A DNA stretch of 64,000 bases from assembly GCA_949987565.1 (NCBI GenBank), contig OX465120.1, positions 6,338,587 through 6,402,586 on the forward strand, given 5' to 3'. The DNA comes from Luidia sarsii. Lineage: Eukaryota > Echinodermata > Asteroidea > Paxillosida > Luidiidae. Below, in pieces: positions 1 to 64,000 of this stretch. Under the pieces are notes generated by a model. The model saw only the letters and a program-made list of their open reading frames with translations, had not been told where the DNA came from and made no database searches. Every line of letters starts with the position of its first letter. Within the stretch, counting starts at the first letter, position 1. The position numbers were made by a program, and so were the translations under genes.

Positions 1-274
1 TCACAGTCCGCGATCTTATCTTCATCACCCTTGCACTGTATGGCTATGAGGAGCAGAAGGCTTTCGACTTGGCCGAATATGTCATCTCCAGGAAAAAAGT
101 CCAGCGTGATGTTGTGGCCGGGGAAGCCCAGCTGTCGGCACACCACGCTGGTGGCCGACGCGTCCCAGCCATCTCTCAAGACGGTTCCCCACTGGCCGCT
201 GTGATACAGCTCTAAATATCCTTGATTGCTGGACAGACCTCCTGCAAGACGGACGCTCAGAAATTCCTCTTCAT
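1..274 (-). CDS. SRCR-domain exon (third in gene order, partial at window edge)
   Basis: This is a scavenger receptor cysteine-rich domain exon read on the minus strand; its 3' end lies beyond the window. The acceptor AG is at 276-275, and the exon opens in phase 1 like its two upstream neighbours. The frame is open throughout and shows the SRCR signatures VRLAGG, GQWGTV, GWDASATSVVCRQLG and, near the edge, IQCKGDEDKIADC. SRCR domains are extracellular ligand-binding modules in receptors and secreted proteins; the ligand here cannot be inferred. One thing is odd. The cysteine normally following WGTV (C2 of the group A pattern, which bonds C7) is a leucine, codon TTG, so this domain would lack one conserved disulfide. 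The family call is firm; which SRCR protein it belongs to is unknown. Confidence 0.88.
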
Positions 275-394
275 CTGTGTTCCAAAAGTAACGAAAGTGA
301 ATGACCTATTAGATACTAGACTATATTATGGTGAGATGAAATTGTGTAAGAAGACATATCTTATGTATGTTAGGAGTGGGGTTAAATGTCTTAC

Positions 395-706
395 GTATCT
401 GACAGGAGACATACACGCCCCCACAATTGAACCTTGTAGCCGACCTCAGGCCGTCATTCCCACAGTCAGCCAAGGCAACCTCGTTCCCTTTGCAGTCGAT
501 TCCGCTGAGAAACCGAAAAGAGTCTCCGTCGTTCTCGATGACGTAGGAGATGTTGTCCCCGTGTAGTCCAAGCTGTCTGCACACGACGCTGGTGACCGAA
601 GCCGTCCAGTGGTCAGCGCAAATGGCCATCCACTGACCCTCGAACTTCATCTCAACACGCCCCGCCTTTGACATGGAATTACCGCCTAGTCGAACATCGA
701 AAATAT
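395..706 (-). CDS. SRCR-domain exon (second in gene order)
   Basis: This is a complete 312-bp exon (104 codons), symmetrical phase 1-1 as expected for shuffled SRCR modules. The acceptor CAG is at 709-707 and the donor GTAAGA starts at 394. It encodes DVRLGGN, a GRVEM strand, GQWMAICADHWT, VVCRQLGLHG, GIDCKGNEVALADC and a final VYVSCQ. Six cysteines are present at the group A positions (C2, C3, C5, C6, C7, C8), so the fold looks intact. The introns on both sides are each exactly 120 bp, which suggests the exon-intron unit arose by tandem duplication. No signal peptide or membrane segment is visible in the three exons, so the protein's topology is unknown. Confidence 0.92.
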
Positions 707-826
707 CTGACGGCCAAATTAAAACAATGAATAATGAATGTGTGCTAGGAACTCGCATATTTGTCTATTTTACAGTCTGATGTCATCAAAGGTTAATAGC
801 AAATGGAGGGAAAAGGACAGTCCTAC

Positions 827-1144
827 CCATCTGGCATATAACACTGGCGTCTCTATTATGAGCACACGATGACCCCCAGCCGGGAAAGTCGCAGTCCGTG
901 AGACGGCTTTCGTTGCCTCGGCACGCCACGTTTTCTATCAGCACGTGGCCAGCTCCCTCGCCGAAGTAGGCTTTCTGGATGGCCAGGCTACGCCCTGAGA
1001 ATCCCAGTTGGCGGCATATGACGGCAGCAGCAGCTGAGTCGAAAAAGTTGCCGCACACAGAGCCCCAGGCTCCGTTGAAGTAAATCTCCACCCTCCCCTC
1101 AGTTGACGCGTCACCGCCCACAAGTCGCACCGGATATGCGTCAT
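827..1144 (-). CDS. SRCR-domain exon (first in gene order within window)
   Basis: This is a complete 318-bp exon (106 codons), phase 1-1, with acceptor TTACAG at 1150-1145 and donor GTAGGA starting at 826. It encodes VRLVGGDASTEGRVEIYF, GAWGSVCGNFFD, VICRQLGFSG, the hydrophobic core GHVLIENVACRG, LTDC, SSC and VICQ. All six group A cysteines are present. The acceptor means that at least one more exon lies upstream, to the right on this strand, but none is recognisable before the retroelement block begins at about 1370. Either the upstream intron is long and full of transposons, or the gene has been broken there. Its role is inferred only as an extracellular SRCR module. Confidence 0.92.
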
Positions 1145-1371
1145 CTGTAAGAAAATTCAGGAAGTGTATAGACACGTGTATAGACACGTGATAGATGGTC
1201 TCAATGTGCACAACCCATTCACCCATTCCATATTCGCTCAACTATTATATGAGCACATTCATTGGCTCATCTGCCTCTTGCCCTGTTCTCCCATTCAGCC
1301 ACTCGGCCACTCACCACCTCACCCCACCTCACATTCACACATTTACTCATTCATCAACAACATGAGCGACT

Positions 1372-1905
1372 GACCTTTCGATCCTTTTCTCAAACGTCCT
1401 GCTAGGATCGAAACGCCACGCCCTCCTAATTGTTGACATTCACATGTTTGACATTCTTGCAAGTTCTCCCCTTTCAGACATTGTTCTAAACGAGCCACTT
1501 TCTGGATGTAACTGTGCGCATAGAGAATAACAGCATAACACTCATCCCTCTGTCAAACCCTCAGATAAGCATCAGTATCTACATTGCACCAGCTGCCTTC
1601 CCGGACACTATATACAAGGCAGCCATATGCTACAACCATGCACTGAGGCTACGTCGCATTTGTTCTAACCAGTCTGACTTTGTTCGCCATTGGATGGTTT
1701 TGCATAAACATCTCACTGCTATAGTAGGGGCCACAGCTCTCGGAGAATCCAGAAAGATATAGGTGAAGTGAATTCTCTCCCAAGAGAAAATGCGTTAGCT
1801 GAGAAACCCCCACAGAAACGTAATGACAATCGGGTCCCTCTTGTACTAGCGTATCATCCTTCCTTCCCTCCAATACGCTATATCAAACATGTTAATCACC
1901 AAGTT
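1372..1905 (+). pseudogene. Penelope-like element debris: tail motif plus RT/linker fragment
   Basis: The left part (about 1372-1440) holds the PLE tail signature CCTGCTAGGATCGAAACG, also seen at 34.5, 40.1, 43.4 and 55.8 kb. The right part encodes, with frame breaks, the region between the reverse transcriptase and the GIY-YIG nuclease: ALRLRRICSNQSDFVRHW (about 1640-1695), then SLPRENALAEKP and VPLVLAYHPSFPP (1770-1870). The same motifs appear in the larger PLE copy at 39.0-39.3 kb. No catalytic domain remains. It is a dead fragment. Confidence 0.75.
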
Positions 1906-2053
1906 GTAACGCCCGAACGAACTCGGGAAGAAAATCAGGCGAAAAAGAGTGTTTTTTTTAAATAACAAGGCCCAATATGGCCAACACAACCACGAACCCT
2001 TGCAACCCTATTCACATGGTGAATTATTCATTATTTATTCAATTATTTATGAA

Positions 2054-2556
2054 TCAATTATTCGTGCACTCCGCACGGCCCCACTATAATCCGCACTCCG
2101 CACGGTGCCCTCCGCAATCCGCAATCCGCACGGTGCCCTCCGCAATCCGCACTCCGCACGGTGCCCTCCGCAATCCGCACTCCGCACAGTGCCCTCCGCA
2201 ATCCGCACTCCGCACGGTGCCCTCCGCAATCCGCAATCCGCAAAGTACCCTCTAGCTGTGCATTCTGGGAGGTTCCGGCCTACACTGTCGGCCATTTCTC
2301 ACTGATACCAGAACGCCACGGTTGACTCCAGAGTTAACCGCTGCGGATTCTAACTAAGAGCACAACACCCCGAACTCTGATCGGTAGCAACAAGGAGCCA
2401 TTACGGAACTATACCTGACAGGGGTAGGGTGGACTCCGCACTGCCCTGGCTGGCTGGCTGCTCTACGGGTCTATGGCCAGACAAGAGACTCGCCTCAGTC
2501 TCGCACGGTTGTCTGCCTTCACTAAACGATTGTGCTTACGCGCGCATTATGCTGTG
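2054..2556 (-). repeat. LTR-like direct repeat, left copy (3' LTR of the minus-strand gypsy element)
   Basis: The stretch from the tandem CCGCACTCCGCACGG block to GCGCGCATTATGCT is repeated at about 8040-8587 with high identity. Shared landmarks are TGGGAGGTTCCGGCCTACAC, the run after CGAACTCTGATCGGTAGCAA, and TGCTTACGCGCGCATTATGC. The right copy carries about 95 bp (8412-8507) missing here. Position and orientation fit the 3' LTR of the element whose gag-pol lies between the copies. I could not identify a matching outer boundary: 1906-2050 resembles the right copy only weakly. The LTR limits are therefore approximate. Confidence 0.6.
2060..2245. repeat. 28-bp tandem repeat inside the LTR-like repeat
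   Basis: Units of about 28 bp are built from CCGCACTCCGCACGG and TGCCCTCCGCAAT. There are roughly six copies here and about four in the other LTR-like repeat (8058-8190). ORFs across it on both strands are by-products of the repeat. Confidence 0.8.
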
Positions 2557-3070
2557 GTCGGGCACCAACAACTCTGGCCCCGCGCACCCTACTCGCTGCA
2601 CACAAACAGATGCAGTGAGTATGAATACATATAAACCCTAAACTTGCACAAGCCATTTCGTTACACAGGCCTGAGCATAGCTTGAATTGACCCCAATTCA
2701 AAATAATAAGCTATAAATTCCAATCAAAAACGAAATGAGCGACAATCACAATTCCACACACGCATCCAAGCATAATACAACTCCTTCTGCATGCCTTGAG
2801 ACTAGTACAATAATCACTTTTTATAGATCGAAAAAATAGCAAGAATCCGTTGAATGTTCAGCAGGATCAAAATATACAAGATTAGATAACAATATATGAT
2901 GTTCATATAAAACACACACATGGTCTTCTTCCTTAGAAAAATAAACTCTAACTTTAACAAACTTAGAAAAATACTTATGGTATCAAAGGGACGGGTAAAT
3001 AACCTGAAATCCTTTGGTGTGCGCAAGTGAATGGAACAAAGTAAACAGCTTCGAGGTATCTCCTACTATC
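2557..3070. other. Internal region between left LTR-like repeat and pol tail, no gene seen
   Basis: No conserved coding sequence is recognised here. The stretch is AT-rich and lies within the gypsy element. No convincing polypurine tract was found next to the left repeat, which weakens the exact LTR boundary. Confidence 0.4.
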
Positions 3071-3860
3071 TTACAGGGAAAGTTCAAGAGTTGACTCCTT
3101 GGCTTCTTCACAGACGTAGACGTCCACCTCGATGGCCTCCATGTGGGACTCGCGCTTTTTCGTCTGGCGTATCCGCAACCCATCAACGTACACCTCGGTA
3201 ACGGTGTACACGCTCACCGTGGCCACTCGTCTTCTCTTGGGTGGCTCGGCTTCTTCGGACGAATGCTGTGTCGGGTCAGACGTCTCCTCGAGGGACGGCA
3301 TCGATGATGCAGAGCTGACAGACGGCGCGCCCGGCGGCGACATTATGGCCAGCATCCCCCTCGGTTTCCCGGTTGTCGGCTTGGAAGCGTAGCCGGGAGC
3401 TGGGTCGGCCGGCTGCTCTGGAGAACTCGCAGCTCTCATCATCGGGGGAGAATGGACAGGGGGACAAAGATAGCACATCTTCTTCGGCCTTTGGGTGTTC
3501 CTCTTACAACCCTTAATTATGCCACTAACTACTGCCCTAGCGGTACCGCTTGGGAAGCCCGTGACTGCTCTCCGGATAGCGCCTTGCTCGGCCCTGTCCG
3601 GCACTATATACTGCGTTCACTTTCACTTTTGGTCACAGGTTGGGATATTTCTTCCTGACCTCCGACCTCGTCCTCTGTTACATTATCTTGAGGCACATCC
3701 CCATTGGGCACTTCCTCTGGGGAAGTACTATCTACCCGGGTTTCTTCTATTGCCCCTTGTCGGAACTCACTCCTTCCAGTCTTTCCTCGACAACATATGG
3801 CTTTAGTCTGTCAACATGCACCACACTACCTCGTCTCAACTTGATGCGAACGACCACGTC
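3071..3860 (-). pseudogene. C-terminal tail of gypsy pol (after integrase), degraded
   Basis: A 177-codon minus-strand frame (3071-3604) continues from the integrase C-terminal region through disrupted frames (3640-3860). It is rich in Pro, Ser and charged residues and has no recognisable domain. Its place downstream of the integrase suggests the pol tail or a third accessory frame. It is not recognised as an envelope protein: no signal peptide, membrane anchor or cleavage site is visible. Confidence 0.5.
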
Positions 3861-4186
3861 AGACAATTTCTTGATTATCTGCCACGGTCCCTCCCGGCGC
3901 AACTGAAGCTTTGGGGACGTTATTCTTCTTCGCTGGGTTATGCAGCCATACCAGCTGCCCCTCTTTCAGACCGGCTTCTACTGCATTCCGGTCGTAATTC
4001 CGTTTCTGCACGCGGCTACTCGTGCCCAGGCACTCTCTTGCTCTCTCATGCGCCCTTCGCATGTTGCTTCGCAGCTCTTCTGCGAAGTCAGTCACGGTTT
4101 TCAGTGTCTGTGTCTGGACACCCGATGGTCAGAGCGGCCTGGAGCTTGCTCTTAAGCTCTTCAAATGCCTCTTGGCACGCTTCGCT
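3859..4186 (-). pseudogene. Ty3/gypsy integrase C-terminal fragment fused to RNase H remnant by deletion
   Basis: Minus-strand sequence includes ELRSNMRRAHERARECLG, QKRNYDRNA and GQLVWLHNPAKK, typical of the region after the integrase core in gypsy elements, where the strand preceding the GPY/F-like C-terminal domain starts. Immediately upstream, the RNase H-type sequence that should follow the reverse transcriptase stops abruptly near 4100. The bulk of RNase H and the zinc-finger and catalytic core of integrase are therefore missing. This is an internal deletion, so the copy cannot move on its own. Confidence 0.75.
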
Positions 4187-4560
4187 TCACTCAAACTCTC
4201 GCCACTTTGCAGTCAAGGCGTGCAGAGGACTGGCTATCTCTGCAAAGCCTCTGATGCACTTGCGGTAATATGACGTAAGACCTAGGAAGCTCCTTACGTC
4301 CCTTACACACTTCGGCACTGGCCACTTCGCCACTGCCCTCACCTTTTCTGGGTCTGGGGCAACTCTATCTGCCAATACAATGTGCCCGCGGTAACCAACT
4401 ATCTTCTGGAACAAGTGGCATTTACTAGGATTTAGTTTCAGCCCAGCACGCCTCAATCGCTCCAGTACTACTCTCAGACGCTTTATCGTCTGTATCTCTG
4501 TCTCGCCAAAGACAATGATGTCGTCCAAGTAGAATTGTCAGCAGGATGTCCCACTGCAAC
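4187..4560 (-). pseudogene. Ty3/gypsy reverse transcriptase fragment (palm motif C to thumb)
   Basis: The minus-strand frame contains LDDIIVFG (the YxDD catalytic box, with the preceding tyrosine codon in the neighbouring frame), LRRAGLKLNPSKC, VGYRGHIV, PDPEKVRAV and FLGLTSYYRKCIRGFAEIASPLHAL. These are standard gypsy RT motifs C to E and the thumb. Upstream sequence (EKVMAGLQWDILL) belongs just before the YxDD box but is shifted in frame. The fingers and motifs A and B are absent, so about 250 codons were deleted between the protease-linker and this point. Confidence 0.85.
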
Positions 4561-4599
4561 CCCGCCATGACCTTCTCCATGATCTTGCAAATACTCTGA

Positions 4600-5345
4600 C
4601 AAGCCCTGCTTCACTTCCGTCGGCTGGTCTATTTCACCTCGGACCGCTTCAGAGTCCACCGTAGTGGCTATACCCACAGTCGTCCCTTTCTTGACGACTC
4701 TTGCGTCCTTTTCTTGGTTGAATACCCGCAAGGGAACTGTCTCATTCTCTGTCTGGACTAGGGATCTAGCAAGGGCTAAACCCTTTTGGGCCAAATCACC
4801 ACCTTCCTCAAAAGGCTCCACTACGGCTGGCCCTTTCAGCCCTTCCTCTTTCCGAGCTAACCTGCCCGGCACCACAGCCTCATGCCCGGTACCAATCTCT
4901 GTTACCACTACCCTCCCCACAAAGGGATCACCGGCACTGCTGGTGCATCTTATTCCCTCTCCTTTGATTCTCAATTCTCGAGCATGGAAGTCCAGGTACC
5001 CGACTGTGGGTAGAAGGAAGTTCGTGCCCAAGATACCTTGCCACCTCATGTCTATGAAGACTGTCTTCATAGGGTTTATGGTCTTACCCACCTGCACATC
5101 TACCCAAGCCGCTCCTAAGACGGCAAGGGGACTGCCATCGACCTTTCTCACTTAAACCTAACCTTCTCTACCTTCTCTACCGGCATCTGGTAGTAGACTG
5201 TACTGTTGATGAGTGTGTCTGTGGAACCAGTCTCAATTAAAAACCGACAACTTGTCCCTCTCATTACTACATCAACATACAATCCACCACGGGGACCCGG
5301 ATTGGCCATCGGTAGGCTCACAATTCCCTGCCGACGTCTCCGGAC
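4600..5345 (-). pseudogene. Ty3/gypsy retropepsin-like protease and linker
   Basis: The protease begins near 5345 and shows GGLYVDVVMRG and FLIETGSTDTLI. The usual catalytic triplet Asp-Thr-Gly reads Glu-Thr-Gly (codon GAG), which would be expected to abolish or strongly reduce aspartic protease activity. A stop and frameshift at about 5154 separate the first half from the second, which contains PLAVLGAAWVDVQVG, ILGTNFLLPTVGYLDF and the trailing linker up to QGLSEYLQ. The sequence then jumps to the YxDD end of the RT. The family call rests on order (gag, protease, RT) and motifs. Confidence 0.8.
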
Positions 5346-5351
5346 CTCAGC

Positions 5352-6793
5352 TTATCTACTGGCAGTCTCTGTGACTTGGCCGTCACTTGAGCCCTCTGCC
5401 CTTCCCAGCCTGCCCGCGGACCCTGTGAGTGGTTGGACGTCATTTCCCAGCTTTCGGGGTGGCTTCGGACATCTTCTTACAAAGTGCCCCTTCTCGCCGC
5501 ACCTGAAACAGCTTAGATCCCCTTGCTTGTGGTCAGGGAGTTTCTTCCTCTTCTGAGGGTTCTTCCCCATTTCCACACTCGGGACATCCTTAACCTGCAT
5601 CTGCTTTGACAACTTTGCCAACAGCTCGGTCAAGTTATTCAGCTCGCCCTCTAGCTTGCTGAATCTCTGCTCCGTTCTGGAGTCTAATCCCCTCGCCATT
5701 TTGGTGGGCTTGCCATATAGCGTTCGCTGCTGCTCGACCCTCTCAAAACTCTCGGTCTCTAGAGCTGCTCGGATGGCTTCATCCAAGTTCTTTGGACGAG
5801 CCCGGTTTATACCCTCTCGCATAGACCTACTTTCCACTGCCTCTAGAAAGTGATTCCTTGCCAAGCGGTCCCGTGATTCCTCCAGTATATCAGGGTAAGC
5901 CTTGACAACTCTTGGATGGCTTGACCCAACTCTTGTAGGGTCTCCATCGGCTGCTGTCGCCGATGCCTAAGCTCGACGAGGTAGTTCTCGCTTTGGCGCC
6001 CTAAGCCAAACCTCCTGTCAAGCAATTTCGCTAGCTCACCATTTGAGCGATCCTGGCCAGATGGAATATCCCCTATTAATCTAAGGGCACTTCCTTGCAG
6101 ACTGGCAACCAAATAGCAGGCGGCCTGCTCTTCGTTCCACTGATTCACTACTCTGCATGACTCGACACCTTGCCGTTGTATCTGTCGGGGACGACATTTG
6201 AGCGGCGATTTGGCAGTTCCTCGGTCGTGCTCTCCCCAACTCTCTTCAGCCTCTTCAGAGGTCATGGCCCAACTGAAGTGGCATATGTTTCATCCACTGG
6301 GCTGCTGCTTACCGTGTCCACTGCTCAACAGCTCGCTGTGGACTGTTCCTGAAGAAGACAGGGCCGGGCTACCACTCTTTGCTCCCTGACCTGCGATGCC
6401 CCACCTGAGCCCGATAAAAAGGACTCGATTTCCTCTATCGAACTCAGGTTACTTGCTGATCGGACTCCTTCCAAACCAGACACACCCCGAGGTACTCTGC
6501 CCAAACTCCTCTCTCTTCCCGACCTTGGGAAATAACTCCGGCGAGCTACCTGTAGCTGCCAGATTACTCGTATCGAACTGTGATACGTTGCCAGAACTCT
6601 CTGCTGGCATCCTGAATTCAATCTCTGAATCCACTTGTTGACTTACACACCCCTTCCTCTGGAGCGTGCCTCTACTCCCTCCTGAGGGAGTAGTCTGTTC
6701 TCCCATTGCGGCTTCCAACTTCTTCGCCAAGAGATCTCTCCCACTGCAGGAACTGGGCTTCTAGCTTAAGCCTCTACAGCTCGGACTCCATAC
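5352..6793 (-). pseudogene. Ty3/gypsy gag with CCHC zinc knuckle, several frame breaks
   Basis: Reading right to left, the frame opens at an ATG at 6793-6791 with a predicted coiled coil (LKLEAQFLQWERDLL-like), then a Ser/Thr-rich segment. The capsid-like block follows (6265-5843), with EQAACYLVASLQGSALRLI, NGELAKLLDRRFG and YLVELRHRRQQPMETLQELG. Last comes the nucleocapsid with a single zinc knuckle CFRCGEKGHFVRRC at about 5480-5520, followed by a proline-rich end. Stops and frameshifts (an early TAG near 6778, breaks near 6440, 6290 and 5860) mark it as a pseudogene. Gag would have formed the particle that packages the element's RNA. The order gag, protease, RT, integrase is that of Metaviridae. 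Confidence 0.85.
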
Positions 6794-7078
6794 TGTGGGA
6801 ACCAAGCCTACTGTAACGCGACGGAGGGGCAGATAACCCCCATCCACATAATGGAACAGGCAGGTCGGCTGCTTGCTCCGCCCAGCGCGCACTGATTGGT
6901 CGGTGCGGTCACGTGCCGCGGGCTGTAGTGATGTGGAAGGGTATAAAAGCAGCAGTCTGCGAGCCAGTTGGGTAGATGTGGTTGTGTTGGTCTTGTCGGT
7001 ATTTGCGGACAAACTAGTGCTCAATAAGCGTGACAATCTATCGTTTGTCAGGTTGAGCAAGCGAGTGTGGTAAGTCAC
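6792..7078 (+). mobile_element. Inserted LTR-like promoter element (287 bp) with TATA box, at the gag start codon
   Basis: Both sides are flanked by the 6-bp direct repeat CTCCAT (6786-6791 and 7079-7084), which duplicates the gag start ATGGAG read on the minus strand. Inside, in plus orientation, lie GCTCCGCCC (GC box), ATTGG (CCAAT box, reverse), CACGTG (E box) and GTATAAAAG at about 6939, spaced like a Pol II promoter; CAATAAG near 7020 could serve as a polyadenylation signal. This is most simply a solo LTR of a different retroelement. It does not start TG and end CA exactly at the duplication edges, so another promoter-bearing insertion is possible. Confidence 0.6.
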
Positions 7079-7084
7079 CTCCAT

Positions 7085-7762
7085 AGCGTGACAATGTTGT
7101 TGGCCGGTGAGGGGCTACTGGTGGTGCGGTAAAGGTTCCTGCAAAGGAGCTTGCGATCCGAATAGCCGTGAGGGGCTGTTGCGTCTCCGAACAGTTAGCC
7201 CCTCCGGTGAATGGTCCTTCCGGTATAGCCCCCCCCCCCCCTCCTGGACTATAGCCACGTTCAGACGTTATAAGCTGACGACCGTTGTTATTGTGGGGTA
7301 CATTGCCTGATGTTACGTCACCGTCCTGTAGAATTTGGTTGCTAGACAACGCCCTCTCGTTGGAGGGGTTTTGAGTTACGGTGTGTTCGACCAAGTTTGC
7401 GTCAATAAACCACTGTTCCATGTTGCTTTCATTGTAATCATGGAGTCCATATGTCGTCATTCTACGACTGTTGTCTGTCCAACACGGGCCTAATGGTTAC
7501 CGCTCCCCTAGCAAGTTCACCATGCCGGAAGCGTGCACCAGTACTGTCGGTATATTTCCTCCCAACGGACTCGCACCCCGATGAGGGGGGCGCCCTCAGC
7601 GACTCCCTTGCTGCCGAGTCTGACAGGTACCGGTACTACACCGGTCCCTCTTTCAGTGCTCCTGGCACGGGTCTACTCGCCGGCCTAGGTAACCGTCCCG
7701 ATTTACAACACTTTACTCACACGTGTCTTGGTCAACAATACTAACCCGAACAATGACAATCA
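7085..7762 (-). other. 5' leader of the gypsy element
   Basis: This sequence lies between the primer-binding site and the gag start. A 140-codon minus-strand frame (7038-7460) crosses into the inserted LTR and shows no conserved domain. I treat it as untranslated leader. Confidence 0.45.
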
Positions 7763-7779
7763 TCCCAGTTCTGACACCA
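7763..7779 (-). other. Primer-binding site complementary to tRNA-Leu 3' end
   Basis: On the minus strand this reads TGGTGTCAGAACTGGGA, the type used by many Ty3/gypsy elements primed by tRNA-Leu (terminal CCA plus the acceptor and T-stem 3' strand). It sits a few bases after the inferred 5' LTR and before the leader. This fixes the orientation of the element as minus. Confidence 0.7.
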
Positions 7780-7782
7780 TTT

Positions 7783-8587
7783 TGTGGCATTTCTCTATCT
7801 CCCAACGAGCCTGATCTCTTCCTCTGTACTAAAGCCTGACGAGCAGTCTCGAGGCCCAGGGGTAGGGGTCGTTTGGCGGAAATATACCACCGATTGTTAA
7901 TTGAATGGTGAATAAGTTGACCGACACAAAAACGAATACGGGACACAATCACTATGTTCTAAAGATGATTGAGTAGTGATTTAATATTCCACTCCAATTA
8001 TTGTCAGTTACTCTATTCACATTGTGACTATAATCAAACACTTAATAAGGGACCCAATAATCCGCACTCCGCAAAGAGCCCCAGTAATCCGCACTCCGCA
8101 CGGCGCCCACTATAATCCGCACTCCGCACAGTGCCCTCAGCAATCCGCACTCCGCACGGTGCCCTCCGCAATCCGCACTCCGCACAGTACCCTCTAGCTG
8201 TGCACTCTGGGAGGTTCCGGCCTACACTGTCGGCCCTTTCTCACTGATACCAGAACGCCACGGTTGACTCCTGAGTTAACCGCTGCGGATTCTAACTAAG
8301 AGCACAACACCCCGAACTCTGATCGGTAGCAACAAGGAGCAATTACGGAACTGTACCTGACAGAGGTAGGGTGGACTCCGCACTGCCCTGGCTGGCTGGC
8401 TGCTCTACGGCGGGACGGCAGCGGTAGCCTCTCTCTATGAGTTCCCGAAACAAGACTGTACAAGACTGTACCCCATGGCGACATTGTCCGTACGCTGTCT
8501 AACGCATGGCCAGACAAGAGACTCGCCTTAGTCTCGCGCGGTTGTCAGCCTGCACTAAAAGATTGTGCTTACGCGCGCATTATGCTA
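7783..8587 (-). repeat. 5' LTR of the minus-strand gypsy element
   Basis: The left edge is TGTGGCA next to the primer-binding site; the right edge is GCGCGCA or GCGCGCATTATGCT. The part from about 8040 onward matches the left repeat at 2054-2556, including the 28-bp tandem units and the terminal TGCTTACGCGCGCATTATGC. The LTR is about 800 bp long. The outer 7783-8040 portion is only weakly matched at the left copy, which may be truncated or heavily diverged. Confidence 0.6.
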
Positions 8588-8625
8588 ATGCGCCCTCAGC
8601 CGGCTGGTAGGCGCAGCCGTTACAA

Positions 8626-8895
8626 TAATGGACCTTTCCCATGAAATATGCAAATGAGACCTAGCGCATGCGCTAAACTAAATTGGTGGGCAAGCGGGCT
8701 GCCAACCAATCATAGTTTTCCACGGGCGTGCGCGCGTTCCTTCTCACTAACAATTTGGCGTGCGGTCATTGGCTATTCAGCGTCTTCCGCGCGCGTATTT
8801 CGAAACCTGCACGCAACGCGCACTCGTTTGCCCAACAATTTAGTAAAGCGCATGCGCCAGCTCTTATTTGCATATTTCATGGGAAAGGTCCATTA
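8626..8895. mobile_element. MITE with perfect 30-bp terminal inverted repeats
   Basis: TAATGGACCTTTCCCATGAA at 8626 has its exact reverse complement ending at 8895; the arms match over 30 bp, and TA at each end fits a TA target duplication as in Tc1/mariner-type MITEs. Each arm contains the octamer ATGCAAAT (8648-8655, reverse at 8866-8873). Just inside each arm is GCGCATGCGC (8664-8673 and 8848-8857). There is no transposase frame; the length of 270 bp is typical of a non-autonomous element. Confidence 0.85.
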
Positions 8896-8897
8896 TG

Positions 8898-9210
8898 CTC
8901 CACACCACAGACAGCCTGCATCGTGCCGTTCCATAACCACCGATAGTGGTCTTCCGACGCTCACCAAACTTGAGAGATATCCTGGTCCGGGCTGCAGTCC
9001 CCCAAACTAACGATAATATAGTTACCCCTACAGAACACGGTACTTTTAAGTGCAATTATAGATGCATCACTTGTCAACATCGAGCCAACGATTCGGGGTC
9101 CTTCACCAGCCGTAGCACTGGTTCCTCATTGCAGACGAATGGCCACATAACCTACATGTCTAATGTTATCTATCTGATTTCTTGCAGGAGCTGTGGCATA
9201 CCGTAGGCCT
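8898..9210 (+). pseudogene. Penelope-like element fragment (linker before GIY-YIG)
   Basis: The frame encodes RRSPNLRDILVRAAVP, GTFKCNYRCITCQHR and ITYMSNVIYLISCRSCG, ending just where the GIY-YIG nuclease YVGE motif should follow. The same order, NLRDLIVRAEVP, then FKCIVCK, then ICLTSCRVCNVQYVGE, is present in the PLE at 39.3-39.6 kb. It is truncated at both ends. Confidence 0.8.
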
Positions 9211-9214
9211 ATAT

Positions 9215-9640
9215 GATTGTTTAGAACTGCAGACAGTTCATTGATCTTGTTATTGAGGGATCGCAGATTGCATAGCAAGACTGTATAGGCAGTTTGGGGC
9301 AATGCTTTGTGGTATCTGTTGTAATGTTAATGAGGTTCCAAACGCCATAGCTGCATTCCGAGGCGTTGGCCTACCCGCCAGGTCTGCTCTTGTCAATTTC
9401 ATTTCCAGTTATGCGTGCAGAAATTGGGCGCTGTTTGGCAGATCCTGCTCTATATCCTCGCTTGGTAATCTTGACAATTGTCAAGTCTTTTAGAAGATTC
9501 CAAACATGATTCGAAAGATTACCTCTATAGGAGTCTGTTGACCGATTACAAGCAGCGGATTTGCAGTGTAACGGAGACATCGTGTCATCCTCAGTACATT
9601 GATCATTAACGATAACGGCAGAATCCAGTACAGTGAAAAA
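9215..9640 (-). pseudogene. LINE ORF2 5' fragment (start of APE endonuclease), degraded
   Basis: On the minus strand a frame contains LTIVKITKRGYRAG and then, further on, TAYTVLLCNLRSLNNKINEL. The latter resembles the NxRSLxNKxxEL strand that opens the apurinic-type endonuclease of CR1/Jockey-like LINEs. No catalytic residues are retained. It is a short fragment and the call is by resemblance only. Confidence 0.45.
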
Positions 9641-9749
9641 TTCAAGAAAACAGCAGCATGAAGTCGTGATCGTTTGACAAATTCATTCCCGGAGATCAAA
9701 GGAGGGGAGCTCCACACATAAATAAAGAACTGGAAATTGGATGGTAAAG

Positions 9750-10720
9750 GATTATGCTCGAAAAAGGAGACGAAAAATTGACAGGTCAGAGTGGTAAAAA
9801 AATAAACAGGCAGCTTCAGACAGCGCCCTCATTGAAGAACAGTGGTATTTCAAAGGGTCCAGATAGGTCAAAGTGTGAGCATCGATATAGTTCTGGTTGT
9901 GCATTCTAGTCAGGGTGTAATGGACCATGCTGATGGTCGCCGGGGTAATGTCCTCACTTAATTCAATGTAATGCTGTAATTCAACGTGCCGGTATCCAAC
10001 TTTGAGATAGTCAGATAGGTTGATTATGAACATTTCTCTCCCCTTTTCAGACGGTTTGATGACGATTTCGGGGTTGTTTTTGACGTTGCGGAGAGCGGAT
10101 GTTTGTAACCTGGATATATTCAGTTTCCGATTTCTCAGAAGAAATGGGCTAGTTCGGCTTTCGTGGCTTCCAAATAGTTGTTGAGCGTATTGCTCGGTGT
10201 GGTTTTTGCATGCCAGTAAGAGGAGGGTTTGAACGGGTGGTTCAGGGTAGGTTCGTGGTGCATAAGATATGCGGTTCTCACTCGTTTTTCGAACGTGGTT
10301 ATGTCACTTAGTAGAGTTGTTCTGTTAGGTTTAGACGGAAGTGGAACAAAGACCTTTTCCTAATGCAATTTTCTCAATTGGAGAAAGGGTTACATTGGAT
10401 AGGCTTGTTATGTATTTGTCACTGTTTTCCGCTATATTAGTCAGTAGACTGGTTGTAATGCTCTTGGAGTGGAGCAATGGCGGGAGAGGATTGTGTGGTC
10501 GGCTGAGTATTGTGACCTTTTAGAAGATTCTTTGAATGTGCGTTTCCCCATGTTGGAGTTGAGTGTACAATATGTTTCCTTAATCGGGAGGTTTATTGTC
10601 CAGGGGGTTGGGTTTGGCGACAATGCAATTGTCTCTTTATTGAAAAGTCCTGAAAATGACCGATTGATTTTAGGTCACTCGGGCCGGCTGGTTAGGTGTC
10701 TCTCTTCCTCTTAATTTCTT
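9750..10720 (-). pseudogene. Penelope-like element, N-terminal part of the RT ORF
   Basis: Read on the minus strand with breaks, the fragments are NVTLSPIEKIALGKGL, TTFEKRVRTAYLMHHEP, NNPEIVIKPSEKGREMFIIN, YRHVELQHYIEL and IDAHTLTYLDPL. The IKPxDKG-like box and the following strand are the N-terminal hallmark of PLE reverse transcriptases. It lies head to head with the plus-strand PLE piece at 10.74-11.5 kb. Confidence 0.7.
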
Positions 10721-10739
10721 TGGACCTTGCGGTCGTAAA

Positions 10740-11515
10740 AGAGTTAAAGAGTCCGATAGCAGTCAAGTGGTCCCTGGGCTCATGGAATCAGCTCGTGGTG
10801 GCTTCTCGAGAGGTCTTGTATTCCTGCCGAAAATAAACAAACAACCCCCAATTGGTGCAACATTTTGTCGGGCGACCAATCATGAGTGCCTGCTCAAGTC
10901 CAACGGCCAAAATCTCATATTATATTGATCATTTTCTCTTGCCGATAGTTACCACACAACGTGCGTGATACAGCGGATATATTGCGGAAACTAGAAGAGA
11001 AAACCATTCCCTCAAATATTTTGATCACTAGCATTGATGTAGTATCCATGCATACGAATATTCACCAAGAAGCGGCCATTGAATACGTATGCAGAGCCCT
11101 CGAACTCACCACCACAAGTACGGTATCACAAAACCACCCCTTAACTGCATCCGAGAACTCCTGGATCTAATCCTCTGAAGAAATTGTTTCCAATTCGGAT
11201 TCTTTCTCCAGCGATGGGCTCCACAGCCTGCCCAGAAATATGTGATATCATCCTATCATGACTTCGAACATAATTTCTTTTAGAGAAGCGGAACTCATTT
11301 TAACCTAGTGGCGGTATAGAGATGGCATCCTTTGACGGCGTTCTCGAGGATTTCCAAAACCTCATCAACCGAATGATCCGTATGCACTCCACTCTAAAAT
11401 TCACATACGAAGACTCCACAACCTCCGTAAACTACCTGGACCTAACCATCTTCAACGGTAATCGGTTCCATTCAACGGGTATAGTGGACACAACAGTCTA
11501 AAAAAATCCATGTAT
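10740..11515 (+). pseudogene. Penelope-like element RT fragment
   Basis: Frame pieces include SYYIDHFL-like sequence, DTADILRKLEEKTIPSNILI, TSIDVVSMHTNIHQEAAIEY (palm motif A region, LxTxDVxSxYTNI in the family) and MASFDGVLEDFQNLINRM, ending at VNYLDLTIFNGNRFHSTG (FLDVTI motif). Motif C, YIDD, is not found. The fragment ends close to the start of the 42-bp satellite, so the array may have expanded inside or beside this copy. Confidence 0.75.
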
Positions 11516-11619
11516 TCAACGCAATCATATAGGGAGAATGTCTCCGCTGTGCAAAGAATAAGAACAATCTGGAAGATTTCAAAAACACGGTCCAAACCTT
11601 CACTGAAAAAACTACTTAA

Positions 11620-14600
11620 GGCAATGCATTGAAAGTCTTTTTGAATCGCAGTGAAAATGTAAGACAAAGCATTGAAAGTCTTCGGAATTGCAGTGAAAAT
11701 GTAAGGCAGAGCATTGGAAGTCTTAAGAACCACAGTGAAAATGTAAGGCAAATCATTGAAGGTCTTAGGAATTGCAGTGAAAATGTAAGGCAGAGCATTA
11801 AAAGTCTTAGGAATCGCATTGAAAATGTAAGGCAAAGCATTGAAAGTCTTAGGAATTGCAGCGATATTGTAAGGCAAAGCATTGAAAGTCTTAGGAATTG
11901 CAGTGGTATTGTAAGGCAAAGCATTAAAACTCTTACAAATCGCAATGAAATTGTAAGACAAAGCATTGAAGGTCTTAGGAATTGCAGTGTAATTGTAAGG
12001 CAGAGCATTGAAAGTCTTAGGAACCACAGTGAAAATGTAAGGCAGAGCATTAAAAGTCTTAGGAATCGCAGTGAAAATGTAAGGCAAACCATTTAAAGTC
12101 TTAGGAACCACAGTGAAAATGTTAAGCAAAGCATTGAAAGTCTTAGGAATTGCAGTAAAAATGTAAGGCAAAGCATTGAAAGTCTAAGGAATCGCTGTGA
12201 AATTGTAAGGCAGAGCATTAAAAGTCTTATGAACCACAATGAAATTGTATGGCAAAGCATTAAAAGTCTTAGGAATTACAGTGAAAATGTAAGGCAGAGC
12301 ATTAAAAGTCTCAGGAATTGCAGTGAAAATGAAAGGTAAAGCATTGAAAGTCTTAGGATTCACAGTGTAATTGTAAGGCAGAGCATTCGAAGTCTTCGGA
12401 ACCACAGTGAAAATGTAAGGCAAATCATTGAAAGTCTTAGGAATTGCAGTGAAAATGTAAGGCAGAGCATTAAAAGTCTTAGGAATCGCATTGAAAATGT
12501 AAGGCAAACCATTTAAAGTCTTAGGAACCACAGTGAAAATGTTAAGCAAAGCATTGAAAGTCTCAGGAATTGCAGTGAAATTGTAAGGCAAAGCATTAAA
12601 AGTCTTACAAATCGCAATGAAATTGTAAGGCAAAGCATTGAAAGTCTGAGGAATTGCAGCGATATTGTAAGGCAAAGCATTGAAAGTCTTAGGTATTGCA
12701 GTGATATTTTAAGGCAAAGCATTAAAACTCTTACAAATCGCGATAAAATTGTAAGACAATGCATTGAAGGTCTTAGGAATTGCAGTGAAATTGTAAAGCA
12801 AAGCATTGAAAGTCTTAGAAATTACAGTAAAAATGTCAGGCAAAGCTTTGAAAGTCTAAGGAATCGCAGTAAAATTGTAAGTTAAAGCATTGATAATCTT
12901 AGGAATAACATTGAAATTGTAAGGCAAGGCATTGGAAGTCTTAGGATTCACAGTGAAAATGTAAGGCAAAGCATTGAAAGTCTTTGGAATCGCAGTGAAA
13001 ATGTAAGGCAAAGCATTGAAAGTCTTAGGAACAACAGTGAAAATATTAAGCAAAGCATTGAAAGTCTTAGGAATGCAGTGAAATTGTAAGTCAGAGCATT
13101 GGAAGTCATAGGAACCACAGTGAAAATGTAAGGCAAAGCATTGAAAGTCTTAGGAATTGCAGTGAAAATGTAAGGCAGAGCATTAAAAGTCTCAGGAATA
13201 GCAGTGAAAATGAGAGGTAAAGCATTGAAAGTCTTAGGATTCACAGTGAAAATGTAAGGCAAAACATTGAAAGTCTTAGGAACCACAGTGAAAATGTAAG
13301 GTAAAGCATTGACAGTCTACGGAATTGCAGTGAAAATGTTAGGCAGGGCATTAAAAGTCTTAGGAATTGCAGTAAAAATGTAAGATAAAGCATTAGAGGT
13401 CTGAGGAATCACAGAGAAAATGTAAGGCAAAGCATTGGATGTCTTAGGAATTGCAGTAAAATTTTAAGGCAAAGCATTGAAAGTCTAAGGAATTGCAGTG
13501 AAATTGTAACGCAAAGCATTAAAAGTCTTAGGATTCACAGTGAAAATGTAAGGCAAAACATTGAATGTCTTAGGAACCACAGTGAAAATGTAAGGCAAAA
13601 CATTGATAGTCTTCGGAAATGCAGTGAAAATGTAAGGCAAAGCATTGAAAGTCTTCGGAAATGCAGTGAAAATGTAAGGCAAAGCATTGGAGGTCTTAGG
13701 AATCACAGAGAAAATGTAAGGCAAAGCATTGGATGTCTTAGGAATTGCAGTAAAATTTTAAGGCAAAGCATTGAAAGTCTAAGGTCTTAGGAATCACAGA
13801 GAAAATGTAAGGCAAAGCATTGGATGTCTTAGGAATTGCAGTGAATTCTTAAGGCAAAGCATTGAAAGTCTTAGGAATCGCAATGAAATTGTAAGGCAAA
13901 GCATTGAAAGTCTTAGAAATTACAGTGAAAATGTCAGGCAAAGCTTTGAAAGTCTAAGGAATCGCGGTAAAATTGTAAGTTAAAGCATTGAAAGTCTTAG
14001 GAATAACATTGAAATTGTAAGGCAAGGCATTGGAAGTCTTAGGAATCACAGTGAAAATGTAAGGCAAAGCATTGAAAGTCTTTGGAATCGCAGTGAAAAT
14101 GTAAGGCAAAGCATTGAAAGTCTTAGGAACAACAGTGAAAATATTAAGCAAAGCATTGAAAGTCTTAGGAATGCAGTGAAATTGTAAGGCAAAGCATTGG
14201 GAGTCTGAAGAATTGCAGTGAACAAGTAAGGCACAGCATTAAACGTCTTAGGAATCACCTTTAAAATGTAAGGTAAAGCATTGAAAGTCTTAGGAATCGC
14301 AGTGAAAATGTAAGGCAAACCTTTCAAAGTCTTAGGAACCATAGTGAAAATGTCAGGCAAAGCTTTGAAAGTCTAAGGAATCGCAGTAAAATTGTAAGTT
14401 AAAGCATTGATAATCTTAGGAATAACATTGAAATTGTAAGGCAAGGCATTGGAAGTCTTAGGAATCACAGTTAAAATGTAAGGCAAAGCATTGGAAGTCT
14501 TAGGAATTGCAGTGAAAATATAAGGCAGAGCATTAAAAGTCTCAGGAATAGCAGTGAAAATGAGAGGTAAAGCATTGAAAGTCTTAGGATTCACAGTGAA

Positions 14601-17600
14601 AATGTAAGGCAAAACATTGAATGTCTAAGGAACCACAGTGAAAATGTAAGGTAAAGCATTGACAGTCTAAGGAATTGCAGTGAAATTGTAACGCAAAGCA
14701 TTAAAAGTCTTAGGATTCACAGTGAAAATGTAAGGCAAAACATTGAATGTCTTAGGAACCACAGTGAAAATGTAAGGCAAAGCATTGGATATCTTAGGAA
14801 TGCAGTGAAATTTTAAGGCAAAACATTGAATGTCTTAGGAACCACAGTGAAAATGTAAGGCAAAACATTGAAAGTCTTCGGAAATGCAGTGAAAATGTAA
14901 GGCAAAGCATTGAAAGTCTTCGGAATTGCAGTGAAAATGTAAGGTAAAGCATTAGAGGTCTTAGGAATCACAGAGAAAATGTAAGGCAAAGCATTGGATG
15001 TCTTAGGAATTGCAGTGAAAATGTAAGGCAGAGCATTAAAAGTCTTCGGAATTGCAGTGAAAATGTAAGGTAAAGCATTAGAGGTCTTAGGATTCACAGA
15101 GAAAATGGAATGCAAAGCATTGGATGTGATAAGAATTGCAGTGAATTTTTAAGGCAAAGCATTGAAAGTCTGAGGAATCGTAGTGAAAATGTAAGGCAAA
15201 GCATTGAAAGTCTTAGAAATTACAGTGAAAATGTCAGGCAAAGCTTTGAAAGTCTAAGGAATCGCAGTAAAATTGTAAGTTAAAGCATTGATAATCTTAG
15301 GAATAACATTGAAATTGTAAGGCAAGGCATTGTAAGTCTTAGAAACCACAGTGAAAATATTAAGCAAAGCATTGAAAGTCTTAGGAATCACAGTGAAAAT
15401 GTAAGGTAAAGCATTGAAAGTCTTAGGAACCACAGTGAAAATGTTAAGCAAAGCATTGAAAGTCTTAGGAATGCAGTGAAATTGTAAGTCAGAGCATTGG
15501 AAGTCATAGGAACCACAGTGAAAATGTAAGGCAAAGCATTGAAAGTCTTAGGAATTGCAGTGAAAATGTAAGGCAGAGCATTAAAAGTCTCAGGAATAGC
15601 AGTGAAAATGAGAGGTAAAGCATTGAAAGTCTTAGGATTCACAGTGAAAATGTAAGGCAAAACATTGAAAGTCTTAGGAACCACAGTGAAAATGTAAGGT
15701 AAAGCATTGACAGTCTACGGAATTGCAGTGAAAATGTTAGGCAGGGCATTAAAAGTCTTAGGAATTGCAGTAAAAATGTAAGATAAAGCATTAGAGGTCT
15801 GAGGAATCACAGAGAAAATGTAAGGCAAAGCATTGGATGTCTTAGGAATTGCAGTAAAATTTTAAGGCAAAGCATTGAAAGTCTAAGGAATTGCAGTGAA
15901 ATTGTAACGCAAAGCATTAAAAGTCTTAGGATTCACAGTGAAAATGTAAGGCAAAACATTGAATGTCTTAGGAACCACAGTGAAAATGTAAGGCAAAACA
16001 TTGATAGTCTTCGGAAATGCAGTGAAAATGTAAGGCAAAGCATTGAAAGTCTTCGGAAATGCAGTGAAAATGTAAGGCAAAGCATTGGAGGTCATAGGAA
16101 TCACAGAGAAAATGTAAGGCAAAGCATTGGATGTCTTAGGAATTGCAGTAAAATTTTAAGGCAAAGCATTGAAAGTCTAAGGTCTTAGGATTAACAGTGA
16201 AAATGTAAGGCAAAACATTGAATGTCTTAGGAACCACAGTGAAAATGTAAGGCAAAACATTGAAAGTCTTCGGAAATGCAGTGAAAATATAAGTCAAAGC
16301 ATTGAAAGTCTTAGGAATCACAGAGAAAATATAAGGCAAAGCATTGGATGTCTTAGGAATTGCAGTAAAATTTTAAGGCAAAGCATTGAAAGTCTAAGGT
16401 CTTAGGATTCACAGTGAAAATGTAAGGCAAAACATTGAATGTCTTAGGAACCACAGTGAAAATGTAAGGCAAAACATTGAAAGTCTTAGGAACCACAGTG
16501 AAAATGTAAGGCAAAACATTGAAAGTCTAAGGAATTGCAGTGAAAATGTAAGGCAAAGCATTGGAGGTCTTAGGAACCACAGTGAAAATGTAAGGCAAAA
16601 CATTGATAGTCTTCGGAAATGCAGTGAAAATGTAAGGCAAAGCATTGAAAGTCTTCGGAAATGCAGTGAAAATGTAAGGCAAAGCATTGGAGGTCTTAGG
16701 AATCACAGAGAAAATATATGGCAAAGCATTGGATGTCTTAGGAATTGCAGTAAAATTTTAAGGCAAAGCATTGAAAGTCTAAGGTCTTAGGATTCACAGT
16801 GAAAATGTAAGGCAAAACATTGAATGTCTTAGGAACCACAGTGAAAATGTAAGGCAAAACATTGAAAGTCTTCGGAAATGCAGTGAAAATATAAGGTAAA
16901 GCATTGGAGGTCTTAGGAATCACAGAGAAAATGTAAGGCAAAGCATTGGATGTCTTAGGAATTGCAGTGAATTCTTAAGGCAAAGCATTGAAAGTCTTAG
17001 GAATCGCAATGAAATTGTAAGGCAAAGCATTGAAAGTCTTAGAAATTACAGTGAAAATGTCAGGCAAAGCTTTGAAAGTCTAAGGAATCGCGGTAAAATT
17101 GTAAGTTAAAGCATTGAAAGTCTTAGGAATAACATTGAAATTGTAAGGCAAGGCATTGGAAGTCTTAGGAATCACAGTGAAAATGTAAGGCAAAGCATTG
17201 AAAGTCTTTGGAATCGCAGTGAAAATGTAAGGCAAAGCATTGAAAGTCTTAGGAACAACAGTGAAAATATTAAGCAAAGCATTGAAAGTCTTAGGAATGC
17301 AGTGAAATTGTAAGGCAAAGCATTGGGAGTCTGAAGAATTGCAGTGAACAAGTAAGGCACAGCATTAAACGTCTTAGGAATCACATTTAAAATGTAAGGT
17401 AAAGCATTGAAAGTCTTAGGAATCGCAGTGAAAATGTAAGGCAAACCTTTCAAAGTCTTAGGAACCATAGTGAAAATTTTAAGCAAAGCATTGAACGTCT
17501 TAGGAATTGCAGTGAAATTGTAAGGCAGAGCATTGAAAGTCTTAGGAACCACAGTGAAAATTTAAGGCAAAGCATTGAAAGTCTTAGGAATTGCAGTGAA

Positions 17601-20600
17601 AATGTAAGGCAGAGCATTGAAAGTCTTAGGAATTGCAGTGAAAATGTAAGGTAAAGCATTAGAGGTCTTAGGATTCACAGAGAAAATGTAATGCAAAGCA
17701 TTGGATGTGATAGGAATTGCAGTGAATTTTTAAGGCAAAGCATTGAAAGTCTTAGGAATCGTAGTGAAAATGTAAGGCAAAGCATTGAAAGTCTTCGAAA
17801 TTACAGTGAAAATGTCAGGCAAAGCTTTGAAAGTCTAAGGAATCGCAGTAAAAATGTAAGTTAAAGCATTGATAATCTTAGGAATAACATTGAAATTGTA
17901 AGGCAAGGCATTGGAAGTCTTAGGAATCACAGTAAAAATGTAAGGTAAAGCATTGAAAGTTTTAGAAATCACAGTGAAAATGTAAGGCAAAGCATTAAAA
18001 GTCTTAGGAATCGCAGTGAAAATGTAAAGCAAAGCATTGAAAGTCTTAGGAATTACAGAGAAAATGTAAGGCAAAGCATTGGATGTCTTAGGAATTGCAG
18101 TGAATTCTTAAGGCAAAGCATTGAAAGTCTTAGGAATCGCAATGAAATTGTAAGGCAAAGCATTGAAAGTCTTTGTTAGAAATTACAGTGAAAATGTCAG
18201 GCAAAGCTTTGAAAGTCTAAGGAATCGCAGTAAAATTGTAAGTTAAAGCATTGATAATCTTAGGAATAACATTGAAATTGTAAGGCAAGGCATTGGAAGT
18301 CTTAGGAATCACAGTTAAAATGTACGGTAAAGCGTTGAAAGTCTTAGGAATCACAGTGAAAATGTAAGGCAAAGCATTGAAAGTCTTAGGAATCGCAGTG
18401 AAAATGTAAGGCAAAGCAATGAAAGTCATAGGAATCACGGTGAAAACATTAAGCAAAGCATTGAAAGTCTTAGGAATCACAGTGGAATTGTAAGGCAAAC
18501 ACATTGGGAGTCTGAAGAATTGAAGTGAACTTTTAAGGCAAAGCATTGTAAGTCTTAGAAACCACAGTGAAAATATTAAGCAAAGCATTGAAAGTCTTAG
18601 GAATTGCAGTGAAATTGTAAGGCAAAGCATTGGGAGTCTGAAGAATTGCAGTGAAAATGTAAGGCACAGCATTAAACGTCTTAGGAATCACATTGAAAAT
18701 GTAAGGCAAAGCATTGGATGTCTTAGAAATTGCAGTGAAAATGTAAGGCAGAGCATTAAAAGTCTTAGGAATTGCAGTGAAAATTAAAGGTAAAGCATTA
18801 GAGGTCTGAGGAATCACAGAGAAAATGTAAGGCAAAGCATTGGATGTCTTAGGAATTGCAGTGAATTTTTAAAGCAAAGCATTGAAAGTCTTAGGAATCG
18901 CAGTGAAATTGTAAGGCAAAGCATTGAATGTCTTAGGAATTGCAGTGAAAATGTAAGGTAAAGCATTGAAAGTCTTAGGATTCACAGTGAAAATGTAAGG
19001 CAAAACATTGAAAGTCTTAGGAACCACATTGAAAATGTAAGGCAAAGCATTGAAAGTCTTCGGAATTGCAGTGAAAATGTTAGGCAGAAGATTAAAAGTC
19101 TTAGTAATTGCAGGGACAATGTAAGGTAAAGCATTAGAGGTCTTAGGAATCACAGAGAAAATGTAAGGCAAAGCATTGGATATCTTAGGAATGCAGTGAA
19201 ATTTTAAGGCAAAGCATTGAAAGTCTTAGGAACCATAGTGAAAATGTAAGGCAAAGCATTGAAAGTCTTCGGAATTGCAGTGAAAATGTAAGGCAAAGCA
19301 TTGAAAGTCTTCGGAATTGCAGTGAAAATGTAAGGTAAAGCATTAGAGGTCTTAGGAATCACAGAGAAAATGTAAGGCAAAGCATTGGATGTCTTAGGAA
19401 TTGCAGTGAAATTTTAAGGCAAAGCATTGAAAGTCTTTGTTAGAAATTACAGTGAAAATGTCAGGCAAAGCTTTGAAAGTCTAAGGAATCGCAGTAAAAT
19501 TGTAAGTTAAAGCATTGATAATCTTAGGAATAACATTGAAATTGTAAGGCAAGGCATTGGAAGTCTTAGGAATCACAGTTAAAATGTACGGTAAAGCGTT
19601 GAAAGTCTTAGGAATCACAGTGAAAATGTAAGGCAAAGCATTGAAAGTCTTAGGAATCGCAGTGAAAATGTAAGGCAAAGCAATGAAAGTCATAGGAATC
19701 ACGGTGAAAACATTAAGCAAAGCATTGAAAGTCTTAGGAATCACAGTGGAATTGTAAGGCAAACACATTGGGAGTCTGAAGAATTGAAGTGAACTTTTAA
19801 GGCAAAGCATTGTAAGTCTTAGAAACCACAGTGAAAATATTAAGCAAAGCATTGAAAGTCTTAGGAATTGCAGTGAAATTGTAAGGCAAAGCATTGGGAG
19901 TCTGAAGAATTGCAGTGAAAATGTAAGGCACAGCATTAAACGTCTTAGGAATCACATTGAAAATGTAAGGCAAAGCATTGGATGTCTTAGAAATTGCAGT
20001 GAAAATGTAAGGCAGAGCATTAAAAGTCTTAGGAATTGCAGTGAAAATTAAAGGTAAAGCATTAGAGGTCTGAGGAATCACAGAGAAAATGTAAGGCAAA
20101 GCATTGGATGTCTTAGGAATTGCAGTGAATTTTTAAAGCAAAGCATTGAAAGTCTTAGGAATCGCAGTGAAATTGTAAGGCAAAGCATTGAATGTCTTAG
20201 GAATTGCAGTGAAAATGTAAGGTAAAGCATTGAAAGTCTTAGGATTCACAGTGAAAATGTAAGGCAAAACATTGAAAGTCTTAGGAACCACATTGAAAAT
20301 GTAAGGCAAAGCATTGAAAGTCTTCGGAATTGCAGTGAAAATGTTAGGCAGAAGATTAAAAGTCTTAGTAATTGCAGGGACAATGTAAGGTAAAGCATTA
20401 GAGGTCTTAGGAATCACAGAGAAAATGTAAGGCAAAGCATTGGATATCTTAGGAATGCAGTGAAATTTTAAGGCAAAGCATTGAAAGTCTTAGGAACCAT
20501 AGTGAAAATGTAAGGCAAAGCATTGAAAGTCTTCGGAATTGCAGTGAAAATGTAAGGCAAAGCATTGAAAGTCTTCGGAATTGCAGTGAAAATGTAAGGT

Positions 20601-20853
20601 AAAGCATTAGAGGTCTTAGGAATCACAGAGAAAATGTAAGGCAAAGCATTGGATGTCTTAGGAATTGCAGTGAAATTTTAAGGCAAAGCATTGAAAGTCT
20701 TAGGAATTGCAGTGAAATTGAAAGGCAAAGCATTGAAAGTCTTAGGAATCACAGTGAAATTGTAAGGCAAAGCAATGGAAGTCTTAGGAATCGCAGTGAA
20801 AATGTTAGGCAAAGCATTGAAAGTCTTAGGAATCGCAGTGAAATTCTGAGACA
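11620..20853. repeat. 42-bp satellite array, about 220 units
   Basis: The unit starts GGCAAAGCATTGAAAGTCTT and continues AGGAATTGCAGTGAAAATGTAA; sequence variants differ mainly at AATTGC / AACCAC / ATCACA / TTCACA. Because 42 is divisible by three, long frames open on both strands: on minus a 14-residue unit LPYIFTAIPKTFNA, on plus RQSIESLRNCSENV. These frames are interrupted by stops (for example AAATTTTAAGG gives an in-frame TAA on minus) and by 41-bp units, so I regard the array as non-coding. The left flank is a PLE fragment and the right flank leads to a PLE tail at about 20,970. Confidence 0.93.
18169..20696. repeat. Two tandem copies of a 1,264-bp higher-order block in the satellite
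   Basis: The segment starting GTCTTTGTTAGAAATTACAG at about 18,169 recurs at about 19,433. Every frame between them repeats at an offset of exactly 1,264 bp with identical translation (for example 18,217-18,672 and 19,481-19,936). 1,264 is 30 units plus 4 bp. The duplication is very recent, or an assembly duplication. Confidence 0.85.
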
Positions 20854-22640
20854 AATCAGAGAAAATCTGCGTCCAGCTTGTTTGTTGTTTGACTGTGAGC
20901 GTCTTTCTTAACTTAACTAACCCTATATGCAAATTGTCATATTAATCCACTTGCACGTTTGAGTCATTGAGCCTCTGCTAAAGGTCATGCTAGGTTCGAA
21001 ACGATAGGCCACTAACTATAATTTTGGTAGTTATTTAATACAAGTAAAAGGACTTAGTCAAAGAAAGGTTTGGTGTTTGACAAAAGTGATTTACCACTTT
21101 GAAAACATGAACAAAAACATAATTCTTCCAAACAATTAGAGAACACCGGGATTGGAGAAAATGAAATTGTTATTAAAGTGATGACTTAATTCTCTTTGAA
21201 TAATCTTACATGGACATTCAAAGTAACACAACCATTTATGATTTCTGTGAGAGGGCTAAATGATATTACTGTATTTTTAGTGATTTTCATAGCATTAGTG
21301 CACAGCAATGATTGTGTTGCCACTTTCAAATACCTTGAGGGTCTTCGTCTCTAGTTAGCACTTTATTTCAGACAGATTTATACTCTGAAGAAAGTGGCTA
21401 TTTACAGGAGAGGACAAAGTAATTAATTTATCTCTAAACAATGATCCCAGCACACTAATTTCTGCTTAGACATGCATTTCAAAATTAGCATGACGCTTTT
21501 CAAAGGCAGAGTGCTTTTTCTCTCATGCTTGTCTCTGACTTAAACAAAAGTCCTGTTAGTATTGAAACGTCAGGCCCTCCTAATCTTTGATGTTTGCGTT
21601 TTGGGTCATTTTAGTCGGCAAGCAGTTTGCAACATTCGTGCAAAAATATTACTCTGGAAAAGAAATTGACAAGTATAAGCACATGAACCGACCTTTGACT
21701 CAACGCACTGTGAGATTACACTTTACACATGTTTGGGAATATTTGATCAACGGTCTGAAGAACTTTGGCCCGAGTATCAACCGAAGTAGCATTATTTGTG
21801 AATAAAAGACTAACCATCATCAGAAGGGTAGGTCAGAATCACAACATCCAAACATTTTGTACAAAAACCCATAAACTGAGTGCCTAATGTCACACCGAGT
21901 ACGTGCACACACGGATTACGCTCGATTGATTGCAGCTCCAATCTGCTATAGAGTATGGAAGGAACAAGTTGTTACATACCTTCTGTAGGATCGTACGCTT
22001 TTGCATTTGGTCCGAGTTGGAGAAGCAGAAGCAGCGTGGAGAGACTGGTGAGGTTCATTGCAGGGCGCAACACGATGCCTCGTGCCAGCATAGTCCCGAA
22101 CAATATCAGGGAGTCTGCTGAAGTAAGGCGGTTTATATACACGCAGCCGACTATAACTTATCTAATGCACGAATACTGTAATTACTGTCAATGCCGAAGT
22201 GAAGTCACAAGAGGGATGTAATAAACTGTCAAGTGTCGTGGCTGCGTCTTTCCAATAATTACTTTCCTTGAATAAGTCCTCTTGACATACGCTATTTCCT
22301 GAGTACACAGGCGTCTTGTTTTCAGTTTAGTCCTGTCAAGGATATCCGTGAGCGGGTAAGCTTCTGGGGAAATGATAGTATTTGTTTTACCTTTATAAAC
22401 CTGGCATATGGACGATGGTCCAAAAGAGAAATCCCAAGTCGTATTCGGTTATCATATTATTGAGATATGATTTTTCCCACCGTCATTGGTATGGATACGT
22501 TTGTCTGAAAATTGTAACGACACGTACATATGTTCGGCAGAGTGTAAAGACTCGAGACTCTCAGATCGCTGGATTACGCCCATTGCTGTGTGTTGTCCTG
22601 GTAGTGGTTGTAATGAGAAGGGCTTAGTTCAGTTGGATTC
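20854..22640. other. Non-coding stretch with two degraded PLE tails
   Basis: About 20,970-21,060 contains GGTCATGCTAGGTTCGAAAC and about 21,540-21,640 contains GTCCTGTTAGTATTGAAACG, followed by TTTTAGTCGGCAAGCAGTTT. Both are worn versions of the PLE tail. The rest (21,060-21,540 and 21,650-22,640) shows no recognisable gene. Confidence 0.5.
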
Positions 22641-22775
22641 GGATGGATTGTGAATAAGTGCATGGATTAATGGGTACATGAAGAAATGGATGGATAGATG
22701 GAGGGGAGGGATGGATGAGCGAATGAGTGTATGAATGGATGAGTAAATGAGTGAATGGGTGAATAGCTGCATGGA
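22640..22775. repeat. Degenerate (GGAT/GAAT)n microsatellite
   Basis: The run is made of ATGGATGGAT, GAATGAGTGAAT and similar tetranucleotide units. Confidence 0.75.
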
Positions 22776-22867
22776 TGCCTCTGATGTAGAATTCCAAAAT
22801 TATACGAATAATATGAAGTATAATTAGAATTATATTAGTAATAATGAAGTATAAGTCGAAGAGGTAG

Positions 22868-22972
22868 CATTCCCCAGACGTTAAGGCAGTGAAGTCGCAC
22901 AGTAGAAATCAAAGAAAGTAAGAATTCCTAGCAGGTACAGTTGCCTATAAAGGTCCAGGCCAATTAATAGAG
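22868..22972. repeat. Left inverted terminal repeat of the DIRS-like element
   Basis: This is the inverted match to 27,347-27,450, with the shared cores TAAGAATTCCTAGCAGGT and TATAAAGGTCCAGGCCAATT. Confidence 0.85.
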
Positions 22973-23419
22973 CCCATCTTTCAAAGACAAGAACTAGACA
23001 ACCACAACCCTCGGTTTTGGATGCACTGCAGACAGAACCTGGTTTTAGCAATGTCCATCATACCATTCATGTATGAACACTGTCGACATGATCACTCAGA
23101 ATATACAAAGTGAAACGAACTAAGTGAATTTATGCAGAAGCACAAAATAGACATTTTATATTTAATCAAGGTACAAGTACTTGAAAGAACGTGTGTTGAC
23201 ATAAAAATCAGTATAGCGTGTCAAAAAATATAAATTACGCAAAAGATGAAAGATTAAATTGTATCAACCACAAGAGATAAGCAAAATATAATCAAGTCTT
23301 AGTGAGCAGATAATTCCAGTAAGGGAACATTGATGATCTTTCTGTCATCAGTTGAACTAAGGAGTCACTATAAAGGTAATAGTTAAATTCAAAGACAACC
23401 AGAGCCGAAAACTGCCGTA

Positions 23420-24750
23420 CTAAAAGCGCATTCAATAGGTTTCAGATAACAGGTTCTGAAAGTTCCGGCATTTGTCCAATCAGCCGTCAACATTATTCCA
23501 TTAAGGCTCACTCCATGTGCGAAGGCTTAAGAGTTTGCAGTGCTTCGGTAAGAGAACGTAGACGTGTCTACACCAGCGACTGAAAGGGACAATTTCAGCC
23601 AACGTGCCAAGGTACTCGTTGCTACAGATTTATGGGGATCTTTGGTTGAGATAAAAAGTTTATTTTCATTTCTTCCTTTCCTAAGAGGTTCTGTGCGTTT
23701 GATGTATTCTCGAAGAGCTGAAAGAGTATACAGTTTAGGCTTAGAAGTAAAGGAAAGAACCTTAATCATTTGGTTGGCAATTCCTTTCTTAATACTTGGG
23801 TCTTTAGAATGTCCCTAATGTGAAAGGTGGCATAATCATCCAATAAGGTCATATAATTCCGATCAAGAAGCAGTAGTGTTGGGCCGAAACAAGCGCCAGT
23901 AAGGCGAGAAGTTTTGGCTCAAAATTAGAAGAGAAAATTTATCGTTTTCCTCAAGGGATGAAAAATAGTTCAGAACAACAGACACGTTCCATGTTTTGTT
24001 GTATTTAGGCTTCGGTGGATTAAAGTTAAATATGCCTTTCATTAATTGGACGACAGGAGGATGTTTTCCTGTGTCGTATTCATCAATTTTAGGTAGTATG
24101 GAAGAGAGGACAGACCTATATGAGTTTAGTGTCGAATACGCTTTATTTAAGCCGTGTTGGGAACTTCTATAGATGGGTTAGAAGGATCAACAGGTTGTTC
24201 ACGACACCAACTATTCCATTGCTTCCAAGCGCCCTCATATTGTTTATTGGTGTTATTTCGCCATGATGATGCGAGCAGCTCGACAGCGCGTTGCGATAAG
24301 CCTGACGTTTGCCATCGTCGGCTGAGAGAACCAAGGCGACTAACCGAAGGTTTGTCGGGGGATGGGGATGTGGTACCAGGCAATTGTCCGGGTGGTGCCA
24401 TCAGTATGTCCAGTAGCACTGGGAACCACGCTTGTGTCCTCCAGATAGGGCCGATAAGGAGCGCTTTCTCCGACTGGTCCATTTGGAGCTTGTGGAGGAC
24501 CCTGGGGATGAGGCACAATGGTGGAAAAATATGGAGTAAAAGTATTCCAATGTAAAGTGAAGGCATCTGAAGCCAATGCATTGGATCGTGTTTCCAAGTT
24601 ACATACGAAGGGAGTTTATTATTGAGTTTAGATGAAAACATGTCAACGTCAGGAAAATTGAGTGTGAGGAATTTGTGGACGATGTCGTCAACAACATTGA
24701 GCAATAGTTTCAGTTCTTTATTCATGTCTCTGCGAGATAATTGATCGGCT
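23420..24750 (-). pseudogene. DIRS tyrosine recombinase, with RNase H end
   Basis: Reading right to left, the RNase H or linker end of the pol frame appears first: PDVDMFSSKLNNKLPSYVTW, then AFPPxSLIPRVL-like and GPIWRTQAWFPVLLDILM. A SAM-like N-terminal recombinase domain follows (VLSSILPKIDEYDTGKHPPV, about 24,110). Then comes the catalytic C-terminus (LREYIKRTEPLRKG, TLARWLKLSLSVAGVDTSTF, about 23,560-23,720) and finally LTADWTNAGTFRTCYLKP (about 23,440-23,490), where Tyr is the expected nucleophile. The HxxR box, which should follow DTSTF, reads YRSTANS with a stop, so His and Arg are lost and the enzyme is dead. The function inferred for the parent is integration of circular cDNA. Confidence 0.82.
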
Positions 24751-26050
24751 TCGGAATTATCGAGACCAGCTAAATGAGAAGCTGAAAGCCAATTGCTAAA
24801 TGTTGTCAGCTATTTCATTCAGATCGAGCACGTTACCGCCCATCTTGTTTATATACGACACCGCTGTAGTATTATCTGATTTAATATGGATGTGCATATA
24901 AGTGCACGATCCACATAAAGCTTGCTAACCATTTTTGATTGCCAACAACTCTAGAGCATTGATATGCAAAGAAGAATGCTTGGGAGCCCAGATGTCCTGA
25001 GCGTAAGAATTGTCATTGTTCAAGACTGTCCCCATCCCCGCTTGTTAGCATATGTTGATATTGTCATGCTAATCGGTGCGGGATTAATAGGCGCGTTAAA
25101 TTCTTCGGATTTTAGAGACAGCCACCAACGAATTTTGTGTTTGGCGCGGTTTGTTACAATGACAAAGGTGTCGAAATTGTGGTCTGCTTCACGCAGAAAA
25201 CTTGTTTTCGCAGCTTCGAGATAACGAAAGTGTAATTTAACACGTGGAAAACATTCAAACGTTGATACAACAAGACCAATGAATTTTGCTAGATCACGAA
25301 CTCTTGTTTTTTGACAAGACAGAATAGAGTTCCCATAGATTTAAATTTTTCAATTTTATCCTGGGGCAAATTAAAAATCATTTGCGATGAATCAGTGCGA
25401 AAACCAAGAAAGGTTTGCACGTGACTAGAATTCAGACTAGATTTGTCGATATTTATTGAAAATCACAAAGAAGACAGGAGATTCATCACGAATTTGGTAT
25501 TGTCAGTACACTATCATCCAAATAAATCATCGTTCTAATGCCTCTACTTCTACCTGAAGCAATGATGGGCTTCATGACCTTGGTAAAGACTCGTGGAGCC
25601 GAATTCAGGCCAAACGAGAGGCATTGAAAACAGAAGAAACGCTCGTTCCAAAGACAGACAAGCCTGATGGACGGGATGAATAGGAATTGAAAAAAAAATC
25701 AGATCAATAGTTGTTAAAAAGTCTGAAGGCAAAATTAAATCTTCGATCAGACCAAACTGTTCCATTTTAAAATGAACGTATTTTACGAAACAGTTCAATT
25801 TTGTCAGATTTATAATTGGTCTTAAACCACCAGTCTTTTTGGTAACGGTAAAGATAGTTGAAACAAACTGACATTCAGAGTGCGCAATTTTTGTCAATTC
25901 TTTGTCAATTGCGCTTATGCCTCATCAGAGGAATGTTGGGTCTGGGGATTTTGTAACCAGTAATTGTGTTCAAAATGCAAGGGTCGGATGTTATTCTGGA
26001 CCAATCATTTTTGAAAAACCTGAGTTTTCCAGCCATGGACGGGTTTGAAC
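24750..26050 (-). pseudogene. DIRS reverse transcriptase and RNase H
   Basis: Minus-strand pieces are FVSTIFTVTKKTGGLRPIIN, LNCFVKYVHFKMEQFGLIED and FLTTIDL (motif A region), then PRVFTKVMKPIIASGR-like sequence and IRTMIYLDDSVL at about 25,505-25,560, whose YLDD is the RT catalytic box. Motif A has lost its usual following aromatic and acidic pattern, and frame breaks at about 25,550 and 25,690 separate the blocks. The region 24,750-25,400 is RNase H-like and heavily mutated. Confidence 0.8.
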
Positions 26051-27333
26051 TTACTCGTTTTTTGGACGAAGCTCGGCATGCGGCATTAGCACCGCCACGA
26101 CCCTCCGTGGGCGTACACCGAGGTGATAGGGGTAGGCGTGACTTTGTAGACACGGCTCGTGGGCGAGGGCGATGCCATTGCTGCTGCGGAGCTCTACGGT
26201 TGAATCTCTGGTTCTACAGGGCACTCTTGTAGGGTTGATATGGTTCAGCTCGACCCCTCCTTGACCGCTGTACCCTGTTTGCTTGGAAAGACACCTTCTG
26301 ACCCACATTGTATGCCTATCCCACGCTTCTCAGTGTTTCTGGGGTGTCCTTTCCGAACAGTTTGTCATCTAATGGAGTTGACTTACTGGACAACGTCTTG
26401 TACTTGGGGTTGAGGAAGGGTTTCAAGCCAGCTCGGCGCTGCATACCGAGTTCGTACGAAGCAAACCCGGAGAGTGTCAAGCCGTCAATAGAGATTTGTT
26501 TGATTTGCATTGAATCAATAGGCCGGTTTTCAGTGCATGAACTGTGAATTTCAGATAGAATCTCCCCATATGGGAGAAGTACCTTCACAATGTTTTGTTG
26601 CAATCTCTGGAGATTCGCATCCAGATCAAGGGCCTTGCTGGGAAGAATCGTTCAGATTTCGCTGTTGATCTTCGGTGTGCATGCTGCTTGAGCATTTGAT
26701 GTCGTTAGGTAGCGCTGTTTAATCTGTTCGAGACTGTCCTTCTTCGGTGGGAGTGATAGCGCCTTAGTCATCAAGTCCGCCATTTTTTTTCAAGTTTGGT
26801 AACGCGAAGATCGGAGTTGGCATCATAGATGTCATTGTCCAAATCAAATGCCATATCAGGGTCCGGCTGAAAAAGGTATGGCCTCCGAATTAAATTCGGC
26901 TGGATCATAATTCTCGGTGACATGGCCAGCCAGTAAAGCCGATTCCAAGCTGTTCGCATCTCCGGCGGAAAAACTGAGAATGCCATCGTCAAAATGACCC
27001 GGCACCAGGGTCGACCTGCTCGGCGAAATTTCCAAGGGGCCGGGCAGTGCCCTGGTCCAGGCGGGCATGGGTCGCATGTCCCGAAAGATCACTGGGCGGA
27101 GGAGCCCTCCTACCCATGCTGGCATAGCTCGCATGCCTGGCACTCAAGTCGCGATCAGTCGCTGCTTGATCCATGAAGCGGAACAGCGTCTCAGATAGCT
27201 GCTGTATCTCCTTCGCTTGTGACACGAGGCGGCCCTCCATGTTCTCCCCATGCGGGGAGAAGGGCTGAGAAACGGCGTCGTTTTCTTGAGCACTAGTTAT
27301 GGTGTTATAGATGTATGTACCCACTGCCGTCAC
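26050..27333 (-). pseudogene. DIRS ORF1 (gag-like)
   Basis: The N-terminal frame (27,333-26,989) holds a putative coiled-coil stretch, MEGRLVSQAKEIQQLSETLF. A later frame (26,603-26,316) has IDGLTLSGFASYELGMQRRA and KPFLNPKYKTL, resembling the helical capsid-like region of DIRS ORF1 (LxxAxxELSxRRRxxLRPDLNxxYxxL in the family). The C-terminal part is rich in Arg, Gly and Pro (26,300-26,050). Several frameshifts are present. Confidence 0.7.
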
Positions 27334-27346
27334 ACTTGAAAAGATG

Positions 27347-27450
27347 GTGTCTATTAATTGGCCTGGACCTTTATAAGCAACTGGACCTGCTAGGAATTCT
27401 TACTTGTTTTGAATTCTATTGTGTGACTTCACTGCCTCAACGCCTGGGGA
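27347..27450. repeat. Right inverted terminal repeat of the DIRS-like element
   Basis: This is the reverse complement of the left terminus at 22,868-22,972. It is immediately followed by (AATAAT)n, the 3' tail of the neighbouring LINE. Confidence 0.85.
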
Positions 27451-27553
27451 ATAATAATAATAATAATAGGTGATTCTTATAGAGCGCATTTCATTACTGA
27501 AAGAATCCTCAATGCGGTTAACAGTTTACAAAATAAACAAAACAGATTGTAAT

Positions 27554-28312
27554 CTACAGATTAAACAGATGTGTTTTCAGTTTAACCTTAAATGTATCAA
27601 AATGTGTTTCATCCCTCAAATGCTGTGGCAGTGAGTTCCATAAGTCCGGAGCTATTTTCTGGAAAGCCCTCCCTCCATAGGATTTAGTATTGGAATAAAC
27701 TGGGACCAGTAAGTTCTTTGATTGTGAGCGGAGAGTGATTTGGGGGTTGTATGGTTGGATCAATACTTTGAGGTATTCGGGTGCTGATCCATACATGCAT
27801 TGAAAGACAATCACAAGTACTTTGAATTTAATTCTACACTTAATAGGCAACCAGTGGAGGTCTTGTAACAGCGGTGATACGTGTTCAAACTTTCCCTTCT
27901 TCGTCACAAGTCTTGCAGCTGAGTTTTGTATTCTTTGCAGGTTTGAAAGGTCCTTGTCTGGAAGACCGTAGAATAAGCTGTTGCAATTGTCCAGAAGTGA
28001 TGACACAAATGCATGCACAAGAATCTCAGTTGTAGACTTATTGAGGTAGGGTCTGATCTTGCCGATTCTTCTGAGCGCTAGAGTGGCATTACTGCAGATT
28101 TTGTTGATGTGATTTCGCATGGTGAGATGCTTATCAAAGGTGAACCCTAAGTCCCTCACCGAGTCAGATGGTGATATCTGATTACTGCTCGCACTTGAGA
28201 TTGGTGGGAGTACTTGGCAATGTCTGAATTTAGAGGAGACGTGAAGAACTTCCGTCTTGCTGTCATTTAGGACAAGGTTGTTGCTCATCATCCAGCACTG
28301 CACGTCTTGCAA
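27554..28312 (-). pseudogene. LINE ORF2 C-terminal domain
   Basis: The 252-codon frame continues the LINE after a frameshift: CWMMSNNLVLNDSKTEVLHV (thumb region), VRDLGFTFDKHLTMRNHINK, LVHAFVSSLLDNCNSLFYGL, LQRIQNSAARLVTKKGKFEH, LHWLPIKCRIKFKVLVIVFQ and RAFQKIAPDLWNSLPQHLRD. This is the characteristic CR1/L2 carboxy-terminal region. It stops with a normal terminator about 100 bp before the TTA tail. Confidence 0.88.
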
Positions 28313-29351
28313 GCAGGTTTCGAGACTTTCAGTATACTTGATCTCTGTCTGAAGATGTCATAGAGATGTAAAGTTGTGTATCATCAGCATACATCATTGT
28401 TGAGAAACCATGCGACTCGATGATCTCCTGTACTGGTGATGTATAACAGATGAAAAGGACAGGACCGACAACCGACCCTTGAGGCACTCCCCACTGCAGA
28501 TAACCAGGGTCCGAAGCAGTATCCTTAATGTGAACTCTCTGTTCTCTCCTTGACAGGTAGGATGAAAACAAGTCCAGAGCAGCTCCAGTTACCCCAAACC
28601 TGGTCCTAAGTCTTGCGAGGAGGATGGAGTGGTCGACGGTGTCGAAGGCCGCAGTCATGTCCAAAAGAATTAATACCGCTTCATTGCCATTATCAAGAGA
28701 CATGAGGAGGTCGTTGTTCACTTTGAGCAATGAAGTTTCAACACTATGATTTCTTCGGTACGCTGACTGCGACGTAGGAAGAAGATTGTTCTCAGCAACA
28801 TATCTCATGAATTGACCACTGACGACTCTTTCGATGAGTTTTCCTAGGAGTGGAAGGTTTGAGATTGGGCGGTAGTTTTTAAGGTCTTCTGGATCTTGCT
28901 TTGACTTTTTCAGCGTGGGTAAGACCATTGCTGACTTTAGTGAATCGGGAAAAGTTCCAGTTCCTAAGGACTGATTTGTGATGTCAGTGATTGCAGGAAG
29001 AAGAGTGTTCATACACTCGGTAAAAACATTTGCAGGCACAGGGTCCAACACACAGGTTTTGATTTTCTTCGATTTAATCATAGAGCCAACATCAGCCTCT
29101 GAGACAGGATGAAATGTCTCAATTCTACAGTGAGGAACACTGGTTGAAGACTCGTCAGAGGAATCCCGTGTATTGACACCAGTGGCAGCAGGCGATGTTC
29201 GAAGTCTGGATATTTTTTCTTCAAAGAAATGAGCAAATTGATTTGCAAGCTCTTTCTTTGGGTATAAGGCTACCTCCGAAGCCTTATACTGAAGCGTTGC
29301 AGCTTGTATACGCAATTTGTTATGTAATCCACACAATGTTATTTTGTTCAA
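28313..29351 (-). pseudogene. LINE ORF2 reverse transcriptase
   Basis: The open frame of 340 codons shows LKNYRPISNLPLLGKLIERV, QSAYRRNHSVETSLLKV, LILLDMTAAFDTVDHSILLA (motif A, FDTVDH), WGVPQGSVVGPVLF (motif B) and MMYADDTQLYISM (motif C, YADD with both aspartates). The catalytic residues are intact, so this is a fairly young copy. The frame ends at about 28,329 by a one-base indel and continues in the next frame. Sequence style (LLDxxAAFDTVDH, GVPQGSVLGP) fits the CR1/L2 group of the Jockey superfamily. Confidence 0.88.
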
Positions 29352-30320
29352 TTGTGTTCAAGTGGTACTTTACGGGAAAGTAATAAACCTTCGAGTGTCT
29401 TGTTTGTGCCTTTGTAAGAATAACCTGCCTCTCTCAAGCCATCTGACTTTCCCCATGGCCAAAGTATCCACGCGCCTCATTTCTATTCAATTTTCGCCAA
29501 GGATAGACCTATCTAGATACAGTTTGGGAATATGTTGTTCAGACATCGAGATCACGGGAGTTTTCCTTGTTCCTTTGGTGAGGCAGAAGTGTTGGGTTTG
29601 TTTGGTATGGGTTGACTATTCCGCAGTGTGAGAGCTGAATAACTGAAAGAAACTATACATTAAGCCAAATATCAGTATAAGGTCCGTTTCAAATTTCTTT
29701 GCCCTTTCTGAGGTCGTTGGAACTGTCATTATCAGGTTTGCTTGTTTAGAGTAATATGAAAAACCCCATCCACATTCGGTGATTCATTGACAGATGTAGC
29801 CAGGTTTACAATCAACTGTTGTTTGTCTGGTAATTAAAACCTCAATGAAACTCTTACTACCTAACGGCATCCCACACAGGGAAAATATATTTATTATGAT
29901 CAATTATTAAAAGTACGTCATCTATATGTTTGATGAAATAGGTCGCACAGAGTCCTCATTGACAAGTATCATAAGCAAATACAAAATGTCATGAACGTTA
30001 TCATAAAATAATGTTGATGATAATTATATGCTAAATATGGACCGGCTGGGTTTTGTTAAGCCCGTAAGATGGCCGGCATTTTCAGCATGAACAGTGGGAG
30101 CACGACAGTAGTACATGCATCCAGTATTAAAACAAACAATAACCAGAGGTGTTGTCTGTCTAAGACAAAACAAACGGCTTTTCCTAGGCTGATGTTTTTG
30201 TTTCAAAATATACGCTTACTAATGGTAACATTATTTTAGGCATGACGTGATTTTTTAAGTCCCAGACTATAATAAAATCTTTAACTCAGAAGAAAAGACT
30301 CGTGAGATCCCGTATTGGGC
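29352..30320. other. Non-coding, nothing recognised
   Basis: No conserved frame, TIR or array was found in this AT-rich stretch. Confidence 0.4.
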
Positions 30321-30329
30321 TACGATGAC

Positions 30330-30695
30330 GTAACAGTGTACGGTTGCAACGGAAACACCACCAGAAACCCATGTTGAGTTCACTAATGATGTGAAACGTG
30401 CCACGGTCTTGTGTGCAGTGTATGGTTGCAACAGAAATACCACCAGAAACCCATGTTGATTTCACTAATGATGTGAAACGTGCCAAGGTCTTGTACAATG
30501 TATGGTTGCAACGGAAATACCACCGGAAACCCATGTTGAGTTCACTAATGATGGGAAACGTGCCACGGTCTTGTACAGTGTATGGTTGAAACGGAAATAC
30601 CACCAGAAACCCATGTTGAGTTCACTAATGATGTGAAACGTGCCACGGTCTGGTGCAGTGTATGGTTGCAAGGGAAATACCACCAGAAACACAGA
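30330..30695. repeat. 80-bp tandem repeat, 4.5 copies
   Basis: CCAGAAACCC recurs at 30,361, 30,443, 30,523, 30,603 and 30,683 (spacing 82, 80, 80, 80). The unit includes ATGTTGAGTTCACTAATGAT, GTGAAACGTGCCACGGTC and TGTATGGTTGCAACGGAAAT. Confidence 0.9.
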
Positions 30696-30704
30696 GTGGG
30701 TGTT

Positions 30705-30994
30705 CTCTAGGTTTCCGTGCCGACGAATTGAATCGCGTGTGGACGAGGTTCTTCAACATAATTAGCACGGATTTCAGAAATTTTCCACTGGTCACTGGAC
30801 AGCCCAAAGCATTTTCCTGGAGATCCCTCTGACGAGTCCAGTGTCGTAGAAAAGGAACTTGGGTTAAGGACAAGGTTGAGGGTAAAACGTGCGGCTTTTT
30901 CCACCCTAAAAGCTCCATCAGCTCCAAGTTGCAGCTCGGAGTTATTGTGCTCGCGCTGCCATTCATGCCAGTAGTAGCTCGTCCCATGATGCAA
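30705..30994 (-). other. Open frames of unknown status next to the 80-bp array
   Basis: A 95-codon minus-strand frame (30,707-30,994) has a protein-like composition (YYWHEWQREHNNSELQLGAD, then a basic and hydrophobic alternation). It has no family signature and no clear splice sites, and a second overlapping frame runs on into the tandem repeat. I do not call it a gene. Confidence 0.2.
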
Positions 30995-30999
30995 CCGCG

Positions 31000-31630
31000 G
31001 TAACGACTCTAACTTTAGCAGTAGGCATACACCTCGCAGGCTAGCCTTCGAGAAACGGGAACGAGCTAGGATAAGTAGTTTGATGATTTATATTTTCTGC
31101 ATACTCTAGAATCATTGCTTATTATATGTATATCTCACACATTACCAGCTCAACTTGTACCTTCATTCATAAGTACCATCGACAGGCCGGTAAAGGCCTA
31201 CGCTGTAGAATGGAGAACATGGATCCAAGAATTCACATTTGTTACCGCCTGAACTATGAACAATAGAACATTGAATCACTCTCCACACTTTTTTCTTGGC
31301 ATTTTGGAGGATTTTTTAAAGATTTGGGTTATCAAACCTGAAAAATACCGGGGAATAATTCGTTAAAAATGAAGGAACCGACTGGTTCTCCAAATATTAC
31401 AAATTCCCAAATTCGTAACTGCTCGCGTATTTGACACGATAAAGCACAGCGTGATTATCGGAGTGACCCACCGGGCATGTGAGCACGGTGACCGGCTAAC
31501 ATGACCGTCGTGCGCGGTGCTTCGTGCTTTCGTGCTGGGACACGACCATGGGTTCAAAACGATATGGCTCGGTACCACGAAGCACAGCAGCGGGCCCCTT
31601 GCCGTCATCCTCGAAATCAAACAATATTTT
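31000..31630. other. Non-coding, nothing recognised
   Basis: No supported feature was found. Confidence 0.4.
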
Positions 31631-31632
31631 GT

Positions 31633-31690
31633 ATGATTATTATTATTATTATTTATTTATTCGGTCAAGGAAAACAAACAAGAAGTACAT
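31633..31690 (-). repeat. Probable retroposon 3' tail (TAA/AATAAA microsatellite)
   Basis: The minus strand reads ACCGAATAAATAAATAATAA and then (TAA)n. This is a polyadenylation-like end with a simple tail, typical of a LINE or SINE 3' terminus. No coding part is recognised. Confidence 0.45.
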
Positions 31691-33960
31691 TCAAGGTGAG
31701 AAAGGTCATACAGTCTATATCATGGAAATTCAAGATGGGAGATAAATTGATGAATAAATACCAAACAAGGAGAATATCATGCACATGTATCAGATAAGTG
31801 ATAGGTCAGGATGAGAAGGGGAAGAGATGGGGCAAGGACTGGGGATAAAGGGGAAGAGATTGGGCAGGAGGGTAAGAGGGAAGGAGTAAACAAGCAGAGT
31901 AAGGACAACTCAATCTAAGATGGCAAGGAGGAACAAAAGTGAAAAACACTATGACTCAAAAGCCTGTCCTAGGTATTTGTTCTTCATCCTATTTATTCCT
32001 ATTTAGTCATATTAATTCTTCATCACTCGGTATCTTAGTCAATACATGTAGAGCAAAATAACGCTATGAATCATTTGCACTGAGGCACAATAGCAAACGA
32101 GACGCGTACAGGGTCACTGTTCACCGTACCCTGCATGTGTTATTATTACCTTCTCGCAGAGTCAGGCGCCCGACGTACACACAAAACTCGATCTTGCGCG
32201 TTTCTCAGAATTGTGTCTGACTCGGGGTTGAGGGAAAAGGCGCCTTATTTCTCCTGCTGTCATTCTCGGCCCATAAATCCGTGATGAAAAGTCTTCTTCG
32301 TGTAAACAGGATAACGAACCGCATTAGGATGCAATTCCGATTGTATGCCACTATACATTACTTAGCACGAAAGAAAATTAAAGTTCGGCTTGGCTACCTA
32401 GTCGTCTGAATCGTAGCCTTTTGTGCTGAAGCATTTTTGCCACTTAAACCTCAAAGAGCCGGATTGTTTTGACCATCTCACAGCCGGGGCGGATTCCGCC
32501 CTCACCCCTCCCCTCAGATCTCGGTCGTTCAAAGATGGATTCAAAACATATTTGGCGGTGAAACAGGCCCTATATAATTACACAATTAGCATTATTTTTG
32601 GCAAATTTTCATTCGAAAAAAATTATCTTTAATTAAATATTAATTGTTTGTTTTTTCATGTTTTACCGATAGTGATTTGTATTGAATTTTCCAAGATTTG
32701 TCTTGAATTTTCCCCAATTTGCATGAAATTGATAATTATAATAAAAAACACGAAGAGCCAACAGTTGCATACAGCAATATCAATGAGCGAATCATTCAAA
32801 AGAATTCGTGAAAAAAAATACACTACGCACTTTGGATGCTATGTTTTTATGTAGTGTAAGTCAATTTAAAAATTTCCTTCAAACTACACCATGGTCCTAT
32901 ATATTTGATTGTTGCATCGCGACGGTTAAAGATTTTAATTATCGGGTTATGACTTGCGCACATTTTGCATATCATTACTACATGAGTTTTGGGTAAAATT
33001 TAACTGTCACGGAAACAACTGAAGACTCACACAATCCTTGGTAGTTTTACTACACGCAGCAGCAACACACCACGTTGGCATGACAAAATAATGTAGTTAT
33101 GGGCCAAAAAGTCAAGGAGTGTGTGAATATCGGTGGCCCCAACAGCGAGGCAAGTCTCTGCCTTGACTTACATCATTTTCCCCAATTTATTCCACTGAAA
33201 TAAGACAACCACACGCATGATATTGTTCAGGACATCATACTTTATTGATTTAAGAACAAATGATATCCCACACGCAGCCAGATTCCCTGTTAATAGCTAT
33301 AGCGCGCTGTCTACCATTCCGCCGTGCACCAGTGTACATGTCGTGCGCGAGCCATTGCTCGTATACATGTACGCACACAGACTGTTGTGTTTGGGTTTGC
33401 AGCGGCGCGGTCTGCGTGATGCGTACAGCATGGATTCGTGGTAGCGTCGTTGTGTCGCGGTTTGCGTGCGTTTGAACGGATCTTTGCACGGTGCCGTACC
33501 GGAGAGACCTCCATGGACAAGATTAAGCAATATTCACTGTAATATACACGCCCGCGTCAACACTCGCCGACACAAACAAACCCAGCGTGGCACTTCCTGT
33601 GTGGGCATTCTGGGATTTAAAACCAAAAGGATTTATAGTGTAGAAATAATTATTTAATCATAATTTAGGAAGGTCTCACTGATGGTGGAGTCCGAATTTT
33701 GGTTCAAATCCTACTTATAATCCCACGTTTATTGTGTCCACACACAAACAAGTGGGGATTGAATTGCGAATCAAATCGCGATCTACAGTCGAAGCGTTAC
33801 CACACGCACCGCGTTGCAAATAAAAGCGATTATTTTTTTAGTGGAACAGTGCATGAGATTAAGGGTGGTTAAAACCCAATTATTGGGAATTTGGGGATAG
33901 GGAAAAGCAACCTTTAAAAGAAACTATGAACTGTGCTACCTACATACATACTGTGCTACC
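31691..33960. other. Non-coding, nothing recognised
   Basis: The stretch is AT-rich apart from a locally GC-richer segment at 33,280-33,600. That segment has short overlapping frames on both strands but no conserved motif. Confidence 0.4.
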
Positions 33961-33962
33961 TA

Positions 33963-34052
33963 GTGATACCCAACAGGGGTGTCCATTTTACCGGTTTTGA
34001 TAGTTTGTCTACTATAAAAACCGGTAAAATGGACACCCCTGTTGGGTATCAC
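33963..34052. repeat. 90-bp hairpin: 42-bp arms, 6-bp loop, one mismatch
   Basis: GTGATACCCAACAGGGGTGT at 33,963 is inverted at 34,011-34,052. The right arm is PLE coding sequence (KMDTPVGY); the left arm is its inverted copy. Confidence 0.95.
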
Positions 34053-34494
34053 TTCAATCACTTCAATCTTCCTGATCATTCGATTTCAGATATGAGTGTA
34101 CTGAGTATAGAATCACTTGGTCACCGTAGTAATGCTGTCCGTCTTAGCCGTGAGAAAATGTGGATGAAGCGTCTTCGGACTATTCAGCTACATGGTCTCA
34201 ACATCCAGGAGGGTAATGACTAACACCATGCAGCTTTCTGATAATCCTTCTTTTGTGTTCACTCCTTCACACTTCTCTCTTTGATCTTTGCCCCTCTAAT
34301 CACTAATCCCTACCCTACTCCTTGCCCTTCTCTTTGATCTTTCCCCCTCTTCTCACTAATCCCTACCCCGCTCCTTGCCCTTCCCTTTGATCTCTCCCTA
34401 CCAGCTTCACTCCTTGTCCTTTGTTTCTCATCCGTGTCCTATTCACTCTCCCCCTCCCTTCGTGTACATGTATCTATTTTGTCCTTGTCACTCT

Positions 34495-34533
34495 GCCTTT
34501 GAGAAAGGTCCTGCTAGGATCGAAACGTCAGGC
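34495..34533 (+). ncRNA. Hammerhead-like motif in PLE tail (U3/A8 core variant)
   Basis: The elements in order are stem I strand GCCT, core TTGAGAA, stem II GGTCCT-GCT-AGGATC, then GAAAC, GTC and stem I return AGGC. The canonical hammerhead core is CTGANGA. Here position 3 is U and position 8 is A, which could still pair. Helix III is only AC/GU with no loop, so it would need dimerisation. PLEs are known to carry hammerhead motifs; activity of this variant is untested. Confidence 0.55.
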
Positions 34534-34624
34534 CCACTAAATTTTAAAATTTACATTTTGGTAATTTTAGTCAGTAAGCAGTTTGCAACATGTTTGTATA
34601 TCACCTGAAGATCTTAAGAGGAAG

Positions 34625-35150
34625 TTAAAATACACCACAAATATGCACCAAATGACATCATCACTAGCATGAAAATGCATAATGCTCGTTTCCCGAATCG
34701 TGATCTTATATTTACCATCAACACCAAGCGACTATATACAATACCCCTGTGGGCCATCGCTTCAATCTCCCTAATCATTCCATTATTGACATGTCTGTAC
34801 AGGGCATAGTGGCCATTGGAAAGATACTGTCTGCCTCAGCAAGGAGAAACTGTGGATTAAGCGTCTCCGCACTATCCAGCATCATGCATCTTAAACGTCC
34901 AGGAAGGGAATGACTAATCCTCACCTCATTAATCTCTCTTGTCTTTCATCTTGTGCATGTCCCTCCTGTCCCTTTTGTTTTCCCTAATCTCCCTAATCTC
35001 CCTTGGTGAGCATCTGCGTCCCACTCCCTTCCCTTTTGTCCTTCCTCTGTAATGTATGTCAGGCCTTTCCTTCTCCTGACTGTGTGTGTATGTCCTTTGC
35101 CTTTGAGAAAGGTCCTGCTAAATGATCGAAACGTCATACCCTCTAAATTT
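34625..35150 (+). mobile_element. Second, truncated Penelope-like 3' end in tandem
   Basis: This is a degraded repeat of the preceding copy. TGTGGGCCATCGCTTCAATC (cf. PVGHRFNL), then ATCATTCCATTATTGACATG (NHSIIDMS) and AAGCGTCTCCGCACTATCCA (KRLRTIQ), followed by a pyrimidine-rich UTR and the tail GAGAAAGGTCCTGCTAAATG / ATCGAAACGTCA at 35,105-35,131. It lies head to tail with the previous copy, the usual PLE arrangement. Confidence 0.75.
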
Positions 35151-35319
35151 TGAGATAATATTTAATCGATAATTAATCAATTGTGTTGTATATTAATTTC
35201 AATAGGTTGTCTGGATCCTAAGGGTAGCTTACACCGTAGCTCCCTGATCCGTAGCACAAACACGATCAGACCCAGGGATCATCCCACAGGCGTGCCCATG
35301 CGGTAATATAATTATGCAA

Positions 35320-35450
35320 ACATGTTGCAAACTGCTTTATACTTACTAAAATTGTCAAAATGTAAACATCCAAAATTAAGAGGGCTTGACGTTTCGACCC
35401 TTTCTCAAACTCTTCGTTTGAGAAAGGTCCTGATAAAATCGAAATGTCAG
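35320..35450. repeat. Inverted pair of PLE tails
   Basis: The reverse tail (TTGCAAACTGCTTTATACTT, then GCTTGACGTTTCGACC, about 35,331-35,400) is followed directly by a forward tail (GTTTGAGAAAGGTCCTGATA, 35,414-35,450). The left arm has lost its stem II. Confidence 0.75.
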
Positions 35451-35589
35451 GACCCCTGATTCGTTTATAAAAAAAATCAGCACTTTACATTCGTAATTAT
35501 TCTGCCAATCAATTTAATGTATGGAGGAAAAGGGGATGTAAACATTTCAACTTGTTTCCCCGTATACAAACCTACATTTAAACCTACAT

Positions 35590-35720
35590 TTAATCATGGT
35601 AATAGCCTTTGTATTTCCATAATGGTCATTTTGTATTTCCATAATGGTCATAGCCTTTGTGTTTGCATAAGAGTCATAGCCTTTGTATTTACATAATGGT
35701 CATAGCCTTTGTAGTTGTCG
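35590..35720. repeat. Short tandem repeat (about 30-bp unit)
   Basis: CATAGCCTTTGTATTTACAT with AATGGT is repeated four to five times with variation. Confidence 0.65.
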
Positions 35721-36476
35721 AATTTCTCGCTGATTTTAAGGTATGCAGCTCTTGGGGTTCCTTTGTCCAACATAAAGTGATGGTGCTACCGAGGTTGACA
35801 TGGTGTCTAGTATTAGTATTATTGTAATAAAATGTGCATAGCATATATTTTAAGAGTTTTTGCCATTTGCCTCTCATGGCTCTTGAACCATACCATAATG
35901 TATTTGTATGGCTTATCAAGTGACAGCAATTTGTCGTCCTGTAAACTGATATCATCAGATGAAAAGAAAAAAAACATATCAATCGGTATTATTTAGACGT
36001 GCGATAATTGTAGGGGGCAGGATGTTCGTTTTGGTCATGACCAGCCATGTTGGTCTCCTGCTGCTGGTGTCTATCACCCTGTATTGCCGGTGTAAGTGGC
36101 TCGAATCTCTACGGTTCAGCACCGCCGCCTCCAAGTCATCATATCTTCATCAGACGTGTGACTAGATTCAGAATCATGACCTCCAGAAACACTCTCAGAA
36201 TCTATGCTCTCTTTGTTCCGGCTCCCAACTTTCGTGAGAATTGTCAAAATCTGAGGACGACAACCGCTTCGCTGTTTTTATCTCGTGCACGCGTGCTCAC
36301 GTAGTACGGTCTGAATCAAACGAGTGCAGGTACTAGACTATTCAGTCTAAAGAGTGACGTCACACAATCCAACGGATCGACTGGACGTGACGTTTGCTTT
36401 CGGAATCGCAACAATAGCCCGTTTAACAATTTGTTCTTCTTTTTTAAGGTTCAAAAAAGAAAAACATAGCGCCAGG

Positions 36477-36722
36477 AAGATCAGATCCCGCAAGGGCGAT
36501 CAGATCCCGATCAGGCGATCAGATCCCGATCAGGCGATCAGATCCCGTTCGGGCGATCAGATCCCGTTCGGGCGATCAGATCCCGCAGGGGCGATCAGAT
36601 TCCGATCTGGCGATTAGAACCTGCAAGGGCGATCAGATCCCGATCGGGCGATCAGATCCCGATCTTGCGATTAGAACCCACAAGGGCGATCAGATCCCGA
36701 TCGGGCGATCAGATCCCGACAG
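36477..36722. repeat. 19-bp GATC-rich tandem array, about 13 units
   Basis: The unit is GGCGATCAGATCCCGATCA with variants (CCCGTTCG, CCCGCAGG). GATC occurs two to three times per unit. Confidence 0.9.
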
Positions 36723-36724
36723 GT

Positions 36725-36795
36725 GAATTTTCTTTTCACGGCTAAAATTTAATTTTCACCCCATTTTTACGGTTTAGATGTTCATAGTGTCATAG
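36725..36795 (-). repeat. Terminal-repeat end of a CACTATGAACATCTAAACCG-type MITE
   Basis: ACGGTTTAGATGTTCATAGT matches the inverted ends of the element at 61,850-62,328. It is preceded by the same TTTTCACCCCATTTTTACGG style of sequence. Only one end is seen here; the 56-bp array follows directly. Confidence 0.6.
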
Positions 36796-37260
36796 TATTA
36801 GTATTACTAATACAACATACTAGTCCCTTCTTATTTTACTACTATTCGTAGTATTAGTATTACTAATACAACATACTAGTCCCTTCTCATTTTACTACTA
36901 TTCATAGTATTAGTATTACTGATACAACATACTAGTCCCTTCTTATTTTACTACTATTCGTAGTATTAGTATTACTAATACAACATACTAGTCCCTTCTC
37001 ATTTTACTACTATTCATAGTATTAGTATTACTAATACAACATACTAGTCCCTTCTCATTTTACTACTATTCATAGTATTAGTATTACTAATACAACATAC
37101 TAGTCCCTTCTCATTTTACTACTATTCATAGTATTAGTATTACTAATACAACATACTAGTCCCTTCTCATTTTACTACTATTCATAGTATTAGTATTACT
37201 AATACAACATACTAGTCCCTTCTCATTTTACTACTATTCATAGTATTAGTATTACTAATG
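36787..37260. repeat. 56-bp tandem repeat, about 8 copies
   Basis: Each unit contains TAGTATTAGTATTACTAATA, CAACATACTAGTCCCTTCTC and ATTTTACTACTATTCA. TAGTCCC positions 36,821 and 36,877 give the period. The AGTATTAGTATTACTAATAC part is near-palindromic. Confidence 0.92.
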
Positions 37261-37959
37261 CAATTATAGGGCTACAGGGCCCTTCTCAATCACTAATAGT
37301 ACTATCGGTACTGGTTACCGGTACTTTAGTATTATACAGTGTACAATACTGTTAAATAATCATATCATGTGTTGTAGGACATTGATCAACGTTTATAATA
37401 GATACACATTCAACTGGAATTTCAGCTGAATGGTTCCTCCGAAAATCCGGAGCAAAACTAAAGAGTACGTTAAACGGTTAGTAAGAGTAGTAGAACAAGC
37501 CGTGAGTTGGCACAATGAAGTCACGAGAGGGCGCAATAGAAATCGGTGCTGTATTTTCTTTTAATGAACCCTGCGCGAGCCAGGCCTGCCACCTTTTGGT
37601 GACAAAGATCATGTGATTTGATCACCTGACCTGGTAGTGAAACCTAACTGGCCCATACTCCAGGATCTCCTAAGATGGGTCTGGCCACTATTTTCAGAGG
37701 GGGAACACCCTCTGGACCCCTTTGAATGTGTTGCTATTGGGGGTAAAATCCACGCCCCTATGTTTGTGTACAAATTCTGCTCCCATATGTTTGTTCGCCA
37801 TTTTACAGTACTGTAAAATACTGTATACCCTTGAGAAAATTGAATCAGTCCATTGCTGTGTTCTGGCACAGCTGGTCTGCTTCCAAGGCTATATATTAGT
37901 GAGGGTATGTGTATGATATTGTGGGCAGGGTGCAGGAAGGTTGTCTACTCCAGGGTGTG

Positions 37960-38195
37960 TACAAAATATAGCATGCCATGATATCAAATAAAATGAAAAT
38001 ATATAATGCCAAAGTATACAATGCCGTGATATAAAATAAAATGAAAATATATAATGCCAAAGAATATAATGCCATGATATATATTTTCATTTTAAAAATG
38101 AAAATATATAATGCCAAAGTATATAATGCCATGATATAAAATAAAATGAAAATATATAGGGCCTAATGCCAAAATATATAATGCAATGATATTTT
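37960..38195. repeat. AT-rich tandem repeat (about 50 bp) with an internal inversion
   Basis: ATAAAATGAAAATATATAAT and GCCAAAGTATATAATGCC recur about four times. At 38,078-38,105 one unit is inverted (ATATATTTTCATTTTAAAAA), making a small palindrome. Confidence 0.75.
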
Positions 38196-38216
38196 TCAGA
38201 GCAAATTCAGGAAGTT

Positions 38217-39030
38217 TTGGATGACATGCGATCACGTGACCAATTGAGTAAAAAAGCTCATAGATTTCTAACACCGATCAATTGTAGAACTGCTAGATTC
38301 TACCTTCTCCCGAAAATTCAAAAGACCAACAACCCAGGCAGACCCATCATCTCTGGCAATGGTTCACCTACGGAACACATCTCTCTTTTCATTGACTCTT
38401 TTCTCAGACCCTTGGTTCCCCCAAATCCCCTCATACGTCCATGACACTCCCGACTATCTGCGAAAGTTGGAAAGTGTTAAGGATCATATTCCGACCACTG
38501 CCATAATTGGTACCATTGACGTTTCCTCTCTATACACTAACATCCCCCCAGGAAGAAGGCATTCAAGCTTGATCCTCGGCCCTGGCCAAAGGAAAACAGT
38601 CTTCCCCCTCCCACCCCCATCTCTGACATAACCACCCTCATTAGGCTAGTGCTGGCCATACAAGAACAATTTCTCCTTTCTTGGCAAGCACTATCTTCAA
38701 GTGCATGGCACTGCCATGGGCACGCGCATGGCTCCTTCCTTTACTTGCCTCTTCATGGGTGACCTTGAGGAACGCATGCACAGTGAGGCTCCATGCCCTC
38801 GCTGGATTTGGTGGAGATACATAGATGACGTTTTCTTCATTTGGACTAGGGACGGTAGCAGCTTGAATTACTTCTTTGACCACATCAATTCCTTCCACAG
38901 GACTATCAAATTCACATGGGAGCAGTCTCTTCAGCAGACCCACTTTCTTGATGTCACCGTCCGGAAAGACCTCAATACACTTACTACTGACTTGTATTCT
39001 AAACCCACCGCAGCCCAATATCTCTAAGCC
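38217..39030 (+). pseudogene. PLE reverse transcriptase
   Basis: In three frames it reads ARFYLLPKIQKTNNPGRPII, NGSPTEHISLFIDSFLRPLV, TAIIGTIDVSSLYTNIP (motif A), VHGTAMGTRMAPSFTCLFMG (motif B region), WWRYIDDVFFIWTRD (motif C, YIDD) and THFLDVTVRKDLNTLTTDLY, KPT. Both catalytic aspartates of YIDD and the motif A aspartate are present. Frameshifts near 38,410, 38,550-38,700 and a stop near 39,027 prevent translation as one protein. Confidence 0.88.
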
Positions 39031-39834
39031 CAACATCTCCATGCCTCCAGTTGTCACCCTCAGATTCAGGCGCATATGTTCCAATGAGTTTGACTTTCGC
39101 CGTCATACACGTGTATTGGCCAGCAACTTGGTTGCTAGAGGCTATAGTTCTCGCCAAGTGAAGAACTCCATTGCTAAAGTCTATTCCATTCCCAGAAGTT
39201 CGGCACTCAAACAAAAGCCACCTGGTCCCATGGACAATCCCAAGGTTCCCTTAGTTACTTCCTACCACCGTTTTCTTCCTCCTCTCAGGAAGATAACTAA
39301 GGAAAACCACCATATTCTCCACACTTTGGCTTTCAGGCGCCCCTGTAACCTGCGTGACTTAATTGTCCGAGCAGAGGTTCCCCCTTTGGACACTTCACCT
39401 CCCACTAAATTTTGTACATTTAAGTGTACCTTTAAGTGCATTGTTTGCAAGACACATGTCAAGGAAATAGACTCTTTCAATGGGCATTCTTCTGGAACTA
39501 CCCGCACAAGCTATGTCTCATCACGTGCACTACCTCAAACATCATATGCCTCACCTCTTGTAGAGTTTGTAATGTTCAGTATGTTGGTGAGACCAAAAAC
39601 TCTCTCAAAAAACGTATCTATGGCCATAGGTCGACTATCAAAACCGTTAAAATGGACACCCCTATTGGGTCTCTCGTCAATCTCCCTGATCATTCGATAT
39701 CAGATATGAGTGTACTGGGCATAGAATCCCTTGGTCACCAAAGTAATGCTGTCCGTCTTAGCAGTGAGAAAATTTGGATGAAGCGACTTCGGACTATTCA
39801 ACCACATGGTCTCAACATCCAGGAGGGTAATGAC
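39030..39834 (+). pseudogene. PLE linker and GIY-YIG endonuclease
   Basis: The linker has SSALKQKPPGPMDNPKVPLV and RPCNLRDLIVRAEVPPL, then the Cys-containing FKCIVCK. After a shift to another frame come ICLTSCRVCNVQYVGETKNS (the VQYVGET strand with the GIY-YIG core tyrosine), LKKRIYGHRS (catalytic-arginine helix), then FNLPDHSI-like NLPDHSISDMSVLGIESLGH and KIWMKRLRTIQPHGLNIQEG, stop. The nuclease would nick target DNA for integration. Frameshifts at about 39,070 and 39,540. Confidence 0.87.
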
Positions 39835-40056
39835 TAACACCATGCTGCTTTCTGATAATCCTTCTTTTGTGTTCACTCCTCTATTTCTCTCTTTTATCTT
39901 TCCCCCTCCTCTCACTAATCCCTACCCCACTCCTTGGCCTTCCCTTGGATCTCACCCTACCAGCTTTCCTCTTTGTCCTTTATTTCTCATCCGTGTCCTA
40001 TTCACTCTCTTCCCTCTCCATTCATGTACATGTATCTGTTTTGTCCTTGTCACTCT

Positions 40057-40095
40057 GCATTTGAAAAAGGTCCTGCTAGGATCGAAACGTCAGGC
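40057..40095 (+). ncRNA. Hammerhead-like motif at PLE 3' end, core TTGAAAA
   Basis: This has the same architecture as 34,495-34,533, with stem II GGTCCT-GCT-AGGATC and GAAACGTCAGGC, but core position 7 is A and the stem I strand is GCAT. It is the natural end of the adjacent PLE ORF, which ties the motif to this family. Confidence 0.5.
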
Positions 40096-40119
40096 CCACT
40101 CAATTCTGAGCCATGATAT

Positions 40120-41255
40120 AACACTGATAATTATACATTGGTAACAATGTGCTCTGCCTGCGCGAACCAGGTAGTTTGGAGTTCATTGACCTTTGTTCAC
40201 GCTCCATCACCTCGAGGGATACAAACTTGACGACATAGAACTAGCTGATGAGCTGGTCAAGCTACAGTGATCTTTCAAGTTAACGAGTTTAAAGTTGCAA
40301 ACAAATCATTTATTGAATCGTATGCCTTTATGAGAATAATTCCAAACAGCATGCCATAATTAAGCTACGCAAAGCATAGGATTATAGTTAGGTAGGAACC
40401 TTATGGTATACTTCGTGAGGTTGGTAGGTCGTTGTTTGGTTTGCTTTTAAGACACAAGAAAAATAGTTCCCTTAATCAAATACTCATTAAGTTCAAGTCG
40501 TATTTATCAACCCATGGTGGAGTATACCCGATGTTGTGGTTTATGCCTACACTCTTGCAATGCATTTTCATATTTTATCTGCCTTGGGGTTTTGCAAGTG
40601 TTGAACTGTGATACTGTTTTGACAGCCTATACCGCTGGGTTATACATGCTGGTATCGAATACATGTTTGTAGTGCTGTTTACATTGCACGAATTGTGGGG
40701 TTTCTACTGCACATAACTCCTACATCCTAGATACACGAGATTACACACGAACTCTCAAAGAGACCTACATGTAAGTCGAGTGTTCAGGCATGGTTGGTTC
40801 AGTCTACCCGCATAACGCGGCCAAAACGGAAACCGAGTCATCCACGTTATTCGGCCGCACAAAAAGCAAACAGTAATTATGGAGACATGCAAAAGAAAGA
40901 GGAAAAAAAATACAGTTACTATCAACGACAGAGAACTTGACAAAATAGCCCCAAAGCCTGCTGGTATAATTAAAAAACAGAAATGAAAAAAATCGAGACG
41001 AAATTAATATGATTACATTCAAACAAACAAAAAATGGAAAAATAAACTGAAGCGGGCAATACGACTTGATGCAATAGCCCTAAAGCTTGCTGATACAATC
41101 ACAGACGATTTCACAGCAACGGAAACCTGACAGGGACATGTCAAAACCATTTTGTGATATAGTAGCGAAGTAAAGGTCTCAGACGGACTAACAGACAGAC
41201 AGACAGACAAAGAATCAGAGAGATAAACAAATCACATTCGGCCAATGGAACTGGT
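40120..41255. other. Non-coding, nothing recognised
   Basis: Only short frames without conserved motifs are present. Confidence 0.4.
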
Positions 41256-41261
41256 TCTCTT

Positions 41262-41295
41262 CAATTCGTTCGTTCGTTCGTTCGTTCGTTTATTC
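41262..41295. repeat. (CGTT)n microsatellite
   Basis: TTCGTTCGTTCGTTCGTTCG precedes TTTATTCATCAC and may be the simple tail of a minus-strand retroposon. Confidence 0.85.
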
Positions 41296-41469
41296 ATCAC
41301 ATGGAAGGACAAAGTAACCCGCATGGAGGTGCCGGAACGGGCCAACATGCCCCCAGTTGAAGTGATCCTGCTACGATCCCAACTGTAGTGGGCCGGGCTC
41401 ATCGCCTAGCTCCCACGCGCCCGCTCATCATCACCACCATGGGTGACTTTGGTACTTGGCAACGCCATT

Positions 41470-42065
41470 AAACTAACGCCCAAACAACGCCTAGTGTGAG
41501 TGCAAGCAGACGCAAGACCAGGAGTGATGTATGCTGACGTATGAGTGGCGATAACACACTAGTAATAGAGAGGCAGTCCAGGGCAGTTTGATCAAACGAA
41601 CGAGGTACCAACATATGAGCATGTATATAACCTATCCTATACGTGGATATGGACGTCTATCGGGGCACCCCTGCTGCGTCTACCCACTAGGGACCTCCAA
41701 AAGGCCCCCAAAACACCTCTAATCGAAATAACTAGGTACCACTTGAAACAACTTCATATGAACAGGTATATATACACAAAGTACCGAATGGCCCCTGCCA
41801 GACAGATTGTATGCTGCAAAGGGTCCGCCAGACGTTCCCAGGGGTCCCAAAATCACCTCTGATCAAACGAACTAGGTACCACTTGAAACCAATTTCAAAA
41901 GAAGAGGTACATCACCCATCAGAGTACAGAATGGCCCATGCAAGACAGATTGTCTGCTGCAAAAGGCCCGCCAGACACGCCCCAAATATGACCCCTAGTA
42001 CGTGTGAGAGCAAGCAGACGCACGACCTGGAGCGACGTATGCTGACGTATGAGCGGCGATTAGGG
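41470..42065. repeat. Imperfect direct repeats (two overlapping pairs)
   Basis: AAGCAGACGCAAGACCAGGA with TGATGTATGCTGACGTATGA (41,500) recurs at 42,012-42,060. TACCGAATGGCCCCTGCCAG with ACAGATTGTATGCTGCAAAG (about 41,780) recurs at about 41,925-41,965. There is no gene; this is a diverged internal duplication. Confidence 0.7.
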
Positions 42066-43280
42066 TGCTGTTTAGCTGCTGCCATCAACCCACATTTTGT
42101 TTCCTCATTTTTTTTAAACTGATTTCACTTGTTTTTAGCCTATGTACTAGTGTCACTGAACGTTTTATCCGGCAGCTTCCTCAATGTGAGTATCAACCTT
42201 GATTACAAACCACCAGAACCAAGATAGGATGACTAGAAGACTGGAACTGAGTAAACGAAGTCAGTTTTGATCAGCCTGTTATCATCTAATCATATCGTCA
42301 TGCTGAATGGATACAGTAGAACCTGTATTTCCGACACCCTTCACGCCCACTCAGTACATGATACAGAGGATATACCGGTAACTACACAGAAGTCAGGCAC
42401 TGCTTTGAAGTTCTCGAGATACTCTACTGACGACACTGAGAACAGCAAAACATGCCAATCTGAGATCGAACGAGAAGGATCGTCAAGCAGTACGTGAGTC
42501 TGGAATCAACAAACATTTGTATAGAGGGCGCCGAGCCGGAACTCATATTCAACGGCAGATACCTGTTTTACAGCGTCAAAATACACATACATGTATTAAA
42601 CCAGTGACCAGCAACCAACCAACAGGAATGTCACATGACCTCATCAAAATCAAAGTTGTCCTCACTGCCCCCCAAATAGTCTGTGAGCTGTTTGCCATCA
42701 ATATTCATGTGTAATGCCAGATCACTAAACAATACAATCAGATGAGTTGCACTATACCGTTTCGGATGGCATATTTGACATAGCCGCAATAACAGAAACA
42801 TGGTTCACACAAGATTTGCCTGCAGAGTTGGTGTCAATCCCGGTTTACCTGGACATACTCTGGTTCTGGGCTATGGAGAGCACTTAATTTACGTTACATG
42901 CTTACAATACACAGCGCGTGAAAAGCACGTATGTCCGTGGAACAATATTATCTGCCGAATGCTCATGTGTGTGCGTGGGGGTGTGTGTGTGTATGTGTGT
43001 GGAGAGAGAGAGTTGAAGGGGTCAAAGGTCAGGGTTGCACACTAGAGAAAACAAGTCTGTCGGCAGAACAGAATACTACACTCATGTTAAAATTTATGAC
43101 AGGATTCACAGCGGCACAAGGTTCATCTGCTAAGTGACAGTCTGCTACGTGAAAAATAATTGCTTGATGCTTTCTCTTGAGTTTCTTTTTTCTATAGTCG
43201 ACCTATTACATTAATATCTCTATTATGCTACAGTGTAGTTGAATCTCTTTAATGCTCCCAAATATAAAATGCTTTACAAA
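42066..43280. other. Non-coding, short GT-rich run at about 42,965-43,005
   Basis: No conserved frame was seen. Confidence 0.4.
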
Positions 43281-43282
43281 AA

Positions 43283-43435
43283 TGTTGCAAACTGCTTATT
43301 GACTAAAATTACGAAAATGCTAATCATAAAACTTAGTGGGCCTGACGTTTCAATTCTAGCAGGACCTTTCTCAAAGGCAGGACATTTTGAGAAAGGTCCT
43401 GCTAGGATCGAAACGTCAGGCCCACTAAATTGTAT
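43283..43435. repeat. Tail-to-tail PLE terminal repeats forming a long palindrome
   Basis: The reverse tail (TTGCAAACTGCTTATTGACT through TTTCTCAAA, 43,285-43,374) is followed after an 11-bp spacer by the forward tail (TTTGAGAAAGGTCCTGCTAG, then GATCGAAACGTCAGGCCCAC). The arms match over about 44 bp with two to three differences. The forward arm holds the U3/A8 hammerhead-like core. Confidence 0.9.
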
Positions 43436-43880
43436 GGCTCTCAAATATAGTTTGAATCAGCCTCTGCCTCTTTCAACAAACCAGGACCCAGTTTCAAAGG
43501 GCTAGAGATTCTAAGCATGAAAGCCTACTAAGCATACCAATTTCTCTTTGGTTAAATTCAGAATATATATCCTGCTATTCATCTCAACCATGCAAACCTT
43601 CAAATCTCATTTCAATTGAGATTGCAAACAGTAGCACGCAAGATGCTTCTTTGTGTCCAAATGTTTTAATTTGTTTTCTGTTGCTATGCATGGTGGTCTT
43701 CCTCGGATTTATAAACGAAGTCTTCGACAATAATGTAAATCATCACACAACATTATCAACTTTACCTCAGATAATTATAACATCATGTTTTGCGTTGAGG
43801 AGAAAGTAATTCACTGAGGTTTTGCCCTTACTCGACGTGATAAACACTGAGTGCTTTGCCCGGTGCCTGATAAAAAATAT
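43436..43880. other. Non-coding, nothing recognised
   Basis: No supported feature was found. Confidence 0.4.
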
Positions 43881-43883
43881 TTC

Positions 43884-43952
43884 AGGCAGCTCGGGCGGGA
43901 TTCGAGCCCGCGACTCCCGACTTCAAGTACGAACGTCTTATCCAACTTTGCC
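43884..43952 (-). repeat. tRNA-like sequence, probably SINE-derived
   Basis: On the minus strand, TGGATAAGACGTTCGTACTT, GAAGTCGGGAGTCGCGGG and CTCGAATCCCGCCCGAGCTG form a T-arm (CGGG/CCCG around CTCGAAT) and a tRNA-like A-box half. The 5' acceptor strand is not complementary to the 3' end, so it is not a functional tRNA. It is probably the head of a tRNA-derived SINE or an old tRNA relic. Confidence 0.5.
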
Positions 43953-43959
43953 TTGTTTT

Positions 43960-44550
43960 TATTGAAGTCAGCAAACAATAAAAAAGAAAAGCATAATGAA
44001 TACATAACTGATGAATAGTGCTATTGGTTACCAAAGTTAATTTGGGGAAAATGTTGTTTCTAGTTTGTTTCACAGTTTGTTTTCAACAAATATCCCTTTA
44101 AGGGCTCCGTACGCATCAGCTACAGCATTACCGGTACCCCTATCAAAAAGTGTTCTCGCCCAGTCACCACGCGCTTTTATTGGCCAAAGACACTCTACTA
44201 CAAAGTGCATGTACGGTGTTCCCTACTTTAACGCTATCTGTTATTTAAGAGGAGTCATATAGCAGACTTGCCGCCGTCCACTGCTGCACGCTATTGTAAA
44301 CTTATCTCCCGTTTGTGAATTTTGCAAGATACTAAATGGGCATTCAGAGCGAATCACGTAAGTTATCCTCAATCCTTCTTTCAGTTTCAGGTCCATTGGT
44401 GTTTAAGGTTGCAAGCGCTTTCATTTTACCAGATGAAGCTAGGGAGATTCTATTCATCTTTCTTACGATTTTCCAAACGGCAGAACGTTGGGATCCTTGC
44501 ATATCATTATCAGAGGCATAATATAAAAAAAGTGTTCTGCTTTTGACAAA
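43960..44550. other. Non-coding, nothing recognised
   Basis: No supported feature was found. Confidence 0.4.
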
Positions 44551-44554
44551 ACGT

Positions 44555-45377
44555 CCTTCAAGGATCGAAACTTCAGACCCTCTAAATTATTTGGCACTTT
44601 GGCAGTTTGCAACATTTTCGACTTTATTGTACTATTTTTATAATTTTTTTTGCATGTCGTTCAGGGCTACTGTTTCTTTCTTGTTTGAGGTGTAAGATGA
44701 ATATCGCAATTGAGATGCATATACCCCACAGACTAAGGGTGCAGAATAGTAAATAGAGCTCCCATTAAACACTGAACAAAAACACCCACTTTCAAAGCCA
44801 ATTATCCCATGCCCAAATGTCTCTCAGTTCTTGTAGCTATACTTAAAACTATAGTTTGGAGCTTCATCTCTTAGATTCTTTTCAATTTTAGTGCTCTTAG
44901 CCGATCAGATTTTTTTGCTAATTACCCGCAGAAAAAAACACCCCCAAAATGTGTAGCCGTCCAAGCCGAATTTCTGCAAGGATTTTGGGATGAACCCCTC
45001 CCCTTCCACAGCCAAATAGGGTCACATTTAAAGCCAGATATTGTCCAAATTACATACCAAATAGAAGAGTGAACCCCCAGGTTGTCTTAAGCTTCACTTG
45101 TTCTACAATGTATCAGTTACTTAACCTCCAAAGACCCCTTATTAAAAAAAAGTTGTGGGTACACACTTTATGATAATCAGCTAGGCGGAGCCATATCTTG
45201 GATGGATTTTGTGTGCTGCTAATTAAGGCCGTTTTCGAAATGAAGGCTGAGGCTCGGGCTCAGGCTTCTTCTCCGTCTGACAAAACCTGACAATCCAGGT
45301 CGTGGTTTGTTTCCGAAAGTTTGTTGGCTTGATGGGTACAGAGTATTCACCAAGAAACTGGGGCCAAACGCTTGTTT
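44555..45377. repeat. Segmental duplication, copy 1 (about 820 bp)
   Basis: Collinear with 47,609-48,429 at very high identity (offset 3,052-3,054). It starts with a PLE-tail-like CTTCAAGGATCGAAACTTCA and ends inside the MITE at 45,227-45,462. Confidence 0.92.
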
Positions 45378-45462
45378 TTAGATGCCTGTGGTATTATAAC
45401 GAGTAAGATAAATAATGACCGAAGCCTAAGCCCGAGCCTAAGCCTTCGTTTCGAAAACGGCC
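45227..45462. mobile_element. MITE, 236 bp, about 42-bp inverted repeats
   Basis: GGCCGTTTTCGAAATGAAGG at 45,227 is inverted at the right end (CCTTCGTTTCGAAAACGGCC, to 45,462), and the matching continues through CTCGGGCTCAGGCTTC. There is no transposase. The second segmental copy retains only the left 151 bp. Confidence 0.85.
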
Positions 45463-45510
45463 ATAAATAACCTATAGACGGACAACAGCAGGCGCTAGAC
45501 TGTAATTTAA

Positions 45511-45670
45511 CACTATGAATCTGAACACCGTGAAAATGCAGTTTCGCCGTGAAATCACCGTGAGCGATTTTTCTCACGGCAAGTTAAGCCCTTTTTCACG
45601 GCGTGAACTGGGTGACCTTACAGAAGAACAGCTCACGGTATTTTCACGGTGTTTTCATCGTGCACAAGCC
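45511..45670. repeat. Related end of the CACTATGAA-type MITE with TTTTCACGG repeats
   Basis: AACACTATGAATCTGAACAC followed by CGTGAAAATG and several TTTTCACGG / CCGTGAAA words resembles the terminus at 61,850. The family assignment is by resemblance. Confidence 0.45.
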
Positions 45671-45699
45671 CAGCTCCATTTCGAGACAATCATGATAAT

Positions 45700-47600
45700 G
45701 TTAAATAGCCCAGGGATTTTTGTCACGCCTAATTGACTTCTGGACTGCCGACCGTGTGCCAGACTAACCACAGACACCCCCCCTCCCCTCCATATCCAGC
45801 CCAGGTCACCGACAAGCCTTGCTGGTATGGTATATATACCATTGGGCCATACGCATGCTAACTCCCTGCAATAACCATCACGCAGTGTTCCACGCGTACC
45901 ATGTACTGATAAGGATGGTCGCGGCCCCCCACGAGCAGATAAACCGCCTTGCCCGCTGTGTGAGAATGTTCACGTCATGTGGGGGCGATTAGTCTTGGTT
46001 CAAGACTTCTGTTTTGACACTCATTACCGATTTGACGCACGATCTGGGTGTGTTCACCCGGGATAAGCTTAACACTTTCCGTTTAATTCTGTAAACGGTT
46101 AGATTGTTATAATTAAGGTTAGGCTTGGGCGGTTTTTAGATTGTTTTAGATTTTGACTTGGAGACGGTTTTTCGGTTTAGTTTTTTTAAAAACCGTGAAA
46201 TTTTAACCACCTATGTCTTGTCCTTTATATGAGTTAAAGATGCAAATGTTTTGTGTCATAAATTTAAGGCATTTGCCGACCAAATCTGCTCTCAAAACGT
46301 TGAGGCTGTTCGTGTGGCGTGGTGCGAGATTGCCGTCCAGTAGACTCAACCAGGACGTGCGCAATGAATAGTTAATAGTAGACTTCCACCAGTCGGTCCA
46401 GTCCTTACACACTTGTTTTCTAAGAAATAAACTAGCCTAATGTTTATTACAGGTTACCAGCTTCTCCGTCAACAGAAGTTTTGACGTTCCTCATAAGAAA
46501 TGTGTTTCCTAGAATTCCAGAAAAAATGAGAAGGGATTGTCAGTCATTTGTTGAGATATCGGAAGTTCAAAATTGCATGTTATTTTTGCAAAATCGCTCC
46601 GTACGGTCGCGCGCAGTACGTAATAATTATAATGCATGGTATACGGTACGTAGTAGAGCCCAAACAGCGGAGAAAAAACAGGCAAACTCGCGTTTTTCGA
46701 CCGCTGAGCGCACCGGCCCTGTAAAACTGTAACTGTAAGCATCGTCCAAATCAGTCGATATTAAACTAAGATTGAAGTCTGCATTCTCCTCTTTAGATCC
46801 ACACCACTGTCAATATTAAAGACAAAGGAACTTACTATAACTTATAAACGATTAATGTACATTCAATTTATTCAAACCGGTTATCACCGATTTCCCTTTG
46901 CGCGCGACGTTAGCAAGGTTGCGAAGTCTAGAACTGGTTTCCGCCTCTAGGAAACGCCATAGCTATACTGAAGGATCACTGGGCCGAAACCAGACTACGC
47001 GCAGCAACGTGACATGACACAAATCTTTGCACACATGCACAGTGGACGTGCACAGTGGCCGCAAACCACCACGACTCGTACTCACGAGGCACTTTTCAAG
47101 TTTTCAAAACAGTCTGCATAGATTTCAGGAAGAGGCAGTAATCAACTATAGCGCGGAGAGGAGAGGCATGCTTTGGAATTATCGTTTAGTTTTCTCAACA
47201 ATTTTGTAACTAATGCGATCCAAACGAAAATCAACCATGCATTAATAATTATATTGGACGCGATAAACCCAATTTATAGTGCTGCGTGATAAATATACTT
47301 AATTGTACCAGATATATGAACACCATTTGGATCGGGAGAGCATACATTAAGTTGTATCTCCACGAGAGTTTCAACATGGAGGATCGTTTCAAGTAGACCC
47401 TAACCCGAGACACAAAACTGGCAACATTATTTTGTAGAGACCTAGGCCTATGTGGCAAAATAATATTAAGGCTAGAACTATAGAGAAGAGAAAAAGAACA
47501 ACTTGGAAAATCGATTATCAGCCTTTTTGACAATTATGTGCATGGTGTGTAGTCTAATGTTCAGTACAACGACATACCCTTTTACCATTCTGGAGTGAAA
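45700..47600. other. Non-coding, nothing recognised
   Basis: Short frames only (for example 46,203-46,412 minus), with no conserved domain. Confidence 0.4.
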
Positions 47601-47608
47601 AATGCATC

Positions 47609-48429
47609 CCTTCAAGGATCGAAACTTCAGACCCTCTAAATTATATGGCACTTTGGCAGTTTGCAACATTTTCGACTTTATTGTACTATTTTTATATTTT
47701 TTTTTTGCATGTCGTTCAGGGCTACTGTCTTTCTTGTTTGAGGTGTAAGATGAATATCGCAATTGAGATACATATTCCCCACAGACTAAGGGTGCAGAAT
47801 AGTAAATAGAGCTCCCATTAAACACTGAACAAAAACACCCACTTTCAAAGCCAATTATCCCATGCCCAAATGTCTCTCAGTTCTTGAAGCTATACTTAAA
47901 ACTATAGTTTGGAGCTTCATCTCTCAGATTCTTTTCAATTTTAGTGCTCTTAGCCGATTACATTTTTTTGCTAATTACCCGCAGAAAAAAACACCCCCAA
48001 AATGTGTAGCCGTCCAAGCCGAATTTCTGCAAGGATTTTGGGATGAACCCCTCCCCTTCCACAGCCAAATAGGGTCACATTTAAAGCCAGATATTGTCCA
48101 AATTACATACCAAATTGAAGAGTGAACCCCCAGGTTGTCCTAAGCTTCACTTGTTCTACAATGTATCAGTTACTTAACCTCCAAAGACCCCTTATTAAAA
48201 AAAGTTGTGGGTACACACTTTATGATAATCAGCTAGGCGGAGCCATATCTTGGATGGATTTTGTGTGCTGCTAATTAAGGCCGTTTTCGAAATGAAGGCT
48301 GAGGCTCGGGCTCAGGCTTCTTCTCCGTCTGACAAAACCTGACAATCCAGGTCGTGGTTTGTTTCCGAAAGTTTGTTGGCTTGATGGGTACAGAGTATTC
48401 ACCAAGAAACTGGGGCCAAACGCTTGTTT
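47609..48429. repeat. Segmental duplication, copy 2 (about 820 bp)
   Basis: Matches 44,555-45,377. The right breakpoint at 48,430 falls inside MITE sequence on one side and inside PLE reverse transcriptase coding sequence on the other. Confidence 0.92.
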
Positions 48430-48985
48430 GGGTGCGTTCTATCAGTGTGGGGTCATGCATGAGTCTTTCCTTAGTTAACAAACAGGCCTCGCCTGTGGGG
48501 ACATTGGTGAATTGGGAAACTACATCGAAGCGGACCAGCAAATCAGTGTGAGTTTCTTAGTGATGTCGACGAAGTGGGTAGAGTTGGCGACGAAATGTGT
48601 AGATTGACCCACCGAGGGTTTGAGTAATTTGGCTAAATATTGGGCGGTGTTTTACGTGGGGGAACCTCTAGAGGCAACGATGGGGCGAAGTGGGGCATCT
48701 GGTTGGTGGATCTTCGGTTGCCCGAAGAACCTGGGGCAGACGGAACTGGAGGGTCTAAGGGCAAGGCTTGCCATGTGTAGGATGTAGTGCGACCGCCGGT
48801 TCCGAACAGGATCATGGAGACATAAGCCGGGAGGGATGATGTTGGAGTCGCGGCAACGCTTGAGGAAGGTCAGGTTGTTGATGAGTTTCGAACGACGGAT
48901 GGACGTGCGTTCGAAATCCCTGACCAGGTTGATGGCCAGCTCTCCGTAGAGCGAGAATAAATGAGACTTAAGGCTTTGCATGGTG
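48430..48985 (-). pseudogene. Penelope-like element RT fragment of a second lineage
   Basis: On the minus strand: LKSHLFSLYGELAINLVRDF, then LTFLKRCRDSNIIPPGLCLH, FGQPKIHQPDAPLRPIVASR and GSPT, and after a frame change VRFDVVSQFTNVPTGEACLL (motif A) and TKERLMHDPTLIERTQ. The order and the KxHxPxxPLRPIVSSxGSPT box are PLE-type, but the sequence differs from the plus-strand family (ITSIDVVSxYTNI there, VRFDVVSxFTNVPT here). It is cut at 48,430 by the duplicated segment. Its own upstream hammerhead is at 49,076-49,115. Confidence 0.82.
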
Positions 48986-49075
48986 GGTGAATCAATATAG
49001 GAAGGTTTGCGGTGAACACCATGTATCAGGTCTCTTAAAGGAAGAGGTATGGTTCTGAAAAGAACCTGAGGGTAA

Positions 49076-49115
49076 CTCGACGTTTCGACCAGTATGCTCT
49101 GTCCGTCATCAGGAG
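49076..49115 (-). ncRNA. Canonical hammerhead ribozyme motif in PLE terminal repeat
   Basis: On the minus strand: stem I CTC, core CTGATGA, an extra C, imperfect stem II GGACAG-AGCATA-CTGGTC, then GAAAC, GTC cleavage triplet and stem I return GAG. All invariant core positions are present. Helix III is two base pairs (AC/GU) with no loop, as in minimal PLE hammerheads thought to work as dimers. It lies just upstream of the PLE ORF on the same strand, where the element's terminal repeat is expected. Confidence 0.8.
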
Positions 49116-49252
49116 AATGTCTTGTGATCGGTGGTGGAACTCCTTATGTACCGGTGGTCGCTGGGGCGGGAAGGCGGGAAAGATAATCCTCTGGGGAGGA
49201 TTATCCTAAGGGGGGCTTAGGTCACTGAGGTGGGAAGGCGGGAAAACCCTAG

Positions 49253-49355
49253 GGAATAACTTGGACCCTTACAATCGCCTTTTTTTTTATTTTGCGGAGG
49301 TCGAAAGGGCGATTGTAAGGTAGGCTACTCGGACTAACCTTCAACCAAGGATAAC
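49253..49355. repeat. Diverged copy of the GTCCGAGTAACTTGGACCC MITE
   Basis: TAACTTGGACCCTTACAATC and GCGATTGTAAGG flank a T-rich centre, as in the element at 51,772-51,894. The right end ACTCGGAC is retained. Confidence 0.65.
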
Positions 49356-49980
49356 CAGAGAAGGCTACCGGAAAAATAGCGTTACAGACCATTTTGCCCA
49401 CACCGGATGCGAAAATAGACTGGTTGGCTGTCCCACGGCCACGCTACGTGTAATCATACATGTACTGGTTTCCTATAGCAGTACTATATGTATCAATGCA
49501 CATATCAATGCAAATATTGTAAAGATGACATCTTAAGTGATCAAAAGAGACCTCTTTTTGGAGCAACCCTCTTCAATGGAATTCAGCTTGATTAGCAATT
49601 TCTCTATATGATTTTTTAGGAGAAAATTGTAATTAAAAAATTAATGAGTTAAGAAAAGGATAGCCACAATAACAAAACACACTTCTGTAGTTCTTAATAC
49701 AGTATGTATAGTTCATTTATTTATTTTTGTCATTATAGATATAGACATACTGAACAGGAATTACAAAAACCAGTGCATGATTGATTTGTAGTACTGTATG
49801 TCAGTTGGTAATGAGTTCTCAAGTGAACAAATTACCGGTACTGCTTATACAGAGCACATTGTATTTGAATGAGTTGGTTCTATGAGTTGGTTGAAAGTCT
49901 ACAGACATTTAGTATTTCCATTTGGTCATTGAAACTTATTTTTCACGTCAAGGTGTTAGTCTAAGACACTCGTTAACATT
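49356..49980. other. Non-coding, AT-rich, nothing recognised
   Basis: No supported feature was found. Confidence 0.4.
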
Positions 49981-49984
49981 ATCT

Positions 49985-50145
49985 CAAAATTCAGCGGGCC
50001 TGACGTTTCTATCCTAGCAGGACATTTCTCAAAGGCAGAGTCACTCTGCCTGTTAGAAAGATCCTGCTAGGATAAAAATGTCAGCCCCACTATAGTACAA
50101 GATTTGCATATTGGTAATTTTAGTCAGTAAGTAGTTTGCAACGTA
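49985..50145. repeat. Tail-to-tail PLE terminal repeats (second palindrome)
   Basis: The reverse tail GGGCCTGACGTTTCTATCCT...TTTCTCAAAGGCAGAG is followed by forward CTCTGCCTGTTAGAAAGATC, CTGCTAGGATAAAAATGTCA, then TTTTAGTCAGTAAGTAGTTT and GCAAC. This is the same layout as 43,283-43,435 but more diverged on the right arm. Confidence 0.85.
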
Positions 50146-50771
50146 ACATTATCACAAAATGAAATATGCAGTATGCAGAACTCTCCAAGAATAAATATTC
50201 TTTATCAGTTCATGTAATACACAAGAATGTTGCAGAACTTTATCAAAGAATTTATGTTCTTTATCGGTATTCGGTAATACATATAAATATTCCAAACGGG
50301 TTACTAACTAAAATAACCAAAAATAAATGCATATCTCAAAAATAAACGGGTCCTGAAATTCTTTATCAGTAGTTGGTATTGGTTTCAAAGAACATCCTCA
50401 CAATTCTCATAGTTTGGACCGTGTTGTTCCACCTTTGATGTCCCTCACAGGTTATAAATTTCATGCACAATTGCACATGTAATGTATAGCATTACAATTG
50501 TACATACATTTCAAAATGTGTGCAATATTTGGCAATCCAAGTGTAAATATAAATAGTTTCAACTCAATTCCATCTTTTGGGAGAACCGCCAAATTTGTTG
50601 TTACATCACATTTAAATGAAAGTGTTTCAGATCATCAAAATGTTGCAAGTAAGGGCGACAGGACAGTGACAAGGAGCTTCGGTAGTTTCGATAGCCACAT
50701 AATTTCCTGTCCAATTCGTAGCTGCATGTTGATTACATCTTCACCGAATACTTTGTAGCCTTCTGCATGAG

Positions 50772-51519
50772 TCAAGAAGATGCTGCGACCTCCCCTAAAA
50801 ACATCAAATTAGAATACACAGTGGGTAATACTACCAATACACACTATTTTTCGGACATTAAGTAAACATTTCTGGATTTTGTGTCATCTCACAAGGTGGT
50901 TTTACAGCATAATTATGCACACAAGGATTAATAGAGATCAATTGAATTAGCAGGGCACATCAAGACACTAGTTTGTATCATTGCGGTACTTACTTCGCAA
51001 GAAGTGTTTGACTTCCTTGTGGACTGTGCCAGGCTGCTTGTCTGTTGGTGCTGACACTTCCATTTCATCCTCCTCCAGAACTCTCTTCTTTGCTAAACGT
51101 TTCTCACCCTACAATTGAATAAAAATGAAATATTTGACAATCTTAAGGACAGAATTATATTCACAGGACCGCGGTAATACCTGTTTTAATTTTGTTTTTA
51201 GTAGTTTCAAAACCGTTACTTATCAGAAGCAAATGATCACAACACTGGCTGGCCTAAGCCAGGGAAATGGCCAAGGCCTAGTCCCACTTACTGGGTCGTT
51301 AGGAGCTCCTCTTTAATGATTTTTTATTCATCCGTCGCTCTAACGTCCCACTCTAAGTAATATAGTAAAACATAAATCAAAGGCTGGATTCTACACGTGG
51401 TACTTTAGCGGTACTTACGATGAATCTTTGGATTGCAATACCGACAAAATTTCTCGTATGTCGGCATTTGACAGTGGTTAAAAACTCAATACGTTTGTAC
51501 ACGAGGCCAAGATGGATAT
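50772..51519 (-). CDS. Possible three-exon 3' end of an unidentified gene
   Basis: Three exons can be joined in frame on the minus strand. Exon 1 is about 51,519-51,419 (acceptor weak; ends VGIAIQRFI; donor GTAAGTACC). Exon 2 is 51,108-50,994 (acceptor TTGTAG; GEKRLAKKRVLEEDEMEVSA then PTDKQPGTVHKEVKHFLR; donor GTAAGTACC). The terminal exon is 50,794-50,772 (acceptor TTTTTAG; REVAASS, stop). The charged C-terminus with KKRVLEEDEME looks like a nuclear or RNA-binding protein tail, but I do not recognise the family. Strong splice sites and phase agreement support it; short exons and the weak first acceptor count against it. The product is unknown. Confidence 0.33.
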
Positions 51520-51771
51520 CTCATCATAGGTAGTAATGAGCCCACAAACACATACAAAACACATTAGACGAAGACTGGGAACTCGATTCATGTTTTACTA
51601 CATTACTTAGCGTTGGACAGATAAATAAAAAATTGTTAAAGAGGAGCTCCTTACGGCCCAGTACGTAGGACTAGCTTAGGCCCTACATTTCAAATAAATA
51701 CAACAAAGCCAAATACAGTACCACTACTGTACTCACTACTCACTAGGCACTACAGACAGTTACACTGACTA

Positions 51772-51894
51772 GTCCGAGTAACTTGGACCCTTACAATCGC
51801 TTTTTTTATTTTGAGGGGGTCCGGCAATCGCCCGACCCTCTAAAAATCAGAAATTTAAAAAAAATGTGATTGTAAGAGTCCAAGTTACTCGGAC
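51772..51894. mobile_element. 123-bp MITE with 28-bp inverted repeats
   Basis: GTCCGAGTAACTTGGACCCT (51,772) and its inverted partner ending CAAGTTACTCGGAC (51,894). The centre is AT-rich with an internal TCGGGCGATTG-like remnant. There is no coding potential. Confidence 0.85.
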
Positions 51895-51946
51895 CATGGA
51901 GCTAAATAAGGCATGCTCGGACGAATTCGAGTCAACTCGTACCCAT

Positions 51947-52093
51947 GCAAACTCGTGCCCAACCAACTCGTACCCGCGCCAACTCGTACCCGCGCCAACT
52001 CGTACCCGCGCCAACTTGTACCCGCGCCAACTCGTACCCGCGCCAATTCGTACCCGCGCCAACTCGTACCCGCACCAACTCGTGCTCGTGATT
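51947..52093. repeat. 16-bp tandem repeat, about 9 units
   Basis: The unit AACTCGTACCCGCGCC is nearly perfect in the centre, diverging at both ends (CATGCAA, CTCGTGCTCGTG). Confidence 0.92.
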
Positions 52094-52236
52094 AAGTTTG
52101 CTATTAAAATTAATAAATTAAAAGTCAAACAATTAAAGGAAAACTGACTGGGAACGTTTTTAAATTTTTTTAATAGTCAACTATTCTTTGCCGTGGTGGG
52201 GGCGCCAGTCAGAAGAATTTAACCTAGATCTGCCGT

Positions 52237-52361
52237 ATATCTCCAGGGATCTCGCCCCGCTTTCATTCGATACGCACAACAATTGTTGCAAACCTGGCTA
52301 CAGCAGTCGGGCAATTGTTTTGCGTATCGAATGAAAGCAGGGGCGAGATCCCTGGAGATAT
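52237..52361. mobile_element. Hairpin element, about 49-bp arms
   Basis: ATATCTCCAGGGATCTCGCC...TTCATTCGATACGCA (52,237-52,276) is inverted at 52,321-52,361 with one indel, and pairing continues inward through ACAACAATTG. The loop is short and includes TTGCAAACCTGGCTACAGCA. It ends 20 bp before a tRNA-like gene. Confidence 0.85.
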
Positions 52362-52381
52362 GGGACCGCCACCATCCAAAG

Positions 52382-52454
52382 GGCTGGATAGCTCAGATGG
52401 TAGAGCGCGGGTACGGTAATCCAGAGGTCTCGGGTTTGAGTCCCGGTTCAGTCA
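52382..52454 (+). tRNA. tRNA-like gene, Thr-type body with altered anticodon arm (likely pseudogene)
   Basis: This 73-nt cloverleaf has acceptor GGCTGGA pairing with TTCAGTC (seven pairs including G-U), D arm GCTC/GAGC and T arm TCGGG/CCCGG. The A box TAGCTCAGATGG is intact; the B box is GGTTTGAGTCC, one base from consensus. The anticodon arm CGGGT-ACGGTAA-TCCAG has two mismatches and C instead of U at position 33. By position the anticodon would be GGT (Thr). The good outer stems but poor anticodon stem suggest a pseudogene or a tRNA-derived SINE head. Confidence 0.55.
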
Positions 52455-52459
52455 AAGTT

Positions 52460-53160
52460 TTCTTTCAAAAAAGTAAATAATTTTGTTTGCTCCTTGGTTG
52501 TTAAAATGTGTCCATTTTGTTTCCTCGAGGCCTTCACAGACTGGATACTAGTACGTGTACTAATACCATGGCCTCCGAAAAGGAGCAGTTCCCTGTTCCG
52601 TGAGACTACGTACTTTAGTTCAGGTACTTTCGAATGGCCTAAGACTACTTTTTGCTCGCAAACAAACACGAGAAACCCGATCTCATACTATAAGTAACGT
52701 ACGTAAGTAAAATGTCTCGTTAAATTCACCCATGCTATCATGCAGACGCCAATAACCGTCTGTAACAGCTACTGTAGGAGTAGGATCAAGGACGGTATCC
52801 AAAAATAATCGGGGTGCTCACTCTCTAAATGTTACAACTTACACAGTTACACGTGAGTTAGCGGATGTCCGTGCTGTCGTTGGATATCGATTTCTCGGCT
52901 CTACCATCGAGTTTCAGCCAAGATCAGGCACAGACCACAGCTTACTGCAGCCTTGTTCCACTTATTGGGCTTGCTTGCCCATAAAAGCATTCAGGAACGG
53001 AACCCCAGGTGGAAATAACATTTCATTTCTTCACAACTTCGTCGGCAGACGACGCCATGTTTGTTGTCAACTGGGTCACAGCCACGCTCGTGGTTGGTAG
53101 TGGCGTTGTGCCATGGTTTGCGTAACGTTAACGCGGGGTTGAAGGGACCTTTGACCTCCT
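52460..53160. other. Upstream region of the reductase gene, no gene recognised
   Basis: The minus strand has AACATGGCGTCGTCTGCCGA at about 53,057, a good start context followed by only ten codons and a stop. This might be the 5' leader of a divergent transcript, but nothing confirms it. Confidence 0.3.
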
Positions 53161-53169
53161 CCATGTGTA

Positions 53170-53222
53170 TACTAATACTAGTACTAGTACTAGTACTAGT
53201 ACTAGTACTAGTAATAGTAGTA
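53170..53222. repeat. (ACTAGT)n microsatellite
   Basis: ACTAGTACTAGTACTAGTAC is repeated about eight times, 230 bp upstream of the first coding exon of the reductase. Confidence 0.95.
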
Positions 53223-53454
53223 TTGTAGTGATACTGATAGACTCAACAGTGCCTGCCACTGCTGCAAATCCTTTGTAAACACAGGGACATGTAGCGTGTA
53301 CGTACACACATACTGTATATATTGTACAGTACACACATGTACAGTACATCAGTGTAATGTTTAGTGCAATAGATTGTCGTGTGTGCTGGACTTTGTACTG
53401 AAAAACTATTCTCTCTTCCATTCCTGCACCGACTCCGCCCCTGCAGCTGCCGAG

Positions 53455-53582
53455 ATGGCGCTTCCAGCAACCTTTCGTAAACTGGTCGCTACGAAACTAA
53501 CACAGAATTTCAGGAATGCCGTCAGCATTCAGACAGTACCCATGACCAAACCAGGACCTAACGAAGTTCTTGTACGGAACAG
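53455..53582 (+). CDS. PTGR3: PTGR3/ZADH2-like zinc-binding oxidoreductase, exon 1
   Basis: First coding exon: ATG at 53,455 in the context GAGATGGCG, 128 bp, donor GTAAGT at 53,583. It encodes MALPATFRKLVATKLTQNFR and then TVPMTKPGPNEVLVRNR. The vertebrate protein has the matching KLVVTRLSPNFREAV and LLVRNRFVGVNASD. The family is the medium-chain dehydrogenase/reductase, quinone-oxidoreductase branch; the mammalian enzyme uses NADPH to reduce the double bond of 15-keto-prostaglandins and locates to peroxisomes. The N-terminus here is shorter than the vertebrate one and shows no clear targeting signal. Exons 1-5 join in frame with conserved phases (2, 0, 0, 0, 1). The gene runs off the right end, so the nucleotide-binding and C-terminal parts are not seen. 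Substrate is inferred from family only. Confidence 0.85.
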
Positions 53583-54152
53583 GTAAGTGTTAATGTACAT
53601 CTATGCGTATGTAAATCAGCACTAGCTCAAACTGAGAATGGGCGCTGAGAAGAGACACCGTATTTCTGCCACCGACTCTGAAATTCTGCCAATTAGCTGG
53701 CCACTGAACAGGAAATCAAATTCACAATTTCACTCGTTCAACCATGGAGCTATAGCTCCACCTGTGAATAAAGGACGCACGGGGACTTACCACATGAGCT
53801 ATAACGCTCTTAAATGGTGGCCTCCCTGCAGAAGTATGACAACAATGTATTTTGTTTACCCTGGCAGTCAAACCTGCATATAGCGGCCACCCTCGGGACC
53901 AGAGAATTTAGCCACTATTGAGAGGTGGCCTCTTTATGAAGGTTCCAACATAGACATGACTGTATGGATATGTGTCCATGTATGTTTTTTACATGTGGAC
54001 AAAATATTAGGTGCACAAATCAATGAGAGAATAAAGGGATAATGAGGACAGGCACATGATTCATTTAATATACTGTAGTAACTGTACTTTATTTGAAATG
54101 AAGATGCACATGTTATACACGTCCCCTAATTCGTTCCGTACGATGCTAACAG
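53583..54152 (+). other. Reductase intron 1
   Basis: A 570-bp GT-AG intron with no recognised element. Confidence 0.8.
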
Positions 54153-54243
54153 GTTTGTTGGAATCAATGCGAGCGACATCAATAACACAGCAGGAAGATA
54201 TAATTATTCAACGGACAAGTCAAAAATCAAACTTGGATTTGAG
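54153..54243 (+). CDS. PTGR3: PTGR3/ZADH2-like oxidoreductase, exon 2
   Basis: The exon is 91 bp, acceptor AACAG at 54,152, donor GTAGGA at 54,244. It completes the split Arg codon and encodes FVGINASDINNTAGRYNYST then KSKIKLGFE. The motif GxNxSDxNxxAGRY is the family's N-terminal catalytic-domain signature (GVNASDINYSAGRY in vertebrates). Exon 1 plus exon 2 gives exactly 73 codons. Confidence 0.88.
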
Positions 54244-54415
54244 GTAGGATTGACCATTTTATGATATCATCCCAGTGGTGTACTTGTGAGATCGTTTTCT
54301 TGCATCAGTATGCTGAATCATAATGTACAGCATGATGTCGATGTATATCTTGGCCATACCCTGTGGTTCGATCTCAGTGGTCTTTGGTGTTTCAAAGGTC
54401 TGTTCAAACAAAATA

Positions 54416-54550
54416 ATACAAAAACTGTTGCAAACTGCTCACTGACTAAAAAATAATGGTCTGCAATACATAGATCTCAAAAGTTAGCCTTTGAGAAAGG
54501 TCCTGCTAGCAGTGCTGTGATCAAAACATCAGGGTTAGGGTTAGGGTTGA
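54416..54550 (+). repeat. PLE tail joined to telomere-like TTAGGG repeats (in intron 2)
   Basis: An inverted tail piece (TTGCAAACTGCTCACTGACT, 54,440) is followed by CCTTTGAGAAAGGTCCTGCT, a disturbed stem II, ATCAAAACATC, and then AGGGTTAGGGTTAGGGTT at 54,531-54,548. Other copies read GTC-AGGCCCAC at this point, so the junction falls right after the predicted ribozyme cleavage triplet. Confidence 0.75.
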
Positions 54551-54719
54551 CCATCCACCGTTTATGTTCGGTGATCTGCGCATTCAGAAATGAACGTGGG
54601 AGAGTGCGTGAAATACGACCCATGACTGACTAATCGGACACTGCAGTGCATGCACAATGGTGTACGTACGACGTGTGCCCTGTACAGTGCCCTGAATCGC
54701 ACGCACTCAATGCGTTATT

Positions 54720-55870
54720 CAACAGCTCTCCTTCATGGGTGACCTTGAGAAACGCATGCTCAGTGAGGCTCCATGCCGTCCCTGGATTGGGAGGAGATAC
54801 ATATAGATGACGTTTTTTCATTTGAACTAGGGACGGTAGCCGCTTGAATGCCTTCTTTGACCACATCAATTCCTTCCACAGCACTATCAAATTCACATGG
54901 GAGCACTCTCCAGCAGACACACTTTCTGGATGTCGCCGTCCGGAAAGACCCCAACACACTTACTACTGACTTGTATTCTAAGCCCACCGACACTCATCAA
55001 TATCTCCATGCCTCCAGTTGTCACTCCAGACACTGTGAGCTTACAGCCAAGCCCTCAGATGGAGGCACATATGTTCCAATGAGTCTGACTTTCGCTGCCA
55101 TACACGTGTATTGGCCAGTAATAAACTTGATTGCTAGAGGCTATAGTTCTCGCCAAGTGAAAAATTCCATTGCTAAAGTGTATTCCATTCCCAGAAGTTC
55201 GGCACTCAAACAAAAGCCACCAGGTCTCAAGGACAAGCCCAAGGTTCACTTAGTTATTTCCTACCACCCTTCTCTTCCTCCTCTCAGGAAGTTAACTAAG
55301 GAAAACCACCATATTCTCCACACTTAAGATCGTTTGGCTGATGCCATTCCATACTCGCCTGTTTTGGCTTTCAGGCGCCTTCGTAACCTGCGTGACTTAA
55401 TTGTCGAGCAGAGGTTCCGCTTTGGACACTTCACCTCCAACCAAATTTGGTACATTTAAGTGTACCTCGAAATGCATTGTTTGCAAGACACATGTCAAGG
55501 AAATAGACTCTTTCAATGGACATTCTTCTGGAAGTACTCACATGACATATGGCTCTATCACTTGCACTACCTCAAACATCATATACCTCATCTCTTGTAC
55601 AGTTTGTAATGGTCAGTATGTTGACGAGAGTGTTCACTCCAAACTTTTCTCTTTGCTCTTCCCTTTGATCTCACTAATGCCTACCCTACTCCTTGCTCTT
55701 CCCTTTGATCTCACCCTACCAGCTTTTCTCTTTATCCTTTGTTTCTCATGCGTGTCCTATTCACTCTCTTCCCCCTTCCTTCGTGTACATGTATCTGTTT
55801 TGTCCTTGTCACTCTGCCTTTCAGAAAGGTCCTGCTAGGATCGAAACGTCAGGCCCACTAAATTTTGAGA
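54720..55870 (+). mobile_element. Truncated Penelope-like element in reductase intron 2
   Basis: Degraded coding pieces: WVTLRNAC-like start, a broken YIDDVFFI region (54,800), DHINSFHSTIKFTWEHS, then SSALKQKPPG, FKCTSKCIVCKTHVKEIDSF and SNIIYLISCTVCNGQYVDE (cf. VQYVGE). The sequence then jumps to the pyrimidine-rich 3' UTR (55,640), so the GIY-YIG C-terminus is deleted. The tail motif is at 55,816-55,854 with core TTCAGAA. Confidence 0.85.
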
Positions 55871-56641
55871 ACTCACCGTGATGTGAAACTGGATGTGTAT
55901 TTGCCCGTATTGTCTATTGAATCAGGGCATGAAGGCCAAGTAAATAAGTATTAATTAGTTTCTTATCCCCGTCCGCTTCGTTTTTTGCCGCGACATTTTT
56001 TTTTTTTATCAAACGATACAAAGAAGAAATTATGATTGTTTGTTACTATTTCCAGCAATTGAACCTCGCATATGCACAGCCTACATATCATACAGTACTT
56101 TAAACAAAATGGAAATTAGACTACCCGTCTTTAGGGGGAAATTTAACCGAGACGATGGTCATAGTAACCGAGCTGGCAAAGATATTTGTGCGCAGTGCAT
56201 GCACACCGAGTCGCGTTTGACTAATCGGCTCAGTTAAACTTACCTGGTCACTTTTACTGGGTAGAGGATTGCTGATAAAAGCAACCATTCGGCTCAGTTA
56301 AAGTAACCGAGAGGAAATTTAACTGGGCCGTTTCCACAGGACTTAAAATGGGAAAAGTCACCATAATCTCGGTTACTTTGACCAAAATAAGTCCAGTGGA
56401 ATACAAGCTTTAAATATGACTCGTGAATTGCCTCAGACTACACGTGGATGACTTAACGTAGACTCTGGGGAGGAAACTCGGACTCGGACTAGGACTCAAG
56501 CTCATACTCAAGGTTTATGACTCGAAGGCAAATATGTGCATGACATTTATGTTTAATGAGGAACTTCAAAGAATTATAGTTCTGATGTTTTTTTCAAAAT
56601 ATAAAAAAGGTAAATGTGAATTTTGTTTTCCCCTTTTGAAG
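55871..56641 (+). other. Remainder of reductase intron 2
   Basis: Contains partly repetitive TTTAACTGG / GTTAAAGTAACCGAG words at about 56,140-56,400, and no gene. Confidence 0.5.
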
Positions 56642-56740
56642 TCTGTAGGGAATATACTCGACGTCGGCAGTGAAGTGAAACATTTGAAGCGTGGACAAAA
56701 TGTGTGTTTTGTGGATGCAGAAACATTTTCTGAATATACA
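56642..56740 (+). CDS. PTGR3: PTGR3/ZADH2-like oxidoreductase, exon 3
   Basis: The exon is 99 bp, phase 0-0, acceptor CCCCTTTTGAAG, donor GTAAGT at 56,741. It encodes SVGNILDVGSEVKHLKRGQN and VCFVDAETFSEYT. It aligns with [22 protein letters not shown]...FAEYT of the vertebrate enzyme, the GroES-like domain strand before the cofactor domain. Divergence is higher than in exons 2 and 4. Confidence 0.82.
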
Positions 56741-56938
56741 GTAAGTGTCAGCTGACGTTTTTCGTTATCCAAAAGCTCACCAAATAACAATCACATGGTT
56801 ATCAGTTTCAGGATTTTTCTTGCAGGAACTGATTTCAGATATGCCTTCTTTTGTTTGATATTCTACTATTAATTGTTTTGCCTGGAACTTGTCCTCATTT
56901 CCAGCCCCATTTACTCCTATTATGCAAAACGAAATACC

Positions 56939-58046
56939 CAGTTAACCTCGGCTAAGCCGACATCGTTTTACTCGGCACCTTGCTCAAGTCAGCGGTGTGA
57001 ACGAAGTCCCGATTTCTGTTATGCATTTCCTATACAATTTCTGAAGTCTAAGTCGACAAATGTAAGTCGTCATCTCGCCCAAGTCGGCGCATTTCTAGCG
57101 GTCCCTTGACAATATTTTTTTTTAAATCCTTTGTGTAACTCGTCATGAAAGCACTTTCGAACTTAATCCTGGCAACTTGTGATTTTTTAGGAATTTTGAG
57201 GCACAGCTATGTTAGGTCCGTGAGATTATTAAAGAACTCGCATGTGGAACGGTTTCACACATTTTATTTTTGTGGATATAGTGCTTGCACACATGGACGG
57301 TCCCTCACGTAACACGTTTGGAGGGGCATTTCCCTCCCCAAAGTGTGGGCGCGATGCCAATTTAGGGGTTCCACAATTGACATTGGAACAGTCAATTGAG
57401 CATATCCCTGTGAACATGCACGCACGTGCAAACACGTAGTCTTCATTCAAGACATTGTTGATTTGGCGAGCCGACCGTGATCTGCAGTGTACTGTACACC
57501 TGCATACGTACTCGCACAGATCCGCAAACACATACATGTACACCCCCATTTACTTTACATGTGTGTGTGTGCACTGTGCATACGTGTGTTTGCGGATCAT
57601 TTTGGGTACCATATTCATTGTGCCCCCACGTGACAGCCGTTAGTGTATCTCAATCAACAACGTCTTTAACAAAGACTAGCAAACACGTTGCTATAGAATG
57701 AGAGCTTGCCGCGCGCTGTGTGCACAACTGGATAGCGTGTTATCTTGATGAACAAAATTTGTTGGAAAATAAATTATAATGGAAGAGAAGTATAACACTG
57801 TAATCTAAGTCAAACATGCAATGACATGGCTCACATGAGTGTAACTTATGATAAGTGTATAATATACATGTACTAAGTACATGTAGGCATGATTGACACA
57901 TGCCTACGGTACGTACGTATCCCACATGTGTTTACACATATAATGTGTAAGTCGGCAAAATGACGACTTACAGTACATGTAGGCATCGGCGTAAGTCGTC
58001 ACAAAAATGCCGGTCCCGACGGTGCCGACTTAGACGAGGTTTACTG
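56939..58046. mobile_element. 1.1-kb element with CAGT...ACTG inverted ends, in reductase intron 3
   Basis: The left end is CAGTTAACCTCGGCTAAGCC, then GACA; the right end, reversed, is CAGTAAACCTCGTCTAAGTC, then GGCA (20 of 24 identical). Both subterminal regions also carry TGTAAGTCGTCAT. No transposase frame and no clear target duplication were seen, so this is probably a non-autonomous DNA transposon. Confidence 0.55.
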
Positions 58047-58209
58047 TACACGTATATTACATACATGTACATTCGATCGGTACATCGGTGCACTAATGTC
58101 ATTACGTTTACACTTACATATCCCTGATATTACAAAGGTGACTTTCAAACGTGTAACACGTCATCAATGGCTGGAATCATGCGCAGTCACCCTTTGTCAT
58201 CCCTTGTAG

Positions 58210-58308
58210 GTTGTCAGCTCTAAATTGATCATACCAATACCATCAATGAAGCCTGAGTATCTCGGTCTGTTAGTCAGTGGAACGACTGCAGACATAGCTC
58301 TGAGGGAG
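58210..58308 (+). CDS. PTGR3: PTGR3/ZADH2-like oxidoreductase, exon 4
   Basis: The exon is 99 bp, phase 0-0, acceptor CTTGTAG, donor GTAAGA at 58,309. It encodes [20 protein letters not shown] and [13 protein letters not shown]. The stretch [23 protein letters not shown] is nearly identical to the vertebrate enzyme, which makes this the strongest evidence for the orthology group. A 20-bp minisatellite begins 29 bp after the donor. Confidence 0.93.
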
Positions 58309-58337
58309 GTAAGATTGAACACTCAACATCAGTTTTC

Positions 58338-59442
58338 AATAGCTAGAGTGCGTATGCAATAGCAAGAGAGCGTATTCAATAGCTAGAGTGCGTATACAAT
58401 AGCAAGAGAGCGTATTCAATAGCAAGAGAGCGTATTCAATAGCAAGAGAGCGTATTCAATAGCGAGAGAGCGTATTCAATAGCGGGAGAGCCTAATTAAT
58501 AGCAAGAGAGCGTATTCAATAGCGGGAGAGCCTAATTAATAGCAAGAGAGCGTATTCAATAGCAAGAGAGCATATACAATAGCAAGAGAGCGTATTCAAT
58601 AGCAAGAGAGCATATACAATAGCAAGAGTGCGTATGCAATAGCAAGAGAGCGTATTCAATAGCAAGAGAGCATATACAATAGCAAGAGAGCGTATCCAAT
58701 AGCAAGAGAGCGTATACAATAGCAAGAGAGCGTATCCAATAGCAAGAGAGCATATACAATAGCAAGAGTGCGTATGCAATAGCAAGAGAGCGTATTCAAT
58801 AGCAAGAGAGCATATACAATAGCAAGAGAGCGTATCCAATAGCAAGAGAGCGTATGCAATAGCAAGAGAGCGTATCCAATAGCAAGAGAGCGTATTCAAT
58901 AGCAAGAGAGCGTATGCAATAGCGAGAGAGCGTATGCAATAGCAAGAGAGGGTATTTAATAGCGAGAGAGCGTATTCAATAGCAAGAGAGCGTATTCAAT
59001 AGCAAGAGAGCGTATTCAATAGCAAGAGAGCGTGTTCAATAGCAAGAGAGCGTATGCAATAGCAAGAGAGGGTATTCAATAGCAAGAGTGCGTATTCAAT
59101 AGCAAGAGTGCGTATTCAATAGCGAGAGAGCGTATGCAATAGCAAGAGAGCGTATGCAATAGCGAGAGAGCGTTAGCAATAGCGAGAGAGCGTATGCAAT
59201 AGCGAGAGAGCGTAAGCATTAGCGAGAGTGCGTATGCAATAGCAAGAGAGCGTATGCAATAGCGAGAGAGCGTAAGCATTAGCGAGAGTGCGTATGCAAT
59301 AGCAAGAGAGCGTATGCAATAGCAAGAGAGCGTAAGCATTAGCGAGAGTGCGTATGCAATAGCAAGAGTGCGTATTCAATAGAAAGAGTGCGTATTCAAT
59401 AGCGAGAGAGCGTATTCAATAGCAAGAGATCGAGAGCGTATT
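58338..59442. repeat. 20-bp minisatellite, about 55 units, in reductase intron 4
   Basis: The unit is AATAGCAAGAGAGCGTATTC with variants (GCGAGAGAG, GAGAGTGCG, GCATAC). Long minus-strand frames (Leu/Cys/Tyr-rich) are repeat artefacts. Confidence 0.95.
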
Positions 59443-60393
59443 GATTCTTGTCTTTTAAACCATCTTTGTCCCGAGGTACTTGTCTTAGGGTAGTCTTAAG
59501 AGAGGTTTGTTTCTCATGTAGTTGCTACAAATTGCTCTCAACTGCATCCTTCGATCACCATAAGTTGATAGCCGGCAATCTAATATTATTCCGAACAAAG
59601 CTTTTTGAACCCTAATATTCAGGTAGACCTATGAAAGAACATTTAAAAGGCTTCAGCACTTTCTCAAGTATCGAGGTTATCCAAATTTCCATGTATACTA
59701 CCTAAACTACCGTAGCACACATAGAGTATATTTACCTGTTTCAGTCAAACCCACTGTTTGGGACGTTAAAGAAAAACAGTTTTAAGAAATCTTAAATTTT
59801 TACCAGAAATGTTTTTATGAGTGTTATATGTTTTTTATGAGTGTTATATAGGGGTTTTTTTTAGTCCTATGTTTTTGTATGAGTCTTATATGTTTTATTC
59901 ATGAGTGTTGTATGTTTTTATGTTTATATGTAGTCCTTTCCATTCCGCGTTGGCGTGCGTTGTGAACCCTCCAACAACGCAATTCACGGCCATTGTTTTT
60001 GTTAAGATTGTTTTTCCTGTGCCAAATTTCCATAGACTTTGTACAGGGGTTTTGAGGAAGGCACTTTTGACTTTGTTTCAAACTTGGCAAATGCATACAG
60101 CCTATTGGCCTGTGCATACAGCTGAAGTTATAGGAAGTAACCTTGAAAACGTCATGATGTCATCACGTGTCACGTGCCAGGACTTTAAAGGGGCAAAATT
60201 GCAAACTCGATAATTAGCAAAAGTATATGTTCGTTTGGTTTCAATTTTGCACTATATCTAAGTTGGGAAAAAGTGTATTGGAAAAAGTCATCATTTGATC
60301 TTGACGCCATCTCTCATGCTCATCGCTTCCCTTTCTTGCTCTTGGAAAAAAAATCGAGCTTTAATTTATCAAACATGTATTTTTTGCTTTTAG
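59443..60393 (+). other. Remainder of reductase intron 4
   Basis: Non-coding. Short TTTTTATGAGTGTTATAT repeats lie at about 59,810-59,920. Confidence 0.5.
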
Positions 60394-60433
60394 ATGGGTA
60401 AGCTTAAGGAAGGAGAAACCGTGCTTGTAACAG
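60394..60433 (+). CDS. PTGR3: PTGR3/ZADH2-like oxidoreductase, exon 5
   Basis: This small exon is 40 bp, acceptor GCTTTTAG, donor GTAAGC at 60,434, ending in phase 1. It encodes MGKLKEGETVLVT plus the first base of the next codon. It aligns with [20 protein letters not shown] in the vertebrate enzyme, so the next exon should open with the glycine-rich NADPH loop. No such exon was found up to 64,000, so the gene continues outside the window. Confidence 0.85.
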
Positions 60434-60476
60434 GTAAGCCATTGGATTGTGGAGGGTCCGGGGCAATTTGCGGGGC

Positions 60477-61195
60477 GATGGATGGGGGAGACGTCCAACG
60501 ACTGGGACCGGGTGCGGTGATGCGATGAGGGGAGGAGGGGAAGGGGAAGGCCAGGCACACAGGATCAATGGATGGGGAGACGTCCAACGACTGGGACCGG
60601 GTGCGGTGATGCGATGAGGGGAGGAGGGGAAGGGGAAGGCCAGGCACACAGGATCAATGGATGGGGAGACGTCCAACGACTGGGACCGGGTGCGGTGATG
60701 CGATGAGGGGAGGAGGGGAAGGGGAAGGCCAGGCACACAGGATCAATGGATGGGGAGACGTCCAACGACTGGGACCGGGTGCGGTGATGCGATGAGGGGA
60801 GGAGGGGAAGGGGAAGGCCAGGCACACAGGATCAATGGATGGGGAGACGTCCAACGACTGGGACCGGGTGCGGTGATGCGATGAGGGGAGGAGGGGAAGG
60901 GGAAGGCCAGGCACACAGGATCAATGGATGGGGAGACGTCCAACGACTGGGACCGGTTGCGGTGTTGCGATGAGGGGAGGAGGGGAAGGGGAAGGCCAGG
61001 CACACAGAGTCGATGGATGGGGGAGACGTCCAACGACTGGGACCGGGTGCGGTGTTGCGATGAGGGGAGGAGGGGAAGGGGAAGGCCAGGCACACAGGGT
61101 CGATGGATGGGGAGACGTCCAACGACTGGGACTGGGTGTGGTGTTGCGATGAGGGGGAGGGGAAGGGGAAGGCCAGGCACACAGGGTCGATCGAG
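60477..61195. repeat. 89-bp G-rich minisatellite, about 8 units, in reductase intron 5
   Basis: The unit includes GATGGGGAGACGTCCAACGA, CTGGGACCGGGTGCGGTGAT and GAGGGGAGGAGGGGAAGGGG. The G-tract run is on the transcribed RNA's sense strand. Minus-strand frames repeating every 89 bp are artefacts. Confidence 0.95.
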
Positions 61196-61204
61196 GCGGA
61201 CGCA

Positions 61205-61400
61205 GCTATTCTGTTCTCAGACCTGTGGAAAGTTGGCCAGGCGGTCTTTTAATTAATCCTTGCTTGCTTCACACATCTACAGTACATACATGTATACACA
61301 GTTTTAACATTACTTAATAAACAAACAGTTCTCAGACCTGTGGAAAGTTGGGCAGGCGGTCTTTAGCATTTACTTAATAAACAGACATTGAGACATACAC
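61205..61400. repeat. Direct repeat GTTCTCAGACCTGTGGAAAG
   Basis: The block through AGTTGGCCAGGCGGTCTTT (61,213-61,252) recurs at 61,327-61,365, each followed or preceded by ATTTACTTAATAAACA. A shorter relative, CCTGTGGAAAGTTGGACATT, is at 62,801. Confidence 0.75.
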
Positions 61401-61849
61401 CATGAATACATGAACACAACAACCTGACTGGGCATGACGGTGGAGCCGGCTACACGGGTGCAGACACAAGCAGACAGGTCAACCCCGCGCGCTGGCTGAC
61501 CGGCGATCGCACACACACACACACACCCGTACACGCGTATACTTGTGGGGTATTCCCTTTATTCTCGTGTACTAAAAACACTCCTGGAAAAGCCTTATTC
61601 AAATCGCTCCCTTTCGAACCAGTCACTTTCCTAGGCTGAAATTCTAGCGAACGTCCCTTATGTAGAATACATGCAGTTCTATTTGCGACGGATAAACTAG
61701 CTCGGTAATTCCTCCGCTTTGAGTAATCCAAATTCAAATAATCAGTTTCGTGAAAACCTTATGGGGTACCGATACGGAAAGTACCCCACAAGGAGCGGTC
61801 CCGTTGTTCTGAGTACCACCCCTTTGTTCCGTTACCCCACAACCCACCT

Positions 61850-62328
61850 AACACTATGAACATCTAAACCGTGAAAAAGGGGTGAAAATGTCATTTCGCT
61901 GTTAAACTAAAAAGTCATTGTGATTTCATGATGCATTTTACAGTGAATTCACCATGAAAATAATCACCCGGCCTCTCTGATCTGATAAGGACATCTTCAG
62001 GTCATTAAAGAAACCGCGACAAAAACGTGAATATCTAGGGTGGCAAGCTCCAGCCTTGGGGATGGCTAATTCAATTACCAGTAGAGACCACCAGCCCCCT
62101 TAGAGGTACTGTATGGTGTCCTTGTAACTGTCACTCCCAGATACTTCTAATTTGCCTCAAGGCATTTACCACCAGGAATGTGGCCTTGGAGACTACTGGT
62201 GAAAACATCGTGAAAAGGACTTGGCTAACTGTGTGCCATGAAACAGGGGTGAAAACACGTTGAATTTTCTTTCCACGGTTAAATGACATTTTCTCCCCAT
62301 TTTCAGGGTTTAGATGTTCATAGTGTTA
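61850..62328. mobile_element. 479-bp TIR element (CACTATGAACATCTAAACCG type)
   Basis: AACACTATGAACATCTAAAC at 61,850 is inverted as GTTTAGATGTTCATAGTGTT at the right end, and similarity continues inward (GGGGTGAAAATGTCATTT against AAATGACATTTTCTCCCC). There is no transposase frame. Related ends are at 36,725 and 45,511. Confidence 0.8.
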
Positions 62329-63915
62329 TGTAAGCCCCGAATATCCGTCACGCCCACCATGCCCGCTACACTCGACAGCGAACGACTCAAAGATTGTACA
62401 CATGTAGCATCATAGATATCCCAACACCGCATTACAGTTCGCCCACGGATGTTACTTGAAATCCCGATCCAACCCCAAACCCAATTATTATACGTATATC
62501 CCTAGATCTACCAAGTCCTGTATCCGTATTAACCAAGAATGAATTCTACACAATCACAAAGAACGTATGTTATTATACATGTACAGTATGTCAAAATTAA
62601 CGTTAAAGCCCCGACAGTACACCACGTCAAACTTCACCTAAATTCCACATTTTCAATCCCACAACAGCCATTCCGAACATTATTAAACCAGTCTATGATC
62701 AATTGCGGTAAAAGTAATAAGTCATCCGAGTCAAACGACGCTCCCAAAATAATGAATTTTACCGTAAAAAATGACATGAGTAAAAGAAATTACATGATTA
62801 CCTGTGGAAAGTTGGACATTCGGTGCCCACACCCGCATTTTGAGTGCCCGTGTAGTACGGTCTAAACCCATCGGAAAAAAACAATGTATTTTGTAAACCA
62901 CTAATCCTCAGACATATAACAACAAAGAATAAAATATAAAATATAAAAGATTATCATTCCATTATAAGCTTTGTGGCCCCATTTATAATATTACAGCGAA
63001 ACACGAACTATACGTACTAAATAAAAGAACACTGGGCAACAAGTTAACAAACAAAACTACGGACGACAATCAAGGATACGGAACACAACACGATTATTGG
63101 GACCCCTACATGATGTTCATTCATTTTTGTAAGGACTGAAATTAAAATTAATTCAATTAAAGGCGTAAAATACCCAGAATTACAAACTGATATCGGTTGA
63201 ACTTAATTGATGCCATTGAGCAGTTGATAACCAGCACAGTACAAACATGTAGACAAAATATCCTGAAGGTAAATCTGAAAGACCGCTTGAAAGATGGCTG
63301 ATGATGGGGTCTGGTGAACATGTAGGCCTATGTCCCAAGAGAAATTCTGAGCGCTGCCAGTGTAGCGGTCTGATCCGGGTCCAATGCTCAGATGAGACCG
63401 TTACCATATATGGATAAAAACGTCATGCGCAGTGGGCTTGGTAGTTTCGAAGGCCGTGCTGAGTCGATACGGCCATTGGCAATGCAGCGCTTTCAGGCAC
63501 GTTCGTTGACCCGTAGTTATTTACCAACTCGCTCAGTACGGAGCCTAGTACCTAGGCCTACAACTTGCAGTTTTACATTGGGAAGAAGTGATACAGTTGT
63601 TCCCCCGTAATAAGGGTGTATCGATTGACTTCATACAATCAAAAGCAAACTGTGTTCGTTCGCGGAAAATCATAAACAACATTCAAATGAAGGGCGCCCT
63701 TATACGTGCTTGGTTCACTGACTCATCTGAGCACGCTGAGCAGCTGAGAACGTTGCTGAAACGTGCTCAGGTGAGCCAGTGACGTCACGGCTCAACTCAG
63801 CATGGGAGCTCGTCTGAGATCGTTACACCGGTATTGCGTTTCCTATTTCTCACGCTATACGAAACATATGTTTAAGAGAAATTGGAATCAAACACTCATA
63901 AAACTGTTATCAAAA
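62329..63915. other. Non-coding, nothing recognised
   Basis: The 62,539-62,865 frame has no family signature. No further reductase exon was found. Confidence 0.4.
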
Positions 63916-63917
63916 AT

Positions 63918-64000
63918 AAGGTGGGCCTGACGTTTTGACCCTAGCATGACCTTCCTCATATGCCTTACCCATTCTGCCTTTGAGAAAGGCCCGACTAAGA
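63918..64000. repeat. Tail-to-tail PLE repeats at window end
   Basis: Reverse tail GTGGGCCTGACGTTTTGACC, CTAGCATGACCTTCCTCATA, then forward CTGCCTTTGAGAAAGGCCCG, cut by the window edge. Confidence 0.8.

Follow-up and report, generated by a model that had tools for sequence, protein, structure and literature searches.

Hammerhead ribozymes have already been described in Penelope-like elements (PLEs), where they occur as minimal motifs without helix III (PMC6155905). According to this source, which refers to Cervera and de la Pena (2014) and to Lunse, Weinberg and Breaker (2017), these hammerheads are located in the pseudo-LTR, hold two stems, end in GAAACGUC and carry a C3-G8 pair in their core. 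The replacement of this pair is also known. Perreault et al. (PMC3088659) reported in 2011 several natural hammerheads in which covariation turns C3 and G8 into U3 and A8, and the same paper, citing Przybilski and Hammann 2007 (its reference 32), states that activity in vitro had been demonstrated for ribozymes with covarying 3/8 positions. In the light of these natural U3-A8 hammerheads, the statement of the first-pass annotation that hammerheads need CTGANGA is too strict.

The role of this pair and of cleavage has also been addressed in the PLE PAc from Anolis (PMC11167929). In this hammerhead, either C3G or G8C abolishes activity, while the double change C3G/G8C regains part of it. The ribozyme is reported to cleave only when the protein of the element is present, insertion in vitro does not require the ribozyme, and RNA-seq showed no ends at the position where it cleaves.

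The motif analysed here is located at 34495-34533 (plus strand) of a window of 64,000 nucleotides, the whole stretch of DNA analysed, from the sea star Luidia sarsii. It represents the hammerhead motif that one PLE family, referred to as F1, carries in its pseudo-LTR. As both the U3-A8 swap and the presence of hammerheads in PLEs were already known, F1 is a new and very abundant case of them. It shows the same replacement of C3-G8 by U3-A8 as the natural hammerheads of Perreault et al., but section 8 of PMC3088659 does not place its cases in PLEs, whereas the F1 variant resides in a PLE with more than 20,000 copies. From the minimal PLE hammerheads, as described in PMC6155905, it is set apart by U3-A8 in place of C3-G8.

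The letters of the motif are, in order, GCCT, TTGAGAA, A, GGTCCT, GCT, AGGATC, GAA, ACGT, C and AGGC, which make up stem I, the UUGAGAA core, stem II and GAAACGUC (Table 1; nucleotide positions are numbered by the established hammerhead convention). The letters C3 and G8 themselves are absent from the core at 34499-34505, but U4, G5, A6 and A9 are present and U3 is complementary to A8, which maintains a Watson-Crick 3-8 pair. G12, A13, A14, the A15.1-U16.1 pair and a cleavable nucleotide 17 are found as GAAACGTC at 34522-34529, and cleavage is predicted to take place after 34529 (C17). Stems I and II both appear in the minimum-energy fold. No intramolecular stem III is found: because AC and GU abut in the ACGT of the motif, with no loop between the arms, this stem is unable to close within one motif. 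A closing stem III is a defining feature of full hammerheads, and its lack agrees with the description of PLE hammerheads in PMC6155905. The arrangement of stem I, core and stem II proposed by the first-pass annotation is thus confirmed by the letters and by the minimum-energy fold, and two features that it did not mention can be added, the unpaired A at 34506 and the loopless AC/GU.

An unpaired nucleotide at this place is a regular component of these motifs. Among 95 distinct sampled instances, 72 form 4 bp or more in stem II, and in 71 of these 72 the best fit places a single additional nucleotide between A9 and this stem (43 U3-A8, 24 C3-G8 and 5 others, from loci picked non-randomly by Y3/R8 patterns or reverse transcriptase (RT) hits). 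The sampled loci of the C3-G8 groups hold this additional nucleotide too. De la Pena and Flores reportedly described in 2001 a viroid hammerhead with an extra core nucleotide, and the CChMVd hammerhead is a case with an extra A after A9; this resembles F1, although the ribozyme belongs to a viroid and not to a PLE. The RNA printed for PAc in PMC11167929, CUGAGGA U GCC..GGC GAAACGUC AGG, shares with F1 a G at N7, GAAACGUCAGG and an additional nucleotide that separates A9 from stem II, this last point being our reading and not a statement of that paper. It differs in its C3-G8 pair and in the fact that its ORF starts at stem II. None of the three F1 elements with a usable upstream stretch has an ORF starting inside the hammerhead, their ATG lying 215-216 nt past the cleavage site.

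Table 1. Window coordinates of the parts of the F1 motif, of the PLE coding pieces and of other motif copies.
Feature	Position	Strand	Basis
Stem I, 5' side (GCCT)	34495..34498	+	sequence, fold
Core UUGAGAA (U3 = 34499, A8 = 34504)	34499..34505	+	sequence; census reads T/A
Additional unpaired nucleotide (A), A9 to stem II	34506	+	sequence; 71/72 sampled instances alike
Stem II GGTCCT/AGGATC, loop GCT	34507..34521	+	fold
G12 A13 A14; A15.1 C / G U16.1 (palindrome ACGU, loopless); C17	34522..34529	+	sequence
Stem I, 3' side (AGGC)	34530..34533	+	sequence, fold
PLE ORF end (GIY-YIG C-terminus, ...GLNIQEGND and stop), 275 nt before U3	34077..34223	+	translation; same ending in intact elements
PLE reverse transcriptase piece	38653..39024	+	RVT_1 E 0.0018, below cut-off; 150 scored genome hits
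Open frame, PLE GIY-YIG C-terminus	39436..39837	+	GIY-YIG E 0.0074, below cut-off; open frame
F1 motif copy, T3/A8	35095..35151	+	census
F1 motif copy, T3/A8, lesion GAAATGTC	35410..35466	+	census
F1 motif copy, T3/A8, core TTGAAAA, behind the 39436..39837 ORF	40053..40105	+	census
F1 motif copy, T3/A8, head-to-head with the 43386..43431 copy	43328..43380	-	census
F1 motif copy, T3/A8	43386..43431	+	census
Motif from another PLE family, standard core CTGATGA (C3-G8)	49079..49112	-	sequence
F1 motif copy, T3/A8	49986..50040	-	census
Damaged F1 motif copy, T3/A8, lesion ATCAAAACATC	54487..54533	+	census
F1 motif copy, T3/A8, G5 to C	55812..55866	+	census

The host element was characterized from the coding pieces that accompany the motif. 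The distance from the stop codon to U3 is 275-281 nt in the sampled elements with the usual stop and a readable motif, and 275 nt in the window. In a genome search with the RT piece at 38653-39024, 150 of 1,603 candidates were scored, and many of the listed places hold frames of 943-962 aa; one F1 frame, read from its ATG, encodes 887 aa. A single ORF joins the RT to a C-terminal GIY-YIG domain, the latter above the Pfam cut-off and RVT_1 below it, at E 1.3e-5. Among the best 120 of 1,685 relatives of the F1 ORF (7,993 candidates scored) are sea cucumber, sea star and sea urchin proteins with 53-69% identity and amphioxus proteins with 46-48% identity. No solved structure resembling the ORF was retrieved at E up to 0.01. 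The location in a PLE pseudo-LTR, beside RT/GIY-YIG ORFs, supports the earlier proposal of a PLE-tail hammerhead motif with a U3-A8 pair.

Upstream sequence was retrieved for four long-frame F1 elements, in one case too short a stretch to be used. The three usable stretches all show a similar pseudo-LTR that bears a U3-A8 motif, followed by the ORF, so that tandem copies provide pseudo-LTRs on both sides of the ORF, a layout known for PLEs (PMC11167929, PMC3846280). The elements L089, L091 and L092 start within or just before the end of the preceding ORF copy. Two other ways of linking motif and ORF were considered and dropped. An ORF running through the motif as in PAc, read from the proteins of the relatives, gave no convincing case, with three loose pattern hits in a set of 121 proteins that included the query; as for a spliced leader, several relatives begin near the same start.

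The state of positions 3 and 8 in source elements was read from 30 loci of the RT search (30 of the 150 hits). A downstream motif was readable in 25 of them, and it is U3-A8 in all 25, including the 12 loci (12/12) whose frame reaches 850 aa or more. Of the remaining five, L059 and L060 have a T/A motif at another place of the locus, and three show no motif in the locus. Since the 12 downstream motifs and the three upstream motifs seen (3/3) at long-frame loci all carry U3-A8, this pair is the state of the source elements and not a product of decay. The first-pass annotation had suggested checking whether U3-A8 is fixed in intact copies; it was found in all the long-frame loci read, the alternative that intact elements would all be C3-G8 was not, and its idea of a founder variant gains support from the same loci. 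Identity in the ORF region among seven long-frame loci ranges from 0.907 to 0.999 (position by position, ungapped), indicating that some F1 copies are recent.

In the window, copies were counted by alignment with positions 3 and 8 kept neutral and a score threshold applied. This census gave 18 rows: 11 T/A, one C/A, one G/A, one A/G and four with one or both positions missing; the row at 40081, in this last class, duplicates part of another row, and the rows do not include a match at 63979-63992, near the window end. The five copies named earlier (34.5, 35.1, 35.4, 43.4 and 54.5 kb) all turned out to have T3 and A8, and further T/A copies are present at 21.5 (weak), 40.05, 43.33 (minus strand), 44.5, 50.0 (minus strand) and 55.8 kb. 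With up to three mismatches, TTTGAGAAAGGTCC matches the window 25 times, against 7.4 +/- 2.7 in shuffles. The C3-G8 copy at 49079-49112 lies inside an open frame (48652-49143, minus strand) that resembles a PLE N-terminus and has no Pfam match. Downstream of it, at 49027-49071 (minus strand), there is a stem-loop that scores 26.7 bits with the histone 3' stem-loop family, without reaching the cut-off of 34, and CAGGTTCTTTTCAGAACC recurs behind other C3-G8 motifs too. The window also holds a tandem array of 9.2 kb at 11617-20843 (about 219 copies of a 42-bp unit) and a tRNA-like sequence at 52382-52454 (plus strand) which, with 44.5 bits, exceeds the Rfam cut-off.

The genome (470.9 Mb, 227 contigs) was searched with a pattern holding Y at position 3, R at position 8 and GAAACGTC 8-30 nt away, with the reversed pattern as control. 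A total of 33,548 matches was obtained, versus 658 for the control. U3-A8 accounts for 27,359 (control 231), C3-G8 for 4,293 (control 81), C3-A8 for 1,086 (control 199) and U3-G8, by subtraction, for 810, the two mixed states summing to 1,896. Among 100 of the 4,293 C3-G8 matches, at least three recurrent groups that differ in their stem II letters were distinguished (CTGATGAC-GGCCAG..CTGGTC, CTGAAGAC-GAGCAG..CTGTTC and CTGATGAA-GGTT..AACC), plus rarer ones, and stem II stays paired across motif groups despite the differing letters. One of the C3-G8 motif groups is represented in the window, by the copy at 49079-49112. The motif is short and its fold energy lies within the range of shuffled sequences, as a chance resemblance to a hammerhead would have it, but this explanation can practically be dismissed in view of the excess over the reversed control and the fixed place of the motif beside PLE ORFs. 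Viral contigs point the same way: they gave 16 and 15 core-only matches, none of the 31 forming 4 bp or more of stem II at the expected place, and no PLE.

How the pair changed was approached by counting its states within F1, with the F1 stem II fixed. U3-A8 was found 21,624 times, C3-A8 533 times, U3-G8 325 times and C3-G8 14 times. The first-pass annotation had read the double change shared by dispersed copies as a sign of selection on the pair. It is very improbable that U3-A8 was selected repeatedly in this genome by way of copies acquiring compensatory changes. Such a view could invoke the 14 C3-G8 doubles, against 8.0 expected by independence (odds ratio 1.75, Fisher P 0.049), but this small excess is explainable by copy age alone, as older copies carry more changes at every site, and 2 of the 14 doubles do not have the usual loop. 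Moreover, no second large U3-A8 family was seen among 100 of the 1,215 matches with U3-A8 and an N7 other than G (control 187), these 100 being mainly mutated F1. As single changes (858) far exceed doubles, the copies give no clear sign of pair selection, and the copy counts were rejected as evidence for it. The independent variation of U3 and A8, proposed beforehand as an observation that would speak against a linked pair, does occur in part, and the decay of dead insertions would also produce it. Since U3-A8 appears here as a large family only once, it is counted as one event, and the joint change looks like a single founder event after which the pair was retained, be it by selection or by luck.

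Folding predictions give a mixed picture. The minimum-energy fold of 34491-34536 (-11.7 kcal/mol) shows a stem I of 4 bp, a stem II of 6 bp (one G-U) and an open core, yet this energy is ordinary (z -0.44) and proves nothing, as 56 of 200 shuffles do equally well or better. For the C3-G8 copy at 49079-49112, the minimum-energy fold is not a hammerhead. The Rfam hammerhead models recognized neither the F1 motif (E up to 10) nor the copy with the standard core at 49 kb, and a search of the genome with RF00163 gave no match anywhere, controls included, so that Rfam says little on whether F1 is a hammerhead. A double hammerhead was also modelled by two-strand folding and rejected, the best predicted dimer being another, longer pairing.

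Taken together, F1 probably carries a minimal, type-I-like hammerhead in the pseudo-LTR of a young, tandem-copy PLE, whose founder changed from C3-G8 to U3-A8 and whose RNA still folds and can cleave. The letters, the stems, the 3/8 complementarity, the U3-A8 state beside long frames and the C3-G8 state of other groups are its observed basis, and it is supported because of the 33,548 matches versus 658, the 12 of 12 long-frame loci, the RT and GIY-YIG domains, the minimum-energy fold and the paired stem II. The natural, in vitro active U3-A8 hammerheads of PMC3088659, the missing helix III of PLE hammerheads (PMC6155905) and the partial rescue by C3G/G8C in PAc (PMC11167929) speak for it as well. 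F1 would descend from a founder in which the core pair had already gone from C3-G8 to U3-A8. Its RNA would fold as a PLE-type hammerhead and cleave after C17, by analogy slowly and weakly as a single motif, and more readily if a dimer forms through the palindromic ACGU or the protein of the element assists, and this cleavage may help to cut tandem PLE transcripts into units. Instead of being lethal, the swap itself would be neutral or mildly tuning, as U-A retains Watson-Crick pairing and leaves the 2'-OH of position 8 in place. Against this reading stand the missing Rfam match, though the C3-G8 copy was missed as well, and the folding results, that is, an energy within the shuffle range, a non-hammerhead best fold of the C3-G8 copy and a dimer that pairs otherwise. 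The Anolis element also counts against it, for PMC11167929 describes its cleavage as protein-dependent and dispensable for in vitro insertion, with no RNA-seq ends at the site.

The same observations leave some room, at a clearly lower probability, for a former hammerhead that no longer cleaves usefully, whose stem-loop is kept for reverse transcription or protein binding, with U3-A8 preserving the fold. The motif is found at the edge of insertions: of 90 copies, 49 lose similarity to the reference pseudo-LTR of L089 at 5-29 nt beyond the cleavage site and 34 at 65-94 nt, and upstream the similarity ends no more than 24 nt from the core in 56 of the 90. An inverted partner within 110 nt upstream is present in 28 of 95 F1 copies, versus 2 of 16, 1 of 12 and 0 of 3 in three C3-G8 groups. 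Given the position at the insertion edge and the inverted partners, a structural function when reverse transcription starts has to be taken seriously as an alternative to catalysis, and the Anolis hammerhead mutants, which insert normally in vitro (PMC11167929), agree with it. However, intact F1 copies retain the full core, including G12, A9 and C17, and positions 3 and 8 are altered in a manner that preserves pairing. F1 motifs often occur head to head, a few bases apart (43328-43431 and other loci), resembling the junctions of inverted pseudo-LTRs known from rotifer PLEs (PMC3846280).

A further step can be imagined, which we regard as a long shot: U3-A8 would have tuned down the ribozyme of F1, the most abundant PLE family found here, so that cleavage awaits its own protein or a second copy, an adaptation that would protect the full-length template RNA and may have aided F1 in outgrowing its C3-G8 neighbours. 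For the detection of such elements, scans that demand CUGANGA miss F1, and neither of the two forms sampled here is recognized by the Rfam hammerhead models. This genome offers a natural comparison, in which a U3-A8 motif in more than 20,000 copies is found beside C3-G8 motifs in thousands, and it permits a direct test of the role of the 3-8 pair in the rate of the ribozyme and in the spread of PLEs.
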